Source: Natrinema salifodinae (lineage in GTDB: Archaea > Halobacteriota > Halobacteria > Halobacteriales > Natrialbaceae). From it: DNA of 64,000 bases. The notes under the pieces were generated by a model. The model searched no databases. It worked only from the letters and a program-made list of their open reading frames with translations, and had not been told where the DNA came from. The stretch spans positions 248,001-312,000 of the forward strand of contig NZ_FOIS01000001.1 of assembly GCF_900110455.1 (NCBI RefSeq). The letters are read 5' to 3'. The position numbers and the translations under genes were made by a program. Of the stretch, positions 1-64,000 are shown one piece after another. Within the stretch, counting starts at the first letter, position 1, and the number at the start of each line of letters is the position of its first letter.

Positions 1-1
1 C

Positions 2-625
2 CAGTTCGCCGCTGAGTTCGACCTCAGTGAGGAAACCCCTGGCGTTACCTTCGACCTCTACGTCGACGATCGCTATGAATCCTCCGTGAGCGACGAACTC
101 TCGGATGTCAACCTCACGGCAGCTGACGAGCCTGTGGTCGCCATCGACGTCTCCGGTGACGCACCCTCGACCGTCAACGTCGACGAAGACGCGACGCTCA
201 ATGTGACCGTCACCAACAACGGCGACGCCACCGAGACCGTCGACTACCACATCGAAGTCAACGATGACACTGTTGTGAGTGACGAGCTCGAACTCGAAGC
301 CGGTGAGGAATTCACCGACAGCTACGAGTTCGACACCAGCGAAGCTGGTGACCTCGTCTGGAACGTCCACGCGGGTGACGCCTCTGACTCCGGCACGCTG
401 ACCGTCGAAGAAGAGTCCACTGACGGCACCGGTGACGACTCCGGTTCCGACGACAGTGGCTCCGACGACAGCGGCTCGGACGACAGTGGCTCGGACGACA
501 GTGGCACGGACGACAGTGGCTCCGACGGCGATGACGGCGAAGACGGCACCCCCGGCTTCGGTGTCAGCGTCGCTGCTGTCGCGCTGCTCGCCGCTGCGCT
601 GCTGGCCCTGCGCCGCGACAACTAA
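2..625 (+). CDS. PGF-CTERM surface protein, C-terminal part (5' end outside window)
   Basis: The frame is open from the first full codon of the window, so this is the last 207 residues of a longer exported protein. A beta-rich CARDB-like segment (with NVTVTNNGDATETVDY) is followed by an acidic stalk of (S/T)DDSG repeats. Then come TPGFG, a hydrophobic stretch and a short RRDN tail. That ending is the PGF-CTERM signal, known in haloarchaea to be processed by archaeosortase A with lipid anchoring. It therefore probably sits on the outer face of the membrane or S-layer. The GTG at 86 is internal and is not the gene start. The missing N-terminus prevents naming the family; an S-layer or adhesin-type role is inference. 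A hairpin and T-rich run follow the stop. Confidence 0.85.
   Translation, partial: QFAAEFDLSEETPGVTFDLYVDDRYESSVSDELSDVNLTAADEPVVAIDVSGDAPSTVNVDEDATLNVTVTNNGDATETVDYHIEVNDDTVVSDELELEAGEEFTDSYEFDTSEAGDLVWNVHAGDASDSGTLTVEEESTDGTGDDSGSDDSGSDDSGSDDSGSDDSGTDDSGSDGDDGEDGTPGFGVSVAAVALLAAALLALRRDN
446..520 (+). repeat. Five 15-bp tandem units encoding (S/T)DDSG
   Basis: Five consecutive 15-base units of the form (t/a)c(c/g)gacgacag(t/c)ggc run in frame inside the surface protein gene and encode its acidic stalk. The flanking units are degenerate. The array probably changes length by slippage or recombination, which would alter stalk length. Confidence 0.85.
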
Positions 626-637
626 GCTGTAGAATCA

Positions 638-679
638 CCGGACACACGTCCGGCTCCCTAATTTCCGCGGTTTTCTTTT
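638..679 (+). terminator. Candidate terminator of the surface protein gene
   Basis: A perfect 6-bp hairpin (ccggac/gtccgg, loop acac) at 638-653 lies 12 bases after the stop. It is followed by a T-rich run at 671-679 (ttttctttt). Archaeal termination mainly needs the T-run; the hairpin may add stability. Confidence 0.5.
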
Positions 680-1145
680 ATCGAACGCTACACCCGATAG
701 CGCCGGCTCTTCTCACCACGACGATTGCACCACGATCGGTGGCTGTTCTCAACGGAGCGGTCAGCGGTGGCCCCGAGTGATCGATCCGTACGACCAGGCT
801 CCACCTCGGATCCTGAACAGGTAATCGGTCAGAACGAAGCGACAGCTGTCAAGTTGCTGCGCGGCTCACAACAGCCCACTCGAACCGTCGCCGTGTCGGA
901 CGGACTGCGACCCTAAATAGTACGTTGGCCTCGGTTTCAGCTCCCCATCTCGAACTGTGACCGGTTCTCCGCAGCCAGGCGCTCCGCACGACGATACAAG
1001 CTCCATCGAGTGTCCGGTAACTATGAGACAATGGCTTCCGACCGGAGTAACTGATCCGAAGATCCGCGTACTCTACATCTCGCTCGTTTCGAACGGCAAC
1101 AGAAAACCAGGCCAGCCAACGAGCGACTCGCCGTTTAGGTCGTAG
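680..1145. other. Intergenic stretch, nothing recognised
   Basis: About 465 bases lie between the surface protein terminator and the convergent thioredoxin reductase gene. The short open frames here are arginine/serine-rich and lack the acidic composition of real haloarchaeal proteins. No RNA gene or repeat was recognised. Confidence 0.5.
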
Positions 1146-2471
1146 TTAGTCGTCCGCGGTCGCGGGCTCGGCGTCCTCGGCGGTCGACTCGGCTCGCTCT
1201 AGGTCCTCGAGGTATTCGTCGGCGTCCAGCGCGGCCTTCGAACCCATACCGGCGGCCGTTACCGCCTGCTGGTAGTGGTAGTCGACGACGTCGCCGGCGC
1301 CGAAGATGCCGGGGACGTGGGTTTCGGTCTGGCCGCCGCCGTCGCCGCCGGTGGTCTTGAGGTAGCCCTCGTCGTCCATCTTCACGTCGGTGTCTTCGAG
1401 GTACTCGGTGTTGGGCGTGTGGCCGATCGCGAAGAAGACCGCACCGACGTCGAAGTCGAACTCCTCGGTCTCGGGGTCGTCCAGACGGTCGGTGGGGTGG
1501 CCCTTCTCGTTGCGGACGAGGGTGGCGTGGTCGACGCCCTCCGCCTGGGAGCCGTGGATCTCGATCAGTTCGGTGTTCTTCATGATCTCGATCTCGCCTT
1601 CCTCGACCTTCTCCTCGACGCGGTCGACCCAGTAGTCCTCCGCGCGGAACTCCTCGCGGCGGTGGACCAGGTAGACGGTGTCGGCGAACTTCGTCAGGAA
1701 GGTTGCCTCCTCCATGGCGGCGTCGCCGCCGCCGACGACGAGCATGTCCTCGCCGCGGAAGAAGGCGCCGTCACAGGTCGCGCAGGTCGAGAGCCCGTAG
1801 CCCATGAGCTCGTCCTCGCCGGGGATGTCGAGCGTGCGGGCGCTGGCGCCGGAGGCGGCGATGACGGCGTCGGCGGTGTAGACCTCGCCGTTGGTTAGCT
1901 CGACGCGGAAGGGACGGGTGGAGTCGTCGACGGACTCGATGATGCCGTTTTTCAGCTCGGCGCCGAACTGCGTGGCCTGCTCTTTCATCCGGTTGACGAG
2001 CTCCGGGCCGCCGATGCCGTCCGGGAAGCCGGGGTAGTTCGCGACGTCGGTGGTCAGGGTGAGCTGGCCGCCTGGCTCGTCGCCTTCGATGACCAGCGGG
2101 TCGTTGTTGGCGCGGCCGGCGTAGATCGCGGCGGTGAGCCCGGAGATGCCGGTACCGGCGATGATGAGCGTTCGGTGTTCGACGATATCGTCGTCGTCTT
2201 CAGTGGCGATACCGAGCTTCTCGTCGAGTTCGCCCGTCTCGTTCAGCGCTGAGGTGTCGTCCCAGCCGCCGATGAGTTCGTCGTCGATGAAGACTTCGGG
2301 TGCGGTCTGGCGGCCGTCAGCGCGCTCGACCATCTCCTCGAAGCGGTCGTCGTCGCCGGTGACGTTGTACGTCTCGTACTCGATGCCCTTGCTGTCGAAA
2401 AGGTCCTTAGCCTTCTCGCAGTAGGGGCAGTCCTCCTTGGTATAGATCTCGACGCGTGGCTGGTCGCTCAT
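1146..2471 (-). CDS. trxB: Glutaredoxin-thioredoxin reductase fusion
   Basis: A 441-residue flavoprotein. Residues 1-85 form a glutaredoxin domain with the dithiol centre CPYC (Cys15, Cys18). After an acidic linker, residues 100-420 form a thioredoxin-disulfide reductase. That part has an FAD motif GTGISG (106-111), the redox pair CATC (Cys230, Cys233), an NADPH motif GGGDAAMEEA (about 247-256), HRREEFRAE, and a C-terminal FAD motif GIFGAGD. The expected role is NADPH-driven reduction of cytosolic disulfides, with the fused glutaredoxin as internal acceptor or partner. A TATA-like ggtttagg lies about 27 bases upstream of the ATG, so the mRNA is probably leaderless. Alternative: a low-molecular-weight disulfide reductase, though the CATC centre favours TrxB. 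Confidence 0.93.
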   Translation of the reverse strand: MSDQPRVEIYTKEDCPYCEKAKDLFDSKGIEYETYNVTGDDDRFEEMVERADGRQTAPEVFIDDELIGGWDDTSALNETGELDEKLGIATEDDDDIVEHRTLIIAGTGISGLTAAIYAGRANNDPLVIEGDEPGGQLTLTTDVANYPGFPDGIGGPELVNRMKEQATQFGAELKNGIIESVDDSTRPFRVELTNGEVYTADAVIAASGASARTLDIPGEDELMGYGLSTCATCDGAFFRGEDMLVVGGGDAAMEEATFLTKFADTVYLVHRREEFRAEDYWVDRVEEKVEEGEIEIMKNTELIEIHGSQAEGVDHATLVRNEKGHPTDRLDDPETEEFDFDVGAVFFAIGHTPNTEYLEDTDVKMDDEGYLKTTGGDGGGQTETHVPGIFGAGDVVDYHYQQAVTAAGMGSKAALDADEYLEDLERAESTAEDAEPATADD

Positions 2472-2528
2472 GTAGCAGGATTGGGATAGAGCGCCTAAAC
2501 CCCTTGCGTTCTCAGCAACGCCTCCCTC

Positions 2529-3857
2529 TTACTGTGACGGACCGGGGCCGTCGTCCGCGGTCGTTCCGCCCTCCACAAATTCGATGGATACTACCACATC
2601 TCGGTCGGTGCGCTCCTCGAGGCGGCGCTCGAGCGTCTCCGTGAGCGTCGGATACGGTTGGTCCGCGGGCCGCTGGACGACGACGGTGACGGCGGCCTCG
2701 TCGCTCACGACGCCGCCGTCGTTGAACGCGGTGCGGACTTCGACGAGTTCGAGGGCGGCGTACTCCTCCTCGTCTACGACGGTCCTGACCTCGTCGTTGA
2801 CGTCGTTCTCGAAGCCGACGTGGTGGCCGAGGACGACGGTGGCGCCGCTGACGACGACCGTGCCGAGAACGAGCACGACGGCGAGCGTGCCGATCCAGTC
2901 TCTGGAGACGTTGCCGCGGAGCGTCCCGCGGGTCCAGCCGTCCGGCCGGTAGCCGAGATACCAGAAGACGGCAAGTCCCGCCAGAAGGATCGACGCGGCG
3001 TTGACCGCGACCAGAACGGCGGCGCCGAGGGCGACGGTCGCGTGACTCCAGGCCAGGCCGATTCCCACGGCGGCCGCGGCCGGGATCAGGGCCACGGCGA
3101 TCATCACGCCGACCAGCGAGACGGGAATCGCGGTCGCCAGGCCGAACGCGCCCGCGGCCCCGGCGCAGACGCCGACGACGAGCGCGAGCAAGCCGGGCGA
3201 GATCCTGTTTTGAACCTGGACGATGGCCGTGATATCGATCGTCGAGGGGATGGCGCCGCTAAAGCGCACGAGCCAGGCGAACGCGAAGGCGCTGGTGATG
3301 GCGACGACGAGGCCGAGTACGAGCGACGACAGGCCGTCGCGGACCATGCTTCGATCGTCGAGGACGAGTCCGACGGTGCCGGTGAGCGCGGCGCTGACCT
3401 GCGGGGCGATCACCATCGAGCCGACGACGATCGCCGGCGAGTCGAGCAGCAGGCCCGCCGTCGCGACCAGCGCGCTCAGGACGGTCATCGCGTAGTAGGT
3501 GAGCCGTCCCGGCGTCATGTTTAACGCGCGGCTCCGGATCTCCTCACGGGCGATGCTGTCGTCCTCCGCCTGGCCGTTGACGTATCGCTCCTCGAGGTCT
3601 TCGATCCGGGGCGTGCGGGCCGTCTCGATCGAGGAGACGATGATGAAATCGTCCTCGATCCCGACCTCACGCAGCGCCGTCAGCACGTGGTCGACGGCCT
3701 CGGTCGGCACCGGAAAGATGACCAGATCGCCGTCGGTCCGGGCGCTGCGCTCGGCGGTCATCACGTAGTCGAGACCCTCGTCGTCGAGCACCTCGAGCGC
3801 TGCATCACGCTTGTCGGCCGGGACGAACACCTGGAGCAATCGCACGCTCGTCGGCAT
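2529..3857 (-). CDS. TIGR00341/DUF389 family membrane protein
   Basis: A 442-residue protein with an N-terminal cytosolic alpha/beta domain (about 1-115, beginning MPTSVRLLQVFVP). A membrane domain of roughly six to eight helices follows (about 125-345), then a C-terminal soluble domain ending acidic. Gly/Ala/Pro-rich helices such as VVGSMVIAPQVSAALTG are typical of DUF389. The family is widespread and its function is unknown; transport or membrane sensing is only a guess. A TATA-like gtatacg about 25 bases before the ATG supports this start. It is divergent from the DUF357 gene. Confidence 0.88.
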   Translation of the reverse strand: MPTSVRLLQVFVPADKRDAALEVLDDEGLDYVMTAERSARTDGDLVIFPVPTEAVDHVLTALREVGIEDDFIIVSSIETARTPRIEDLEERYVNGQAEDDSIAREEIRSRALNMTPGRLTYYAMTVLSALVATAGLLLDSPAIVVGSMVIAPQVSAALTGTVGLVLDDRSMVRDGLSSLVLGLVVAITSAFAFAWLVRFSGAIPSTIDITAIVQVQNRISPGLLALVVGVCAGAAGAFGLATAIPVSLVGVMIAVALIPAAAAVGIGLAWSHATVALGAAVLVAVNAASILLAGLAVFWYLGYRPDGWTRGTLRGNVSRDWIGTLAVVLVLGTVVVSGATVVLGHHVGFENDVNDEVRTVVDEEEYAALELVEVRTAFNDGGVVSDEAAVTVVVQRPADQPYPTLTETLERRLEERTDRDVVVSIEFVEGGTTADDGPGPSQ

Positions 3858-3968
3858 CCACGACCGCCGTGAAACGTATACGGTCGTTACCCCCGTTCGC
3901 TGGCTGCAACGGTCGCCGCGGGCGCGGGCGGACGACGCACTTACGGGCTCGCCGACCGACCGTCGACC

Positions 3969-4256
3969 ATGGCCGCCGATCTCGATGAGAAGACCGACCG
4001 ATACGGGGAGTTACTCGCGCAAGCGCTCGAAGAAGCGACGATCGCGCCGCCGGAGGGCACGCCGATGGCGGAGGCAGCCGCCGACTGCTACGAGATGGCC
4101 GCCTCCTACCTCGAGGACGGGAACCACTTCCGAGAGCAAGAGGACCTCGTCAACGCCCTGGCGTCTTTCTCCTACGGCCACGCCTGGCTCGACGCGGGCG
4201 CCCGGGTTGGACTGTTCGACGTCCCCCGAGACGGGCACCTCTTTACCGTCGAGTAG
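3969..4256 (+). CDS. DUF357 family protein
   Basis: A small 95-residue cytosolic protein, all-helical by composition. It contains the DUF357 pattern: an N-terminal helix followed by AADCYEMAASYLEDG and ALASFSYGHAWLDAGARVG. The family is archaeal and uncharacterised. The gene starts 111 bases from the divergent DUF389 gene, so they share an intergenic promoter region. Codon and amino-acid use is typical of its neighbours. Confidence 0.88.
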   Translation: MAADLDEKTDRYGELLAQALEEATIAPPEGTPMAEAAADCYEMAASYLEDGNHFREQEDLVNALASFSYGHAWLDAGARVGLFDVPRDGHLFTVE

Positions 4257-4331
4257 CCGCCCCCATCTCGCAGCGGGCACGTGAACAACAGGCCTGCCAT
4301 CTCTAACGATTAATAACTATGTAACCGGAAC

Positions 4332-4382
4332 ATATATAACAGGAAATCCAGTTGGTTTATAAAGTAGGCGAAACCTTTATAT
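4332..4382 (+). promoter_or_regulatory. Three stacked TATA elements upstream of tfb
   Basis: Three TATA-like boxes sit in an AT-rich island: atatataa (4332-4339), tttataaa (4356-4363) and ctttatat (4375-4382). The last is preceded by a BRE-like cgaaac (4369-4374) and is the best match. It predicts initiation near 4407 and a leader of about 65 nt. The leader holds a 6-bp stem (4417-4422 with 4439-4444). Multiple initiation sites would suit regulated TFB dosage; this is inference. Confidence 0.65.
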
Positions 4383-4472
4383 GCGTTACGGCCTAACTCT
4401 ATGTTAGCTGAGGCGACCGGGTTTCTTCTGGTTACCCCACCCGGGAGCCCCGAGTAACCCACCCGATACACC

Positions 4473-5456
4473 ATGCCTGACCAGAACATCCGAACCTATA
4501 CGAACGAGCGAACGAGCGAAACCGAGGAGGAAGAAACCACAGCGGTATCCGACGAGCGGGAGCAATGTCCCGAGTGCGGCGGCCGTCTGGTCTCGGACGA
4601 TGAGCACGCCGAGACGGTCTGTGAGGACTGTGGCCTGGTCGTCGAGGAAGACGAGATCGACCGCGGCCCCGAATGGCGTGCGTTCGACGCCGCCGAGAAG
4701 GACGAGAAGTCCCGCGTCGGCGCTCCGACGACGAACATGATGCACGACCAGGGGCTCTCGACGAACATCGGCTGGCAGGACAAGGACGCCTACGGCCGCG
4801 CGCTCTCGAGCCGCCAGCGCCAGAAGATGCAGCGCCTGCGCACCTGGAACGAGCGGTTCCGCACCCGCGACTCCAAGGAGCGCAACCTCAAGCAGGCTCT
4901 GGGGGAGATCGACCGGATGGCCTCCGCGCTCGGCCTGCCGGAGAACGTCCGCGAGACCGCCAGCGTCATCTATCGGCGCGCGCTCGAGGAGGATCTCCTC
5001 CCGGGCCGCTCGATCGAGGGCGTCGCCACGGCGTCGCTGTACGCCGCGGCCCGCCAGGCGGGCACGCCGCGGAGCCTCGACGAGATCTCGGCCGTCTCCC
5101 GCGTCGAGAAGATGGAACTGACCCGCACGTACCGGTACATCATCCGCGAACTCGGCCTCGAAGTCAAGCCGGCCGATCCGGAACACTACGTGCCGCGGTT
5201 CGTCAGCGATCTCGACCTCTCGGACGAAACCGAGCGGATGGCCCGCGAACTGCTCGAGTCGGCACGTCAGGAGGGCGTCCACAGCGGCAAGTCGCCGGTC
5301 GGCCTCGCGGCCGCCGCGGTCTACGCCGCCGCCCTGCTGACCAACGAGAAGGTAACTCAGAACGAGGTCAGCGAAGTCGCGAGCATCTCGGAAGTCACCA
5401 TTCGGAACCGGTACAAGGAGCTGCTCGAGGCCTCCGACACGGCCGCACCTGCGTAA
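4473..5456 (+). CDS. tfb: Transcription initiation factor IIB (TFB)
   Basis: A 327-residue general transcription factor that binds TBP-TATA-BRE and recruits RNA polymerase. The N-terminal zinc ribbon uses Cys32, Cys35, Cys50 and Cys53 (CPECGG...CEDCG). The B-reader region GPEWRAFDAAEKDEKSRVG follows, then two cyclin-like repeats (about 125-210 and 220-310). The length is normal for archaeal TFB. Haloarchaea usually encode several TFBs, so this is one paralogue and its specific regulon cannot be read here. The unusually rich upstream TATA region (4332-4382) implies a long leader, in contrast with the leaderless genes around it. Confidence 0.97.
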   Translation: MPDQNIRTYTNERTSETEEEETTAVSDEREQCPECGGRLVSDDEHAETVCEDCGLVVEEDEIDRGPEWRAFDAAEKDEKSRVGAPTTNMMHDQGLSTNIGWQDKDAYGRALSSRQRQKMQRLRTWNERFRTRDSKERNLKQALGEIDRMASALGLPENVRETASVIYRRALEEDLLPGRSIEGVATASLYAAARQAGTPRSLDEISAVSRVEKMELTRTYRYIIRELGLEVKPADPEHYVPRFVSDLDLSDETERMARELLESARQEGVHSGKSPVGLAAAAVYAAALLTNEKVTQNEVSEVASISEVTIRNRYKELLEASDTAAPA

Positions 5457-5568
5457 TCGCCGTTCGCAGACAAGGCTGTCGCTCGGATCGACGCGGGTGG
5501 TCTTTTCCGTTTTCCATCGGTTTGAAATCGCGGCAAAGTTTTTCTGACCTCGTGTGTTGGATATTAAC

Positions 5569-5748
5569 ATGGACGAAACGACCGTCCGACTGTTGTGCCC
5601 CGAATGTGCGAAAGATTGGCAGGTTTCTCCGGGCGAACTTCCGATGGCCGCCGAGATGTTTCACTGTCCGAACTGTCACGCGTCGCGTCGGACTGCCGAG
5701 TTCATGCGGACGGACCGTGATCTTCAGACGTTGAAACAACTCGGTTGA
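5569..5748 (+). CDS. Small CPxC-type zinc-binding protein
   Basis: A 59-residue protein beginning MDETTVRLLCPECAK. Two CPxC pairs (CPEC and CPNC, about 28 residues apart) form a likely zinc ribbon. The ATG at 5569 is preferred over a GTG at 5554, because the extra five residues (MLDIN) are outside the ribbon. Small zinc-finger proteins of this kind are common in haloarchaea and mostly uncharacterised. Nucleic-acid or protein binding is plausible but unproven. Confidence 0.8.
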   Translation: MDETTVRLLCPECAKDWQVSPGELPMAAEMFHCPNCHASRRTAEFMRTDRDLQTLKQLG

Positions 5749-6024
5749 ATCCCCTCCCGATATCGGTTGTCGAATTCGCATTTTCGCCGCCGTCGTTACA
5801 GGAGTAATAACGGTTTAACTAGCAGCAATTCGCCTGTCGGATGCTGGGAAGAAACAATCAGTTACGGTGAGAAATAAAATTATAACGAGGTACCGGCGTG
5901 CGGTTTCGTTCGCGTAGGCACTGCATTCGAATCGTCTCGAATGCCGATACAGCGGTGAAACGATAGAGGTTGCGTGTTAACGCGACTCAAGATAATAATA
6001 TAACCCTGCAGTGGGTAGGAGTGC

Positions 6025-6267
6025 ATGGTTATGAAGAAACAGGAGCTCATTCACCTGCACGGCCTTCTGGCGGAGGTATCGAACCAGTGTAGCGAGTGGG
6101 ACAATTGTCAGATCGACCTCGAAGAGTACGAGTCGCTCGGTATTCGACCGACATCGATCCACAAGTCGAAAACCGACCACAAAGCTGCTGTTTTTGCGCT
6201 CGCCGGGGGAATCACGAAGAACATGCGTGAAGGGGAGCAGGAAGCCGTCGCCGCAACCGCCGACTGA
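6025..6267 (+). CDS. UPF0058 family protein
   Basis: An 80-residue protein with the UPF0058 pattern KKQELIHLHGLLAEV, then IHKSKTDHKAAVFALAGGI. The conserved His, Cys and Asp residues suggest metal binding. The function is unknown. An AT-rich TATA region (ataataatataac, about 5992-6004) lies 20-33 bases before the start. A second in-frame ATG two codons downstream (MKKQEL) is an equally possible initiator. The 276 bases before it show no other gene. Confidence 0.88.
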   Translation: MVMKKQELIHLHGLLAEVSNQCSEWDNCQIDLEEYESLGIRPTSIHKSKTDHKAAVFALAGGITKNMREGEQEAVAATAD

Positions 6268-6544
6268 ACATCTCGTCGCATCCTCCGATCGACTACAGTT
6301 CACACTGGCAAGGCTGCCGCTGAAACATCGTCTCGGGCACTCTCCCTTGTGTCTCTCACCGTCGTGCTGCGCTCATGCAGCTGCTCTCTGCCGCGTCCCC
6401 TCAGACGCTGCTCCGCCACCGCTGACTCCCCGTGCAGCGGGCTCCTCGTCACTGTCGGCTGCTGCCGGAAAATATGAACTGGAGAGGCGGTCGTCTCGCG
6501 GCCGACCCGCCGGAACCTCGGAGACCGGAAGTCTCAATCTGCGA

Positions 6545-7039
6545 TTATTCGACGAGGTCCTCGAACTCGGGAAGAATTTCGTCGTCGTCCTCGTTCGTTT
6601 CGTCGGCGTCGTCGTCGGTCGCTGTAACACTCTCATCGGCCGATTCGGCGTCGGTATCCGAGTTCGACGACTCGTCGTCGGCCGTCTCGTCGTCGATCTC
6701 CTCTTCCTCGAGGACTTCGACGTGCGTGACCTCCAGGGGGATGTTTTCGAGTCGCTGGCCGATCTCCTTCCGTGCGATGCGCGAGGCGTGTTCCTCGCGC
6801 TCGACGTTGAAGACGGTCATCTCCAGTTCGAGCGCGACGAGCGCCTCGTCGGCCGCGATGAACGCGGGCGGAAGCTCCTCCCCCGATGGGGAGGTTCGCT
6901 CGCCCATGTTGATCTCGACGTAGTTCAGATCAGGGTTCAACATCTCTCCCGTCTTCGAGATGGCGATGCGGATCGCCTCGTCTTCCGTCTCAACGTCGAA
7001 GACCGGCACAGCAGCTTCGACGACAACCCTGCAATTCAT
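6545..7039 (-). CDS. UPF0212/DUF555 family protein
   Basis: A 164-residue protein. The conserved core is about residues 1-112 (MNCRVVVEAAVPVFDVETEDEAIRIAISKTGEMLNPDLNYVEI; IAADEALVALELEMTVFNVE), characteristic of the archaeal UPF0212/DUF555 family. The last 50 residues are an almost purely acidic, Ser/Asp/Glu-rich tail not needed for the family fold and probably disordered. The function is unknown. It is convergent with the UPF0058 gene. The 277 bases between them hold nothing recognisable. Confidence 0.88.
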   Translation of the reverse strand: MNCRVVVEAAVPVFDVETEDEAIRIAISKTGEMLNPDLNYVEINMGERTSPSGEELPPAFIAADEALVALELEMTVFNVEREEHASRIARKEIGQRLENIPLEVTHVEVLEEEEIDDETADDESSNSDTDAESADESVTATDDDADETNEDDDEILPEFEDLVE

Positions 7040-7245
7040 ACCTAGACATTGTATCGCCTACAGTAAGAAGGTTCGCCTCGTGAACGCGATCCATTCCACT
7101 TTTGTGGACCGTCACCGGCGGCCGATGGACGGATTCGGGTCGCGATCGAACCCGCCTGGCGATGCCTGACCACACGGGTGGCTGACGCCGGCGCAAGCAC
7201 GCCGCTTCGAAAGGCAAATGCCTGCGCTCTCGAAGGGACGAACGA

Positions 7246-8127
7246 ATGGCAACGGGAACGATCCCGATCGACGACCTCTCGGGCGGCCTCGATCTCTACC
7301 GGACCCTCGAGAGCGGACAGAGCTACCTCTGGCGGCGCGAGGACGGCGCGATGTACGGCGGCGAGCCCGCGCCCGGCGCCTGGTACTCGACGATCGTCGA
7401 CGGCGACGTGATCCGCGTCAGGAGCCGCGACGGACTGCTGGAGTGGGAGTCGACGACCGACGCCGAGCCGCTCGTGCGCCGGCTGCTGCGTCTGGACGAC
7501 GACCTCGAGGAAATCGTCGCGGCCGCGCCGGACGATCCGCTGCTCCGCGAGGCCTACGAGGCCCACCGCGGGCTTCGCTTGGTCGAAGACCCGCCGTTCG
7601 GAACGCTGATCGCCTTTATCTGCTCGGCCCAGATGCGCGTCGGTCGGATCCACACGATGGTCTCGACGCTGGCCCGCGAGTACGGCGATCCGATCGCGTT
7701 CGACGGCGAGACCTACCACGCGTTCCCGACCCCGGAACAGCTCGCGGCCGCGACCGAAGCCGAACTCCGCGACCTGGGGCTTGGCTACCGCGCGCCCTAC
7801 GTCGTCCGGACGGCCGAGATGGTCGCGGACGGAGCGGCTCACCCGGCCGAGGCACGAGACATGGAGTACGAGGCGGCCCGGGAGTACCTCACGCGGTTCG
7901 TCGGCGTCGGCGACAAGGTGGCCGACTGCGTGTTGCTGTTCTCGTTGGACTTCGACCAGGCCGTCCCGCTCGATACCTGGATCAAGTCGGCGATCGAGGA
8001 CTACTACCCGGACTGCGACTGCGGATCGTACGCCGCGACCTCGCGGGCGATCCGCGAGCGCCTGGGCGGCGAGTACGCGGGATATGCCCAGACGTACATC
8101 TTCCATCACCTGCGGACCGGCGAGTGA
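7246..8127 (+). CDS. ogg: 8-oxoguanine DNA glycosylase (HhH-GPD family)
   Basis: A 293-residue base-excision repair enzyme of the OGG1 type. The N-terminal beta domain (about 1-105) is followed by the helical HhH-GPD domain. The hairpin and catalytic lysine lie in GVGDKVADC (Lys224), and the conserved aspartate in VPLDTW (Asp243), matching the human OGG1 arrangement GVGTKVADC...PVD. A CSAQMRVGRI segment corresponds to the OGG1 CSSNNNIARI helix. It should remove 8-oxoG and cut the abasic site by beta-elimination. The start follows from length and from the N-terminal domain beginning IPIDDLSGGLDLYRTLESGQSYLWR. Confidence 0.92.
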   Translation: MATGTIPIDDLSGGLDLYRTLESGQSYLWRREDGAMYGGEPAPGAWYSTIVDGDVIRVRSRDGLLEWESTTDAEPLVRRLLRLDDDLEEIVAAAPDDPLLREAYEAHRGLRLVEDPPFGTLIAFICSAQMRVGRIHTMVSTLAREYGDPIAFDGETYHAFPTPEQLAAATEAELRDLGLGYRAPYVVRTAEMVADGAAHPAEARDMEYEAAREYLTRFVGVGDKVADCVLLFSLDFDQAVPLDTWIKSAIEDYYPDCDCGSYAATSRAIRERLGGEYAGYAQTYIFHHLRTGE

Positions 8128-8199
8128 GGCCGATCCGCGGCGCTCGCCGCGACGAAACGAGGGCGTAACGGAGCCCGGCTACCGAGGGCGGACGCCGAG

Positions 8200-8448
8200 C
8201 TACTCCTCGTAATCCTCGCGGCCCGCCACGGCCCAGTAGGCCTGCGAGACGAGCGTGATCGCGAACACGACGACCAGCGCGCCGGCGACCCAGCGCGCGA
8301 TCTCTGGGCCGAGCAGGTAGTACGCGAGCGCGCTCGCACCGACGACGAACAGGATCGCGCCGGCGAGCAACTCGAGCAGTTCGCGGAGCGTGGCACGCCT
8401 CCCCGAGACCTCGAGATACTCTTCCTCGAAGCGGTCGATGATCCCCAC
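8200..8448 (-). CDS. Small two-helix membrane protein
   Basis: An 82-residue protein with a charged amphipathic N-terminus (MGIIDRFEEEYLEVSGRR). Two transmembrane helices (about 30-47 and 53-73) and an acidic tail follow. No family is recognised. It is convergent with ogg and divergent from the metal-dependent hydrolase gene. Good start context and acidic composition argue that it is real. Confidence 0.65.
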   Translation of the reverse strand: MGIIDRFEEEYLEVSGRRATLRELLELLAGAILFVVGASALAYYLLGPEIARWVAGALVVVFAITLVSQAYWAVAGREDYEE

Positions 8449-8631
8449 AGTAGTCGTTGTTGACAGTCTCGGCGGGCTAAAACCGTGGGGTTCCTCGGGG
8501 GTCGCGGTTACAGAGACCGCGAGTCGAGCGGCGCAGCGTCGGTCGAGAGACCGGCAGTCGTCCCCGACGACCGGACGCCGAGAAACGTAGGGTCCGACTA
8601 GCTATCCAAGCGAGTCGTATACGCGGATTCG

Positions 8632-9168
8632 ATGTGGCCTTGGGGACACCTCGGCGTCGCGTACCTCCTGTATTCGATCTACTGTCACGGACGGTTTCGG
8701 CGGCCGCCGCGTCCGGGACCGGTACTGGCGGTCGTGCTCGGCTCGCAGTTCGCCGATCTGATCGACAAACCGCTCGCCTGGGGGTTCGGGATCCTTCCCA
8801 GCGGTCGAACGCTCGCTCACTCCCTGTTGTTCGCCGGAGCGTTGATCGGGATCGTCTACGCCGTTGCGCTCGTCCGCGGCCGAGTCGAACTCGCGACCGC
8901 GTTCGTAATCGCACACCTCTCTCACCCGCTGGCAGATCTGCCGCCGCGCGCGTTCCTCGGCTATCCCTTCGGCTCCGAGTTTCTGTTCTGGCCGTTCCTC
9001 TCCGCTCCCGCGTTCGATTACGGCGAGTCGCTTTTCGAGCCGCCCGCAGTCATCGAACTGGTCGCGTCTCCGTTCACCGATCCACTGCTGTTCTTCCTGG
9101 CTAATACCGCACTGTTCGTCTTCGCACTCGGAGTCTGGTGCGTCGACGGCTGCCCGGGCCTCCGGTAG
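8632..9168 (+). CDS. YdjM/DUF457-like membrane metal-dependent hydrolase
   Basis: A 178-residue integral membrane protein with about four to five helices. His/Asp motifs in the membrane domain are typical of the YdjM (LexA-regulated, membrane-bound, DUF457) family: WGHLGVAYLLY, GSQFADLIDKPLAW, GRTLAHSLLF and AHLSHPLADLP. It is a predicted zinc hydrolase; the substrate is unknown and activity is inferred from the family only. A second member of the same superfamily is at 46053. Confidence 0.82.
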   Translation: MWPWGHLGVAYLLYSIYCHGRFRRPPRPGPVLAVVLGSQFADLIDKPLAWGFGILPSGRTLAHSLLFAGALIGIVYAVALVRGRVELATAFVIAHLSHPLADLPPRAFLGYPFGSEFLFWPFLSAPAFDYGESLFEPPAVIELVASPFTDPLLFFLANTALFVFALGVWCVDGCPGLR

Positions 9169-9221
9169 CTTCGATTTCGGTTCGAACGGGGCGAAAGGAG
9201 CGAAAAGAGCGAACGACCGGA

Positions 9222-10262
9222 TCAGCAAAACTCGTCCAACGTGGTCTGTGCTCGTTTCAACGGCTGCGCCCGATAGCCGTACTCGGTCGCGAGGACGTCC
9301 GCGAACGCCTCGTCGGCGCCGTGGTGCGTGTAGACGACCTCGGGATCGATCGCGCGGACCGCGGCCACGAGTTCGTCGAAATCGCAGTGATCCGTCAGCG
9401 GGAACGTGACGTCGTAATTCCCCCGATAGCGAAAGGAGTCGTCGACGGCCCACCCCGAGAAACCCGCCTTCAGCCCGTCCTCGCGGTCGACGGCCGTCTC
9501 GACCCAGTCGGCGCGCGCCTGGTTCGACGGGAGGATCACGAGCTCGTCGGTCAGACCGCGCAGCGAGTCGTAGGGCCGACCCGGGAACGAGAGTCCGTCC
9601 TCGTCGTCGGATCCGGTCGCGCGCTCGATCGCCTGGTTCACGTCGTGGATCGATTCGGAGACGAGGATTTCGCGGTCGGCGTCGGCGGTCGCCTGACGGG
9701 CCAGCCACTGCAGCTTCTGGGCACGGCCCAGCGAGTAGCCGAAGAGGAACAGCGGCCGGTCGTCGTTGTCGCGGAGCCAGTCGGCGATCGCGGCCTCGAG
9801 CTCGTCTTGGGGCGGGAAGCGGTATTCGGGCCGACCGTAGGTCGTCTCCATGACGAGCGCGTCCGCGTCGATGGCGCTGGGATCGAACCCGTCGAGGTAG
9901 CACCGGTCCCGCGTCGAGAAGTCGCCGGTGTAGCAGTACCGACCCGAGCGGCCGTCACCGTCGGCGGTCGCTTCCTCGACGTCGATGATCGCCGCGCGGG
10001 AGCCGACGACGTGGCCGGCCGGAACGAGTTCGATGCCGGGAGCGCGCTCGACGAACTCGAAGCCGGTGCCGGTCCGGGCCTCGGCGATCGCCGCGGTCTC
10101 GGCAGAGCAGACGACTGTCTCCGGCGTCGACCGGAACGTGTGATCGGCGTGGGCGTGGCTCACCACGTTGACCGCCCCGACGGCGCTGCGCGCGTCGGCG
10201 ACGACGTGGGCCTGGCCGTCCTCGCGTTCGAAGTGGATGCCGTCGCGATGCCGTACGGTCAC
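9222..10262 (-). CDS. Beta-CASP metallo-beta-lactamase nuclease (mRNA 3'-end processing factor type)
   Basis: A 346-residue soluble MBL-fold protein. The metal-binding motif is SHAHADH near residue 35. Further family motifs are CYTGDFSTRD, METTYGRPEYRFP, FGYSLGRAQKLQWLA, LTDHCDF and a C-terminal VVYTHHG. This set matches haloarchaeal proteins annotated as mRNA 3'-end processing factor or exonuclease of the beta-lactamase fold. RNA or DNA nuclease activity is probable; the substrate is unproven. Translation begins at a GTG (10260-10262 on the complement). Confidence 0.87.
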   Translation of the reverse strand: MTVRHRDGIHFEREDGQAHVVADARSAVGAVNVVSHAHADHTFRSTPETVVCSAETAAIAEARTGTGFEFVERAPGIELVPAGHVVGSRAAIIDVEEATADGDGRSGRYCYTGDFSTRDRCYLDGFDPSAIDADALVMETTYGRPEYRFPPQDELEAAIADWLRDNDDRPLFLFGYSLGRAQKLQWLARQATADADREILVSESIHDVNQAIERATGSDDEDGLSFPGRPYDSLRGLTDELVILPSNQARADWVETAVDREDGLKAGFSGWAVDDSFRYRGNYDVTFPLTDHCDFDELVAAVRAIDPEVVYTHHGADEAFADVLATEYGYRAQPLKRAQTTLDEFC

Positions 10263-10386
10263 TGGCCGCAGTAGGGGCTCGAGGCATCTCCAGTTGTCGC
10301 TTCGCGCGGCGACCGTCGCGAGAGATGCGAGCGACGCGAACGACGAGAGAGCCGGATTTTTGTCCGCCGCCGTCGACCACTCGCGT

Positions 10387-10665
10387 ATGGCGGACCGAAC
10401 CCGCGCACACGTCTTCGTTTCCGGGACGGTACAGGGCGTCTACTACCGCGCGAACACACGCGATACGGCTCGCGAGAAGGGCGTCGACGGCTGGGTGAAG
10501 AACTTAGACGACGGCCGCGTCGAGGCGGTCTTCGAGGGGCCGGACGACGCCGTCGAGTCGATGATCGAGTGGTGTCACAAGGGTAGTCCGGCGGCCGACG
10601 TCGACGACGTCGAGTCCGAGTTCGAAGATCCGCAGGGAGAAGACGGCTTCGAGATCCGATACTGA
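10387..10665 (+). CDS. acyP: Acylphosphatase
   Basis: A 92-residue protein that hydrolyses carboxyl-phosphate bonds. The signature VSGTVQGVYYR supplies the phosphate-binding loop and catalytic Arg. GWVKNLDDGRVEAVFEG supplies the conserved Asn. The ATG at 10387 gives the normal acylphosphatase length. An open frame extends upstream to about 10168 but overlaps the divergent nuclease gene and is arginine/alanine-rich, so it is not part of the gene. Confidence 0.95.
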   Translation: MADRTRAHVFVSGTVQGVYYRANTRDTAREKGVDGWVKNLDDGRVEAVFEGPDDAVESMIEWCHKGSPAADVDDVESEFEDPQGEDGFEIRY

Positions 10666-10692
10666 GTCGATCACCGACGGGAACCGCGTCGG

Positions 10693-10851
10693 TTAGCGAA
10701 ACAGCGCGTCGACTGCCAGTTCGACGTACTCCAGGAACCCGACGGTCGGCGTACCGGCCATATAGACCTCGAGCTCGGGCTGCTGGAACGGGATATCGGG
10801 ATATTCGTTCGAACGGATATCGAGAGACGCATCGGTGTCGATCGGGTCCAT
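10693..10851 (-). CDS. Small acidic protein of 52 residues, unknown
   Basis: A complete short gene on the minus strand, ATG at 10851 to stop at 10693. It encodes MDPIDTDASLDIRSNEYPDI followed by a segment with EVYMAGTPTVGFLEYVELAV and ending ALFR. The composition is acidic and well structured, with an amphipathic or hydrophobic C-terminal helix, and third positions are GC-rich. It ends 28 bases from the convergent acylphosphatase gene. An AT-rich patch (gcgctatttaggatttcg, rising from 10869) could supply its promoter. No family is recognised. It is easily missed because of its length. Confidence 0.7.
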   Translation of the reverse strand: MDPIDTDASLDIRSNEYPDIPFQQPELEVYMAGTPTVGFLEYVELAVDALFR

Positions 10852-11035
10852 ACGGTGGGTACGAACCTGCGCTATTTAGGATTTCGTAACTATAGTTTTG
10901 CCATCGAGAACCAACGATCGGTATTGTGTAAGAGTCGCACGGGATCGAGAACCCCGAGCTCACGTTCGCGGCCAATCTCGTCCCGAACGACCACACCGGA
11001 GGCCGATAGAATCCGTGAGCGCGGCCCGGAACGCC

Positions 11036-11533
11036 TCACTTGATCTCGGCGCGGTACGACTCGAGCCACGGCGGTTCGTCTGTGTACTTCCATTCGGCCC
11101 AGTCGGCTTTCTCGCCGGCGTAGTAAGCCCGGTAGGCGGCCACCGGGTCGCCTGGCCGCTTGTACTCGTCGGGCATCGCCTGCGGGCGCGGCGTCGGCTC
11201 GTCGGACGGGAACGCGATCTCGTCGGGGTCGATGCGCTCGACCACGGTCCAACTGGCGTGATCCACGTCCTTCTCGTAGCGGTCGACGAACTCCGCGTTG
11301 AGGGCCGCGGCGTGCTCGCGCAGTTGGCGCCAGTTGGCTCGCGACGCCGCGGCCCACTTCGTCACGGGGTGGGAGACGTGCGTCGCGCTGTAGAGGAAGT
11401 CCGCCTCGTACCCGTTCTCCCGGGCCGCGGTGCAGAGCACCTGCGCGGCCTCGAGCAGCAGCTTGTTGACGTGCTGGTCGCAGTGATAGCGGGCGGCCAG
11501 GCGCGGGTCCTCGTCGAGCCAGAAGACGTTCAC
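11036..11533 (-). CDS. Conserved protein of a family frequent in tailed phages (function unknown)
   Basis: A 165-residue protein starting at a GTG (11531-11533 on the complement): MNVFWLDEDPRLAARYHCDQ, then HVNKLLLEAAQVLCTA, later PQAMPDEYKRPGD and a C-terminal WAEWKYTDEPPW. The pattern, with a Cys-Asp-x-His-Val-x-K motif and a final WKYT, is one I recall from many phage proteins, some annotated as pyrimidine-dimer glycosylase-like. The function is not established. The much longer open frame running upstream on this strand is antisense to nnr and is rejected. It is divergent from nnr, with 75 bases between starts. Confidence 0.75.
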   Translation of the reverse strand: MNVFWLDEDPRLAARYHCDQHVNKLLLEAAQVLCTAARENGYEADFLYSATHVSHPVTKWAAASRANWRQLREHAAALNAEFVDRYEKDVDHASWTVVERIDPDEIAFPSDEPTPRPQAMPDEYKRPGDPVAAYRAYYAGEKADWAEWKYTDEPPWLESYRAEIK

Positions 11534-11608
11534 GACGTCCCTCAGGGCCGCGACCGTTTCAGCGTGTCGTCCGCAATCTTCAACGGTCGGCCGGTCGAAC
11601 GCTCGCGT

Positions 11609-13042
11609 ATGATTACGGGCGAGCGGATGGCCGCAGTCGACGAGAACGCCGCGGCGCTGGGCGTGCCGCGAAAGCAGCTGATGGAGTCGAGCGGGCACGC
11701 GGTCGCCGGGGCGGTCCGCGCGGTCGCGGATCCGGGCGATCGGGTCGTCATCGTCGCCGGGCGCGGGAACAACGGGGGCGACGCGTTCGTCGCCGCCCGC
11801 TTTCTCGACGAGTACGACGTCACGACGCTGCTGCTCGGTCGCGCCAACCTGATCGGCACCGACATCGCTCGCGAGAACTGGGACGCCCTTCAACGGGCGG
11901 ACTACGACGCGCGGGAGGTGACGGATTCGGCGCAGTTCGAGCTCCCCGACGCGGACGTCGTCGTCGACGCGATGCTCGGCACGGGGATCAGCGGCGACCT
12001 CCGGGAGCCCGCGGCGACCGCCGCCGCCGAACTCAACGAGGCCGACGCGACCGTCGTCGCGGTCGACGTCCCCTCCGGCTTCGACGCCGACGCGGGCGAC
12101 CACGCCGCCAACGGCGTCGACGCCGATCGCGTCGTCACCTTCCACGACACGAAACCCGGCCTGGCGGACCTCGACGCCGAGGTCACCGTCGCGGACATCG
12201 GCATCCCAGCCGCGGCCGAGCGGTTCGTCGGCCCCGGTGACGTGGCCCTCGCTCGGCCCGACGGACGCGACGGGCGGATATTCGTCATCGGCGGCGGGCC
12301 CTACACCGGCGCGCCGGCGCTGGCCGGCCAGGCGGCCCTCCGAGCCGGCGCGGAGCTGTCCTTCGTCGCCGCGCCCGAGTCCGTCGCCGGCGAGATCCAG
12401 GGGTACGCCGCGGACCTCATCGTCCAGCCTTACGAGAGCGAGCGACTCACGCCGGAGCAAGTCGACGGCCTGGTCGACACGGCCGAGCGCCACGACGACA
12501 TCGTCGTCATCGGGCCCGGACTGGGAACCGCCGACGAGACCCTGGCGGCCGCTCGGGAGTTCCTCGAGTCCTACACGGGCCCGGCGGTCGTCGACGCGGA
12601 CGCCCTCGAGATCGTCCCCGATATCGAAACGGACGCGACGCTGGTCTGTACGCCCAACCGTCGGGAACTCGCCCGGATGGGCGGACCCGACACCGACTCG
12701 CTGCGCGAGGCGGTCGACGAGATCGAGGCCTTCGCCGCCGACCTGGACCACGTCGTGCTCGCGAAGGGCGTCGACGACGTCGCGACCGACGGCGAGCGCA
12801 CCCGGATCAGTCGGGCCGGCACAGCCGGAATGAAGGTCGGCGGCACCGGCGACACGCTCGCCGGCATCGTCGCAGCCTTGCTCGAGCACGCCGATCCACT
12901 CGATGCCGCGGCAGCCGGCGCGTACGTCAACGGCCTGGCCGGCGAGTCGCTCGCCGCAACCGAGACCCACGGCTTCCTCGCCTCCGATATGCTCACCGAA
13001 ATTCCGACGGCCCTGTGGGACGGAGGTGAGTCCGATGACTGA
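11609..13042 (+). CDS. nnr: Bifunctional NAD(P)HX epimerase/dehydratase
   Basis: A 477-residue metabolite-repair enzyme. The N-terminal domain (about 1-205) is the epimerase (YjeF_N), with GRGNNGGDAFVAAR and VVDAMLGTG. The C-terminal domain (about 215-470) is the ribokinase-like ADP-dependent dehydratase, with VIGPGLGTADET, VVDADAL, CTPNRRELARM and GGTGDTLAGIVAALL. Together they convert both epimers of hydrated NAD(P)H back to NAD(P)H. The start at 11609 (MITGERMAAVDENA) is set by the usual YjeF_N beginning. The stop overlaps moaC by 8 bases, so translation is coupled. Confidence 0.95.
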   Translation: MITGERMAAVDENAAALGVPRKQLMESSGHAVAGAVRAVADPGDRVVIVAGRGNNGGDAFVAARFLDEYDVTTLLLGRANLIGTDIARENWDALQRADYDAREVTDSAQFELPDADVVVDAMLGTGISGDLREPAATAAAELNEADATVVAVDVPSGFDADAGDHAANGVDADRVVTFHDTKPGLADLDAEVTVADIGIPAAAERFVGPGDVALARPDGRDGRIFVIGGGPYTGAPALAGQAALRAGAELSFVAAPESVAGEIQGYAADLIVQPYESERLTPEQVDGLVDTAERHDDIVVIGPGLGTADETLAAAREFLESYTGPAVVDADALEIVPDIETDATLVCTPNRRELARMGGPDTDSLREAVDEIEAFAADLDHVVLAKGVDDVATDGERTRISRAGTAGMKVGGTGDTLAGIVAALLEHADPLDAAAAGAYVNGLAGESLAATETHGFLASDMLTEIPTALWDGGESDD

Positions 13043-13550
13043 CGACGATCAGGCGGCGACTAGATCTGGAACCGGCGCCGACGACCTGACCCACACCACC
13101 GAGGAGGGCGACGTCCAGATGGTCGACGTCGGCGACAAGCCCGACAGCGAGCGCCGCGCGGTCGCGGCCGGCGAGATCCGATTGCAGCCGTCGACGATCG
13201 AGGCGATTCGAGCGGACCAAGTCGGCAAGGGTGACGTCCTCGCGACCGCCCGCGTCGGCGCGATCCAGGCGGTCAAGCACACCTGGGAGACGATCCCGAT
13301 GTGCCATCAGATCCCGATCACGAACGTCGACACCGAGTTCGACCTCGCCGAGGAGCGGATCGAACTTCGGGTCGCCGTCGAGACCACCGGCAAGACGGGC
13401 TGCGAGATGGAAGCCCTCGAGGGCGTCACGACCGGCCTGAACGTCGTCTGGGACATGGTCAAGGCCGTCGAGAAGGACGACGCGGGCCAGTATCCCGACA
13501 CCGGACTCGAAAACGTGCGGGTGCTCGAGAAGGAGAAACGCCGGCGGTAA
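13035..13550 (+). CDS. moaC: Cyclic pyranopterin monophosphate synthase MoaC
   Basis: A 171-residue molybdenum cofactor enzyme acting after MoaA. Conserved motifs are MVDVGDKPDSERRAVAAG, KHTWETIPMCHQIPI and the C-terminal GKTGCEMEALEGVTTG. The first 20 residues are a haloarchaeal acidic extension. It overlaps the end of nnr and is followed after 16 bases by the nitronate monooxygenase-like gene, forming a probable three-gene operon. Confidence 0.95.
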   Translation: MTDDDQAATRSGTGADDLTHTTEEGDVQMVDVGDKPDSERRAVAAGEIRLQPSTIEAIRADQVGKGDVLATARVGAIQAVKHTWETIPMCHQIPITNVDTEFDLAEERIELRVAVETTGKTGCEMEALEGVTTGLNVVWDMVKAVEKDDAGQYPDTGLENVRVLEKEKRRR

Positions 13551-13566
13551 TCGACTGGTATCGGGA

Positions 13567-14595
13567 ATGACGCTGCAGACACCGCTCTGTGACGCGCTCG
13601 ATATCGAGTATCCGGTCGTCCAGGCGCCTATCGGAAGCGCGACCTGCCCCGAACTCGCGGCCGCCGTCTCGAATGCCGGCGGCCTCGGCCACCTGGCGGT
13701 GACCTGGCGCGACCGCAAGGACACGCGGCGGGTCGTCCGCGAGACCCGGTCGCTGACCGACGACCCGTTCGCGGTCAACCTCGTCCTGGACGACGCGACG
13801 ACGGTCGTCGACACCGACGAGCACCTGGCGACCGTTCTCGACGCCGGGGCCGAGATCGTCACCCTCTCGTTCGGCGACGCGGCCCCCTACGTCGATCGAA
13901 TTCACGACGCGGGCGCACTCGTCGCCCAGACCGTCGGCAGCGCTGATGCGGCGCGCGAGGCGGTCGAAGCCGGCGTCGACGCGATCGTCACGCAGGGGCT
14001 CGAGGCCGGCGGCCACGTCCAGAGCGAGGTGGCGACGACGGCGCTCGTGCCCCGCGTCGCGGACGTGGTCGGCGACGACGTGCCGATCGTCGCGGCCGGG
14101 GGAATCGGGGATGGCCGTGGAATCGCCGCCGCGCTCGCGCTGGGCGCTGACGGCGCCTGGCTGGGAACGCGGTTCGTCGCGACCGAGGAGGCGCGGGTCC
14201 ACGACGAGTACCAGCGACGGCTCCGCGAGAGCGCGGAGACCAACACCGAGTATACGACGCTCTTCGACAAGGGCTGGCCCGGAACGCCCCATCGCGTGCT
14301 GCGAAACGAGACGATCGAGCGGTGGGAGCGCTCGGGCCGGCCGCCCGCGGGGGAGCGGCCGGGCGAGGACGACACGGTCGCGACGACCGAGACTGGCGAG
14401 CGGATCGAACGCTACGACGAGGCCCTCGCGACGCCGACCGTCGACGGCGATATCGGGGCCATGGCGCTGTTCGCGGGCCAGAGCGTCGGGCTGACGGACG
14501 ACGTTCGGCCCGCCGGCGCGCTCGTCGACGATCTCGTTTCGGAAACGCGGACGGCGATTTCGGGGCTGCCCGGTCGGACGAACGGCGATGGCTGA
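13567..14595 (+). CDS. Nitronate monooxygenase-like FMN oxidoreductase
   Basis: A 342-residue TIM-barrel flavoprotein of the 2-nitropropane dioxygenase/nitronate monooxygenase family. Motifs are VVQAPIGSATCPELAAAVSNAGGLG at the N-terminus (split here by function: FMN pocket), QGLEAGGHVQSE (substrate-side His) and AAGGIGDGRGIAAALALGADGAWLGTRF. It may detoxify nitronates, but the superfamily also holds enoyl-ACP-reductase-like enzymes, so the substrate is uncertain. It is the third gene of the nnr-moaC run. Confidence 0.85.
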   Translation: MTLQTPLCDALDIEYPVVQAPIGSATCPELAAAVSNAGGLGHLAVTWRDRKDTRRVVRETRSLTDDPFAVNLVLDDATTVVDTDEHLATVLDAGAEIVTLSFGDAAPYVDRIHDAGALVAQTVGSADAAREAVEAGVDAIVTQGLEAGGHVQSEVATTALVPRVADVVGDDVPIVAAGGIGDGRGIAAALALGADGAWLGTRFVATEEARVHDEYQRRLRESAETNTEYTTLFDKGWPGTPHRVLRNETIERWERSGRPPAGERPGEDDTVATTETGERIERYDEALATPTVDGDIGAMALFAGQSVGLTDDVRPAGALVDDLVSETRTAISGLPGRTNGDG

Positions 14596-14785
14596 TCGCC
14601 AGGTTCTCGACGAGCGACACGGAGCCGCTGTCCGAACCGTTGAGTTAGCGGGCGGTAGCGGCACGATTTCGCTCTTCAAAACGCGGTCCGGAACTGAATT
14701 CCTTAATTCAGTGACCCCGTATGCGACTTGAACGACGTCTACCGGCTCCATACGTTTAACAGCGTTCCGTACTGATATCCCAAAT

Positions 14786-15295
14786 ATGGTCTCCCGTCAG
14801 TGGCTGTATTTCGGTGGATTCGTGACCACTGCGATCCTGCTGGTCGGCGTCGGTCTGATCGCAATACTGGACGGTCTGTCGGTGCTATCGGGGGGCGTGA
14901 CTTACAGCGAGGAATTCGTGCTGTTGGCGATGCTCGGAGAAGCAGCGGAGTGGGTCGTCGTCGGGCTCGTCCTCGGGCTGTTCGCAGCGGTGTTTTTCGC
15001 TGCAACCGTCGTCTCTGTCCTCCGGAGCGCGTCACTCCCCCGTGACGATCGGCTGGTTTCTCTCGTCGAGTGGCTCGAACTGAAGTACCCGCACCTTCGC
15101 CGATTCGACGTCGCGCAAAAAGTAGAGCCGACGATCGAAGACCGGAAACAACAGCTCAAGGAGCGGTACGTCGCGGGCGAGATTAGCGAGGAAACGTTCG
15201 AACGGAAGATGGCGCAGCTGATGGACGATCCCTCCGCCGATTCGAAATCCTCGTCCGGAAATGAGACCTCCGTCGAAATAACGGACGAATCGTAG
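14786..15295 (+). CDS. Membrane protein with C-terminal SHOCT domain
   Basis: A 169-residue protein with two transmembrane helices (about 8-32 and 48-82). A cytosolic tail has the short SHOCT helix pair (KQQLKERYVAGEISEETFERKMAQL, about 117-145) and an acidic end. SHOCT tails are thought to mediate oligomerisation; the function is otherwise unknown. A TATA-like gtttaac (about 14754-14760) lies about 29 bases before the ATG, consistent with a leaderless transcript. Confidence 0.8.
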   Translation: MVSRQWLYFGGFVTTAILLVGVGLIAILDGLSVLSGGVTYSEEFVLLAMLGEAAEWVVVGLVLGLFAAVFFAATVVSVLRSASLPRDDRLVSLVEWLELKYPHLRRFDVAQKVEPTIEDRKQQLKERYVAGEISEETFERKMAQLMDDPSADSKSSSGNETSVEITDES

Positions 15296-15752
15296 GAACG
15301 ACCGCCATCTCGTAGTAACCGTACTCCCTGTATTTGCTGCGCTTTTCACGAGCGACTCTGGATACAGAAATCGGATCAGCGACTACTGTTAGTACACCCG
15401 GGCGCTGCCGGTGATAGCCGTTCTCCTCTTCGTCGCTCTCACGGTCGTTCTTCCACTGATCGCCCTGGCGGCGTACCCGGCGTACGGAGCGCGACTTCCG
15501 GATCGGGACGGGACGCCTGGCCGGACCGAGCGCTGCGTTGGCGCGTTCGGGATCGGCAGAGTCGCCGCGTCCGTCAGCGCGGCTTGCTTACGAGCGGGCC
15601 CGTTGAGTGGTTCCGACGGGAGGGAGGAGCCGTTTCGGCCGGTCCGTCGTCACCCGGCAGGTGGCGGCTGGTCGTTTCGATCAGGTGGCGGGAGCGACGA
15701 CCGACACGTAAAGCCACAAGAATCATGGTCACCTGCGACTGTCACTCTCGGT
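15296..15752. other. Intergenic stretch; one doubtful hydrophobic open frame
   Basis: About 457 bases lie before glmU. A frame opening with a GTG at 15411 encodes a hydrophobic segment (IAVLLFVALTVVLPLIALAA) and then an Arg/Gly-rich run continuing without a stop into glmU. It has no good promoter and the post-helix composition is not haloarchaeal, so it is not called as a gene or as a GlmU extension. The helix might be a decayed small membrane protein. Confidence 0.4.
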
Positions 15753-16928
15753 ATGACGATCCGTTCTGCGGTGGTTCTCGCGGCGGGCGAGGGGGCCCGG
15801 CTGCGGCCGTTGACGAAACACCGGCCGAAGCCGATGCTGCCCGCGGCGACCGCGCCGATCCTCGAGCACGTCTTCGACGCGCTTGTCGACGCCGGGATCA
15901 CGGAGCTCACCGTTGTCGTCGGCTACGGTCGAACGCACGTGCAGTCGCACTTCGGCTCGACGTACCGCGACGCGTCGATCGAGTACGTCGTCCAGGACAA
16001 ACAGCTCGGGAGCGGCCACGCCCTTCTGGCGGCCGAAGCCGCGGTTTCGGAGCCCTGTCTGGTCCTCAACGGCGATCAGCTCGTCGCGAAGGGGATCATC
16101 GAGGACGTTCGGGACGCCCACGACGGCGGCGCGGTCGCGACGCTGGGGCTCATCCGTCACGCGGACGTGGCAGACTACGGCGGCGTGATCCTCGACGATG
16201 ACGGGGACGTTGCGGAGCTCGTCGAGCGCCCGCGTGACGATCGTAGCTATCGCCTCAACGCGGGCATCTACGCCTTCGAGCCGAAACTGTTCGAGTACCT
16301 GCGCGGTCCGGAGCCGCAGTTAACCGAATACTCGCTCGTCGACGGCATCGCGAACGCGATCGACGCCGGAGAGCCCGTCCGCGGGGTCGAATCCGACGGG
16401 CTGTGGATCGACGCCACGTACCCGTGGGACCTGCTCGACGTGACGGAGACGCTGTTCGAGAGCGACGCCGACGTCGAGCACCGAGTGTCGTCGGACGCTC
16501 GGGTCCACGAGTCGGCGACCGTCGTCGAACCGGTCGCGATTTCGGCCGACTGCGTTATCGGACCAGGGGCCGTCGTCGGGCCGCACGTCGCCCTCGGCGA
16601 GAACGCGACGGTCGGTGCGAACGCCGTCGTCGAGCGCAGCGTCGTTGACGCCGATACGCGCGTCGGCTCGAACGCCACGCTCGTCGACTGCGTCACCGGT
16701 CGCGGCGTCCGAATCGGCGCGGGCTCGACCGTCGTCGGCGGCCCGGGCGACGTCCGCGTCGGCGACCGGGTCCACGAGGACGAGCAGTTAGGCGCGTTGC
16801 TCGCGGATCGCGTCCGCGACGGCGGCGGGGTAACCTACGCGCCTGGCGCGATGGTCGGTGCCGACGCCGTCGTCACCGCCGGCGCGACCGTCCGGGGAAC
16901 GATCGACGGCGAGACGGAGGTGCGGTGA
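15753..16928 (+). CDS. glmU: Archaeal GlmU: UDP-GlcNAc diphosphorylase/glucosamine-1-phosphate acetyltransferase
   Basis: A 391-residue two-domain enzyme. The N-terminal nucleotidyltransferase (about 1-230) has the pyrophosphorylase loop LAAGEGARLRPLTKHRPKPM and LNGDQLV. The C-terminal left-handed beta-helix (about 245-391) is built of hexapeptide repeats (VIGPGAVVGPHVALGENATV). It should acetylate GlcN-1-P and join it to UTP, or act on a related sugar 1-phosphate; sugar specificity is inferred. ATG 15753 gives the normal archaeal GlmU length. The stop codon overlaps the start region of glmS, indicating one operon. Confidence 0.92.
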   Translation: MTIRSAVVLAAGEGARLRPLTKHRPKPMLPAATAPILEHVFDALVDAGITELTVVVGYGRTHVQSHFGSTYRDASIEYVVQDKQLGSGHALLAAEAAVSEPCLVLNGDQLVAKGIIEDVRDAHDGGAVATLGLIRHADVADYGGVILDDDGDVAELVERPRDDRSYRLNAGIYAFEPKLFEYLRGPEPQLTEYSLVDGIANAIDAGEPVRGVESDGLWIDATYPWDLLDVTETLFESDADVEHRVSSDARVHESATVVEPVAISADCVIGPGAVVGPHVALGENATVGANAVVERSVVDADTRVGSNATLVDCVTGRGVRIGAGSTVVGGPGDVRVGDRVHEDEQLGALLADRVRDGGGVTYAPGAMVGADAVVTAGATVRGTIDGETEVR

Positions 16929-16930
16929 CC

Positions 16931-18733
16931 GTGTGCGGCATCATCGGATACGTCGGCTCGACCGACGGGGCCGACGCCGTGGACGTCGTTCTCGACGGGC
17001 TCGCGCGCCTCGAGTACCGCGGCTACGACTCCGCCGGCCTGGCCGTGCCGACGCCGTCGATGACGGTCCACAAGACCGAGGGCGAGCTGTCGGCGCTCGA
17101 AGCCGCGGTGCCGAGGGGTGAGCACGCGGGCGAACGCGTCGGGATCGGCCACACGCGCTGGAGCACCCACGGCGCGCCGTCGGACGTCAACGCCCATCCC
17201 CACAGCGACGACGAGGGACGGGTCTCCGTCGTCCATAACGGCATCATCGAGAACTACCAGCGACTGCGCGACGACCTCGCCGCCGCCGGCGTCGAGTTTC
17301 GAAGCGAGACCGACACCGAAGTCGTCCCGCATCTGATCGGCCGCTACCTCGACCGCGGCGCCGACCCCGAGGAGGCCTTTCGCCTGGCGATCGATCAACT
17401 CGAGGGCAGTTACGCGATCGCCGCGGTCTTCGACGGCGCGGAGACGGTGTACGCGGCTCGGAAGGACTCCCCGCTCGTCGTCGGGCTCGGCGACGACGGG
17501 ACGTACCTGGCGAGCGACGTGCCCGCGTTCGTCGAGCACACCGATCGGGTCCGCTACGTCGAGGACGACGAGTTCGTCCGATTGACTGGGGACGGCGCGG
17601 TCGTGACCGATTCCGAGGGCGGGATCGTCGACCGCGAGCCGGAGACGGTCTCGTGGGACGCCGACGACGTCGGGAAGGGGGGCTACGACCACTACATGCT
17701 CAAGGAGATCCGCGAGCAGCCCACGGCCCTGCGCCAGTGTCTGCGAGGCCGGATCGACGAACTCGACGGGACGGTCGCCCTCGAGGATATCGCCGATCTC
17801 GATCACTCCGGCCCGGTCCAGTTCGTCGCCTGCGGAACCTCCTACCACGCGGCGCTGTTCGGCGCGGAACGGCTTCGCGCCGCCGGCGTGTCCGCCCAGG
17901 CGTTCCTCGCCAGCGAGTACACGCGCGAGCGGGTACCGGTCGATTCGGACACGCTCGTCGTCGGCGTCACCCAGAGCGGCGAGACCGCCGACACGCTGCG
18001 GGCCCTACGCGCGGCCGACGGCGCCGGCGCAACGACGCTGGCAGTGACGAACACGGTCGCGAGCTCGGCCGCGCGGGAGTGCGATCACGCCCTCTACATC
18101 CGGGCCGGGCCCGAAATCGGCGTCGCCGCGACGAAGACGTTCGCGAGCCAGCAGCTCGCGCTGGCGCTGTTGGCGTTCGAACTCGGCGGCGAGGCGACGA
18201 GGGCGGAACTCGAGGCGATCCGGGACGTACCCGGACACGTCCAGACCGTCCTCGAGACCACGACCGCGACGGAAATCGCCGAGGCGTACGTCGACGCCGA
18301 CGCCTACTTCTTCGTCGGTCGAGGGTACCACTATCCGGTCGCCCTCGAGGGCGCGCTGAAGATGAAGGAGATCACGTACAAACACGCCGAGGGGTTCGCC
18401 GCCGGCGAGCTCAAACACGGCCCGCTCGCGCTCGTGAGCGAGAACACGCCCGTGTTCGCCGTCGTCACCGGCGACGACGAGGCCGCGCGGAAGACGATCG
18501 GGAACGTCAAGGAAGTCGAGGCCCGCGACGCGCCCGTCGTCGCGATCACCGACGGGGTCTCCGACGTAGCGCGCTACGCCGATCACGTCCTCGAGATCCC
18601 GGCCGTCGACGACCTCGGTGCGTCGGTGCTCGCGAACGTCCAGTTACAGCTGGTGGCCTACCGGGTCGCGAATCAGTTGGGCCGGTCGATCGACAAACCG
18701 CGGCACCTGGCAAAGAGCGTGACGGTCGAATGA
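16931..18733 (+). CDS. glmS: Glutamine-fructose-6-phosphate aminotransferase GlmS
   Basis: A 600-residue enzyme making glucosamine-6-phosphate from fructose-6-phosphate and glutamine. The N-terminal class II glutaminase (about 1-230) begins MCGIIGYVG and has RLEYRGYDSAG, GHTRWSTHG and HNGIIENY. Two SIS isomerase domains follow (about 280-600), with CGTSYHA, TQSGETADT and a C-terminal LAKSVTVE. The GTG at 16931 is chosen over the GTG at 16925, because only it places the catalytic Cys at position 2, where removal of Met exposes the nucleophile. Two bases separate it from the glmU stop. Confidence 0.95.
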   Translation: MCGIIGYVGSTDGADAVDVVLDGLARLEYRGYDSAGLAVPTPSMTVHKTEGELSALEAAVPRGEHAGERVGIGHTRWSTHGAPSDVNAHPHSDDEGRVSVVHNGIIENYQRLRDDLAAAGVEFRSETDTEVVPHLIGRYLDRGADPEEAFRLAIDQLEGSYAIAAVFDGAETVYAARKDSPLVVGLGDDGTYLASDVPAFVEHTDRVRYVEDDEFVRLTGDGAVVTDSEGGIVDREPETVSWDADDVGKGGYDHYMLKEIREQPTALRQCLRGRIDELDGTVALEDIADLDHSGPVQFVACGTSYHAALFGAERLRAAGVSAQAFLASEYTRERVPVDSDTLVVGVTQSGETADTLRALRAADGAGATTLAVTNTVASSAARECDHALYIRAGPEIGVAATKTFASQQLALALLAFELGGEATRAELEAIRDVPGHVQTVLETTTATEIAEAYVDADAYFFVGRGYHYPVALEGALKMKEITYKHAEGFAAGELKHGPLALVSENTPVFAVVTGDDEAARKTIGNVKEVEARDAPVVAITDGVSDVARYADHVLEIPAVDDLGASVLANVQLQLVAYRVANQLGRSIDKPRHLAKSVTVE

Positions 18734-18820
18734 GTCGGTCGCGGCGTATCGCTTTCGAACAGGCCGGTGAGTGACCGACCGTCGTTCTTCCTACTGCAGC
18801 CGTCGAATCGAATCGCACGT

Positions 18821-18829
18821 ATTTAAGTA
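18821..18829 (+). promoter_or_regulatory. TATA box of uppP
   Basis: The AT-rich atttaagta lies 24-32 bases upstream of the uppP GTG (18853), the expected spacing for a leaderless haloarchaeal transcript. Confidence 0.6.
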
Positions 18830-18852
18830 CTGACAGTGTCGCACCATCACCA

Positions 18853-19680
18853 GTGAGTCGCGCGGAATTTCTCGTTGCGTTGCTGGCCGGCATCGTCCAA
18901 GGGATCGTCGAGTGGTTGCCCGTCTCGAGTCAGGGCAACCTGGCGCTGTTTCTGACGCTCGCGGGGACCGATCCGGCCAACGCGGTGCAGTTGGCGCTCT
19001 TCCTGCAGGTCGGGACGACGCTCTCGGCGGCGGTCTACTACCGGGACGATATCGCGACGGCCGTGCGGGCGGTGCCCGGTTGGCGGCCCGGCGCTGCGTA
19101 CAGCGGCGAAAACGCCATCGCCTCGTACGTCGTGGTCGCCTCGCTCGTGACGGGCCTGGTCGGCATCCCGTTGTACCTGTTCGCGGTCGATCTGGCCGGC
19201 CAGCTCACCGGCGGCGTCTTCATCGCGCTCATCGGCGTCCTCCTGGTGGTCACGGGAATTCTCCAGTTGGGTTCGGAGTCGATGTCGATGGGGGTGCGCG
19301 ACGCGCCGACGCTGCTCGACTCGGTTCTGGTCGGCGCCGTCCAGGGCGTCGCGATCCTGCCCGGGATTTCGCGATCCGGCGTGACGACGAGCACCTTACT
19401 GTTCCGGAGCTACGACCCGCCGGCGGCGTTCCGGCTCTCCTTTCTGCTGTCGATCCCCGCGAGTCTCGGCGCCGCTGCGCTCACCGTCGTGGGCGCCGGC
19501 GGCCTACCCGGAATCGCGCCGGGACCCGCCCTGGCGGCGCTCGGGATCAGTTCGGTCGTCGGCTACTGTACGATCGACGCCCTCATGCGCGTCGTCGATC
19601 GGGTCCCGTTCTGGGTCGTCTGTTTCGGACTCGGCGGCCTGGCGATCGTCGGCGGGGGCGTCGTCTCCGTCGTCGTGTGA
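18853..19680 (+). CDS. uppP: Undecaprenyl-diphosphatase family protein UppP/BacA
   Basis: A 275-residue protein with about seven to eight transmembrane helices. The two UppP signature regions are present: EWLPVSSQGN (about 20-29) and LPGISRSGVTTS (about 170-181). It dephosphorylates polyprenyl diphosphate to recycle the lipid carrier. In archaea the likely carrier is dolichyl or another polyprenyl diphosphate released after glycan transfer, which fits the AglB-like gene 330 bases downstream. Translation starts at a GTG supported by the TATA box at 18821. Confidence 0.93.
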   Translation: MSRAEFLVALLAGIVQGIVEWLPVSSQGNLALFLTLAGTDPANAVQLALFLQVGTTLSAAVYYRDDIATAVRAVPGWRPGAAYSGENAIASYVVVASLVTGLVGIPLYLFAVDLAGQLTGGVFIALIGVLLVVTGILQLGSESMSMGVRDAPTLLDSVLVGAVQGVAILPGISRSGVTTSTLLFRSYDPPAAFRLSFLLSIPASLGAAALTVVGAGGLPGIAPGPALAALGISSVVGYCTIDALMRVVDRVPFWVVCFGLGGLAIVGGGVVSVVV

Positions 19681-19774
19681 TCAGCGCTGTCGGGCCAGTA
19701 GGGGGCGGTCCGACCGAACGGAATTCGTTCTCCCCAGAAGGACTATAACGCGCTCGTGACTTGCTGCCAACTAG

Positions 19775-19939
19775 ATGCAACTGACGGACGCTGATACTGT
19801 CGGTCATCCCGTCCTCGACGCGCTCGACGGGGCAGATTGCTCGTTCTGCGAGGAGGGGGTTCTCGTTCGGGACAGCTACCACGGAAATGCGGCGGTGATC
19901 TGTGACGACTGCCACACGCCTGGCGCGCAGGTGTGGTGA
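19775..19939 (+). CDS. Small zinc-finger protein, 54 residues
   Basis: A complete short gene (ATG 19775, TGA 19937-19939) with two Cys pairs, CSFC and CDDC, 19 residues apart. It ends in TPGAQVW. The spacing and the SYHGNAAVICDDC segment are typical of small haloarchaeal CPxCG-related zinc-finger proteins; from memory it resembles the HVO_A0556-type family. A TATA-like ctataac (about 19742-19748) lies 27-33 bases before the ATG, indicating a leaderless mRNA. The function is unknown; nucleic-acid or protein contact is plausible. Confidence 0.8.
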   Translation: MQLTDADTVGHPVLDALDGADCSFCEEGVLVRDSYHGNAAVICDDCHTPGAQVW

Positions 19940-20008
19940 CGGCGGTCCGAGGATCGGCGGCCGGCGGGAACGAAAGCATGATAGTCCCGACCACTCACCT
20001 GCAGGACG

Positions 20009-22462
20009 ATGCCTACTGACGGCGACTCGGGCCGGATCGCGGACGCGACGGCGTCGTTTCTCGAGGACCGGGACGACGGCGACCGCGCGCTCGAGGCCGT
20101 CCTCGCGGTCGATTCCGAGCACGAGACCTGGTCGTTCGACGACGTTTCGCTGGACTCGGGGACATTCGGCGAACTCGTCTCTCGCGGTATCGTCGAGAAC
20201 GCCGACGGCGGCTATCAGGTTGCGGACGCCGCCGTCGTCGAGGCGGTGGCGGCAGGTGAAGAACTCGAAGCAGACTCGGGCGGTTCCGATCTCGGGTTCG
20301 AACGGTTCCGGGAGGCCATCGATCGTCGCGCGCTGGCGGCGCTGCTCTGTTCGCTGGTCGTCGTCGCCGGGGCCCGGATGACCGCCTACCGATCGGTGTT
20401 CCAGCAGGGCTACGTCGTTTCGCCCGGGAACGATCCCTACTACTTTCGCTACTGGATGCGGGAACTCCTGGCGACCGCCTCGGGACCGACGGATTACGGC
20501 GTCGTGGGAGGGCCCTCGACCGGCGGCACCTGGACGCGACCGCTCGCACACGCGACGAACTGGTTTCTCGCCGAGTTGCTCGGCGGCGGAGAAGGGGCGG
20601 CCGAGACGGTCGCGGCCTGGTTACCCGTCGTCGCCTCCGTCGCGCTCGGACTCGTGATCTACGAGCTCGCCGTCTTGCTGACGCGGGACGTCCGCGTGGG
20701 GATCGCGTCCGTGCTCGTCTTCGCGGTGACGCCCGTCCACGCGGTCTATACGGGACTGGGCTTTCTGGACCACCAGCTCCACCAGTACGTCTGGCTCGGA
20801 ATCACGCTGGTAACACTCGCCTGGCTCGCCGTCGATCTCCAGCGCCGCATCGAACGCGGTGTCGATCGGCGGGTTGCCGTTCGGGCGCATCTCCGGACAC
20901 CGACGACGTGGGTCGTTGCGCTCGGGTTCGGGCTCTCGGTCGCGGCCGGGACCCACGCCTGGGGCGGCTCGCCGCTGCTGTTGGTGCCGCTGGCGGGATA
21001 CATCGCGGTCCGCGTCGCGATGGACGCTCGCGACGGCGTGTCGCCGGCGCGGGCGAACCTGCCGGTGCTCGCCGGCCTGGCCGTCGGGAGCGCGCTCTCG
21101 CTGGCCCTGCACCACCGCTGGGGGTGGCACGCGGAGTTCGTCGCGACCACGCCGGCGCTGGTCCTCGGCGGGGCCGTCGTCGTGACCGCGCTCGGCGAAC
21201 TGTGGCGGCGCCTGGACCGATCGGTCCACCACGGTGCCTTGCTCGCGCTCGACGGCCTGGTCGCGGCCGGCGGGCTGCTCCTCTTTCGGTGGGTGCGGCC
21301 CGAGGACTGGGCGGAAGCGATGGCCCGGCTCGACGACCTGTTCTTCCGCGAGGGGGCGACCGAGACGGCTTCGCTGTTCGCGACGGAGTACGCCGTCTTC
21401 TTCGGGCCGATGTACCAGCTCGGGATGGGATTCTACGTCGCGCTGGTCGTGTTCGGCTGGGTCGCCTGGCGCGTGTATCGGCAGTACGAACCCGGGTGGT
21501 TACTCGTCGGGACCTATACGGGGTACCTGCTCGTGCTCGCGGGGATCCAGGTTCGCTTCGCCGGGCAGTTGGCGATTCCGCTGGCCGTACTCACCGGGTT
21601 AGGGTTCGTGCAGTTGCTCGCGGTCGTCGACCTGGCGCGGACGCCAATGCCGTTCCGCGATGCGGACGCGGCTCTCGATGGCGGGTCTCGGGACGGTTCG
21701 GCGATCGTCTCCGACGGAGGCCGGGCGTCCGTGCCCGCGATTTCGCTTCCCGACGGGCGAGCGATCGGCTACCTGCTCGGAATCGGCCTGCTCGTGTTCG
21801 GCCTGAGTCTGATCTACGTGCCGGGACTGACGGGTGACGTGACACACGGCGACGGACAGGTCGCGGCGGCGAGCGCGATCGAGGACCACGCCGAGGCCGC
21901 GGACCGAACGTACCCGGAGACCTTCGTCTTGAGCGAGTGGGGCGACAACCGGATGTACAACCACTTCGTGAACGGCGAGTCCCAGGGTTACGGCTACGCT
22001 CAGAGCAATTACGGGGAGTTCCGGACCAGTTCCGATCCCGACGGCTGGTACGACCGGTTCGACGGGCGGGTCGGCTACGTCGTCGTGACCGATATCGACG
22101 GGGACCTGTCGGCCGACAGCGCACAGACGCGGTTGCTCGAGGACTACGGGACCGGCGGGGACGGGACGGACGGGCTCACGCACTACCAGGCGATCTTCGT
22201 CGGTGACGACGTCGCGGCGTTCGCGATCGTTCCGGGGGCGACCCTCGAAGTGAGCGGGACGCCTGGCGAGACCGTGACCGTCGAGACCGACGCGTCCGCG
22301 TCCGGGGAGTCGTTCACTTACGAGCGTGCGGTGGTCGTCGGAGACGACGGCCGGGCGACGGTGACGGTGCCCTACGCCGGCGACTACGCGGTCGGCGATC
22401 GGACGGCGACCGTCTCCGAGGCCGACGTCCTGAACGGCCAGTCGGTCTCGGTCGCGGTGTAA
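20009..22462 (+). CDS. AglB/STT3-like oligosaccharyltransferase paralogue
   Basis: An 817-residue membrane protein. Residues 1-100 are cytosolic and acidic and look winged-helix-like. About twelve to thirteen transmembrane helices follow (about 110-615), then an extracytoplasmic C-terminal domain with a beta-rich end. The first luminal loop has GNDPYYFRYW, whose Asp fits the STT3 metal-binding position. GLGFLDHQLHQY corresponds to the second acidic loop. The classic WWDYG acceptor-Asn motif is replaced by EWGDNRMYN (about 645). It probably transfers a lipid-linked glycan to protein, but the altered motif suggests a different acceptor or reduced activity. A partial second copy of its 3' end is at 26345. 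Confidence 0.85.
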   Translation: MPTDGDSGRIADATASFLEDRDDGDRALEAVLAVDSEHETWSFDDVSLDSGTFGELVSRGIVENADGGYQVADAAVVEAVAAGEELEADSGGSDLGFERFREAIDRRALAALLCSLVVVAGARMTAYRSVFQQGYVVSPGNDPYYFRYWMRELLATASGPTDYGVVGGPSTGGTWTRPLAHATNWFLAELLGGGEGAAETVAAWLPVVASVALGLVIYELAVLLTRDVRVGIASVLVFAVTPVHAVYTGLGFLDHQLHQYVWLGITLVTLAWLAVDLQRRIERGVDRRVAVRAHLRTPTTWVVALGFGLSVAAGTHAWGGSPLLLVPLAGYIAVRVAMDARDGVSPARANLPVLAGLAVGSALSLALHHRWGWHAEFVATTPALVLGGAVVVTALGELWRRLDRSVHHGALLALDGLVAAGGLLLFRWVRPEDWAEAMARLDDLFFREGATETASLFATEYAVFFGPMYQLGMGFYVALVVFGWVAWRVYRQYEPGWLLVGTYTGYLLVLAGIQVRFAGQLAIPLAVLTGLGFVQLLAVVDLARTPMPFRDADAALDGGSRDGSAIVSDGGRASVPAISLPDGRAIGYLLGIGLLVFGLSLIYVPGLTGDVTHGDGQVAAASAIEDHAEAADRTYPETFVLSEWGDNRMYNHFVNGESQGYGYAQSNYGEFRTSSDPDGWYDRFDGRVGYVVVTDIDGDLSADSAQTRLLEDYGTGGDGTDGLTHYQAIFVGDDVAAFAIVPGATLEVSGTPGETVTVETDASASGESFTYERAVVVGDDGRATVTVPYAGDYAVGDRTATVSEADVLNGQSVSVAV

Positions 22463-22479
22463 GCCGCGCCCTCTCGGTC

Positions 22480-22720
22480 TCGACCGATCGTCGCCGTCAC
22501 TCGAACGCGTCCGGGACGGGCCCGAGCAGTGCTGTCGTTCCGGGCGACGATCGTCGGCACGCGCGGGTCGATGGACAAGAAACCGCGCGCTGCATCGGTC
22601 TCGGCTCGATTTCCCGCACGCGGCGCTCGTACTCTCTCGTCGATGGGGGGTCGAGATCGCCGTCCAGCTCGAACTACGCGAGTAGCCAGCTCGCTAGGCG
22701 ATCCGATGGATTCGTGGTGA
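22480..22720 (-). pseudogene. Decayed copy of the 26512 gene family
   Basis: Read on the minus strand, this stretch aligns by eye with the gene at 26512-27039. Shared landmarks are the RAE(A/T)DAAR segment, DPR and the final region before the stop (gcgttcga, gacggcga). The frame is broken by small indels and the 5' third is missing. It lies tail-to-tail behind the AglB-like gene exactly as the intact copy lies behind the AglB remnant at 26345. I infer an ancestral AglB-plus-convergent-gene module that was duplicated. Confidence 0.7.
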
Positions 22721-22816
22721 GACGTCGTCGTACTCACCGCGACGAGTGCCGTTCGGTCACGTCACAGTTGTTGATCCCTCTCGGAACACCCGATCGTTCC
22801 GATCGGGCACGACTCA

Positions 22817-23218
22817 CTAGAACAAGCCGCGACTCCCTGCGGAGTCAGCACCGTCCATCGCACCGACTGCGGATTCGATCGTTCCCTGCAGATCGTCGAT
22901 TGCGCCGGTCTCGACGGCAGCGACGACCCCCTTCTGTTGATTCTTGATGAGGTGTACCTCTATCGCCTTCTCGAAGCATCGCAAGACGCACTGCAACTCG
23001 CCGTGAACGTACAGCGATTCCTGGTGATCCTGATCGATCGCTTCGAGCCGGGCCTCTCGAAAGACGTTCTCCAGATCCGCAGCGTCGTACTCGGCTTCGA
23101 TATCCTCCCGGATATACACGTGGTCGTTGTCTCCTTCGTCGTAGTAGCCGACGCTTCGGAGGTCATCACCGAATCTGGACGCAAGCTGGTCGCGAACCCG
23201 CTCAGCTTCGAGTATCAT
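22817..23218 (-). CDS. Conserved haloarchaeal protein (DUF7522-like)
   Basis: A 133-residue soluble protein: MILEAERVRDQLASRFGDDL, then RSVGYYDEGDNDHVYIREDI and ESLYVHGELQCVLRCFEKAI. The layout (N-terminal helix, YYDEGD...YIR strand pair, later GxLxCxLRxFE) resembles small haloarchaeal proteins I recall as DUF7522; that assignment is tentative. The function is unknown. A clear TATA (cttataat on the minus strand, about 23240-23248) lies about 27 bases before the ATG. Confidence 0.72.
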   Translation of the reverse strand: MILEAERVRDQLASRFGDDLRSVGYYDEGDNDHVYIREDIEAEYDAADLENVFREARLEAIDQDHQESLYVHGELQCVLRCFEKAIEVHLIKNQQKGVVAAVETGAIDDLQGTIESAVGAMDGADSAGSRGLF

Positions 23219-23224
23219 TGTGTG

Positions 23225-23960
23225 TGATCTGTCTTCTAACTATTATAAGGATAGGGGCCAGACGCCGTACTTGCCGTTATTGAGACGCCCTAGCAGCGCA
23301 TCGCAGGGACAGCGAAACGAAGTGACCTGGTCATTTGCTCGCCCAACTTCCGACAGTAGCTCGTCGACATACTGCTCTTCCGCCTTGCGACGCGTTCCGA
23401 TCGCGGCGTAACAGCGTGATCGCGTCAAAGTTCGTCCAGCCGCGGGCGACTGGGCGGCGGCCGTCTTCGGGAAGCCCGGTTGCGACCGACACCGGCGTAG
23501 AGGGTCACCCGTAGATCGGCGTGGACTCCCGTCCGGCCACCGGATTCGACGACGCGCTCGGACCGGCACCGCAGCGCACCGCGACTCCGACTCGGCCGAT
23601 CGCGCTGACCGACACCATCGTGCTCCCTGCGGCCAGAACGATCAAGTCGATGGCGGCAACATCTTCGGCCGGTCGACCCGAGATCGGGAGTCCGTGGTCG
23701 GCCTCTCAGGGAATCGCAGGGAATCCGACCGCCACCCTCCGTCCACGACGGAGTCATTCTACTCGCGGTCGCTCGCCAGGCGGAGCCCGGGCGTGTTGCG
23801 GTCGGTTCTCGAGTTTCGTCTTCGAACGTCGAATCCATCTGGATGTTCGAGCGGATGGGTTTAGCGTTGGATTTGTCGATCTCTCCGTCCGGGTCTTCGG
23901 AGGTAGAATAGAGTGCTTCGATCGTCCGCCGTCTCCGACTGCCAAGGCGAGTGGGTCCGC
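23225..23960. other. Gene-poor stretch, probably decayed coding DNA
   Basis: About 735 bases have open frames that are Arg/Ser/Pro-rich on both strands. One minus-strand frame has a plausible acidic start (MDSTFEDETREP at 23838) but becomes arginine-rich. Another has a single hydrophobic run (about 23600-23660, minus). The stretch directly follows the truncated 7TM sensor on the minus strand, so it may contain the ruined kinase part; I could not identify PAS or ATPase motifs. Confidence 0.4.
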
Positions 23961-23963
23961 GCG

Positions 23964-24695
23964 TTACGGGAGTTCAACGATCTCCAAATACGATCGACAC
24001 TTTGCGAACAGGCAGCCGCGATTCGCTTGTAGCCATCCGACCGTCGTGAGAGCGGCAGCAGCAAGCGGTGCGACCGTCATCCCACCGGGATACACGAGAT
24101 TGCTTCCGACGAGAGCCACTATCGTACTGATGCCGCCGACCATGTAAGCGCCGGTGTATCGGGTGCTGATCCCGGATTTCCAGGCTTCGGCAAACAGGGT
24201 CGTCCCCGCGCTGAACAAGACGATGAGGAACACCGTTTGCAGCCAGTACAGCGGTTTCGGGGTGATTTCAGCGAACGCGGGAAAAGCCGTCGTCTCGGCT
24301 AACGCAACCCAGTACAGTTCGTGTGCAGGGGACGTGATGACGAGAAAGATGTTGATTCCCACAAAGACGGCACTTATTCCGTAGATCAGCTGGTGATTCG
24401 GAACGGTCGTCGTACTGCTGGCAGTTCCGGCAAACAGAAACCAACCGAGCCCGGCCAACGAGGCGCCGACGATACTCAGCGAGAGAAAGAATCCTTTGAC
24501 GAGCGGATCTTGATCCAACAGTTGCGCAGCGAACATCGCGTTCCAAATACCGACACCCATCACGAGAAGAATATATGCAAGCCCGTTATCACTTCCGCGA
24601 TATGCGATCGCCGTTGCGGTGTAGGGGTAGATCGAGAGAGCAACGAGAACCGCTCCCGAAGCGAGTACCCACGGTATCCAGTGAATCGTGTTCAT
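23964..24695 (-). CDS. 7TM sensor domain protein, kinase part missing
   Basis: A 243-residue protein made of seven predicted helices (about 8-30, 38-58, 67-88, 100-122, 132-150, 155-180 and 190-225). It resembles the N-terminal 7TM region of haloarchaeal sensor histidine kinases (HisKA_7TM): ALSIYPYTATAIAYRGSD, LSIVGASLAGLGWFLF and GINIFLVITSPAHELYW. In such kinases a PAS and a histidine kinase/ATPase module follow. Here the frame stops shortly after the last helix (RGCLFAKCRSYLEIVELP). It is either a truncated kinase or a stand-alone sensor. A TATA-like aaaatacaa about 30 bases upstream supports the start. Confidence 0.7.
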   Translation of the reverse strand: MNTIHWIPWVLASGAVLVALSIYPYTATAIAYRGSDNGLAYILLVMGVGIWNAMFAAQLLDQDPLVKGFFLSLSIVGASLAGLGWFLFAGTASSTTTVPNHQLIYGISAVFVGINIFLVITSPAHELYWVALAETTAFPAFAEITPKPLYWLQTVFLIVLFSAGTTLFAEAWKSGISTRYTGAYMVGGISTIVALVGSNLVYPGGMTVAPLAAAALTTVGWLQANRGCLFAKCRSYLEIVELP

Positions 24696-25411
24696 AACTG
24701 TGGTGAACAGTCGTCCAACTTGTATTTTCCTCTTTTCCGAACTACTGCGACGGCAACGGTGATGGTCGCCCGATAGCGAGTCGATACGAGCTCATACTCC
24801 CGCTGTGGCTCTTTGTTATATACTGTCAATTTCTCCGAAGTGATTTTTAGGCTACTGGTTTGAGACTGTGATCGCTACTGCAAGAGGTAGCTTCGTTTGG
24901 GTGGGATACGATGTTACCAGGTAGCGGAATGTAGTGTCAAAACTATGATTGCAAACACACAATCGATGAGAAGGATCTCTGGTCAAAATACGCGGTTATG
25001 CGACGATGGTGATTGATGTCATATCACGATGATTTCATCGCGTTGTCGGTGCGCGCGAACTATCTCTCGGTGATGAGTCCGCCCAAATTTATTGGTAGTG
25101 TCATGTAGGAATACAGTAGTGTATTCGCGCCGATTGAGCCGGCAAACGGAAAATCGCCAGACGGCGCCGCTTCAAGACGCCGCTGTAAGCGTTCTGCGGG
25201 GCGCTGATTATCAATACTGAAAGCCTTGTCAGAAAGAACGAGTTTCACTATCCACTAAGTATATATGGGGCGGGTTCCCTCGGATAATTAGCATCGGACA
25301 ACACGGTGAGAAAGCAGGGACGATGTGGTAACCACATCCCGCTGACCGCACTCATCGATTGATAGAGACGTTAGATAAGCTTTCCCACTGTTCGCCGATG
25401 CGTGAGAACAA
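24696..25411. other. AT-rich intergenic stretch, no gene recognised
   Basis: About 715 bases lie between the 7TM gene and the pilin, with lower GC than the flanks. A minus-strand frame (25060-25248, MKLVLSDKAFSIDNQRPAER) has no recognisable family, and the strong TATA-like sequence near 25258 lies too close to its GTG. It may be remnant mobile or coding DNA. The pilin promoter (tagataag, about 25372-25379) is at the right-hand end. Confidence 0.4.
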
Positions 25412-25831
25412 ATGATCGACGGAAAAGCAGTCCAACGGAAGTTAGTCGGATCGGACGATGAACGGGCAGTCTCCCCCGTGATCGGGGTTATTCTTATGGT
25501 CGCTATCACAGTCATCCTCGCAGCTGTGATCGCCGCTTTCGTGCTCGATATGGGGAGCAGCCAGAGTCAGAACGCGCAGGCAGGTGTCAGTTTTGACGAA
25601 GAAAGTGATGTTGTCACTGTTTCAGTGACCTCGATGGATCGTGCTGAGAGTCTCGAAATCCAGTCTGGTGCTTGTGATAGTCCAGATTATAATAGTGGTA
25701 GTGCACTTGAGGGTGTTGGCGAAACGGCTACAGTCGACTGTAACTCTGCTGGAGACTCGACTACAATTCAAGTTATCGGGGAGTACGATGGCAGTGAGAA
25801 CGTAATTACCACCTACGACTACGAGCCATAA
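25412..25831 (+). CDS. Type IV pilin
   Basis: A 139-residue pilin. The short positively charged leader (MIDGKAVQRKLVGSDDER) is followed by AVSPVIGVILMVAITVILAA. That is the haloarchaeal class III signal peptide, cleaved by PibD, and the hydrophobic assembly helix. The mature domain is small, beta-rich and acidic, with two Cys that could pair. It should form an adhesion pilus outside the cell. No pilus ATPase or platform gene is adjacent, so it is a lone pilin, as is common in haloarchaea. A TATA-like tagataag lies about 33-40 bases before the ATG. Confidence 0.9.
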   Translation: MIDGKAVQRKLVGSDDERAVSPVIGVILMVAITVILAAVIAAFVLDMGSSQSQNAQAGVSFDEESDVVTVSVTSMDRAESLEIQSGACDSPDYNSGSALEGVGETATVDCNSAGDSTTIQVIGEYDGSENVITTYDYEP

Positions 25832-26344
25832 GCACGTCTCTGACCACCTTCTTCTGTCACAAATCACTTCATTTACTTTCATCGTAGTAGATAGTCGCTC
25901 TTAAGTCCCAGCCTGACAGGCGACGTGATTAGGGGTATTATTTCATGTAAGTCGCACACCTGGTGCGCCGGCATCCCGATCGGGATCGCGCTGCTCAGTG
26001 TGGGCTGACGGCGTAGAATAGCTACCTTGCAATGGATTCGGAGCAAGTGGCCAGGCGTTTGCTAGACATCGTATAAGGAAGAAAGTATAGTAATTTCTTC
26101 TGATATCGGAATACTATTACTGCTCGTAGGCACGTATCAATGTCCGACCGCCAACATCGTCGAGAAATGGTGATACCTGGCCAGTGCACTGGCCAGGGAT
26201 GAGTGGCTGAATGACCACAACGATCTGTGTGCGTAGTCCACGAAAAATACTGTGTCGCCCCGGACGCGGTATTAGTGAGTCTACCACTAGATTACAGCAA
26301 TGACACCGCCCTCTTCACGTAATTACGCGGTGCATTCGAGGGCG
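25832..26344. other. Gene-poor stretch containing a 22-bp palindrome
   Basis: About 510 bases hold no supportable gene. A short plus-strand run near 25955 encodes a hydrophobic scrap (IPIGIALLSVG) that looks like debris. The only notable element is the perfect palindrome at 26176-26197. Confidence 0.45.
26176..26197. repeat. Perfect 22-bp palindrome
   Basis: The 11-base arm cctggccagtg is followed directly by its exact complement cactggccagg, with no spacer. Flanking bases do not pair. It lies in debris about 150 bases before the AglB remnant. It could be a dimeric-protein binding site or a recombination scar. Confidence 0.8.
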
Positions 26345-26490
26345 TGGCTGAGGTGCGGGGTCGTCGGGACGATAACCGAGGAAACAGTGAGAGACCCCTA
26401 CGCCGGTAGCTACGCGGTTGGCGCTCGGATGGCGGCCATCACCGAGGACGACGTCATGATCGGGCAGTCGGTCGCACTTGAGCGTACGCC
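26345..26490 (+). pseudogene. 3'-terminal remnant of a second AglB-like gene
   Basis: The frame here contains DPYAGSYAVGARMAAITEDD and then VMIGQSVALE. This aligns with the end of the intact AglB-like protein (PYAGDYAVGDRTATVSEADV, LNGQSVSVAV). Nucleotide similarity appears to begin near 26345 (ggtgcgg.ggtcgtcgg) and continues past the stop into the convergent gene. Nothing of the transmembrane part remains, so it is a truncated pseudogene. Confidence 0.75.
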
Positions 26491-26511
26491 GCGCCCGACT
26501 CTCCGTCGCCG

Positions 26512-27039
26512 CTAGTCGTTCTCGTCTGATCGCCGTCGCTCGAACGCATCTGGTTCTGGTCCGCGGTGTGAGGTCGTTCCGGGTCCTCGGTCGACGACCA
26601 TCGGTACATCAGCGTTCTCCGGGCGCGGATCGACGGGCAACAGGACGCGCGCGGCGTCCGCCTCGGCTCTGATCTCGCGCACGTGACGTTTGCACTGCCT
26701 AGTCGATTCGGAATCGAGGTCGTTGTCTCGCTCGAGTTTGGTGAGTAGTCGGCAGACCAGGCGATCGATCCGCGCGAGGGTCACGCGGTAGATGGCCACG
26801 GGATCGTCGGCCTGGTCAATCGATGACTGCAGGGAGCTGGCCTGATTAGATAATGACGCCGGCGCGTCCGGCAGTTGGCCGTTAAACCGAGTTTGGCTTT
26901 CTCTCGATGCATACGATCGGTCGGGATTTTCAAGGTCCCGTAACTCATCGTCACACATGGCTTCCGTGGTGAAGACGGGAGCTGCCGCGGGTTCGGTGGG
27001 GCAAGCACCGGCCCGCTGATTTTCTGTACTCGCGATCAT
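26512..27039 (-). CDS. Haloarchaeal paralogue-family protein, function unknown (intact copy)
   Basis: A 175-residue soluble acidic protein starting MIASTENQRAGAC. A helical core (YRVTLARIDRLVCRLLTKLE, then CKRHVREIRAEADAARVLLP) is followed by a polar tail VPMVVDRGPGTTSHRGPEPDAFERRRSDEND-like end. The 63436 gene (174 residues) shares RHLREIRAEA and the RGxG...GPxPxAFE tail, and a decayed copy is at 22480. The ATG at 27039 is preferred to 27084, because it matches the length of the paralogue and lies about 30 bases after a catataga TATA. No known domain is recognised. The arrangement behind AglB-like tails suggests an envelope link, as inference only. Confidence 0.7.
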   Translation of the reverse strand: MIASTENQRAGACPTEPAAAPVFTTEAMCDDELRDLENPDRSYASRESQTRFNGQLPDAPASLSNQASSLQSSIDQADDPVAIYRVTLARIDRLVCRLLTKLERDNDLDSESTRQCKRHVREIRAEADAARVLLPVDPRPENADVPMVVDRGPGTTSHRGPEPDAFERRRSDEND

Positions 27040-27098
27040 CAGCTCAGTGTCGCTCCCGTATCTAGTTCTATATGTTCTGTTCACTTATATCTCTAGCA

Positions 27099-27133
27099 TA
27101 TGTGGGTCATATTTGAGCTATTTGGCCCACATA
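27099..27133. promoter_or_regulatory. Inverted repeat, candidate operator between divergent genes
   Basis: tatgtgggtc (27099-27108) and ggcccacata (27124-27133) form a 10-bp inverted repeat with one mismatch and a 15-base spacer. It sits just upstream of the TATA region of the winged-helix gene and between it and the divergent 26512 gene. It is a plausible autoregulatory operator. Confidence 0.55.
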
Positions 27134-27180
27134 GCAGGTGATCCGGTGCAGTTAATCGTGAAACCGACGATTCAAGCGGT

Positions 27181-27489
27181 ATGCGGGCCCGCGTCTCGTG
27201 GATGAATGAGGTTGATGACGCGATTCTGGAATACCTACGAGAATTAGAGACGGAAGCGGGCCACCGGATTTCGCTCCCCCCAACTGCCGTCTGGTACAAT
27301 CTGGTCAAGGGACTTGAGGTGCTAGACCGAAGTCAGAATACGATATCTCGACGAATGAACGTTCTCGGACGCGCGTCATTGCTCGAGAAAACTGACGAAA
27401 ACCGCGGATACTACAGGATCACCGACAAGGGAATTGCATATTTAGAGGGTAATTTAGATGTAAGTGATCTCGAACTCGAAGAGAGGTGA
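27181..27489 (+). CDS. Winged-helix repressor-like protein (PhiH1-type)
   Basis: A 102-residue DNA-binding protein: an N-terminal helix (MNEVDDAILEYLRELETE), the recognition region NTISRRMNVLGRASLL, and a wing (EKTDENRGYYRITDKGIAYLEG). This is the pattern of the small haloarchaeal winged-helix proteins related to the phage PhiH1 repressor. It probably represses its own or nearby promoters; the inverted repeat at 27099 is a candidate target. It stands directly before the AT-rich glycan cluster and could control it. Confidence 0.82.
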   Translation: MRARVSWMNEVDDAILEYLRELETEAGHRISLPPTAVWYNLVKGLEVLDRSQNTISRRMNVLGRASLLEKTDENRGYYRITDKGIAYLEGNLDVSDLELEER

Positions 27490-27635
27490 TTTAATATCAC
27501 AATTTAGAAACTATAGGTTGACTACTCGAATACGGAGATAGTGATGTCATGTAACCTTTCACGATAGCGACGAAGATTTATACTCGGCTACGAGAGGGAT
27601 GATCAACGACCAGCACCGCAATTTCCCATTCTACT

Positions 27636-29447
27636 ATGCCAGACACTGATAACATTAATGTAGACCTCACTTGGCGTGAGAAAGTACAGGCATTGTACCG
27701 CGTCGCACAGTTCCAGCCCGTGTTCGCAACTGGAGTAGTCGTTCTTAGCGTGATCGCCGCGATCTTCGAAGGGTTCGGACTGAGTTTCATCATGCCGATC
27801 ATTGAAGTTGCCCAGTCGAATGCCTCAGCAGAGGAGGCGGATGGACTGCTCACGGTGTTTCTCACGGTTTATGAGACACTAGGAATTCCGTTCACGCTTG
27901 GCTATCTCGTTGCAGGTGTTGCAGCGGTAATGATCGTCCGGTACACTGTATCGTTTCTCGTTAGCTGGTTTCGGGCTGCTATCGAAACGAAATACGTTCG
28001 CCATCTTCAAGAGGAGGCATTCGATAACGCGTTAGAGGCTCGTGTCGGTTACTTTGATAAGGAAGGATCCGATGACATTCTCAATGCTATCGTTACGCAG
28101 GCTGAGTACGCTGGTAGGGTAATCAGGTATACTCTTCATACTATTGAACAAGGCCTGCTTGCATCAATATATTTCATTATTGCTCTCTATATTTCTCCCT
28201 TGTTGACGCTCATTACTGCCGTGTTTCTCGGCTCCGTGACGCTCTTTTTCAGGTACGTACTTGAGACTGGTTACTCGCTTGGGGACCAAGTTGCGGATGC
28301 CAAAGAGGAGATTCAGTCTAATGCACAGGCGGGTACACAGGGAATCAGAGATGTAAAACTGTTCGGAATGATTGACGAACTTCGCTCCGGATTTGTCGAA
28401 GGTATCGAGAAGTTTGAGCGGTACCGGATCAAATTACAGCGAAATGAGTCGGGAATCAGCAACGCCTATCAACTTGCAACGGCAGTTTCGGTCTTCGTGT
28501 TAATCTATCTGGCATTGACCTTCGCATCAATGAGGATCGGCGAACTCGGCATATTCCTCTTCGCGATGTTCCAACTCGGTCCCAAGGTCAGTGCGTTGAA
28601 TAAACACGCATACAGGGTAGAAGGAGAACTTCCACACCTCGTTCGGACGCAGAAGTTTATCGACGAACTTGAGCGAAACCGTGAACCGAATGAGCCGTCC
28701 AAGGAGGTTCCTATCTCTGTCGACACTATTGAATTCGACGATGTCTCGTTCAATTACGATACTGCCGACGAGACGGTACTCTGTGACATCTCCTTCTCCT
28801 TCGATCGAGGGGACTTCATCGCGTTTGTCGGTACCTCCGGGGCAGGCAAGTCGACAATCGTCTCGCTCCTTACCCGGATGTATGATCCAGATAGCGGTCA
28901 GATCCGAGCTGATGGAATCCCGATCGATGAATTTGACATTTATGATTGGCGATCACGAGTTTCGATCATCAGACAGGATCCCCACATATTCAATGATACT
29001 CTTCGACGAAACATTACTATCGGAAATCGCAATGAATCCCAAGAAAAAATTAAAAAAGTATGTGAGATCGCTCAAGTGACTGAGTTTCTTAACGAACTTC
29101 CCGATGGCTACGACACTATCCTCGGTGATCAGGGTGTTAAGTTGTCTGGGGGTCAGCGCCAGCGAATCGCGATCGCTCGAGCGCTGTTAAAAGATGCTGA
29201 CCTATTAGTCCTAGATGAAGCGACAAGTGACCTAGATACGTCGCTCGAGAAGAGAGTTCACGAAGGTATTGAAGAGATGGATCGAGATTATACGATGCTC
29301 GTCATTGCGCATCGACTCTCTACTATCACAAATGCCGATCAAATCTATACAATGGACAAGGGAGAGATTCTTAAATCTGGTACTCACGAGAATCTTCTTT
29401 CTGAGCAAGGGAAATACTCCCACTTGTATTCACTACAGTCCAATTAG
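27636..29447 (+). CDS. ABC transporter, fused membrane and ATPase domains (glycolipid flippase candidate)
   Basis: A 603-residue MsbA/PglK-type half transporter. Six transmembrane helices (about 20-320) precede an ATPase domain with Walker A VGTSGAGKST (about residue 398), signature LSGGQRQRIAIARALL (about 502) and Walker B LLVLDEATSDLD (about 522). It acts as a homodimer in the membrane. As the first gene of a glycosyltransferase cluster it may flip a lipid-linked glycan, as PglK does in Campylobacter; multidrug export is the alternative. A TATA box (tttatac, 27577-27583) predicts a leader of about 30 nt. Base composition is markedly AT-richer than genes before 22 kb. Confidence 0.9.
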   Translation: MPDTDNINVDLTWREKVQALYRVAQFQPVFATGVVVLSVIAAIFEGFGLSFIMPIIEVAQSNASAEEADGLLTVFLTVYETLGIPFTLGYLVAGVAAVMIVRYTVSFLVSWFRAAIETKYVRHLQEEAFDNALEARVGYFDKEGSDDILNAIVTQAEYAGRVIRYTLHTIEQGLLASIYFIIALYISPLLTLITAVFLGSVTLFFRYVLETGYSLGDQVADAKEEIQSNAQAGTQGIRDVKLFGMIDELRSGFVEGIEKFERYRIKLQRNESGISNAYQLATAVSVFVLIYLALTFASMRIGELGIFLFAMFQLGPKVSALNKHAYRVEGELPHLVRTQKFIDELERNREPNEPSKEVPISVDTIEFDDVSFNYDTADETVLCDISFSFDRGDFIAFVGTSGAGKSTIVSLLTRMYDPDSGQIRADGIPIDEFDIYDWRSRVSIIRQDPHIFNDTLRRNITIGNRNESQEKIKKVCEIAQVTEFLNELPDGYDTILGDQGVKLSGGQRQRIAIARALLKDADLLVLDEATSDLDTSLEKRVHEGIEEMDRDYTMLVIAHRLSTITNADQIYTMDKGEILKSGTHENLLSEQGKYSHLYSLQSN

Positions 29448-29875
29448 CTAACTTCTGTCCATTCCCAGTAGTAATTTCACCATCTAAAACAAACACTCCA
29501 TAAATATTAGATAGATGTTACAAGTAGATTTTATATTATTTATATTCTTATATAGGTTATTCTTATAAGTGGATAAAATAGCCCACTGGTTAGGGGTATA
29601 AATGTTAATTCTTAGTTCCATAGGAGAGTTTCAGAATACAGTGGGATATCATTAGAGTAGAGGTGAAAGTATACCCAAAAATTTCCTGAACCTATCACTG
29701 TCTGTTGAAAGGATCACTGCGTTCTGTTGTTAAATATATGATAGTGGTCTCCTCTATTAGTTCACTTAAGCTTTCACGATATCTTAAGTTTCTGGACGAT
29801 ATTATATTCATTGGTAACGCCATAATTAAAACGAATCGAAATAGCTTTTGCGCTTTCTTTATCCAATTACAGCCA
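29448..29875. other. Very AT-rich gap before a glycosyltransferase gene
   Basis: About 430 bases are strongly AT-rich with several TATA-like elements (for example ggtataaat about 29595-29603). A frame open from a TTG at 29705 joins the downstream gene, but its residues (SLRSVVKYMIVVSSIS) precede the natural GT4 start. No separate gene is recognised; the gap probably contains the promoter. Confidence 0.5.
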
Positions 29876-31042
29876 ATGGAAACAATTTCCGTTGTTGGAT
29901 ATAGCGATGTTGGATCACAGACTGGGCAGGATTTGACTGAGCTATCAATTGGATTAAAACATCGTAATCTTCTCAATCATATATATTGCCGGGGTGTAGA
30001 GAAACGTGTAGTGCCTAATGATTTTATTACGACACCGATCCCCCTCGGCCGAACGATACCACGAGCGATGACCGGTATCAATCAGTTTCTTATGGAGGAT
30101 TTCAACAATCGTTATTATTCAGAGCGAATTTTTGATTTCTTCGCATCCAAATCAATCAGCAATAGCGGCATTCATCTTCACCATACTCCCGGATATATCC
30201 GAACTCTTCGAGAAGGAAATAAAAATGGCAATAAGACGGTTGTAAAGGCAACCACTGAGTATACAGATAGTTTTTATCAAAGGGTTCTCAATGAGTCTGA
30301 GAAGATTGAAATAAGCTCTCCCAAGTTTCCAACAGAAAACAAACGATCCAAGTTCCGGAAAAAGACGCTCCAAGAATGCGATCAAATACTTGCCATATCT
30401 ACATTTGTTAAAAACTCATTATTATCATCTGGGATTCAACCTAGTAAAATATCTGTCACACCCTTAGGGGTCAAACCTGAAAGATACCCGACTGGGTCTG
30501 AAAAAAACCACGATCACTTTACCGTCCTCTATGTTGGATCGGTTACCGTTGCAAAGGGCATTCCACATCTCCTTAAGGCATGGCGGCTAAATGAGTGGGG
30601 CGATGATAATCACATTCGCTTGCTACTCTGTGGCAGAGTTTCATCCACAATGCGTAAGATCTTATCGCAGTATGACTTTGATAATGTCCAAACACCAGGA
30701 TTCGTAGATCCTCGAGAGTATTATCAAAACGCGTCTGTATTTGTGTTTCCCTCGATTTCAGATGGATTTGGAAAGGCACCACTCGAAGCGATGGCTGCGG
30801 AAGTACCAGTAATCACGACCGACCATACTGGTATGCCAGATATCATGAAAGATGGGAAAGAGGGCTTCATTGTTCCAGCTGCGGATGCCCAGGCTTTAGC
30901 AGATCGTCTTCGTCACTTGCGTGAGAATCCTGAAGTCTGTAGGAGTATGCGTGATCATGCGCTTAAAACAGCGCAAGAACAGACATGGGATCAGCACGCT
31001 GAGGCAGTTGCGGAAGCTCTTGATTTGGTAGAAATTAATTAA
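29876..31042 (+). CDS. GT4 family glycosyltransferase
   Basis: A 388-residue GT-B fold enzyme starting METISVVGYSDVGSQTGQD. The N-terminal acceptor domain is about 1-205. The C-terminal nucleotide-sugar domain has LYVGSVTVAKGIPHLLKAW, PSISDGFGKAPLEAMAAEVP and VITTDHTGMPDIM; the E-x7-E-like motif GFGKAPLEAMA binds the donor. It is cytosolic or membrane-associated and adds one sugar to the growing lipid-linked glycan; donor and acceptor are unknown. It is AT-rich with unusual codon use (many TTA and ATA), consistent with horizontal acquisition. Confidence 0.88.
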   Translation: METISVVGYSDVGSQTGQDLTELSIGLKHRNLLNHIYCRGVEKRVVPNDFITTPIPLGRTIPRAMTGINQFLMEDFNNRYYSERIFDFFASKSISNSGIHLHHTPGYIRTLREGNKNGNKTVVKATTEYTDSFYQRVLNESEKIEISSPKFPTENKRSKFRKKTLQECDQILAISTFVKNSLLSSGIQPSKISVTPLGVKPERYPTGSEKNHDHFTVLYVGSVTVAKGIPHLLKAWRLNEWGDDNHIRLLLCGRVSSTMRKILSQYDFDNVQTPGFVDPREYYQNASVFVFPSISDGFGKAPLEAMAAEVPVITTDHTGMPDIMKDGKEGFIVPAADAQALADRLRHLRENPEVCRSMRDHALKTAQEQTWDQHAEAVAEALDLVEIN

Positions 31043-31124
31043 GTTATGACCATAATTCTGTGCTGCTCTCTATCTTTTGTACTGTATCCAAATATATATT
31101 GTTGCCTGAACAAGATTGACTGCC

Positions 31125-32063
31125 ATGGAAACTAGCGAACGGATCAAACGTGCCTTGAAAAATCCGAAACTCTTTGCCCGTGGTATAAATAGGCTGTACC
31201 ATCGACGTGGTGGACTTCGGTCTGAAAATACAGATGGTGTAAGTGTCTTCGACGAAGACTGGGATACTCTCGTCGTTCTCGATGCATGTCGATACGATAT
31301 GTTCAAGTCGATAAATAATCTTGACGGTACTCTCATGTCGCGGGTTTCGAAAGCCTCGGCGACAACTGAGTGGCTTCAGGCAAATGCGGATGACCGTCTT
31401 CTTCGTGACACAGTCTACGTCACCTCGAATCCTCAACTGGAACGCAATCGCCAGCACTGGGATGTGAATTTTCACAAGGTAATCAACGTGTGGCTTGACG
31501 AGGGTTGGGATGACGAAATGGGGACCGTCCTTGCCGATACAATGACCGAAGCAGGGATCGAGGCGCATGAACAGTTCCCTCAGAAACGGATCGTCGTCCA
31601 CTATATGCAACCGCACTATCCGTTCGTTCTCTCAGACACAGCTTTCGATAAGAAACATTTGGCGTCTATCAAGAGCGATGACGATGCTGCAGATGGTGAA
31701 AACGTTTGGGGACAGAAGTTCATGGGAGAGCTCAATATATCACGGGACGAACTATGGAACGTTTATGTTGAAAATCTAGAATACGTTCTGGAGCACGTGG
31801 AGAATCTTTTGGATATGATCTCTGGGAAGACCGTTATTACGTCAGATCACGGAAACTATGTCGGCGAACGGGCGTCCCCAATTCCAATTCGGGAGTACGG
31901 GCATCCGCGTGGGCTGTACGACGATCCTGTGGTTCATGTGCCATGGCTAGAATGTGAACGTGGGAAGCGGCGAGAGATCCGCGCTGAAAGTAGTGAGGGA
32001 CATATTGATGATATTGAGTCGGAGGTTATAAATAAAAGATTGCAGCACCTCGGATATAAATAG
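31125..32063 (+). CDS. Alkaline-phosphatase/sulfatase superfamily protein, short form
   Basis: A 312-residue soluble protein with the superfamily metal-site pattern: WDTLVVLDACRYDMF near residue 50, a candidate nucleophile in SATTEWLQAN, and a C-terminal TVITSDHGNYVGER. The short form with DACRYD recurs in haloarchaeal glycan clusters. It is probably a phosphatase, phosphodiesterase or phospho-group transferase acting on glycan or lipid, not a true sulfatase (no CxPxR). A TATA (aaatatata, 31090-31098) lies about 30 bases before the ATG at 31125. A TTG three codons upstream is rejected. Confidence 0.78.
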   Translation: METSERIKRALKNPKLFARGINRLYHRRGGLRSENTDGVSVFDEDWDTLVVLDACRYDMFKSINNLDGTLMSRVSKASATTEWLQANADDRLLRDTVYVTSNPQLERNRQHWDVNFHKVINVWLDEGWDDEMGTVLADTMTEAGIEAHEQFPQKRIVVHYMQPHYPFVLSDTAFDKKHLASIKSDDDAADGENVWGQKFMGELNISRDELWNVYVENLEYVLEHVENLLDMISGKTVITSDHGNYVGERASPIPIREYGHPRGLYDDPVVHVPWLECERGKRREIRAESSEGHIDDIESEVINKRLQHLGYK

Positions 32064-32169
32064 AAGATAAATATAAATAAATTATCGTCATATTTGTAGT
32101 GAAAGGGAGGAGCAATAGTGAATAGGAATATATTTCAAGTTTAATATACCACTCCGGACACTGGTACGT

Positions 32170-33264
32170 ATGAAAGTTTGTTATCTCATCAATCAACTTG
32201 CACCAGGAGGAGCGCCGACATTGTTGCTCGACATCATTCGCCAAAATAATAGTTCTGAAATCGAGTATACAGTTGCATTCATTGAGGGAGATAGTACGCT
32301 CATCGAAGACTTTCAAGAAACCGGGACACGTATAGTTAATTTTGATGCTGAATTCAAATTCGATCCGCGGGCAATGTGGCGTCTCGGTCGATTCTTCCAT
32401 CGTGAATCATTCGACATTGTTCATACTCACCTACCCTATGCACAGACACTAGGCCGAGTTGCCACGTTACTTGGAGATCACGGCGCGATTATAAGCACCC
32501 AACACAATTTTTCTTATCATTATCATCCAGTAACACGAACAACTGAACGAATTACGCGTTCACTTGACGATGTTACGATTGCGGTTTCCCAAGCAGTTAA
32601 ATCAGAATTTATTGGACAAGAAGAAGAACTCAAATCACAGTGGCAAACTATCTACAATGGGGCCAATGTGACAGAGATCGCTGCTAACGTTGATGCTGCT
32701 GATGGGACAGTAGTACGCGAGCGATTTAACATACCACGCCACCATGATTTATTTTTATGTGTCGGGCGCTATGTAGAACAGAAATCCCAGTCAGATATCA
32801 TTCGTGCGATCTCTATTATGAATGCCTCAGACATTCACTTAGTCCTTGTTGGTTGGGGACCCTATGAAAATAAGCTTCGGACGTTAGCAGATAAATACGA
32901 TGTTAGTGATCGTGTGACTGTCACGGGACGAGTACCGGAAGTGTGGCCATACTACGCTGCGGCCGATACATTCGTGTCGGCTTCAACAATTGAGAGTTTT
33001 GGTATCGTGCTTGTTGAAGCGATGGCTGCTGGATTACCGATTGTAGCCACTGACGTACCTGGCGCTCGAGAAGTACTTCAAAGCGCAAAACAGGGTGTCA
33101 AAGATGTCCCACCAAACGACCCAGAAGAACTTGCTGATGCTCTCACTCGAATTATGAATAATTCTCTGGATGTGGACTACGATAACGCATTAGAGAAATT
33201 TAATATTGAGAAGACGAGTGAGGCGCATTTAGAATTATATCAAGATATCCAAAAATCAAATTGA
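32170..33264 (+). CDS. GT4 family glycosyltransferase
   Basis: A 364-residue GT-B enzyme. The N-terminal domain has MKVCYLINQLAPGGAPTLLL (the GGA loop of GT4) and FDIVHTHLPYAQTLGR. The C-terminal domain has LCVGRYVEQKSQSDIIRAI, LVGWGPYENKL, STIESFGIVLVEAMAAGLP and ATDVPGAREVL. It should transfer a sugar from an NDP or lipid-phosphate donor within the glycan cluster. It is AT-rich like its neighbours. Its last 9 bases overlap the end of the convergent gene at 33256. Confidence 0.9.
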   Translation: MKVCYLINQLAPGGAPTLLLDIIRQNNSSEIEYTVAFIEGDSTLIEDFQETGTRIVNFDAEFKFDPRAMWRLGRFFHRESFDIVHTHLPYAQTLGRVATLLGDHGAIISTQHNFSYHYHPVTRTTERITRSLDDVTIAVSQAVKSEFIGQEEELKSQWQTIYNGANVTEIAANVDAADGTVVRERFNIPRHHDLFLCVGRYVEQKSQSDIIRAISIMNASDIHLVLVGWGPYENKLRTLADKYDVSDRVTVTGRVPEVWPYYAAADTFVSASTIESFGIVLVEAMAAGLPIVATDVPGAREVLQSAKQGVKDVPPNDPEELADALTRIMNNSLDVDYDNALEKFNIEKTSEAHLELYQDIQKSN

Positions 33265-34407
33265 GCAGTGTTTGTGAGCTATACTGATGCCTCCAAAGAC
33301 AAATACGACCCAGAGAAACATTGGGCGATGCCTCGCTGCAGTGCCGACGTTAGCTGTCCCAAACCCATAAAATACGATACCAACGAGGAATGCGATGACG
33401 AGAGTAACTGTTCTGATGGGATATCGTTGAACTGCAAGTGGTAATCCGACTATAGCAGCAATAGTATAGAAAATTGATATGATGGCTTCAGTACCAACAA
33501 TGAAATCCCGTGGAAGTTCGATCATCCAAATAAACGGCGTATAGAGGAAGTAGAGCGCGCCGATCCAACTGAACGCAATCAAGTCCAAAAATTCCTCTAT
33601 CGGTACGTCGATTAGGTATGCAGTCCTGCCTCGACCCCTCCTATCACGGATACTAAGAACGTAATTCATTGCGGAATTTATATATCGAACGGCAAAGAAG
33701 ATTCCAACAGGGATCGAAGTCAATAATACTGGAATTCTATAGATTAGATCTGAAGTGAGTATCCACAAGAAGAGACCGACGCCAATTGCACCAGCGTAGA
33801 GAGGAGCATTTTCTGGTCTCAAAACAGTTGCAAATCCCAAACAGGTGAGCACGAGTGTACCTGTGTATCGGTCCTCCAATTGCGGTGGTGCTGCTAAAAG
33901 AAACCGCGCGGCGGACGTAATGCCGAAGAGTACTGCTGCTTCCCTCACAAGGGCAGCGTGCGTCATGACGATCGTCGGATAAAAAGAGAGAGGAAGTCCA
34001 GCGAACAACCCCGCCTGTGGTGAGTGATAGTGCTGGGCAATTACGGCGACGTTGTACACTGCAATTGAACCGAGAACAGCGACGAATACGTGGGCGTAAA
34101 TTTCGCTTGGTCCCGGAAGTTGCCAGAAAGGCGATAGGAATGAACCCCAGATTTCATAGGTTAACGAATAATCAGACAGACTGAAGGGTGACTGTCCCGC
34201 TCTTGTCCGCTGTGCGATTAGACTTGCAGCATTCGCGAATCCGATTGCATCCGATGTAGCGTACGGGTTAAGCTGAATGAGTGATACAGGAATAGCGGCT
34301 AGCCGTACGACTAGAGCTAGTATAAAAGCTAGAATAGGTACAGAATAAACCGAATTAAAGCCGTTAAACATTCTCCGGACGAACGATTGTCTTGTCTGTT
34401 CTGTCAT
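33256..34407 (-). CDS. Polytopic membrane protein, GT-C glycosyltransferase-like
   Basis: A 383-residue protein with about ten transmembrane helices. A first loop after helix 1 carries acidic and polar residues (NPYATSDAIGFANAASLIAQ), the layout of lipid-phosphate-sugar-dependent GT-C enzymes. No exact family is recognised. It could add a sugar on the outer face of the membrane. The ATG at 34407 (MTEQTRQSF) lies about 28 bases after a gattatac TATA on the minus strand; ATGs at 34413 and 34452 are alternatives. It is convergent with and overlaps the GT4 gene, and is divergent from the sulfatase-like gene. Confidence 0.75.
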   Translation of the reverse strand: MTEQTRQSFVRRMFNGFNSVYSVPILAFILALVVRLAAIPVSLIQLNPYATSDAIGFANAASLIAQRTRAGQSPFSLSDYSLTYEIWGSFLSPFWQLPGPSEIYAHVFVAVLGSIAVYNVAVIAQHYHSPQAGLFAGLPLSFYPTIVMTHAALVREAAVLFGITSAARFLLAAPPQLEDRYTGTLVLTCLGFATVLRPENAPLYAGAIGVGLFLWILTSDLIYRIPVLLTSIPVGIFFAVRYINSAMNYVLSIRDRRGRGRTAYLIDVPIEEFLDLIAFSWIGALYFLYTPFIWMIELPRDFIVGTEAIISIFYTIAAIVGLPLAVQRYPIRTVTLVIAFLVGIVFYGFGTANVGTAARHRPMFLWVVFVFGGISIAHKHCSI

Positions 34408-34592
34408 TAACATGAATTGATTGTGCTTTGAAGTATAATCTTTGCGGATCAATCTTCTCGCTTGGTGCTGGGGAATTTGATACTACAAATACCATTTTAT
34501 ACAAACACTACGGGCGGTCTTCAGGGATGATACCAACGTGATTTTATATCCTGATGATCGTTGAACACATCAAGGGTGTGTGTCAACTTCCT

Positions 34593-36056
34593 ATGACCGG
34601 GCTTCCGAATATTGTTCTCGTCGTGATGGATACCGCTTGTTGGGACGTTGTCTCTAACGATCAGGAAGCGGCCCAAGAAATCAATCAACTCTCAAATCAA
34701 AGCACAACTTTCTCTACGTGTATTACATCTGCCCCGTGGACTCTTCCCTCTCATGCATCGCTGTTTACCAGCTGTACCCCTTCTCGAACAGGAACCCACG
34801 CAGGAAATAAGCAACTGGGAACTGAGTTGAAAACTCTTCCAAAAATTCTCTCGAATATGGGTTACGAAACCGTCGCAGTCTCGAATAACACATGGATTAG
34901 TGAGGAATTCGGTTTCGATCGTGGCTTCGAAACGTTTCGTAAGAACTGGCAATACGTTCAGTCTGACGTCGACATCGGTGAGATCGCCCGTCGTGAAGAC
35001 GGAATAGATAAATATATCGAGGTGGGTAAGCGGCTTCTGGATGGCAACCCGCTGGTAAACACTGCGAATGCTGTCTACGGTCAGTTTTTCAGAAAACGTC
35101 AGGACGACGGAGCAAAACGAACGAACGAATGGATCTCTGAGTGGCTGACTGGACGTAATACCGATCAACCGTTCTTCCTTTTTATCAACTATCTCGAACC
35201 CCACCTTGAGTATCGCCCCTCACGTGCGTATGCAGAGCGGTTCCTCCCCGACGACACAAGTTACACGGAAGCGATGGAAGTTAACCAGAATGCATGGGAT
35301 TACATCGCCGGTAACGTCGAAATGTCAGATCATGACTTCGAGATACTTCAAGCACTTTACCGTGCTGAGGTCGCTTACCTTGATGAACGGATCGGTGAAC
35401 TCCGATGCTTACTCGAGGAATCCGGTGACTGGGATGATACGATATTTGTCGTCATGGGCGACCACGGAGAGAACATCGGCGACTATGAGTTGATGGATCA
35501 CCAGTACTGCCTCTATGACACACTCCTCCACGTGCCGTTGATCGTTCACGGTGAACCGTTCACTGGCGGCCAGGAAATCGATGATCCTGTCCAACTCACC
35601 GATATTGCGCCAACGCTCTTTGATGCTACCGGTATCGAAGCACCGGAGTTTCGCGAGCAGGCCCAAGGTCGATCCTTCCATCCCGACGCCGATACGGAGC
35701 CACGAGAGTACACCTTCGCCGAGTACATGGCACCGCAACCGTCGATGGACGCTCTCGAAAAACGGGTCGGCGATCTCCCTGAGGAGGTCTACAAATACGA
35801 CCGCTCACTGAGGGCGATTCGATCGACAGAGTGGAAGTATATCCGCGGCTCGGACGGCTCCGAGGAATTGTATCACGTCGCCGAGGACCCGGGAGAAACC
35901 GAGAACCTCATCGATACAGAACCAGAAAAAGCGAGCGAACTCGAGGAGGAGCTCGACACCTGGCTCCAGTCGTTCGAACACGCTGACGCCGATGGTGACG
36001 TCTCGATGCGTGAGGAAACGAAGGATCGACTTGAAGATCTCGGTTATCTTCAATAG
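34593..36056 (+). CDS. Sulfatase-like alkaline-phosphatase superfamily protein
   Basis: A 487-residue protein starting MTGLPNIVLVVMDTACWDVV. The nucleophile region reads SAPWTLPSHASLFTSCTPSRTGTH. Aligned on PSHASLFT, a Thr occupies the place of the formylglycine Cys of true sulfatases. The later CTPSR is in the position of the usual YPSR and is not the active site. FVVMGDHGENIGDY and VPLIVHG complete the metal site. It is more likely a phosphoesterase or phospho-group transferase on surface glycan than a sulfatase. An upstream TATA (attttatat, about 34540-34548) gives a short leader. Its end overlaps the convergent GT4 gene by 7 bases. Confidence 0.83.
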   Translation: MTGLPNIVLVVMDTACWDVVSNDQEAAQEINQLSNQSTTFSTCITSAPWTLPSHASLFTSCTPSRTGTHAGNKQLGTELKTLPKILSNMGYETVAVSNNTWISEEFGFDRGFETFRKNWQYVQSDVDIGEIARREDGIDKYIEVGKRLLDGNPLVNTANAVYGQFFRKRQDDGAKRTNEWISEWLTGRNTDQPFFLFINYLEPHLEYRPSRAYAERFLPDDTSYTEAMEVNQNAWDYIAGNVEMSDHDFEILQALYRAEVAYLDERIGELRCLLEESGDWDDTIFVVMGDHGENIGDYELMDHQYCLYDTLLHVPLIVHGEPFTGGQEIDDPVQLTDIAPTLFDATGIEAPEFREQAQGRSFHPDADTEPREYTFAEYMAPQPSMDALEKRVGDLPEEVYKYDRSLRAIRSTEWKYIRGSDGSEELYHVAEDPGETENLIDTEPEKASELEEELDTWLQSFEHADADGDVSMREETKDRLEDLGYLQ

Positions 36057-37141
36057 GCAATCGATCGGAGACGATCGGTCGTCCGCTCGACGGTCGTTTG
36101 CCACGTATATTCGTCCTCGAGCGTCGCAATATCTTGACCGGAAGCTAACCAGTTAGAGACGGACTGCGCGATCGATTCACCTGCATCTATATCGACTAAC
36201 GTACCGCGTCCTGCAACGAGTTCCTGTAACTGATCGAGTTGCGAACAGATGACTGGAAGACCGGAGCTAATCGCCTCGAGTACTGTCCGTGGTACGCCTT
36301 CCGCCCGGCTCGGTAACACGAGTACGTCACTGCTCCGGTACACGGTCGGCATCTCGTCATACGAGAGATGACCGAGGAAGTGAACCGATTCGGAAATATC
36401 AAGTTCAGCAGCGCGGCGTTCGAGATTGTCGCGCAACGGTCCCTCTCCACACAGATAGAGTTGCGCTGTTGGATGCCCCTGCTGAATCCGTTGTAGGGCC
36501 TCGATCGCAGCAGCGGGACGTTTCCCCTTTACTAAGCGTCCTACGAATAGTACTACCGGTCCGTCGTTATCGATCAACTCGCTCTCTGACCCATCGGGCG
36601 TGAACCGCTCCGTGTCAATCCCATTTGAGACGACTTCGATTCGACTCGAGACGCCGAACTCCTGCACTCGCCGTTTGTCCGTTTTCGTGTAACAGAACAC
36701 GACGTCCGCCTGGTTGAACGTCCACCGGCCGAGTGTCCGCAGGTACCAGTCGAATACCCACTCGGGTGCGTTCTGCGAATACAGACCATGATTCGTGATG
36801 GCGAGCGGAATGTCCCCGACGAACCGTTTCAGTGCCGCCAGGTTCGTCGAAAAGTAGAGATGCGAGTGCGCGTGAATCACGTCGAAGTCTTCGGCGTCGG
36901 CTAGGTACCGAGCCAGACCGGGACTGATCTCGTTTCCGAGGACGGTAACCGCGGGGTCGTATCGAACGACGGTGTATCCGTCGCGTTCTTCCACGTGCGG
37001 GAGTTCTGAATCTCGCCGGACAGTCAGAACGGTCACGTCGTGACCCATCGCCGCCTGATCGCGGCTCATCGCGTGAACGTGGTACGCTCCGCCGCCCTTG
37101 ACGTCGGGATACACCGTCTGTGCGACGCGGAGAATTCTCAT
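36050..37141 (-). CDS. GT4 family glycosyltransferase
   Basis: A 363-residue GT-B enzyme: MRILRVAQTVYPDVKGGGAY at the N-terminus, DVIHAHSHLYFSTNLAAL, then NGIDTERFTPDG, LFVGRLVKGKRPAAAIEAL and SRAEGVPRTVLEAISSGLP in the donor domain. It is the last gene of a three-gene minus-strand operon with the epimerase and the phosphoglycosyltransferase; 4-base ATGA overlaps join each pair. GC content is higher than in the 27.6-34.4 kb part, suggesting a different history. Confidence 0.9.
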   Translation of the reverse strand: MRILRVAQTVYPDVKGGGAYHVHAMSRDQAAMGHDVTVLTVRRDSELPHVEERDGYTVVRYDPAVTVLGNEISPGLARYLADAEDFDVIHAHSHLYFSTNLAALKRFVGDIPLAITNHGLYSQNAPEWVFDWYLRTLGRWTFNQADVVFCYTKTDKRRVQEFGVSSRIEVVSNGIDTERFTPDGSESELIDNDGPVVLFVGRLVKGKRPAAAIEALQRIQQGHPTAQLYLCGEGPLRDNLERRAAELDISESVHFLGHLSYDEMPTVYRSSDVLVLPSRAEGVPRTVLEAISSGLPVICSQLDQLQELVAGRGTLVDIDAGESIAQSVSNWLASGQDIATLEDEYTWQTTVERTTDRLRSIAY

Positions 37142-38100
37142 TGTGAACTGTCGAGCGAGGATTCCGATGCGGTGGACTGAACGACCGTTTCCAATCCGTT
37201 CTTGAGCGAAACCGACGGCTCGAACCCGAGGCTCGATTCGATCGTAGAAATGCTGGCTCGACTTCGGTCGATGTCTCCGGACCGAGCCTCCGTGTGGGTG
37301 ATTTCCGATTCGGAATCTGTAACGTCGCGAACGATTTCTGCGAGGTCGAGAATGGAGACGCTCTCGCCGGTGCCGACGTTGAACACCCCCGTCTCCTCGG
37401 ACCGCGCTGCTAACAGGTTCGCCTGCACGATGTCCGTAATATGAACGAAGTCGCGCGTCTGCGACCCGTCCCCGTCGACTGTAATCGGCTCGGCGTTCGT
37501 CGCCTGGTCGACGAAGACGCTGATGACGGCGCTGTAATCGCTGTCCAACTGCCCTGAACCGTACGCGTTGAAGTACCGAAGTGCGACTGCCGAGAGATCG
37601 TACAACTCCGCATACAGCCGGACGTACCGTTCGGCGGCGAGCTTCGAGAGTCCGTACGGTGACGTCGGCTCGGTCGGCGCGTCCTCGGCGATCGGTACCG
37701 ACTCCGGATGCCCGTACACGGCCGCACTCGAGGCGAACACGAATCGGGCGGATTCCTCGCGTGCGCGTTCGAGCAGCTTCACCGTTCCGGTGACGTTGAT
37801 ATCGTGAGTCCGCTCGGGATTCCGAACCGACTCCTCGACGCTAATCAACGCCGCCTGGTGAAAGATAAGATCGACGTCCGCAGTCGCTCGATCGAGCGCC
37901 TCGTCGTCCCTGATATCGCCCTCGATGAACGTCGCGTCGGCCGGCACGTTCGATCGGGAGCCGCTCGAGAGATTATCGAGCACTCGCACCTCGTTCTCGT
38001 CGACGAGTGCACTGGCGATGTTACTCCCGATAAATCCGGCTCCTCCGGTGACGAGAATCCGGATGCCGGAAATCGACGGCAGATCAGCCTGAGAACTCAT
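37138..38100 (-). CDS. NAD-dependent sugar-nucleotide epimerase/dehydratase
   Basis: A 320-residue extended SDR of the GalE type. It has the Rossmann motif VTGGAGFIGSNIA (about 16-28), the catalytic SSAAVYG and YGLSK (Tyr and Lys), and RYFNAYG. It probably epimerises a UDP-hexose (UDP-glucose 4-epimerase-like) to supply the glycan cluster; exact substrate unknown. Its start overlaps the phosphoglycosyltransferase stop by 4 bases, so translation is coupled. Confidence 0.9.
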   Translation of the reverse strand: MSSQADLPSISGIRILVTGGAGFIGSNIASALVDENEVRVLDNLSSGSRSNVPADATFIEGDIRDDEALDRATADVDLIFHQAALISVEESVRNPERTHDINVTGTVKLLERAREESARFVFASSAAVYGHPESVPIAEDAPTEPTSPYGLSKLAAERYVRLYAELYDLSAVALRYFNAYGSGQLDSDYSAVISVFVDQATNAEPITVDGDGSQTRDFVHITDIVQANLLAARSEETGVFNVGTGESVSILDLAEIVRDVTDSESEITHTEARSGDIDRSRASISTIESSLGFEPSVSLKNGLETVVQSTASESSLDSSQ

Positions 38101-39584
38101 TCGTCGGAAGCGAACTCCCTGACATCGGATAAGACTTTCCAGATTTGCCGAATGACGATCTTCACGTCGAACCAGAACGACTGGCGGCGGACGTACTCGA
38201 GATCGTACCGGAGTTTCTTCGCCGGTTCGTGGCCGGTCACGTCGTTGATCTGCGCCAGGCCGGTCAGGCCGGGTTTGACGAACCAGCGTTTCTCCCAGTC
38301 GATCCCGTCACTTTGGATTTCCGAGTCCAGCACCGGGCGTTCCGGACGGGGTCCGACGACGCTCATATCGCCGGCGAGGATCGACCACAATTGTGGAATC
38401 TCGTCGAGGTGCGTCCTCCGCAACATGCGCCCGACGCGTGTCACGCGAGGATCGACACCGCCCGCGTCCTCCTCGCTGATCGTCGCCCCGGTTTCCGACT
38501 CCGCGTTCTCGATCATACTCCGGAACTTGTACACCGGAAACGATTCGCCGAACACGGCGGTCCGCTCCTGCCGATACAGGAACGACCCGCCGTCATCGAG
38601 TTTGATCGCCGCGGAAATCGCAAAGAGTAGGGGAGACAGCGCGATCAAGCCAACACCCGCGAACACCACGTCGAAGATCCGCTTGAACAGATGATCCAGC
38701 GGATCCCAGGGCTCGAGATCCACGTCCACCAGCTCGCCCACGTCACCCTCCGACACCAGGACGCTATCTGCGTACTTGCGGTGGACCTTCGCGTCGACGC
38801 CGTGCTCGTGACACGCGTCCAGCGCGCCGAAGAACTCGGCGCGGTCGGCCTGGCGAAACGCCAGCACGACGGTGTCGATATCGTACGCCACCAGCACGTC
38901 CTCCAGCCGGGAGAGGCCGCCGAGACGAGCCATCGCGTCGAGCACGTCCGACTGCTTCGAGCCGCCCGTAAACTCGGAATCGTCGTGACGGAGTTCGATA
39001 CCGCCGTCGGCGATCGCTTCTTCGGACGCCCCCTCCGCGACTGGCATCGCCGAAGGCTGGGTAACTGTCGGACAGAGGTAGCCGATCACGGGCGCGTCCA
39101 CGGCGGGCGCCACGCGCTCGATCTGCGCGAGGTCGTCGCCGACGATCAGCGTCCGCCCGTCGGAGTCGGTCGGCCGCGCGCGGATCAGGAGAAACCAGGC
39201 GGGAAGCGAAATCGCCAACAGCCCGACGGCCATGACGAGCGTCGCCCGCGGCAGTCTGTGCGACCACTTGAAGTAGCCGAACGTCGCTAACACCAGTCCG
39301 CCGACGAGGACCCGCTTCTGGACGAGAAAGACCGTATCGAGGATCCGGCGGGGTCGGGGCTTGTACAGCGGCCAGGCCGCCCCCGCAATCGCGAGGACGC
39401 TCAGCACCAGGGCCCACCGCAGCGACGAGCCGCCGAGAACGGCCGGATCCAGTCGGTCGAAGAGGGGAACGATCGTCGTGAACGCAGATTGAGAGATCGA
39501 ATGGTTGGCGACGAGAACTGCACCGACGACGAAACACGCCGTCCCGGTTGCGCTCGTCAGCCGATACCGCCAGCCGGTAAGCAT
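38097..39584 (-). CDS. WbaP-type polyprenyl-phosphate phosphoglycosyltransferase
   Basis: A 495-residue membrane enzyme. Four to five N-terminal helices (about 12-150) and a nucleotide-binding-like middle region (about 150-310) lead to the PGT domain (about 325-490). That domain begins at its membrane helix KRIFDVVFAGVGLIALSPLL and has FLYRQERTAVFGESFPVYKFRSM, HLDEIPQLWSIL, GDMSVVGPRPERP and KPGLTGLAQI. Such enzymes put the first sugar-1-phosphate on a polyprenyl phosphate. It is the first gene of the minus-strand operon and probably starts glycan assembly. It differs from the GT2-type AglJ initiation known in Haloferax. Confidence 0.92.
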   Translation of the reverse strand: MLTGWRYRLTSATGTACFVVGAVLVANHSISQSAFTTIVPLFDRLDPAVLGGSSLRWALVLSVLAIAGAAWPLYKPRPRRILDTVFLVQKRVLVGGLVLATFGYFKWSHRLPRATLVMAVGLLAISLPAWFLLIRARPTDSDGRTLIVGDDLAQIERVAPAVDAPVIGYLCPTVTQPSAMPVAEGASEEAIADGGIELRHDDSEFTGGSKQSDVLDAMARLGGLSRLEDVLVAYDIDTVVLAFRQADRAEFFGALDACHEHGVDAKVHRKYADSVLVSEGDVGELVDVDLEPWDPLDHLFKRIFDVVFAGVGLIALSPLLFAISAAIKLDDGGSFLYRQERTAVFGESFPVYKFRSMIENAESETGATISEEDAGGVDPRVTRVGRMLRRTHLDEIPQLWSILAGDMSVVGPRPERPVLDSEIQSDGIDWEKRWFVKPGLTGLAQINDVTGHEPAKKLRYDLEYVRRQSFWFDVKIVIRQIWKVLSDVREFASDE

Positions 39585-39745
39585 CTGGTAACGCGAGGGG
39601 GCTGCACTTACATATAGTCTTTGAAAGAACTAGTGCGCCGACATGCCGATATTTAGGAATTGTGGCCGATCGCGGATCGACGGGCGTCCGAAACCCGATC
39701 GCGATGCGTATCGTTTTTGTAACGACCGTGATTCCTTCCCACTCG

Positions 39746-40732
39746 ATGAACGTTCTCGTTACCGGCGGCGGCGGTTTCATCGGCGGTCACATCGCGGAAG
39801 CCGTCGCGCGGCGCGGCCACGACGTCACGGTTCTGGACAATTTCGAACCCTACTACGATCTCGGCATCAAGGAGCGCAACGTCGAGGCCGCGCGAACGGC
39901 CGCGGACGAGTCCGGTGCAACCTACGACCTCGTCGAGGGTTCGATCACCGACGAACCGCTCGTCGACGACCTGGTCGCGGACGCGGACGTCGTCTACCAC
40001 CAGGCGGCCCAGGCGGGCGTCCGGAAGAGCGTCGAGCAGCCGCAGAAAGTCAACGAGTACAACGTCGACGGGACGATGAACCTCCTCGAGGCTGCCCGAG
40101 ACCACGACCTCAAACGAGTCGTCCTCGCCTCGTCCTCCTCGGTGTACGGCAAGCCGGAGTACCTGCCCTATGACGAGGCCCATCCGACGAACCCGGTCTC
40201 GCCCTACGGCGTCTCGAAGCTCGCCAGTGAGCAGTACGCGCGCGTCTACAACGAGATCTACGGCCTCCCGACCGTCGCGCTACGGTACTTCACCGTCTAC
40301 GGCCCGCGGATGCGCCCGAACATGGCGATGACGAACTTCGTCTCCAGATGCCTCCACGGCGAACCGCCGGTGATCTACGGCGACGGCACGCAGACCCGCG
40401 ACTTCACCTACATTGACGACATCGTCGGGGTCAACGAACAACTCCTGACGGACGACAGCGCCGACGGCGAGATCCTCAATGTCGGGTCGACGGACAACAT
40501 CGACATTCGCACGCTCGCAGAGGTCGTCCGCGACGAGATCGATCCCTCGCTCGAAATCGAGTACGGCGACCCCCGCGAGGGCGACGCCGAACACACCCAC
40601 GCCGATATCTCGAAAGCGAACGACGTGCTCGGCTACGAGCCCACCGTCGACATTCGCGAGGGCGTCTCGAAGTTCATCGCCTGGTACCGCGACAACCGGG
40701 AGTGGTACGACCCGCTCGTCCGCTCCTCGTAA
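39746..40732 (+). CDS. NAD-dependent sugar-nucleotide epimerase
   Basis: A 328-residue extended SDR: VTGGGGFIGGHIAEA (NAD loop), the catalytic SSSVYGKPEYLPYDE with YGVSK, RYFTVYGPRMRPNMA, and DFTYIDDIV. The TVYGPxxRPxMA pattern is typical of UDP-glucuronate or UDP-glucose 4-epimerases. The ATG at 39746 (MNVLVTGG) is chosen because the 28 residues upstream are not part of the fold. It is divergent from the phosphoglycosyltransferase operon, with about 160 bases between starts. Confidence 0.9.
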   Translation: MNVLVTGGGGFIGGHIAEAVARRGHDVTVLDNFEPYYDLGIKERNVEAARTAADESGATYDLVEGSITDEPLVDDLVADADVVYHQAAQAGVRKSVEQPQKVNEYNVDGTMNLLEAARDHDLKRVVLASSSSVYGKPEYLPYDEAHPTNPVSPYGVSKLASEQYARVYNEIYGLPTVALRYFTVYGPRMRPNMAMTNFVSRCLHGEPPVIYGDGTQTRDFTYIDDIVGVNEQLLTDDSADGEILNVGSTDNIDIRTLAEVVRDEIDPSLEIEYGDPREGDAEHTHADISKANDVLGYEPTVDIREGVSKFIAWYRDNREWYDPLVRSS

Positions 40733-40882
40733 CTACCGATGGGCAGACGGCCGGCGGACCGCTCACTCGGAATCGCACCGCCTCCCGTTCGAGGCGAAAA
40801 CACGAAACCGCCCGAGTAATCGATTCCTGTCCGCAGTGCAGCCGCCACCTTACTATTCCGGACGAGCGTGTACGCGGGGCCA

Positions 40883-41302
40883 GTGTCGCTTCGGCTCCCC
40901 CTGTCACCGGCGGTTCGTCGGTGGACGCTGCCCGTCCTCGTAGCCGCTCTCATCTGCTACTGGTCGATCGTCGCGCCGCCGCCGTCGATCGTATTTGCGA
41001 CGCCGCCTGGCGCGGACGCGATCACGAGCGCGACGGTCGCGAGCGGACTCGACCTGTCGTGGCTCGACCGGCGACACGGACTCGCCTACGCGAGCCTGGC
41101 GCTCGCGCTTCGGCGAGCCCTCGCGGATCGTGGCACGTCTCCGTGGCGGACGGGGCTCCTGATACTCGGCATCACGGTCGGCTACGGCACGCTACTGGAG
41201 ATCGGCCAACTGTTCCGGCCTGGCCGCGTCGCCTCGCTGGCCGACGCCGCGAGTAACGCCGTCGGGGCCGGTATCGCGCTCGTCCTGTCCGGGTCCGAGT
41301 GA
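40883..41302 (+). CDS. VanZ family membrane protein
   Basis: A 139-residue protein with about four transmembrane helices. VanZ-like features are a polar LGLAYASLALALRRAL-type region near HGLAYAS, GYGTLLEIGQLFRPGR and LADAASNAVGAGIALVL. The role is unknown; VanZ-like proteins are linked to envelope stress and glycan genes. A TATA-like cttactat (40849-40856) fits GTG 40883 (MSLRLPLSP) as a leaderless start. The GTG at 40868 (MYAGPVSLR) is the alternative. Confidence 0.82.
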   Translation: MSLRLPLSPAVRRWTLPVLVAALICYWSIVAPPPSIVFATPPGADAITSATVASGLDLSWLDRRHGLAYASLALALRRALADRGTSPWRTGLLILGITVGYGTLLEIGQLFRPGRVASLADAASNAVGAGIALVLSGSE

Positions 41303-41449
41303 TTAGCGGTAGTTTGTAACACGGTTGTTTTATTCAGGATAGAGATGTGAAACTGAAACGCCCGATTCGGTCAGCACGTCTGGTACTGGCCGAATCTCAC
41401 ATTCGAAATACTCCTGAAAAGTACTCCCTTCAAAGAGAACTAAACAAGT

Positions 41450-41821
41450 TCACAACGCAATTGGTGGTTCAAGACCGGGATCAGCGTCGAGGATGACCGA
41501 CAGCTGGGGCTCTAACTGGTCGAACTGGATCGTTGGTTCCACCACTTGACGTTCCTGATCGTAGTCGACAAGCGAGAACGCTTCTAACTTTGGGATGTGT
41601 GTATGAATCAGTGAGAGCCGAATCTGCGTCGTTTCTTCTTCGGGAATCTCTGTAATGGGCTTGTGATGATTATGCTCGATAATCGTCTGCCTGAGATCGT
41701 TCACCGTCAACGACCGCTTCTCGTATGCGAGTACCGCAAGGATGATGCGACGATGCTGATCTTGACAGAGTTCGAGAACCGTGTCGAACTCGGTAGAGGA
41801 CCCAACCATTATGTCTCTCAT
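41450..41821 (-). CDS. DUF7344-type winged-helix protein
   Basis: A 123-residue haloarchaeal regulator-like protein: EFDTVLELCQDQHRRIILAVL, SLTVNDLRQTI and RLSLIHTHIPKLEAFSLVDYDQERQVVEPT. This is the winged-helix pattern of DUF7344 proteins, which often sit beside Bat-type regulators. DNA binding is likely and the target unknown. A tactaaaa TATA on the minus strand (41848-41857) lies about 30 bases before ATG 41821. It is 47 bases downstream of the Bat-type gene and has its own promoter. Confidence 0.8.
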   Translation of the reverse strand: MRDIMVGSSTEFDTVLELCQDQHRRIILAVLAYEKRSLTVNDLRQTIIEHNHHKPITEIPEEETTQIRLSLIHTHIPKLEAFSLVDYDQERQVVEPTIQFDQLEPQLSVILDADPGLEPPIAL

Positions 41822-41868
41822 AGACGATCTGCACCGTTCAGGCTGCCTTTTTAGTATCCAAGACCTTT

Positions 41869-42537
41869 TTAAGTCGTATAGCAGGTTGGAGCCTGTACTT
41901 CAGAAAGCGACGTACCGATGATGTGTTTGATCCCGCGCCGGAGTCGAGACGCAACCGCCTGCTGTGTGATTCCGAGTTCGTCACCGAGTTCTTCCATCGT
42001 CACGTCACGAGGGGAGTTGAAGTAGCCGTGATTGTAGGCGAGCACCAACGCCTCTTGTTGTGTATCGGTCAACGCTGCCTCGGTATCCGACTCAATCAGC
42101 GTGAGTGCGTGAAGTTGCGTCAGGGTGATCGGGATATCTAATTCGCGACAGCGTTGCTGAAAGGCTGCGATGTCCTGTTGGTCGTCTCCACGAATATCGA
42201 ACGTCCACTGCTGGTTCGTGCCTTCCGCCTGAATGAGTGGGACTTCGGTCTCCGCCAACGTGCTCAAAACACCGTCGTACTCCACTGACCATTTTACACG
42301 TAACAGATACTGATCTTCAACAGAATCGACGAGGTGTATCCCCACTACTCCCGGATGATCGGAAAATACACTCTCAATATCGTCAACTTCCGTTCCCCGA
42401 ACCCAGAAGTAGGGAACGACCGTGTCCTGTCCCGGAATAATTCGTTCTAGTTCAACCGTCACTCCCGGCAGTTGTTCGAATATGCTCCCCAAAGGGAACC
42501 GTTCGGACGGAACCGTAAACGTCGCTTCAGTAGCCAT
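41869..42537 (-). CDS. Bacterio-opsin-activator-type HTH regulator
   Basis: A 222-residue transcription regulator. An N-terminal sensor-like domain (about 1-150, related to the GAF/HTH-associated region of Bat proteins) precedes a C-terminal HTH-10 domain: LTDTQQEALVLAYNHGYFNSPRDVTMEELGDELGITQQAVASRLRRG (in parts, about 165-210). Its signal and targets are unknown. The ATG at 42537 (MATEATFTV) is supported by a TATA-like gcatttac about 29 bases upstream on the minus strand; the ATG at 42588 would precede that TATA. Confidence 0.9.
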   Translation of the reverse strand: MATEATFTVPSERFPLGSIFEQLPGVTVELERIIPGQDTVVPYFWVRGTEVDDIESVFSDHPGVVGIHLVDSVEDQYLLRVKWSVEYDGVLSTLAETEVPLIQAEGTNQQWTFDIRGDDQQDIAAFQQRCRELDIPITLTQLHALTLIESDTEAALTDTQQEALVLAYNHGYFNSPRDVTMEELGDELGITQQAVASRLRRGIKHIIGTSLSEVQAPTCYTT

Positions 42538-42660
42538 TGACCGAAACGTTGTGTTCTGTCCGTAAATGCTTCGTATGGACATATGCAAGAGACAAACAGA
42601 GCATTCAGAAAGGTGGATCCGAATTCGGGCTTCGGAGCCGACCCGTTTTGAAGGACTGAT

Positions 42661-42737
42661 ACGGTCTGCTGTAACGATTTACCGGAGCAACCACAGGACG
42701 GTCGCGGTTGCTCCGGAAATGACTTACAGCAGTCCGT
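42661..42737. repeat. Long imperfect hairpin, candidate MITE-like repeat or terminator
   Basis: Arms of 32 bases (42661-42692 and 42706-42737) pair around a 13-base loop. The inner 11 bases (ccggagcaacc/ggttgctccgg) match perfectly, as does an outer ctgctgtaa/ttacagcag block. Mismatches fall in the middle and at one outer base. It lies between the 3' end of the large membrane protein gene and the promoter of the HTH gene. Possible roles: terminator, insulating hairpin, or a small non-autonomous mobile element. Confidence 0.8.
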
Positions 42738-42818
42738 CTGAGAGACGGGGTCGGAGCGCTCGCGGCCCGCGACCCGACAACGAAGGCGCGAGTCGGGCCG
42801 AATCGTTCCCTCGTCAAG

Positions 42819-44798
42819 CTACACCGGGACCAGCGGAAGGACGAACTCGGCGGTCGGACCGAAAAACGCGACCGCGAACGCGACCGCGAGAATCGTGGCG
42901 AGTCCGCTCCCCAGGCCTACCAAAACAGCACCGACGGACGTGTTCGTGCGGTCGGCCGCCGCGGCGAGACTCCACAGCCCGGTCGCCGTCGCGACGACGA
43001 GCCCGAGGAGCGCGAGCCCCTGGATCGTCTCGTCAGCAGTGTAGTTCCCCATTACGACGGCGACGAGGACGAGTTGGCCGCCGACGAGAACGCTTCCCAC
43101 ATAAGAGAATCCGAGCCACAGCGGTCGGGCGGCCACAGTCGCACGCACCCACGGGAGACGGGCGACGGCGTAGACGGCCAGCGGGAAAAGTGGATACACG
43201 TACCGAACGGTGAGCATTGCGTGAAGCGGGAGCCGGTAGATGTACAGGAGCGTGAGCAGGGCCGCATAGACGGTGACGAAGATGTCGGCGGCACGGACCG
43301 GACGGGATCGAAGGTCCGGCGACGCGGATTCAGAGACCGTGGCGACCAGCGTACGGACCGCGAGGACGGGGGCGGCGATCAGCGCGCCCGCGATCGGAAG
43401 CGCCTCCGAGAAGGCGACGTTGATCGCAAGTCCGGTTGCCCCGCGCGAGGGAAACTCGAGGTAGCCGCTCCGAACGAACGTGTGGTACAGTCGGCCCGGC
43501 TCCTGGCGGACCGCCTCGAGCCCGTGAGAGAGAAACTCCGTGAAGAGCAGCGCCCTGTCGATGGTGCCGATCAGCGGCTTCGCGACTCCGCTCACGAGGC
43601 CCTCGAGAATGCCGCCGTCAGAATCGGTACTGCCCCCTCCGCCGCCGGTACTGTCCGCTCCCCCTCCGGACTCCGCTCCGCCGCCGGTACTGCCCCCTCC
43701 GCCGCCGGACTCCGACCCGCCGTTCGTCGCAGCCATATCTTCCGACACCGGCGTCCCGATCGCGTCGGCACCGTAGCGGTCGAGCATTCGCGGCGGCGTG
43801 AACGGGTCGCCGGAGAGCAAGTAGTTCGTCAGGAAAAACGGGAGCAGCGAGACGAAAAACCCCGCCGCAACCGTCGCGAGCGTTCGGACGCCGTTTTCCC
43901 GAGCGGTGGCGAAATCGGCGGCGGCGAGCGCTCCGAGCAGAACGAGCCCTTCGGACGCGTTTAGCCACGCGGTGAGGCCCACCGGAACGTAGGCGACGGC
44001 CCTGTATCGCCGGTACGTCGACACGCGGTCGGTCTCTCGGCTCCGGTAGAGGAAAAACAGCGTGAGCAGCGCGAACAGGGCGGTAAGAACGTGCCGTTTC
44101 GGAATCGTCGCCCAGAGCAGCGCCGGTGATGCGACCCCGGCAGCGATGCCAGCCGCGAACCCGACGTCGGACGAGTGAACGCGTGCGAGCAGCCGATAGA
44201 GGACGAGCGCGCAGCCGGCGGCCGCGAGCATCGTCGCGAGCTGAAGGGCGAGGTACGCGAGGTGTGTGAGAGGAAACGGCGTCGCCACCGCCACGCTGGC
44301 GATGAAGCTGCCGAGCGCGACGACACCGCCGACGAGGTGGGCCGTTTCGTGACGGGCGACCAGGCGTCCGCCGACGCTGATCGTAGCGAACACTGAGAGA
44401 CACCACAGCGCCGCGAGCGCGACGCGAACGTCCGCGACCGCGGCGACGCCGTCCAGTACCCAGAGGATCGGGAGCGCGACGACGATGTGCGCGAAGTTCC
44501 GCGGGAACGCGTTGCCGTCGTACTCGGCCATGCCTGGCGTCCTGAGCGTCTCGCCGTACGTCGGCGTGGCGACGTTGAGGTGCCCGTCGCTCAGCGCGGC
44601 CAGCCCGTTGGCGATGGTCAGGTTGTCGTTGATCGAGAACGTCGTCCGCCAGAGCACCATCGCCGCGCTACACGAGAGGAGAAAGACGAAGACGCCGCGG
44701 TAGTCTCCGAACACCAGGCGGCCGAGACGATGGGCGACGGCGGTCACTCGCTCCGAACGCTCGTCGAGAACGCTGCGGTACCGCGATCGGGTGCTCAT
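42819..44798 (-). CDS. Large polytopic membrane protein, GT-C-like
   Basis: A 659-residue protein with about eleven to twelve transmembrane helices. The first external loop has NDNLTIANGLAALSDG and a later loop GNAFPRNFAHIVVALP; this architecture resembles GT39/GT-C glycosyltransferases, without an assignable subfamily. About residue 350-385 is a low-complexity Gly/Ser insert (GGGGGSTGGGAESGGG-type repeats) in an external loop. The ATG at 44798 overlaps the stop of the gene at 44795 by 4 bases, so the two are coupled. Function is inferred only from architecture. Confidence 0.72.
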   Translation of the reverse strand: MSTRSRYRSVLDERSERVTAVAHRLGRLVFGDYRGVFVFLLSCSAAMVLWRTTFSINDNLTIANGLAALSDGHLNVATPTYGETLRTPGMAEYDGNAFPRNFAHIVVALPILWVLDGVAAVADVRVALAALWCLSVFATISVGGRLVARHETAHLVGGVVALGSFIASVAVATPFPLTHLAYLALQLATMLAAAGCALVLYRLLARVHSSDVGFAAGIAAGVASPALLWATIPKRHVLTALFALLTLFFLYRSRETDRVSTYRRYRAVAYVPVGLTAWLNASEGLVLLGALAAADFATARENGVRTLATVAAGFFVSLLPFFLTNYLLSGDPFTPPRMLDRYGADAIGTPVSEDMAATNGGSESGGGGGSTGGGAESGGGADSTGGGGGSTDSDGGILEGLVSGVAKPLIGTIDRALLFTEFLSHGLEAVRQEPGRLYHTFVRSGYLEFPSRGATGLAINVAFSEALPIAGALIAAPVLAVRTLVATVSESASPDLRSRPVRAADIFVTVYAALLTLLYIYRLPLHAMLTVRYVYPLFPLAVYAVARLPWVRATVAARPLWLGFSYVGSVLVGGQLVLVAVVMGNYTADETIQGLALLGLVVATATGLWSLAAAADRTNTSVGAVLVGLGSGLATILAVAFAVAFFGPTAEFVLPLVPV

Positions 44799-45304
44799 TC
44801 CGTCACCTCCACCGTGATGGATCGGTCGACCACCGCTCGCTCGACGGCGGTCCCGTTCTCTACGCCGTGATAGACCAGGCGAACCTCCGCATCGTACCGC
44901 TCCTCGCTGACTCGGTCCGGCTCCAGAGTGGTTTTCGGGATGGACAGCCGATGCCGCTCGGGCGAGTCGTCGCTCACCGTCGTCGTGGACATCGAGGAGA
45001 TTCCGAGCGCGTCGATTGAGAGCTCGTAGGAGAGCCGCACGCATCCCCGGACGTCGCTCGCTCGCAGTTCCGCATCGGGCGCGTCCAGTTTCCACACCTC
45101 CGCGCCGAACGCCGACCGCGTGAGGGTCGCCGATTCGGGGATCGACGCCGGCTCGATCGTCGCACTCCCCTGGCTGGAGAGCGCACCGCCCTCACAGGGC
45201 CGGTCGTAGGACGTAAAATCCACGGGTACGAAGGGGCCGGAGGCGAGCACCGTCGCGGTAACGACGCCGACGACGACGAGCGACACGACCCGATGTCCGA
45301 TCAT
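44795..45304 (-). CDS. Secreted or membrane-anchored protein, unknown
   Basis: A 169-residue protein with an N-terminal hydrophobic segment (VVSLVVVGVVTATVLASG) acting as signal or anchor. A beta-rich acidic domain with two Cys (about 37 and 87) follows. No family is recognised. It is translationally coupled to the GT-C-like gene that follows and probably works with it on the outer face. Confidence 0.7.
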   Translation of the reverse strand: MIGHRVVSLVVVGVVTATVLASGPFVPVDFTSYDRPCEGGALSSQGSATIEPASIPESATLTRSAFGAEVWKLDAPDAELRASDVRGCVRLSYELSIDALGISSMSTTTVSDDSPERHRLSIPKTTLEPDRVSEERYDAEVRLVYHGVENGTAVERAVVDRSITVEVTE

Positions 45305-45526
45305 TCTGGTTTCCTATCTCGAAGTGACCGGAATAAGTATACTGGTGTGATACGACAGCGCTTAGCTCTCGCCGGGCGGCGTCACACGGCGGTCACTCGC
45401 GTTCCGTCTCACGCCGCAGTACCGGCCGTGAGCGGGACGGTCGGACCGGGGTGGATGGTCCGAATCCCGGGTAGCGAACGCCGGAAACGGAACTATCAAG
45501 TAAGGGAGCCGTCAGTACGGAGACGA

Positions 45527-46060
45527 ATGCGTCCCGCGGCCAGGCTCGCAGCCGTCGTCGTCTTCCTCGCCGTCCTCGGCGGGCTCTGCGTTCACTACGG
45601 CGCGACCTACGACGACAACTGGCCCCATCCGACCGGCGATCAACTCCAGGAGCGGGGGCCCGAACCGTACGTCGGCGAGCGCGTGCTCCTGTTCGGCGAG
45701 GTCCGAGCCATCGACGCCGGCGCGGAGACGATTACCATCCGCGTCCCGGACGACAGCGACGAGGTCGCGGCCGAGTTCACGGTCCGCGGCGTCGGTGATC
45801 GCATCGATGTCGAACCAGGCGGCGTCGTTCAGGCCTACGGGGTGCTCGAGTCCGAGACGGAACTGCAGGCAGACCGCCTTGTCGTGGTGAACCGCGACCC
45901 GTCGGCGACCGCGTTCAAACTCGGGACATCAGTTATCGGCCTGGCGCTCGCGGCGGGCGTCTTCCTCCGCCACTGGCGCGTGAACGTCCGCAAACTCGCC
46001 TTCGAGCCACGAGCCGCCGACGCTACGACCGCAGAACCAGGAGGAGACCGCGATGGCTGA
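45527..46060 (+). CDS. Membrane-anchored OB-fold-like protein
   Basis: A 177-residue protein with an N-terminal helix (AARLAAVVVFLAVLGGLCV). An extracytoplasmic beta-barrel-like domain (GERVLLFGEVRAIDAGAETITIRV and VVQAYGVLE), a second helix (about 138-156) and an acidic tail follow. The GERV...GxV pattern suggests an OB-fold; the function is unknown. ATG 45527 is preferred over an open extension to 45293, which is Arg-rich. It overlaps the next gene by 8 bases. Confidence 0.75.
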   Translation: MRPAARLAAVVVFLAVLGGLCVHYGATYDDNWPHPTGDQLQERGPEPYVGERVLLFGEVRAIDAGAETITIRVPDDSDEVAAEFTVRGVGDRIDVEPGGVVQAYGVLESETELQADRLVVVNRDPSATAFKLGTSVIGLALAAGVFLRHWRVNVRKLAFEPRAADATTAEPGGDRDG

Positions 46061-46541
46061 CCTCCTCTCGCACGTCCTCCTCGCGTACGCGGGCTGTACG
46101 ATCGCGGCCTGGTACCGGCCGATCCCGGATCGCTGGGTGGCCGTCGTCGCGGTCGGTGCGGTCCTCCCGGATCTCAATCGCGTCAGCCTGGTCGTCGCGA
46201 ACGGGACCCTCGAAGCGATCCTCGGCGTGCCGTTCGATATCGACGCGCTGTCGACGCTCGGCGGGACCGTCGTCCTCGCCGGGATCGGCGCGATGGTCGT
46301 CGCCGATCGCCATCGGCGGACGTTCGCCGCCCTGGGTGCGGGCGCGGCCTCGCACCTCTTCGTCGACGGGGTCAAGGTCTACGCGGACGGCGCCGCCGGC
46401 GCCTGGCTGTACCCGCTTACCTGGGTCCGTCACCCGACGCCGAACCTGTACGTCTCGTCGGATCCGACGGTCCTCGCGGTCGCGGTCTCGATCACGGCGA
46501 TCGTACTCGCAATCGACCGGTATGCGATTCGAACGCGGTAA
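46053..46541 (+). CDS. YdjM-like membrane metal-dependent hydrolase
   Basis: A 162-residue membrane protein with about four helices. The histidine/aspartate pattern is MADLLSHVLLAYAG, AVLPDLNRVSLV and GAASHLFVDGVKVYA, matching the predicted zinc hydrolase superfamily that also includes the 8632 gene. The substrate is unknown. It is coupled to the OB-fold-like gene by an 8-base overlap. Confidence 0.82.
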   Translation: MADLLSHVLLAYAGCTIAAWYRPIPDRWVAVVAVGAVLPDLNRVSLVVANGTLEAILGVPFDIDALSTLGGTVVLAGIGAMVVADRHRRTFAALGAGAASHLFVDGVKVYADGAAGAWLYPLTWVRHPTPNLYVSSDPTVLAVAVSITAIVLAIDRYAIRTR

Positions 46542-46632
46542 GGCCCGATGCCGGAACCACAGAAAACGATGACATGACAATACCTATAGTGCCGGAACCG
46601 ACTCTCACCTCCATGAACGTTCGGAGGAAGCT

Positions 46633-47460
46633 ATGCCGTTAATCGACGACGAGGGGAACCTCTTCGGCGTCGTCAACGTCATCGACGCGCTCGCGGTCTG
46701 TCTCGTTCTCGCCGTATTGGTCGCCGGAATTGCCGTTGTCGGCGTCCTCGGTGACGGTACCGGGACCTCCGGTCCCGAAGCCGAGACGGAAGACGACGAC
46801 GCGAGCCAACAAGCGACGCGGTACGCCACGATCGATCTGGGAACCCAACCCGATTACGTCGCAGACGCCATCGAGGAAGGCGACCAGGCGGCCGTCGCCA
46901 CGGACGGCCACAACCTGACGATCACGGACGTCCACGTCTCGCCGACGAACGGCGGCGACGGACACGTGGTCGTTCGCGCCGAAATCGACGGCGAGTACCC
47001 GCCGGCGACCGCCGACGAGACGGCGTTCCGGTTCAACAACGGCTCGGTCCGGATCGACAGCGCCGTGACGATCGATACGACCGACTACGAGCGACAGGGG
47101 ACGGTCCAGCGGCTCGAGGACGAGGGTCCGACGCTTCGCACCGAGCGAACGACCGTCCAACTCGAAGCGAACGTGTCCGCGACGACGGCCGATGCGATCG
47201 AGGCGGGCGACGAGTTCCGGTTCGCCGGCCGAACGGTCGCGACGGTGACCGACGTCGCGACGACCGAGTTGGAGAACACGTCTCGAGAGACCGCCGAGCT
47301 CGAGGTCGACCTCGTGACGGTCACCCGGGCCGGCACGCAGACGTTCGGCGATCGATCGGTCGAAACCGGCTCTCACATCCCGATCCGAACCGACCGGTAC
47401 GACCTCACCGGGGAGGTCGTCCGCCGCGGTCCGTCGGTCCCGATCGACGAGAGCGAGTAG
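46633..47460 (+). CDS. DUF4330 family membrane-anchored protein
   Basis: A 275-residue protein starting MPLIDDEGNLFGVVNVIDAL, the DUF4330 signature, followed by one transmembrane helix (about 18-40). A large beta-rich extracytoplasmic domain contains repeated Val/Thr/Asp strands. The function is unknown. A Shine-Dalgarno-like cggaggaag ends 4 bases before the ATG, so an upstream in-frame-free ATG at 46614 is not used. It is followed 2 bases later by the next gene. Confidence 0.85.
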   Translation: MPLIDDEGNLFGVVNVIDALAVCLVLAVLVAGIAVVGVLGDGTGTSGPEAETEDDDASQQATRYATIDLGTQPDYVADAIEEGDQAAVATDGHNLTITDVHVSPTNGGDGHVVVRAEIDGEYPPATADETAFRFNNGSVRIDSAVTIDTTDYERQGTVQRLEDEGPTLRTERTTVQLEANVSATTADAIEAGDEFRFAGRTVATVTDVATTELENTSRETAELEVDLVTVTRAGTQTFGDRSVETGSHIPIRTDRYDLTGEVVRRGPSVPIDESE

Positions 47461-47462
47461 CG

Positions 47463-48086
47463 ATGTCGGTGCTAGACGCCGCGATCGAGCGCTCGACGGT
47501 CGTTCGCCTCCTCGACACCCTCCCCGACCGAGTCGCGTCCGCCGTCGAGGACAGCCGCCTCCACGCCCTCGGCGATCGGCTCGCCGGGTGGGTTCGAGCG
47601 TCGTACTGCTACCGGTGGCTGACGGCCGAGCCCGACCCGGACGTCATCGTGATCGATCTCCGGGAGACCTACACGGTCGGCCCGATCGTTCGGCTGCTCG
47701 AAGCGGTCGGAACCGGGCTCGCCGACGGCTACGCGAACTCGCGAACCGAACCCGTCGTCGCGACGGCCGCCGCGGCGCTTCGCGCGCGGCCGATCCGCAC
47801 GCTCGGCGCCGTCGGCCTGGCCGTCGTCCCCGTCTCGCTGCTCGCAACCATCCTGACCGGCGGCCATTCGACAGTACTCTTCGTCGGTCACCTCCTCGTC
47901 GCGGCGCTCTCGGCCGCTGCCCTCCGATCGACGCGCTCGCTGGCGGACCTGGTCGAGAGCCGACCGATACAGCTCCTCGTCGCGACCGTCGAACCGCCGG
48001 AGCCGCCGGCGGAGACCGAGACGGCATCGGCGGACGTCTCCGAGCCGGCGGAGACGACCGGTAACGGAGAGTCGGCTCGAGACTAA
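47463..48086 (+). CDS. Membrane protein in the DUF4330 operon, unknown
   Basis: A 207-residue protein: a cytosolic N-terminus (about 1-110) with EPDPDVIVIDLRETYTVGPI, two transmembrane helices (about 117-140 and 142-158), and an acidic Pro/Glu-rich tail. No family is recognised. It starts 2 bases after the DUF4330 stop, so the two form an operon and may act together in the envelope. Confidence 0.75.
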   Translation: MSVLDAAIERSTVVRLLDTLPDRVASAVEDSRLHALGDRLAGWVRASYCYRWLTAEPDPDVIVIDLRETYTVGPIVRLLEAVGTGLADGYANSRTEPVVATAAAALRARPIRTLGAVGLAVVPVSLLATILTGGHSTVLFVGHLLVAALSAAALRSTRSLADLVESRPIQLLVATVEPPEPPAETETASADVSEPAETTGNGESARD

Positions 48087-48189
48087 CGTCCGCGCAGGAA
48101 AGAACGACTGCCGAATTTCGACGCACGGTGTCCGACCGCTCCCGTCGCTACCCGAGCGGGCGCTCGCCTGGCGATCGAACGACCGAGAC

Positions 48190-48933
48190 CTAGAGGTCCA
48201 TGCCCCCGTTGACGTCGATCACTTCTCCCGTTACGTACGACGACTCCTCGCTGGCCAGGAACCGAACGACCGCCGCGATGTCTTCGATCTCCGCGAGGCG
48301 TTCGAGCGGAATGCCCGAGACGATCCGATCGAGCACCGAGTCAGGGATGCTCTCGACCATGTCGGTCCGGGTAAAGCCGGGGGCGACGCAGTTGGCCGTC
48401 GAACCGCCCTGGGCGAGTTCGAGGGCGATCGTGCGGGTAAACCCGAACATGCCGCTTTTCGCGGCGGCGTAGTTGGCCTGGCCGAAGTTGCCCTGTTTGC
48501 CGACGACGCTGGAGATGTTGATGAGTCGGCCCTCGTGGGCGTTCCAGATGTCGTCGTAGAACTCCTGGGTGCAGTTGAACATCCCGCCGAGGTTGACGTC
48601 CATCACGCGGTCCCACTCCGTGCGGGACATTTCGGTGAACTGCTTGTCGGCGGTGATACCGGCGTTGTTCACCAGGACGTCGCACTGTCCGAAGGCCTCG
48701 TGGCAGGCCTCGCGCATTCGTTCGACTTCGTCGCGGTTGGTGACGTCGGCCTGAACCGCGATGGCGGACCCGCCGGCCGACTCGATAGCGTCGGCGGCCT
48801 CGTGGGCCGGCCCCTCCGACGAGCGGTAGTTGACGACCACGTTCGCACCCTCTTCGCCGAGGTGTTCGGCGATCCCCCGACCGATCCCTTTCGCCGAGCC
48901 GGTGATGACGCAGGTACGATTATCCATGGACAT
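48190..48933 (-). CDS. phaB: Acetoacetyl-CoA reductase-like SDR (PhaB)
   Basis: A 247-residue classical short-chain dehydrogenase: TGSAKGIGRGIAEHL (NADP loop), NNAGIT, the catalytic Ser in SSVVGKQGNFGQ, and YAAAKSG (Tyr, Lys), ending GEVIDVNGGMDL. Beside phaEC it most likely makes (R)-3-hydroxybutyryl-CoA for polyester synthesis; FabG-type ketoacyl reduction is the alternative. A TATA (taaataac region, about 48957-48966) fits ATG 48933 (MSMDNRT) as leaderless; ATG 48927 and 48948 are alternatives. It follows phaC but has its own promoter and an upstream tandem repeat. Confidence 0.9.
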   Translation of the reverse strand: MSMDNRTCVITGSAKGIGRGIAEHLGEEGANVVVNYRSSEGPAHEAADAIESAGGSAIAVQADVTNRDEVERMREACHEAFGQCDVLVNNAGITADKQFTEMSRTEWDRVMDVNLGGMFNCTQEFYDDIWNAHEGRLINISSVVGKQGNFGQANYAAAKSGMFGFTRTIALELAQGGSTANCVAPGFTRTDMVESIPDSVLDRIVSGIPLERLAEIEDIAAVVRFLASEESSYVTGEVIDVNGGMDL

Positions 48934-48997
48934 AGTTGGCACGTCCAACGCCCGGCGATAAATAACGACCTGCTACTGTAACTCATATATCAATTTT

Positions 48998-49038
48998 ACT
49001 TCACGGATGAGTGGTCGTTACTTCACGGACGAGTGGTC
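48998..49038. repeat. Tandem 19-base direct repeat upstream of phaB
   Basis: Two copies of acttcacgga(t/c)gagtggtc start at 48998 and 49020, a 22-base period with one mismatch. They lie about 65-105 bases upstream of the phaB start, just upstream of its TATA. The spacing of about two helical turns suits tandem activator or repressor binding. Confidence 0.65.
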
Positions 49039-49085
49039 AGATCCGACCGTTCGGCGGACGCTCGCGGGAGAAAGTACCTGAGCCG

Positions 49086-50720
49086 CTATCGCTCTCGGAC
49101 CTGGTCGATCCAGTCTTCGAGCCGGCTCGGGGAGATGCCCGTCTCGGCGGCGAGGTCGGCGACGTCGGCGTCGGCGAGCTGATCGAAGGTCTCGACGCCG
49201 GCGGTGGTCAGCGCGTCAGCGTAGGCCTGGCCGACGCCGGTCAGTTCGGTGAAGTCGTCAGTTTCGGCCTCGATCTCCGAGGGCTCCTCGGCGGCGGCAT
49301 CGCCGACGGCGTCCTCGTCGGTGACGTCCTCGACGACCTCCTCGTCGACGGTCATCTCGCCAGGCTCGGCGGGCTCGTCCTGAATGTCGTCCTCGGCGCG
49401 TTCGGCGAGCTCCTCGTCGGAACGGTCCTCGCCGTGGAACTCGCTCGTCTCGGCATCGAGGTCCTCAGACGCGGACTCCGGTTCGGACTCGCTCTCGGAC
49501 ACCGTCTCGACCTCGATGCTCGAACCGCCGTCCGCGAGGTCGTCGGCGCCCGTCTCGTCGCCGGTGACGTCCTCGGCGAGGGCGGCGTCGGTCTCCTCGG
49601 GTGCGGGCCGTTCGGGCTCGCTCTCCACGTCGGTTCCGTCCGACCGCTCCTCGAACCACTCGCAGACCCGGGGCCACAGCTCCTCGTGGCTCCGCGAGGA
49701 GACGGACATCCCGATGTGGCCGGTCGCGAACTCCAGGATCTCGGTGTCCTCGGAGGCGACGACCTCGTTGAACGGTTTGGAGGCCCCCGGCGGGATGAGG
49801 TGGTCGTACTCGGCGACGATCTGGAGGACGGGCATGTCGATGGTCGAGACGTCGACGCGCTCGCCGCCCAGTTCGAGCTCGTTGTTGTACAGCTTGTTGT
49901 CCTGGTAGATGTCGCGGATGAACTCCTCGTAGACCTTGCCGGCGACGTCGATGCCCTCGTCGAGCCAGCGCTCCATCCGGGCGAAGTTCTCGACGAAGTC
50001 CTCGTCCTCGACGTTGTCGTAGAACCGGACGTACTTCGTCACGTTGTTCGCGATGGGGTCCATCAGCGCGAAGCCGACGTCTAAGAACTCCGCCGGGACG
50101 TTGTCGTGGGCGTCGGTGATCTCCTCGGGGTCGTAGTAGTCCTCGCTACCCCACAACTCGAGGACGCCGCCCTCGCCCGCAAAGCACAGTCCCGCGGCCA
50201 TCAGTGCGAGGTTCTTGACCTTCTCGGGGTAGAGGGCGGCGTACATCGCCGACTTGGTCCCGCCCATGCAGTAGCCGAGGATGTTGATCTCGTCCTGGCC
50301 CGACCGCTCGCGGACGACGTCGACGCAGTTGTCGATGTACCGATTGACGTAGTCGTCGAGGCTCAGCGACCGATCCAGCTTCGAGGGCTCGCCCCAGTCG
50401 ATCAGGTAGACGTCGAACCCGGCCTCCAGCAGCGTCTGGACGACCGACCGGTCGGGCTGGAGATCGAGGATGTACGGCTTGTTGATCAGCGCGTAGACGA
50501 TGAGGATCGGCACGTCGTGTTGCTCCTCGGTCATCGGCTCGTAGTGGAGCAACTCCAGCTTGTTCTCCTCGTAGACGACCTCGCTTGGCGTCTGGCCGAC
50601 GCCGATGTTCTCGACGGTCTCGGTGCGGTCAGGCGCGACCCGGGTCTTGTCCGCCAGCTCGGCGGTCGCCTCCCAGGCCTGGCGCTGCATGTCCAGTGCG
50701 ATCGAGTAGGGGTTCTTCAT
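49086..50720 (-). CDS. phaC: Polyhydroxyalkanoate synthase subunit PhaC with C-terminal HhH domain
   Basis: A 544-residue class III synthase subunit. The alpha/beta-hydrolase core (about 1-365) carries the lipase-like box GYCMGG with catalytic Cys151, Asp306 (AEYDHLIPP) and His335 (GHIGMS). It polymerises (R)-3-hydroxyacyl-CoA at the granule surface together with PhaE. An acidic linker of about 125 residues (365-490) leads to a helix-hairpin-helix-like domain (about 491-544: [36 protein letters not shown]), like those of DUF4332 and topoisomerase-type HhH repeats. The ATG overlaps the phaE stop by 4 bases. Confidence 0.96.
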
Positions 50721-51268
50721 TCTTCCTCGTCTTCTAGGTGGTCGAGCACGCGGTCGAGTTTCCGCTCGACGGCGTGCTGGCGGCGCTCGAGTTCGACCAG
50801 GCGGTCGCCGACTTCGACGATGTCCCCCTCGGTCGCGAAGCCGAGCGTCCGCAGGGTCTCCTGGGACGTTTCCTCGGCCTGTTGCTGGAGTTCGAGGACG
50901 TCGCCGACGGTCTCGCCGGTCATTCTGGCGAAGGCGGTCGTCGACATGACGTCCTTGAACGCCTCGTTGGCCGTGTTGAGCCAGATGTCTCGGAACTCCT
51001 CGACGTCGACGTCCTCGCCCTCGAGCTGGTCGTTCATCCGGTCGACCATCTGCTTCGAGGCGTTCATCCACGTCTCGTAGGCGCGGGCGTATCCCTCGAC
51101 GCCGTCGGAGATCTCTTCCTCACCGCTGAGTTCCTCGACGGTCTCCGACCAGCTCTCGACGAACTGCGCCTGGGCCACCATGTTGTCCTCGAGTGCCTCG
51201 AGGAATTGCTCGTTCCACTGTTCGACGAACGCGTTCCAGTCCTGTGCCTGGGGCCGTGAGTCTGACAT
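50717..51268 (-). CDS. phaE: PHA synthase subunit PhaE
   Basis: A 183-residue, mostly helical acidic protein: [20 protein letters not shown], then [19 protein letters not shown] and [22 protein letters not shown]-terminal coiled coil ([20 protein letters not shown]) ends the protein. These are hallmarks of the haloarchaeal PhaE partner of class III synthase. It should activate or scaffold PhaC on granules. It is translationally coupled to phaC and 43 bases downstream of phaP. Confidence 0.95.
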
Positions 51269-51311
51269 GTATGAAAATTGGTGACGGATAGTGAAAAATT
51301 GAGCGCCTAAT

Positions 51312-51797
51312 TCAGGCCGGTGCGTCGAACTCGTCGGCGGCCGCGTCGACGTTGTCGGCGACGGTCTCGACGTTCTCCTCGACCTGCTCGTGGGCCTCCA
51401 GGGCGGCGTCGAACGACGTGTCGACGACCTCGGTGTAGCTGGCGGCGAACTCCTCGTACGCGACCTCCGACTCCTCGATGGCCTCGAGGACGGCTTCGAG
51501 CGACTGAGATTGGGCCTCAGTCGCCGAGTCGAAGCCCTCGTCGACGAGTTCGCGAAGGTCGTCGAAGTCGGCGGCCTCCGCGGGCAGCGACGCCTCGAGC
51601 GCGTCGAAGTACGCGTGAACGGCGCCGCGGGAGAGTTCAGCGTTGGACTCGGCGAGCGCGCCGGAGGTCTCGACGAGGTCCGCGAACGCGCCGATGGAAG
51701 TCTGCTGGGCCTCGATGGCGTCGTGAGCGAACGCCTGGCTCTGTTCGATTGCGGTGCGCTGTGCCTCGAAGACTGCGGTGAATGGGTTCTGGGTCAT
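51312..51797 (-). CDS. phaP: Phasin PhaP
   Basis: A 161-residue helical, amphipathic granule-coating protein (MTQNPFTAVFEAQRTAIEQS; helices rich in Ala/Glu throughout, ending AADEFDAPA). Its length and position between phaR and phaE match the haloarchaeal phasin. It limits granule coalescence and may cooperate with PhaR. The ATG at 51797 is 8 bases after the phaR stop; the longer open frame upstream overlaps phaR and is rejected. Confidence 0.92.
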   Translation of the reverse strand: MTQNPFTAVFEAQRTAIEQSQAFAHDAIEAQQTSIGAFADLVETSGALAESNAELSRGAVHAYFDALEASLPAEAADFDDLRELVDEGFDSATEAQSQSLEAVLEAIEESEVAYEEFAASYTEVVDTSFDAALEAHEQVEENVETVADNVDAAADEFDAPA

Positions 51798-51805
51798 GGC
51801 TGTGA

Positions 51806-52120
51806 TTACTCCTCTCGGTTGCGTTTGACGGGAACGACGATCGTCTGGACGATATCGCCCTCTTCGATGTCGAGGGCCTCCCGTTCGGGACCGGGAATGC
51901 TGATCCGACCGCCGCTCTGGACCCGCGCCTTGAACGTGGCCGTGCCCATGTTCATCGGCCCGAAGGCCGACGTGTTCTCGAGCGGGTTCGCCGACGTGGC
52001 CTGGAGCAACTGCTTCATCATCTCCTGCTGGGACTCTGCGACTTGCTCGCCCGCCTCCTGCATCTGCTCGGTGAACATCGAGGGCGGGAACCAGAGCGAT
52101 CGATCGGAGTCGTCCGTCAT
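51806..52120 (-). CDS. phaR: AbrB-type PHA regulator PhaR
   Basis: A 104-residue protein. A polar N-terminal helical region (SMFTEQMQEAGEQVAESQQE) is followed by an AbrB/SpoVT swapped-hairpin domain (about 66-100: ARVQSGGRISIPGPEREALD, IEEGDIVQTIVV). In Haloferax mediterranei the equivalent PhaR controls the phaRP operon; the same autoregulation is inferred here. The ATG at 52120 is supported by a TATA (ttattgtg on the minus strand, about 52144-52151). It is first in the phaRPEC operon. Confidence 0.9.
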   Translation of the reverse strand: MTDDSDRSLWFPPSMFTEQMQEAGEQVAESQQEMMKQLLQATSANPLENTSAFGPMNMGTATFKARVQSGGRISIPGPEREALDIEEGDIVQTIVVPVKRNREE

Positions 52121-52143
52121 CACCTGTTCGTTGGCTCGCAGAC

Positions 52144-52190
52144 ACAATAAGGCTTTCCACTAGATACCATTTGCTACCAATCAATGGTAT
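52144..52190 (-). promoter_or_regulatory. phaR promoter with an upstream 8-bp inverted repeat
   Basis: The TATA-like ttattgtg lies about 24-31 bases before ATG 52120. Just upstream, ataccatt (52164-52171) and aatggtat (52183-52190) form a perfect inverted repeat with an 11-base spacer. The spacing suits a symmetric dimer or tetramer such as AbrB-type PhaR; binding is inference. Confidence 0.6.
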
Positions 52191-52399
52191 AGAACGGATC
52201 AGTTCACCCGGTATCGGTTCGGATGAACGTCGCGATCGACTGAATAAGTACTCTAACTGTCGCGCTACCGAGAAAGAAATTTCGCGTTAGCGGCCTTCGT
52301 AACGGGAAATTACGGTAACAACCCAGTGGTAAAATCCGCTTGGAATCGCCGCAGAAGAGCCAAAGAAGTCATATGCACCCCGCACATACCCGCTCGTAG

Positions 52400-53044
52400 A
52401 TGTCCCACCAGAACGCTGGCGAAAGCAACTTCGCCGCGATGACGAACGCCTGGTCGGCGATGACGCGTGGGTTCCTACGGACCGCGACCGCCGCGAACCG
52501 TGCGGCCGCTTCCGCGATGCGCTCTCCGATCGATGCGGCCAACGGCGCGGAAGATGACAGAGTCGCGCCGTCGGTTCCCTCGATCAACTACTCGGATCTC
52601 AACTGGCAGTTCGACCGCACCGTCGACGATCCCGATCACATCTCCGTCGGCGATACCGTCACCTTCGAGAAGGCGCTGACCGACGAGGACGTCCGCGCCT
52701 TCGCCGCAGTCAGCGGCGATACGAACCGACTCCACCTCGACGAAGCGTTCGCGGGCGAGACCCGCTTCAGCGAGCGCATCGTCCACGGGACGCTCGTCTC
52801 CGGACTCATCAGCGCCGCCCTCGCCAGGCTCCCCGGGCTCACGATCTACCTCTCTCAGGACCTGGAGTTCAGCGGCCCCGTCGGCATCGGCGACCGCGTC
52901 TCGGCCCGCGTCGAAATCGTCGAGGACCTCGGGAACGACCAGTATCGACTCGAGACGGTCGTGCGCAACGAGGACGACGACGCGACCGTGATCGACGGCG
53001 AGGCGGTCGTGCTGATCGACGACCTGCCCGCCGACGCGGACTAG
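52400..53044 (+). CDS. MaoC-type (R)-specific enoyl-CoA hydratase
   Basis: A 214-residue protein. An N-terminal helical, basic/polar region (about 1-75) precedes a hot-dog fold MaoC domain (about 80-205) with AVSGDTNRLHLDEAFA, which holds the catalytic Asp and His, and GTLVSGLISAALARLPG. It hydrates enoyl-CoA to (R)-3-hydroxyacyl-CoA, feeding PHA synthesis from fatty acids (PhaJ-like). A TATA (catatgc, 52370-52376) lies 24-30 bases before the ATG, indicating a leaderless mRNA. It is divergent from phaRPEC with 280 bases between starts, so it is likely co-regulated. Confidence 0.92.
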   Translation: MSHQNAGESNFAAMTNAWSAMTRGFLRTATAANRAAASAMRSPIDAANGAEDDRVAPSVPSINYSDLNWQFDRTVDDPDHISVGDTVTFEKALTDEDVRAFAAVSGDTNRLHLDEAFAGETRFSERIVHGTLVSGLISAALARLPGLTIYLSQDLEFSGPVGIGDRVSARVEIVEDLGNDQYRLETVVRNEDDDATVIDGEAVVLIDDLPADAD

Positions 53045-53246
53045 ACGAGCCGATCAGCAGCGAGTTCCGGGACGGGCCGGGTTGCGGTTAGCGCCGGTCG
53101 TCGGGCGCCGGACGCCGGTCGAATCGATGTGAGATCGATCGAGCAGATTCGCGCTCCGAGCCGGCGCCGCCGGCCCACGACGGCCGCTTTTTTCGCCTCC
53201 GAATCAGTACAACGGTGCTAAGTACCTCCTCGCGGAACGGAGGGAT

Positions 53247-54638
53247 ATGACGCTCTTTGGGACCGCAGGAATCCGCGGCCCGGTCGAGGAGGTATCGCCC
53301 TCGCTCGCGCTCGCCGTCGGCCAGGCCGCCGGCGACCCCGGGGAAACGTTCGTGGTCGGCCGCGACGGTCGGGAGACCGGCTCGGCGCTCGCGGCGGCGA
53401 TGGAGGCAGGCCTCGAAAGCGCCGGCGCCGACGTCCGACGCGTCGGCCAGGTGCCCACGCCCGCGCTCGCGTTCGCTTCACAGGGACGACGAGGCGTGAT
53501 GCTCACCGCGAGCCACAACCCGCCCGAGGACAACGGGATCAAACTGTTCGACGACGGCGTCGAGTACGACAGCGACGCCGAAGGAACCATCGACGACCGC
53601 GTCGCGAGCGACGACCCCGGGCTCGCCCGCTGGGACGAGTGGGGCGACGCCGAGCGGCTCTCGGTGCTCGACCGATACCGCGACGCCGTCGTCGAGTACG
53701 TTCGCGATCGCTTCGGCGGTCGTGACGGGGACGATGCAACCGCGGACGCCCCCCTCGCCGGCCTCCGAATCGGCGTCGACTGCGGGAACGGCATGGGCGC
53801 GGTCGCGACGCCTCAGGTCCTCGAACGCCTCGGCGCGACGGTCGTCGCGATCAACGCCACCGTCGACGGCCACTTCCCCGGCCGCGAGAGCAAGCCCACC
53901 CCCGAGACGCTGTCGGACTTCTCGGCGTTCCTCGCCGACGGCGCGTTCGACCTCGGCCTGGCCCACGACGGCGACGCCGATCGCCTGGTCGTCCTCGGTC
54001 CCGACGGCGACGTGATCCACGAGGACACGGTCCTCGCGGTCGTCGCGGCCCGATACGCGGCCGACAGCGACGCCGACGACCCGGTCGTCGTCACCACGCC
54101 CAACGCCTCGGCGCGCATCGACGAGCGGGTTCGCGCGGCCGGCGGCCGGGTCGAGCGCGTCCGGTTAGGATCGCTCCACGAGGGGATCGCGCGCGAGCGG
54201 GCCGCCGGGGACGAGGCCACCGAGATCGTCTTCGCGGCCGAGCCCTGGAAACACATTCACACCGCCTTCGGCGGCTGGATCGACGGCGTCGCGAGCGCCG
54301 CGGTCGTCGCCGCGCTGGTCGCCGAGGCCGGCGACACCGCGGCGCTTCGCGAACCGGTCACCGAACGCCCCTATCGGAAGGTCAGCGTCGAGTGTCCGGA
54401 CCGGGCTAAGACGGACGTCATGGCCGCTCTCGAGACCGACCTGCCGTCGGCGTTCCCCGAGGCTGCCGTCGACACCGACTACGGCGTCCGCCTCGAGTTC
54501 GAGGACGCGTCGTGGCTGCTGGTCCGGCCCAGCGGGACGGAACCGTACGTGCGCCTCTACGCCGAGAGCGATTCAGTCGACGACCTGGTCGCAGAGGCAC
54601 GGGCGGTCATCGAGGGAGCCGTCGCGGACGCGACGTAA
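53247..54638 (+). CDS. glmM: Phosphoglucosamine mutase-type phosphohexomutase
   Basis: A 463-residue four-domain phosphohexomutase. The phosphoserine loop TASHNPPEDNGIKLF gives Ser89, the metal loop DGDADR is 241-246, the sugar-specificity loop reads AAEPWKHIHTAFG in place of GGEQSGH, and the phosphate-binding loop is RPSGTEPYVR. GlmM activity (GlcN-6-P to GlcN-1-P) is inferred from family and from glmS and glmU in the window; phosphomannomutase or phosphoglucomutase activity is possible. A Shine-Dalgarno-like cggaggg lies 2 bases before the ATG. Confidence 0.88.
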   Translation: MTLFGTAGIRGPVEEVSPSLALAVGQAAGDPGETFVVGRDGRETGSALAAAMEAGLESAGADVRRVGQVPTPALAFASQGRRGVMLTASHNPPEDNGIKLFDDGVEYDSDAEGTIDDRVASDDPGLARWDEWGDAERLSVLDRYRDAVVEYVRDRFGGRDGDDATADAPLAGLRIGVDCGNGMGAVATPQVLERLGATVVAINATVDGHFPGRESKPTPETLSDFSAFLADGAFDLGLAHDGDADRLVVLGPDGDVIHEDTVLAVVAARYAADSDADDPVVVTTPNASARIDERVRAAGGRVERVRLGSLHEGIARERAAGDEATEIVFAAEPWKHIHTAFGGWIDGVASAAVVAALVAEAGDTAALREPVTERPYRKVSVECPDRAKTDVMAALETDLPSAFPEAAVDTDYGVRLEFEDASWLLVRPSGTEPYVRLYAESDSVDDLVAEARAVIEGAVADAT

Positions 54639-54774
54639 GAGCGACAACAACGCCGCGGCGCTCGGGCCGAAATCGACGGACAGAGCGTACTGGACAGGCG
54701 TCGATTCGTCGCTCACCCGCTCGAAAACGGAACAGTTTACTGGTCTGATCCTTCAGATCCGTCGATTTCGACGG

Positions 54775-54782
54775 GTATAAAC
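54775..54782 (+). promoter_or_regulatory. TATA box of the nucleoside ABC operon
   Basis: gtataaac lies 25-32 bases upstream of ATG 54807. It decides that start over the in-frame ATG at 54786, which is only 4 bases after the box. Confidence 0.7.
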
Positions 54783-54806
54783 CGGATGTTTGCGCTAGTC
54801 CGCTCC

Positions 54807-55859
54807 ATGGCACGAGATCGACGACAGTTTCTTACAGGTGCGGGTGCGGTCGGACTCGCAGGCATTGCTGGCTGTGTCGGTGGGTTCGGCGACGAGGGGG
54901 ACGCCGACGTCCAGGTCGGAATGGTGTACGCGACCGGCGGCCTCGGCGACGACTCGTTCAACGACATGGCAAAGCAGGGCATCGAAGAGGCTTCCAACGA
55001 GTTCAGCCTCGCGTTCGACGAGACCGAACCGAGTTCCGAGGGCGAGTTCGCCGGCGCACAGCGGGACTACGCGGAGTCCGGCGAGTACGATCTGATCTGC
55101 TGTATCGGCTACGCGCAGGTCGAAGCCCTCTCGGAGAACGCGCCGGAGTATCCGGACCAGAACTTCATTATCGTCGACGAGACCGTCGAGGAGGACAACG
55201 TCCGGAGTTACCTGTTCGGCGAGCCCGAGGGCTCGTTCCAGGTCGGTCACCTGGCCGGCCTGCTGACCGACGAGGAGTTCGCGGCCGGGGCCGGCGAGAC
55301 GAATCCGAACGAGAGCGTCGTCGGCTTCGTCGGCGGTACCGAATCGCCGCTGATCGAGTCGTTCGAGGCCGGCTTCCGTGCGGGCGTCGAGTACGCGGAC
55401 ACCGGCGCCGAGGTCGCCTCGACGTACGTCGGCGAGTTCAACAACACCGCCGGCGGACAGGAGGCCGCCCGGTCGCTGTACCAGAACCGGGGCGCCGACA
55501 TCATCTTCCACGCGGCCGGCCGGACCGGGATCGGCGTCTTCCAGGCGGCGCAGGAAGAGGGCCGGTTCGCGATCGGCGTCGACGACGACCAGTCCGAGTC
55601 CAACCCGGGCTACGCCGACGTCATCCTCGCGAGCATGGTCAAGCGCGTCGACACCGCGATCTACTCCGCCGCCGAGGCCGTCGTCAACGACGAGTTCGCG
55701 GGCGGCGAAACCGAGACCCTCGGCCTCGAACAGGACGGCGTCGGCGCCGAGTACGGCGCCGAGATCGGCGGCGAGATCCCCGAGGAGATCAAATCTCAAC
55801 TCGAGGAGTCCGAGCAAGCGATCATCGACGGCGAGATCGACGTCCCGAACGAACCGTAA
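54807..55859 (+). CDS. BMP-family nucleoside-binding lipoprotein
   Basis: A 350-residue substrate-binding protein exported by Tat: MARDRRQFLTGAGAVGLAGI followed by a lipobox Cys at position 23. The mature part is a Bmp/PnrA-like periplasmic-binding fold (VGMVYATGGLGDDSFNDMA, IIVDETVEEDNVRSYLFGEP and DIIFHAAGRTGIGVFQAA). PnrA-like proteins bind purine or pyrimidine nucleosides. It is first in an ABC operon (ATPase at 55864, permeases at 57552 and 58774), with salvage enzymes just downstream. Confidence 0.93.
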   Translation: MARDRRQFLTGAGAVGLAGIAGCVGGFGDEGDADVQVGMVYATGGLGDDSFNDMAKQGIEEASNEFSLAFDETEPSSEGEFAGAQRDYAESGEYDLICCIGYAQVEALSENAPEYPDQNFIIVDETVEEDNVRSYLFGEPEGSFQVGHLAGLLTDEEFAAGAGETNPNESVVGFVGGTESPLIESFEAGFRAGVEYADTGAEVASTYVGEFNNTAGGQEAARSLYQNRGADIIFHAAGRTGIGVFQAAQEEGRFAIGVDDDQSESNPGYADVILASMVKRVDTAIYSAAEAVVNDEFAGGETETLGLEQDGVGAEYGAEIGGEIPEEIKSQLEESEQAIIDGEIDVPNEP

Positions 55860-55863
55860 TCGC

Positions 55864-57555
55864 ATGACGGAGCCGGGAATGGGAACGACTGACGGGACGG
55901 GACCGACCGAGGGGACGGGGGTGCGCGCCGCCGATCAGCGAACCACCGGCAGCGACCTCGCCATCCACCTCGACGGCATCACGAAGCGATTCCCCGGCGT
56001 CGTCGCCAACGACGACGTCGATCTGCGGGTTGAGCGGGGCACCGTCCACGCCCTGCTCGGCGAGAACGGGGCCGGGAAGACGACCCTGATGAACGTCCTC
56101 TACGGGCTCTACCAGCCCGAAGAAGGACGGGTCGTCGTCGACGGACAGGAGCGATCGTTCGACTCGCCGCGAGACGCCATCGACGCCGGCATCGGGATGA
56201 TCCACCAGCACTTCATGCTGGTTGATCCGATGACGGTCGCCGAGAACATCGCCCTGGGCAACGAGCCGACGAAGTGGTTCGGCATGGCCGTCGACCGCGA
56301 CCGGATCGACCGCGAGGTCCGGGATCTCTGCGATCGGTACGGGTTCGACGTCGATCCACAGACGACCGTCGAGGATCTGAGCGTCGGCGTCCAACAGCGC
56401 GTCGAAATTCTCAAGGCGCTGTTCCGGGGCGCGGACGTGCTCATCCTCGACGAGCCGACCGCCGTCCTCACGCCCCAAGAGGTCGAGGACCTCTACGACG
56501 TCCTCGACGAACTCACCGCGCAGGGGAAGACGATCATCTTCATCACGCACAAGTTAGAGGAGGCGACCCACGCCGCCGACGCGATCACCGTCCTTCGGGA
56601 TGGCAAGTCCGTCGGCACGGTCGACCCCGAGCGCACGAACCGAGAAGACCTGGCCGAGCGCATGGTCGGCCGGGAAGTACTGCTGGAGGCCGAATCCGAC
56701 CCGGTCGAGACGGGCGACGTCGTCCTCTCGACGGAGAACGTGTCCGTCGAGGACGCCCGCGGGGTCGAGGTCGTCTCCGGTATCGACCTCGACGTCCGCG
56801 CCGGCGAAATCGTCGGCATCGCGGGCGTCGACGGCAACGGCCAGGCGGAACTGATCGAGGCGATCACCGGCCTTCGGACGCCCGACGAGGGCACGGTTTC
56901 CTACGAGGGCGCGAACGTCACCGACTGGTCGCGCCGCCGGCGGATCGAGAACGGGATGGCGTACATCCCCGAGGACCGCCACGAGCGCGGCCTGGTCATG
57001 TCCTTCGACCTCGTCGAAAACGGCGTTCTCGGGAGCCAGCGGTCGCCGGAGTTCGCAAGCGGCGGGCGCATCGACTGGCCAGGCGTCCGCGGCCACGCCG
57101 AGGAGATCATCGAGACCTACGACGTCCGGCCGCCGAACGCCGACGCCGACGCCCGCTCGTTCTCCGGCGGGAACCAACAGAAGTTCATCGTCGGCCGCGA
57201 GTTCGAGCGCGACCCCTCGCTGGTCGTCGCGACCCACCCCACCCGCGGGGTCGACATCGGCTCGACGGAGTTCATCCACGACCGGCTGCTCGACCTCCGC
57301 CAACAGGGGGTCGCGGTCCTGCTGGTCTCCTCGAATCTCGACGAAGTCCGCTCGCTCTCGGACCGCCTGGCGGTCATCTACGAGGGCGAGTTCATCGACG
57401 TCACCGACCCCGAAACGGTCACCGAGGAGGAGCTGGGGCTGCTCATGGCCGGCCAGCGGCCGGGAGTTGACGGTACCGGTACCGGCGCCGACGCCGACGC
57501 TACCACCGGAACCGGTGACGCCGCCGGGACCGGAAACGGAGGTGAACTGCGATGA
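55864..57555 (+). CDS. ABC transporter ATPase, duplicated NBD, nucleoside uptake
   Basis: A 563-residue protein with two ATPase domains, as in sugar and nucleoside importers. The N-terminal domain has Walker A GENGAGKTT (about 66-74), LSVGVQQRVEILKAL and LDEPTAVLTPQE. The C-terminal domain has a degenerate Walker A-like GVDGNGQAEL, SGGNQQKFIVGREF and HPTRGVDIGS. It is cytosolic and pairs with the two permeases. Acidic Gly/Thr-rich tails at both ends are disordered. ATG 55864 lies 4 bases after the lipoprotein stop; the stop overlaps the first permease by 4 bases. Confidence 0.93.
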   Translation: MTEPGMGTTDGTGPTEGTGVRAADQRTTGSDLAIHLDGITKRFPGVVANDDVDLRVERGTVHALLGENGAGKTTLMNVLYGLYQPEEGRVVVDGQERSFDSPRDAIDAGIGMIHQHFMLVDPMTVAENIALGNEPTKWFGMAVDRDRIDREVRDLCDRYGFDVDPQTTVEDLSVGVQQRVEILKALFRGADVLILDEPTAVLTPQEVEDLYDVLDELTAQGKTIIFITHKLEEATHAADAITVLRDGKSVGTVDPERTNREDLAERMVGREVLLEAESDPVETGDVVLSTENVSVEDARGVEVVSGIDLDVRAGEIVGIAGVDGNGQAELIEAITGLRTPDEGTVSYEGANVTDWSRRRRIENGMAYIPEDRHERGLVMSFDLVENGVLGSQRSPEFASGGRIDWPGVRGHAEEIIETYDVRPPNADADARSFSGGNQQKFIVGREFERDPSLVVATHPTRGVDIGSTEFIHDRLLDLRQQGVAVLLVSSNLDEVRSLSDRLAVIYEGEFIDVTDPETVTEEELGLLMAGQRPGVDGTGTGADADATTGTGDAAGTGNGGELR

Positions 57556-58781
57556 GCGCGGCGAAAGACCGGCTCGATCGGCTCCTCGAACGCCTGATCC
57601 AGGCGTCGGTCCTCGAACGCGTCGTCATCAGCGTCGCGGCGCTGTTCGCCGCCGTCCTCATCGGCGGCGTGCTGGTGTTCATCTCCGGCGGCTTCGCCTC
57701 CTGCCGGTCCGGCCTCGACGTGGCCGGGATGACGTTCTGTTACAACCCAATGCAGGTCTACTACGAGCTGTTCCTCGGGGCGCTGGGCCACCCGCTCGAC
57801 GGCGGCTGGAGCCCCGTGAACTACAGGCTCGCGACGACGCTCCGAGAGGCGACGCTGCTGATCTTCGCGGGGCTGTCGGTCGCGGTCGCGTTCCGCGCCG
57901 GCCTGCTCAACATCGGGACGCAGGGCCAACTGGTCGTCGGCGGGCTCGCGACGGCCGTCACGGTCGTCTACGCCGCGTCGATCGTCCCCGGCGGCTTCGT
58001 CGGGACGGTCGTCCTCATCCCGCTCGGCGTGCTCGCGGGTGCGATCGCCGGCGGGCTCTACGGCGCGCTTCCGGGCGTCCTGAAGGCCTACGCCGACGCC
58101 AACGAGGTTATCACGACGATCATGCTCAACTTCGTCGCGGCCGGCGTCACGTCGACCATGCTCTCTCGGTGGTTCCAGGATCCCGACAGCACCAACCCGC
58201 GGACCGAGCCGGTCCCCGAGTACGCCGAGATCCCGAGCATCGGCTTCCAGGCGGGCTTCTCGGTGCTCGCGCTCGCGTTCGCCGTCGCGCTCATGCTCGG
58301 AATCGCCTGGCTGCTCGCGCGAACCTCGTTCGGGTACGAACTCCGGACGAGCGGCATCCAGCCGGCGGCGGCAGCCTACGGCGGTGTCGACGAGAAGCGG
58401 ATGACCGTCGCCAGCATGACCCTCTCGGGGGCGCTGGGCGGCGTCGCCGGCGCCTTCTGGGTCCTGATGGTCCACGGCAGCTGGCTCGAGAACGTGCCGT
58501 CGATCGGTTTCGACGGGATCGCAGTCTCGGTGCTGGCCGGCAACAACCCGTTGGGCGTCGGCGCGGCGGCGTTCCTGTTCGGCGTCCTCCAGAGCGGCTC
58601 GAACTCGATCGGGACGACGACGGACGTTCCGCCCGAACTGGTCGGCATCCTCACCGGGCTGATCATCCTCTTCGTCGCGATGCCGGAGTTCTTCCGGATG
58701 GTCGGCCAGCGCTACCTCGACGTCGGGGCCGGACAGCCGGTTCGCGCCGACGGCGGCGACGGAGGTGAGACCGATGAGTGA
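57552..58781 (+). CDS. ABC transporter permease, nucleoside uptake
   Basis: A 409-residue membrane protein with about nine to ten helices of the BPD_transp_2 (branched-chain/ribose/nucleoside importer) type. It has REATLLIFAGLSVAVAFRAG, LLNIGTQGQLVVGGLA and NEVITTIMLNFVAAGV. The NEVITTIMLN segment and the long external loop after helix 1 are typical of the first permease of PnrA-like systems. It overlaps the ATPase gene by 4 bases and the second permease by 8. Confidence 0.92.
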   Translation: MSAAKDRLDRLLERLIQASVLERVVISVAALFAAVLIGGVLVFISGGFASCRSGLDVAGMTFCYNPMQVYYELFLGALGHPLDGGWSPVNYRLATTLREATLLIFAGLSVAVAFRAGLLNIGTQGQLVVGGLATAVTVVYAASIVPGGFVGTVVLIPLGVLAGAIAGGLYGALPGVLKAYADANEVITTIMLNFVAAGVTSTMLSRWFQDPDSTNPRTEPVPEYAEIPSIGFQAGFSVLALAFAVALMLGIAWLLARTSFGYELRTSGIQPAAAAYGGVDEKRMTVASMTLSGALGGVAGAFWVLMVHGSWLENVPSIGFDGIAVSVLAGNNPLGVGAAAFLFGVLQSGSNSIGTTTDVPPELVGILTGLIILFVAMPEFFRMVGQRYLDVGAGQPVRADGGDGGETDE

Positions 58782-59850
58782 CCTGCGCGATCGGCTCTCG
58801 CGCCGGTCGATCGGCGCGGGGCTGGGCGCTCTCGCAGTTCTGTGGGTCGTCGTCGGTCTCCTGGCCCCCGACTCGTGGCCGGGCGTCCTGCTCTCGATCG
58901 CGGCCAGCCCGAGCACCCACACGGCGACGCTCCGACTCGCCGTCCCGATCGCGCTCGCGGCGATCGGCGGCATCTTCGCCGAGAAGAGCGGCGTCATCAA
59001 CATCGGCATCGAGGGGCTGCTCATCGTCTCGGCCTTTAGCTCGATCATCGCCGTCCACCGGCTCGGCGACGGCGGCGCGACGCTTGGCCTGCCGAACCTG
59101 TGGTGGGGGCTCCTGGCCGGCGTGGCCGTCAGCGTGCTCTTCGCGTTGCTCTTCGCGATCGTCTGTATCGAGTTCAAGGCCGACCAGATCATCGCGGGCC
59201 TGGCGATCTGGCTCATCTCGCTGGGCCTGGCGCCGTTCGCCTCGCGGATCGTCTTCGGCAGTCCGAACATCCCGGGCGTCACGCGGTTCGGCGACGTGAC
59301 GATCCCGGTGCTGTCGGAGATTCCGCTGCTTGGCTACCTGCTGTTCGACACCGAACCGCAGGTGTACATCATGCTCGTCGGCGCCGTCGCGGGCTGGTAC
59401 CTGCTCTCCCGGACGAACTTCGGGCGGTGGGTGGTCGCCAGCGGCGAGAACCCGAAGGCCCTGGACACGGCCGGCGTCGACGTCCGCAAGGTCCGGTACG
59501 CCGCCGTGCTCCTCTCAGGTGTGTTCGCCGGTCTGGGCGGCGCCGGCTTCGCGCTGGGCCACCTCGGCACGTTCGCCGGCGGCGGCGACACGGCGATCGG
59601 CGGCCGCGGGTTCATCGCGATCGCGACCTACCTGCTCGCGAACTACCATCCGATCGGCGCCCTGCTCGGCTCGTTCCTCTTCGCCGGGCTCAACTCGGTC
59701 CAGACCACGCTCCAGTCGGCCGGCTACGCGATCCCGACGGAGCTGATCCGCACCATCCCGCACATGACGGTCATCGTCGTCCTCGTGTTCGTCGGTCGCA
59801 CCCGCCTGCCCGACGCCGCCGGCGACCACTACGAGTCCGGCGAGGACTGA
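58774..59850 (+). CDS. ABC transporter permease, nucleoside uptake
   Basis: A 358-residue membrane protein with about eight to ten helices. Family motifs are AAIGGIFAEKSGVINIGIEG, KADQIIAGLAIWLISLGLA and RGFIAIATYLLANYHPIGA. It is the partner of the preceding permease. ATG 58774 (MSDLRDRLS) is chosen for its ggaggtga Shine-Dalgarno 5 bases upstream and its overlap with the previous stop. A T-rich cctttttcct about 25 bases after the stop may end the transcript. Confidence 0.92.
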   Translation: MSDLRDRLSRRSIGAGLGALAVLWVVVGLLAPDSWPGVLLSIAASPSTHTATLRLAVPIALAAIGGIFAEKSGVINIGIEGLLIVSAFSSIIAVHRLGDGGATLGLPNLWWGLLAGVAVSVLFALLFAIVCIEFKADQIIAGLAIWLISLGLAPFASRIVFGSPNIPGVTRFGDVTIPVLSEIPLLGYLLFDTEPQVYIMLVGAVAGWYLLSRTNFGRWVVASGENPKALDTAGVDVRKVRYAAVLLSGVFAGLGGAGFALGHLGTFAGGGDTAIGGRGFIAIATYLLANYHPIGALLGSFLFAGLNSVQTTLQSAGYAIPTELIRTIPHMTVIVVLVFVGRTRLPDAAGDHYESGED

Positions 59851-59960
59851 CCGCTCACCGTCTCCTTTTTCCTCCGTTCGCGGGTCGAGAGTCGGCAAAC
59901 CGGAGACGCCGCGCGAGGACAGCCGATGCCTTCTTGCACCCGCTCGGGGTACGTCACAGC

Positions 59961-60368
59961 GTGACCGAAGCAACGGAACGCGATCTCATCGACGCCGCGC
60001 GAGACGTCCAGTCGGCCGCCCACGTCCCCTACTCCGAGTACGCGGTCGGAGCCGCCCTCGAGACCGCCGACGGCGAGGTCTTCGTCGGCTGCAACCTCGA
60101 GAACGCGAACTTCAGCAACAGCCTCCACGCCGAGGAGGTCGCGATCGCCGAGGCGGTCAAGACCGGCCACCGCGAGTTCGCCAGGCTCGCGGTCAGCTCG
60201 AGCCGCCGCGACGGCGTCACCCCCTGTGGAATGTGCCGCCAGACGCTCGCCGAGTTCTGCGACGACGGCCTGGTCGTACTCTGCGACGAGGGCGAGGGCG
60301 AGGAGCCGACGGAGTACACGCTCGGGGAACTCCTGCCGAACACGATCACCCAGGAGACGCTCGAGTGA
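59961..60368 (+). CDS. cdd: Cytidine deaminase
   Basis: A 135-residue homotetrameric zinc enzyme that converts (deoxy)cytidine to (deoxy)uridine. It has HVPYSEYAVGAALE, NLENANFSNSLHAEEVAI (zinc ligand and catalytic Glu in HAEE; a conserved Cys precedes) and TPCGMCRQTLAEF (two Cys zinc ligands). It starts at GTG 59961. Position between the nucleoside importer and uridine phosphorylase shows a pyrimidine salvage role: import, deamination, phosphorolysis. Confidence 0.95.
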   Translation: MTEATERDLIDAARDVQSAAHVPYSEYAVGAALETADGEVFVGCNLENANFSNSLHAEEVAIAEAVKTGHREFARLAVSSSRRDGVTPCGMCRQTLAEFCDDGLVVLCDEGEGEEPTEYTLGELLPNTITQETLE

Positions 60369-60424
60369 GCGGTGAGCGGGCCGCCCGGTCCGGTGCGGGC
60401 CGAGAGAGCGATCGCGCCGCGGCC

Positions 60425-60859
60425 CTACGACACCGATTCCTCGAGTTCGTCGCGGAGGATCGTCCGGTGGCACCGCTTCTTTTCGGTGTTCTCGAAACAG
60501 ACTAAGACCAGCGACTCTCCCGAAGCCAGGCGATCTTCGAGTTCGGCGAGCGCGGCCCGCGCGTCGTCGTCGGTTTCGAGGTGGTCCCGATAGGCCTCGT
60601 CGAATCCGACCTGGTCCCAGGCGGCGTTGTGGGCGCCCTCCTCGCACAGACCCCGCATCTTCATGTCCTCCTCGATATCGCGCAGCGAGTCGAGCAGGTC
60701 GGCGGGCGGGCCGAGGTCGGGGCGGTTCTCGTCGACAGCCGCGTGGAACCACGACGTCGGCTGCCGGACGACGCCGATCCGCGTCGCGTCCGCCGGCAGG
60801 TCGGCCAGGTCGTGCTGGATCGCGGCGACGTAGGTGTCCGCGAGCGTTCCCCGTGCCAT
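60425..60859 (-). CDS. DUF488-like protein
   Basis: A 144-residue soluble protein: TRIGVVRQPTSWFHAAVDEN, then AALAELEDRLASGESLVLVCFENTEKKRCHRTIL. The Cys-Phe-Glu...Lys-Cys-His-Arg end matches the DUF488 pattern (CxCE...CHR), a family of unknown function. It is convergent with cdd and divergent from udp. ATG 60859 is fixed by the TATA box 60882-60890, which also faces udp. It is an odd insertion among salvage genes. Confidence 0.8.
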   Translation of the reverse strand: MARGTLADTYVAAIQHDLADLPADATRIGVVRQPTSWFHAAVDENRPDLGPPADLLDSLRDIEEDMKMRGLCEEGAHNAAWDQVGFDEAYRDHLETDDDARAALAELEDRLASGESLVLVCFENTEKKRCHRTILRDELEESVS

Positions 60860-60881
60860 ACGCTCGCTACGCGGGTCCCGC

Positions 60882-60890
60882 ATTTATATA
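60882..60890. promoter_or_regulatory. Single TATA box between divergent DUF488 and udp genes
   Basis: atttatata lies in the 59 bases between the two start codons. On the minus strand it reads tatataaat, centred about 27 bases from ATG 60859. On the plus strand it is about 33 bases from ATG 60919. I see no second TATA-like element in the gap, so one near-symmetric box may serve both directions. Confidence 0.65.
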
Positions 60891-60918
60891 CGACGCCGGA
60901 TCGAATCGCCGCCATTCG

Positions 60919-61740
60919 ATGACCTCCGACAGCGAAGATCCGAACGCGGACGTCCAGTATCACCTCGAAGTGAGCGCCGACGACGTCGCCGACACCGTGC
61001 TCCTGCCGGGTAACCCCGAGCGCCTCGAGAAGATCGTCGCCTTCTGGGACGACCACGAGATCCGCGCACACCACCGGGAGTATCGCACCGCGACGGGCAG
61101 TTACGAGGGGGCGCCGATTTCGGTCACCTCGACCGGGATCGGCAGCCCCTCCGCGGCGATCGCCGTCGAGGAACTCGCCCGCGTCGGCGTCGACACCTTC
61201 ATTCGAGTGGGCTCGTGCGGCGCGATCCAGCCCGAGATGGACGTCGGCGACCTGGTGATCACCTCGGGCGCAGTCCGCCAGGAGGGAACCAGCGACGAGT
61301 ACGTCCGCGAGGACTACCCGGCCGCGGCGGACCACGAAGTCGTCGCCGCGCTGGTCGCCGCCGCCGAACGGCTCGGCTACGACTACCACACCGGCGTCAC
61401 GATGAGCGCCGACTCGTTCTACGCCGGCCAGGGCCGACCCGGGTTCGACGGGTTCGAGGCCGCCGGCGCGGACGGCCTGGTCGACGAGCTCAAGGAAGCG
61501 AACGTCAAGAACATCGAGATGGAGGCCAGCGCCATTCTCACGCTCGCGAACCTCTACGGGCTGCGGGCCGGCGCGGTCTGTACCGTCTACGCCAACCGCG
61601 AGACCGGCGAGTTCCGGACCGAAGGCGAATCGCGCGCGGCCGAGACGGCGTCGCTCGCGACGCATCTCCTGGCGAAGATGGACGAGGTCAAGCGCGAGGC
61701 CGGCGCCGATCGGTGGCACGCCGGACTGTCGATCGAGTAA
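60919..61740 (+). CDS. udp: Uridine phosphorylase
   Basis: A 273-residue nucleoside phosphorylase of the NP-I family. It has LLPGNPERLEKIV, STGIGSPSAAIAVEEL, RVGSCGAIQPEMDVGD and EMEASAILTLANLYG (ribose-binding Glu-Met-Glu). It splits uridine to uracil and ribose-1-phosphate, which suits its place after the importer and cdd. ATG 60919 is supported by the TATA at 60882-60890. Purine nucleoside phosphorylase activity is a possible alternative within NP-I. Confidence 0.92.
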   Translation: MTSDSEDPNADVQYHLEVSADDVADTVLLPGNPERLEKIVAFWDDHEIRAHHREYRTATGSYEGAPISVTSTGIGSPSAAIAVEELARVGVDTFIRVGSCGAIQPEMDVGDLVITSGAVRQEGTSDEYVREDYPAAADHEVVAALVAAAERLGYDYHTGVTMSADSFYAGQGRPGFDGFEAAGADGLVDELKEANVKNIEMEASAILTLANLYGLRAGAVCTVYANRETGEFRTEGESRAAETASLATHLLAKMDEVKREAGADRWHAGLSIE

Positions 61741-61769
61741 CGCCGAGCGGCTGAACGGCCGTTTTCGTC

Positions 61770-62537
61770 TCAGTCTCGCATCCGAACGATCCCGTCCTCG
61801 AAGACCTTCCGGTTCGGCACGATGTACTCCTCCGAATCGTCCTCGATCTTCGTGACGAACAGATCGACCTCCTGAACGATCCCGGTCTGCTCGCCGATTC
61901 GGACCTGGTCGCCGATCCCGTAGGGCTGGTTGAGCAGGAGGTAGATCCCCGCCGCGCTCGAGACGAGGAAATCCTTGAAGGCGACGGTGCCGACGATGAC
62001 GACGCCGACGGCGTACACCGTCAGCAGGATTAGCAGCGCCAGGACGTGGACGCCGATCTGGCCCAGGGCGATGATGAAGGTGACGTAGAGGACGGAGTAC
62101 TTGACCACCTTCGGGAGCAAGGAGACCTCGGGGAGTTTGACCCCGCGTAAGTACTCGCTGACGATCAGCTCCGACTTGTCCGCGACGATGAACCCGAGGA
62201 TGAGCACTAAGACGGCGATGAACAGCTGTGGGATGAACTCCGTGACCCGCAGCCAGAAGGCGTCCGTGTCCAGCAGCTGCGCGATGTGGATCGCGGTCAG
62301 GACCGCGATGCCGTAGATGAACCACGAACTCAGCCGCGCGACGATCTCGACCGTCGAGGTGCCGATCGACTGGGCCGTCCGCTCGAACGGCGTCCCTTCG
62401 ACGGCCCCGGGCACGCCCGAGGCGGCCAGCAACTCCTCGTTGAGCCGGCCGACGAGATAGCCGACCACGAGTCCGAGCGCCAGTACCGCCGCCGCGATGA
62501 CGGCCGGCTCGTTGACGAACGACTGCCAGTTGACCAT
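61770..62537 (-). CDS. MscS-like mechanosensitive channel
   Basis: A 255-residue protein with about four transmembrane helices (about 12-30, 65-90, 98-118 and 140-185). An MscS beta-domain segment follows the pore helix (VGTVAFKDFLVSSAAGIYLL; GIGDQVRIGEQTGIVQEVDL; EEYIVPNRKVFEDGIV). It should gate under membrane tension, relevant to osmotic shock. It starts one base after the dacZ stop in the same operon; c-di-AMP is a known osmolyte-control signal, so a functional link is likely though not shown. Confidence 0.9.
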   Translation of the reverse strand: MVNWQSFVNEPAVIAAAVLALGLVVGYLVGRLNEELLAASGVPGAVEGTPFERTAQSIGTSTVEIVARLSSWFIYGIAVLTAIHIAQLLDTDAFWLRVTEFIPQLFIAVLVLILGFIVADKSELIVSEYLRGVKLPEVSLLPKVVKYSVLYVTFIIALGQIGVHVLALLILLTVYAVGVVIVGTVAFKDFLVSSAAGIYLLLNQPYGIGDQVRIGEQTGIVQEVDLFVTKIEDDSEEYIVPNRKVFEDGIVRMRD

Positions 62538-62538
62538 A

Positions 62539-63351
62539 TCAGTACGCCTCCGGATCGACCTCCAGAATGAGCTCTCCGGCCTTGAACGCCCGGACGAGTC
62601 CGTCGCTCTCGGAGAGAACGATCGAAATCGCATTGGTGTCCCGCGTGATCGCGGCGCCGGACATGTGCCGCGCCCCCAGCCCCTTCGGAATGTCGATCCC
62701 CTCCGCGGACGGCTCGAGGTAGCGGTACGCCGAGACAATCTTGCCCGCGTCGGAGATGACGAACGCGCCGTCGAGCCGCGAGAATTCCTTGAGCATCACG
62801 TTCACGATCGGATCGCCGACGTGGACGTGAGACTTCTCGAAGGGGTTGTACGAGAGGGGCCGAGACTTGTTCATCACCTTCCCCGCGTCGCCGACGACGA
62901 ACAGCGCGCCCACGGGCTTGCCCTTCTGTCCCTTCTGGCCCAACTCGATCGCCAGTTCGAGGACCGCCTTGGTCACCTCCGAGTCGGCCCGGGACTTGAC
63001 GAACATGTCGTAGATCCCCGTGTGGGTCTCCGCGTCCGCCCGGACGCGCGAGACGGTATCGATCCCGTCTCCGAAGACGCTCGTCGCGCAGGCCAACTCG
63101 TCGCCGTCCTCGATCACTCCTTGTTCCAGCGCGCCTTCCAGGCCGAAGCGGATGCGCTCCGTGATGGCTTCGAATTCCAGGGGGAGTTCGACGAACGTCT
63201 CCGCGCCCACGGCGTTTTCCGTGCCGACGACGATCACATCGACGTCGTCGACCGACGCGAACTGTTCGTAGTAAGATCCGCTCGGCGAAAAGAGAACGAC
63301 TGCATCGATACTCGCAAAGAGTTCCCCGAAGACGTCGTCTAACCCGGCCAT
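62539..63351 (-). CDS. dacZ: Diadenylate cyclase DacZ (c-di-AMP synthase)
   Basis: A 270-residue protein with a pyruvate-kinase-like N-terminal domain (about 1-125) and a C-terminal DisA-N (DAC) domain (about 130-260). The catalytic motifs are LDGAFVISDAGK (DGA at 194-196) and GARHMSGAAIT (RH at 228-229). DacZ joins two ATP to c-di-AMP; in Haloferax volcanii it is important for osmotic control. It is first of a two-gene operon with the MscS-like channel. Confidence 0.94.
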   Translation of the reverse strand: MAGLDDVFGELFASIDAVVLFSPSGSYYEQFASVDDVDVIVVGTENAVGAETFVELPLEFEAITERIRFGLEGALEQGVIEDGDELACATSVFGDGIDTVSRVRADAETHTGIYDMFVKSRADSEVTKAVLELAIELGQKGQKGKPVGALFVVGDAGKVMNKSRPLSYNPFEKSHVHVGDPIVNVMLKEFSRLDGAFVISDAGKIVSAYRYLEPSAEGIDIPKGLGARHMSGAAITRDTNAISIVLSESDGLVRAFKAGELILEVDPEAY

Positions 63352-63435
63352 TGCTCGTATAAGTCGTTTCCGCGCGAATAAGCGTTGTGGGACGTCAGAC
63401 GCTTGTCTGTCGATTATCTACGGATTTAACTGGGT

Positions 63436-63960
63436 TCAATTATCTGTCACTGACTCGTCGGTCGGCTCGGAGTCCGTCCCGTCGCGGTCGCCATACTCGC
63501 GTTCGAAAGCGATCGGATCGGGGCCGAGAACCGTCGTGACGCCACCGCCGCGGCGACGGATCATCGGGACGCCCCCGCGGTCGGGATCAGACCCGGGCCC
63601 TTCGTCGCCACCGTCACCGTCGGCGCCCCGATCACCGTCCGTCCCGTCGGTCGGCCGCCTGGCGTCGCCCGCCGCGGACTCAGATTGCGCGAGTGCGCGG
63701 CCGGCCCACGCGGCTTCCGCGCGGATTTCGCGGAGGTGCCGAACCGCGTCGCGACGCGTCGCGGGTTCGAGGTCACCGTCGCGGGCGGCCTGGCGGACGG
63801 TCGCGAGGAGCGTCCGCGCCGTCGCGTCGATCGTCGCGAGCCGCACGCGGAAGGCGGGCCGGACCGCGTCGGAGCCGGACCCGTACGCTCGGACGATCGA
63901 GTCGGTCGATACGTCTCGTCGGTCGGGGCCTTCGAGACCCCGCGAATTGTCGTCTGACAT
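63436..63960 (-). CDS. Haloarchaeal paralogue-family protein, function unknown (second intact copy)
   Basis: A 174-residue soluble acidic protein: FRVRLATIDATARTLLATVR, RHLREIRAEAAWAGRAL, a Gly/Asp-rich low-complexity linker, then VPMIRRRGGGVTTVLGPDPI and AFEREYGD. It shares the HLREIRAEA helix and the tail with the 26512 gene and with the decayed copy at 22480. No known domain is recognised. It stands alone behind dacZ (84-base gap), without an AglB-like neighbour. Confidence 0.72.
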   Translation of the reverse strand: MSDDNSRGLEGPDRRDVSTDSIVRAYGSGSDAVRPAFRVRLATIDATARTLLATVRQAARDGDLEPATRRDAVRHLREIRAEAAWAGRALAQSESAAGDARRPTDGTDGDRGADGDGGDEGPGSDPDRGGVPMIRRRGGGVTTVLGPDPIAFEREYGDRDGTDSEPTDESVTDN

Positions 63961-64000
63961 GGCGTTCGTCGTTCGAATGCGGGAGTTGGCGCAGATCGGT

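Follow-up and report, generated by a model that had tools for sequence, protein, structure and literature searches.

The window, the whole 64,000-nucleotide stretch of the Natrinema salifodinae genome that was analysed, carries an intact AglB-like gene of the STT3 type, a short second piece of such a gene, and copies of the gene convergent to the AglB-like gene, here labelled FAM (Table 1). The AglB-like product matched Pfam AglB_L1 above the cut-off (E 3.7e-7) and scored 105 bits against TIGR04154, under that family's cut-off of 450 bits. Homologues were present in 20 of the 28 other genomes of the genus, mostly at 69-77% identity. FAM showed no family above cut-off in either Pfam or NCBIfam. 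The product of the intact copy 2 has a disordered but conserved N-terminus, a helical hairpin at residues 53-106 and a conserved C-terminal motif; AlphaFold2 predicted the hairpin with confidence and residues 1-30 with low confidence.

Two of the gene models differ from those in an earlier note on this DNA. The intact convergent gene had been placed at 26512-27039, and 26512-26958 is more likely, because starts and leader are conserved in relatives; judged from those alignments, the start is most likely the Met of 'MCDDELRD...' at 26958. FAM copy 1, described as a broken gene at 22480-22720, was confirmed as a remnant with stops. It extends instead over 22480-22724 and represents the C-terminal part alone, having no N-terminus, no leader element and no winged-helix partner. 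The third family member reported at 63436 is real (63436-63960), with a winged-helix partner of its own beyond the window. A fourth copy exists elsewhere in the genome, on contig C3.

Table 1. Genes and predicted elements of the locus, in window coordinates
Feature	Position	Strand	Remarks
AglB-like (STT3-type) gene	20009..22462	+	817 aa, intact
FAM copy 1 (convergent gene)	22480..22724	-	C-terminal remnant with stops
AglB 3' scrap (copy 2)	26333..26479	+	AglB residues 768-815, E 3.2e-5
FAM copy 2, intact	26512..26958	-	148 aa
Predicted structured leader RNA element	26905..27076	-	over FAM start codon; 128.3 bits, E 3e-35, to a covariance model whose seed includes this sequence itself
Hairpin H3 (CGGGA..UCCCG)	26922..26940	-	inside FAM codons 7-13; covariation, codon-level constraint
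S3 (ACGGAAGC)	26960..26967	-	one base upstream of AUG at 26958
S2 (GCUCCCGU)	26975..26982	-	predicted partner of S1 (P1) or S3 (P4)
Hairpin P3 (H1), GCGGGCCGGUG..CACC..CCCGC	26989..27014	-	covariation
S1 (ACGGGAGC)	27052..27059	-	5' strand of predicted long-range helix P1
TATA-like box (ATATAAG)	27084..27090	-	~31 nt upstream of S1
Winged-helix (PhiH1-repressor-like) gene, divergent	27181..27489	+	102 aa; weak Pfam HTH matches
Third FAM copy	63436..63960	-	leader 63907-64074, beyond window end

The duplicated junction of AglB and FAM

The earlier note had reported, by eye, nucleotide similarity running through both gene ends and the spacer. BLASTN of the two blocks bore this out with a significant alignment: 284 identities in 417 positions (68%) between window positions 22326-22703 and 26353-26766, with E 6e-51 in the pairwise comparison and 3e-49 to 4e-49 when the whole window was searched. 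The next best match to the blocks inside the window had E 8e-9. Across the whole genome, strong block matches occurred at these two places only (next E 4e-5). The alignment covers the AglB tail (~146 nt), the stop region, the spacer and the 3' two thirds of FAM; in copy 2 the AglB scrap keeps an open frame of ~146 nt and its stop codon is gone. Between the blocks lie 3.6 kb with a DUF7522 protein, a 7TM protein and a pilin. Duplication of a two-gene module was thus half right: a duplication is present, and its segment is just ~0.4 kb over the 3'-3' junction, short of two whole genes.

One event, either a duplication or a single-crossover insertion that breaks within each of the two genes, is enough to leave a full AglB gene with a FAM fragment and an AglB fragment with a full FAM gene. 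In the single-crossover variant the inserted circle carries an AglB-FAM junction; the other variant is a tandem duplication. The two copies, 67% identical, were about equally distant from each other and from N. altunense/pallidum/gari sequences, and a tree of the block copies was a star of three lineages. This equidistance means that duplication and acquisition from a relative fit alike. The reciprocal loss of opposite members proposed earlier is superfluous when one event suffices, and since the retention of one complete copy of each gene is automatic after such an event, it is no sign that both functions are needed. The AglB scrap and the broken FAM gene record a single short duplication or insertion, incidental to the core of the locus.

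The predicted pairing of the two families found a partial echo within the genus. FAM lay downstream and convergent (<=2.7 kb) in 11 of 20 other Natrinema AglB-like loci, at distances of <=~45 nt in three, <=~0.5 kb in four and 2.2-2.5 kb in four; the other nine AglB loci had no FAM inside the stretch read. AglB was present in two of 64 FAM loci drawn from a list of other genera and named records, with flanks mostly of 1.5-8 kb. One was in N. ejinorense, and in the other the genes lay on the same strand 3.5 kb apart. No tail-to-tail arrangement outside Natrinema was found among these 64 loci, which weakens the case for AglB and FAM as a functional pair. Judged by gene neighbourhood, AglB is one address of FAM rather than its partner. 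A duplicated functional module that lost opposite members since both functions were needed is therefore very improbable: the duplication is real and convergent neighbours recur within the genus, but one event accounts for the topology, nearly half of the Natrinema AglB loci have no FAM in the stretch read, FAM is mostly located elsewhere, and tail-to-tail pairing was not seen outside the genus.

The divergent winged-helix gene and the predicted leader element

FAM copy 2 is preceded by a divergent gene for a winged-helix protein, which we take to resemble the PhiH1-repressor-like group, its Pfam HTH matches being weak. Such a gene was found ~230 bp upstream of 25 of the 26 full-length FAM copies in the genus, and FAM copies from other genera also had a divergent winged-helix gene upstream. 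By this linkage the constant partner of FAM is the divergent winged-helix gene, not AglB. The association extends to leader elements in front of other genes: a winged-helix gene was upstream of 61 of 69 other elements and at 27 of 30 loci from 20 genomes of other families. The remaining eight of the 69, including two weak class-B elements of this genome, had no winged-helix gene nearby.

The intergenic alignment showed strong conservation from the TATA-like box across the start codon to codon 18, and the element, ~170 nt long, likewise runs through the start codon as far as codon 18. The spacing from the TATA-like box to S1 had its mode at 30-32 nt among the leaders and the AUG directly follows S3, both of which would fit a 5' leader. 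S3 is a poor Shine-Dalgarno sequence. The leader is predicted to fold to a three-way junction in which P1 (S1 with S2) closes P2 and P3. Alternatively, S2 could form P4 with S3, which sits immediately ahead of the AUG. H3 would be a further hairpin just inside the coding region.

Compensatory changes and a conserved secondary structure, as expected of riboswitch-type cis-regulatory elements, were found in two sets of leaders. In 61 non-redundant leaders, 84.3% of the pair cells of P1, P3 and H3 were standard, compared with 27-42% paired after partners were slid by 1-3 columns. Double changes affected 65 cells of these leaders; shuffles gave 24.6 +/- 4.0 and reached the observed value in 0 of 500, where the shuffle and swap controls ignore relatedness among leaders. 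The 75 further model matches, from separately fetched loci, had 86.5% of cells paired, 141 double changes (50.9 +/- 6.6 in shuffles) and double changes at 9 of 9 P1 pairs, in an alignment that leans towards the model because it was fitted to the structure.

The three strands S1, S2 and S3 also varied together. Complementarity of S1 with S2 was 7.19 versus 6.75 +/- 0.04 for swapped partners, and that of S2 with S3 was 6.68 versus 6.42 +/- 0.03. Seven leaders, mostly with PadR cargo, had CTCGCGT in S2 instead of CTCCCGT, and most of them carried the matching change in both S1 and S3, giving G-C for C-G in P1 and P4. P4 showed double changes at only one pair, together with a conserved C.A mismatch.

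Mutually exclusive pairings that could gate expression were found in silico, and the two folds have similar energies. Minimum-energy folds of 157 elements contained P1 in 95 and P4 in 56. The window's own leader gave -52.7 kcal/mol with P1 and -49.9 kcal/mol with P4 forced, so the two states are close; the stability of this leader alone was unexceptional (z -1.65).

Constraint on the nucleic acid continued into the gene. Where divergent FAM proteins share a residue, the same codon was used in 80% of cases at codons 2-18; the core reached 52% and the C-terminal part 51%. Inside the gene, both H3 and the register that it keeps with the AUG were conserved, and some elements kept H3 although the peptide differs. 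At the gene start, codon comparison indicates, the nucleic acid is conserved more than the peptide. The first 18 codons would be constrained as RNA, which would make the peptide they encode look conserved across unrelated proteins.

Distribution, cargo and virus SNJ2

At E 1e-4 or better, the element was found in 178 of the 391 haloarchaeal genomes sampled, and in 53 of their 86 genera. The home genus held well over 100 elements in 25 of 29 genomes, often with several copies per genome, and the genome studied here had five strong elements plus two weak ones. The cargo behind the element comprised FAM, PadR-like regulators (Pfam PadR, E 9.8e-13), TnpB-derived proteins (Pfam PF07282, E 2.8e-9), zinc-ribbon proteins and unknowns. 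This cargo offers no clear metabolic hint to a ligand. The winged-helix regulators split into several subtypes, and the S1, S2 and S3 sequences did likewise. A comparison with Rfam 15 gave just three matches; they were weak (E 0.6 to 4.4) and fell well short of the gathering scores of their families.

The element was also found in the Natrinema temperate pleolipovirus SNJ2, before orf3 of the integrase operon (119 bits, E 2.6e-33), in the order divergent regulator, element, orf3, orf2, integrase. According to a review, SNJ2 orf1 (the integrase), orf2 and orf3 make up one operon, whose two start sites might control lysogeny, and Orf2 and Orf3 stimulate IntSNJ2 recombination (PMC8371274). No mention of a leader RNA was found in the accessible portions of the SNJ2 literature. 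The window locus shares with the SNJ2 integrase operon and its regulator gp04 the element and the type of divergent regulator. It differs in having neither integrase nor orf2, and its cargo is FAM, not a MarR/PadR-like Orf3.

These likenesses raise the question of origin. The module may, with somewhat less than even probability, have served lysogeny and integration control in SNJ2-like temperate viruses and related integrative elements, the host copies being domesticated or decaying. The gene order and operon of SNJ2 point this way, as do SNJ2-type integrase homologues at ~50 fetched loci and the broken state of several FAM copies. Against it, none of the fetched loci that surround this genome's FAM copies held such a homologue, the FAM, TnpB-like and second PadR classes occur in abundance with no integrase, and protein and RNA are both under constraint. 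A viral origin does not compete with an RNA mechanism.

Proposed transcriptional and translational control at the locus

We consider it probable that the core of the locus is a two-layer control module, made of the winged-helix regulator and a bistable leader RNA. Regulator and target gene would be transcribed divergently from their shared region of ~230 bp, and the winged-helix protein may act on the shared divergent promoters as the transcriptional layer. Transcription of the target gene probably starts a few nucleotides upstream of S1. If the leader is transcribed and folds as predicted in cells, P1 would keep the start region accessible and so allow translation, whereas P4 would mask it; some ligand, protein or condition would shift the balance between them. 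The element itself is, on comparative grounds, most likely a bistable translational switch.

A more specific proposal is that the element forms a new haloarchaeal riboswitch class, responsive to a small molecule or ion and gating translation by exchange of the S2 strand across the start codon, a class common to host regulators, TnpB-derived genes and temperate viruses. We advance this only tentatively. The element has in common with riboswitches and bistable mRNA leaders a covarying junction fold in a predicted 5' leader and a strand common to two exclusive helices, one of which adjoins the start codon. Unlike them, it reaches into the coding region, has no Rfam match and no known ligand, and is widespread in haloarchaea and coupled to a divergent winged-helix gene.

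The chief rival to an RNA switch is a reading of the repeats as DNA operators. S1, S2 and S3 would then be three copies, direct and inverted, of a winged-helix repressor motif, P3 and H3 would be further palindromes, and the co-variation would reflect co-evolution of repressor and operator. The nearly universal linkage to a winged-helix gene, the position of S1 near the predicted start site and the parallel subtypes of regulators and strands agree with it. So do the counts at confident pairs, 127 G.U pairs versus 103 A.C mismatches: with G.U barely above A.C, covariation alone is no proof of RNA over a DNA inverted repeat. However, arm spacing varied among elements (P3 loop, P4 loop and P1 distance), which is awkward for a fixed dimer site; P2 pairing was kept without sequence conservation (mean z -2.0); eight of the 69 elements had no winged-helix gene nearby; and H3 and the AUG register are conserved within the gene. 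The first three of these points favour RNA, and we regard operators without an RNA switch as unlikely.

The S15 ribosomal-protein leader of Halobacteria (PMC7247131) is likewise a structured haloarchaeal leader found by comparison; it fronts ribosomal genes, whereas the present element carries other cargo. No natural structured haloarchaeal leader of the present kind was found in the literature searched, where a description elsewhere is possible, nor was any description of PhiH1-repressor-like proteins paired with a folded leader. We rate the element as a putative bistable leader of a new family, one that spans the start codon and occurs both in archaea and in a virus that infects them.

For annotators the finding carries a caution, as in several protein groups the conservation of the first 18 residues would be largely a by-product of RNA structure. 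Close to half of the genomes sampled from the class carry the element, which lies in front of regulators and viral integration genes. Two questions become testable with it: how the temperate viruses of haloarchaea reach a decision on integration, and whether archaeal bistable leaders may gate translation without a Shine-Dalgarno sequence.

Repeats and partial duplications at AglB and FAM loci

Partial duplications recur at the AglB locus, since another Natrinema genome also carries an AglB scrap, an N-terminal one upstream of its AglB gene (G017:C1:156005-156118, L063). In the window, the spacer before the 3' AglB scrap holds a strong palindrome of 28 nt (26173-26200; 93% match to its own reverse complement). 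FAM, the gene convergent to the AglB-like gene, showed tandemly duplicated starts in its N. gari copies (L095), where the assembly has an N; this site is repeat-prone. The third FAM copy of the window adjoins genes for a diadenylate cyclase (DacZ) and an MscS-like channel (61770-63351).

Cargo of the predicted leader RNA element in other loci

TnpB-derived RuvC/TNB proteins were found behind the predicted structured leader RNA element (L152 1501-2401; L193, L195) in two layouts: fused to the leader peptide, or following a 33-aa leader peptide. They are possibly domesticated TnpB regulators. The element of the temperate pleolipovirus SNJ2 adjoins a divergent regulator and a pair annotated as HicAB. 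Where a locus with the element includes an SNJ2-type integrase as well, a stretch translating as '..SETMPECTLHHGKST..' recurs downstream of the element (L209, L210, L216, L218, L238, L239, L241, L242, L245 and L246). Rather than coding for protein, this stretch could represent a second conserved RNA.

Elements in SNJ2 and in the N. salifodinae genome
Feature	Locus	Coordinates	Location
Element	L353 (NC_074646)	2436-2614	SNJ2, ahead of orf3
Weak element, different class	L156	1501-1662	own genome, C2
Weak element, different class	L157	1501-1677	own genome, C4

Weak elements and zinc-ribbon cargo

At both weak elements a short peptide, 'MI.YILPGYKRP', overlaps a zinc-ribbon ORF. No winged-helix gene was detected near either element. 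The C-terminal part of FAM, 'MVVDRGPGTTSHRGPEP' (window 26515-26600), was similar to the second half of zinc-ribbon cargo, 'AVVTRGPSTHVLSPCG', but without the cysteines (compared with L321 and L157). FAM may be a degenerate relative.
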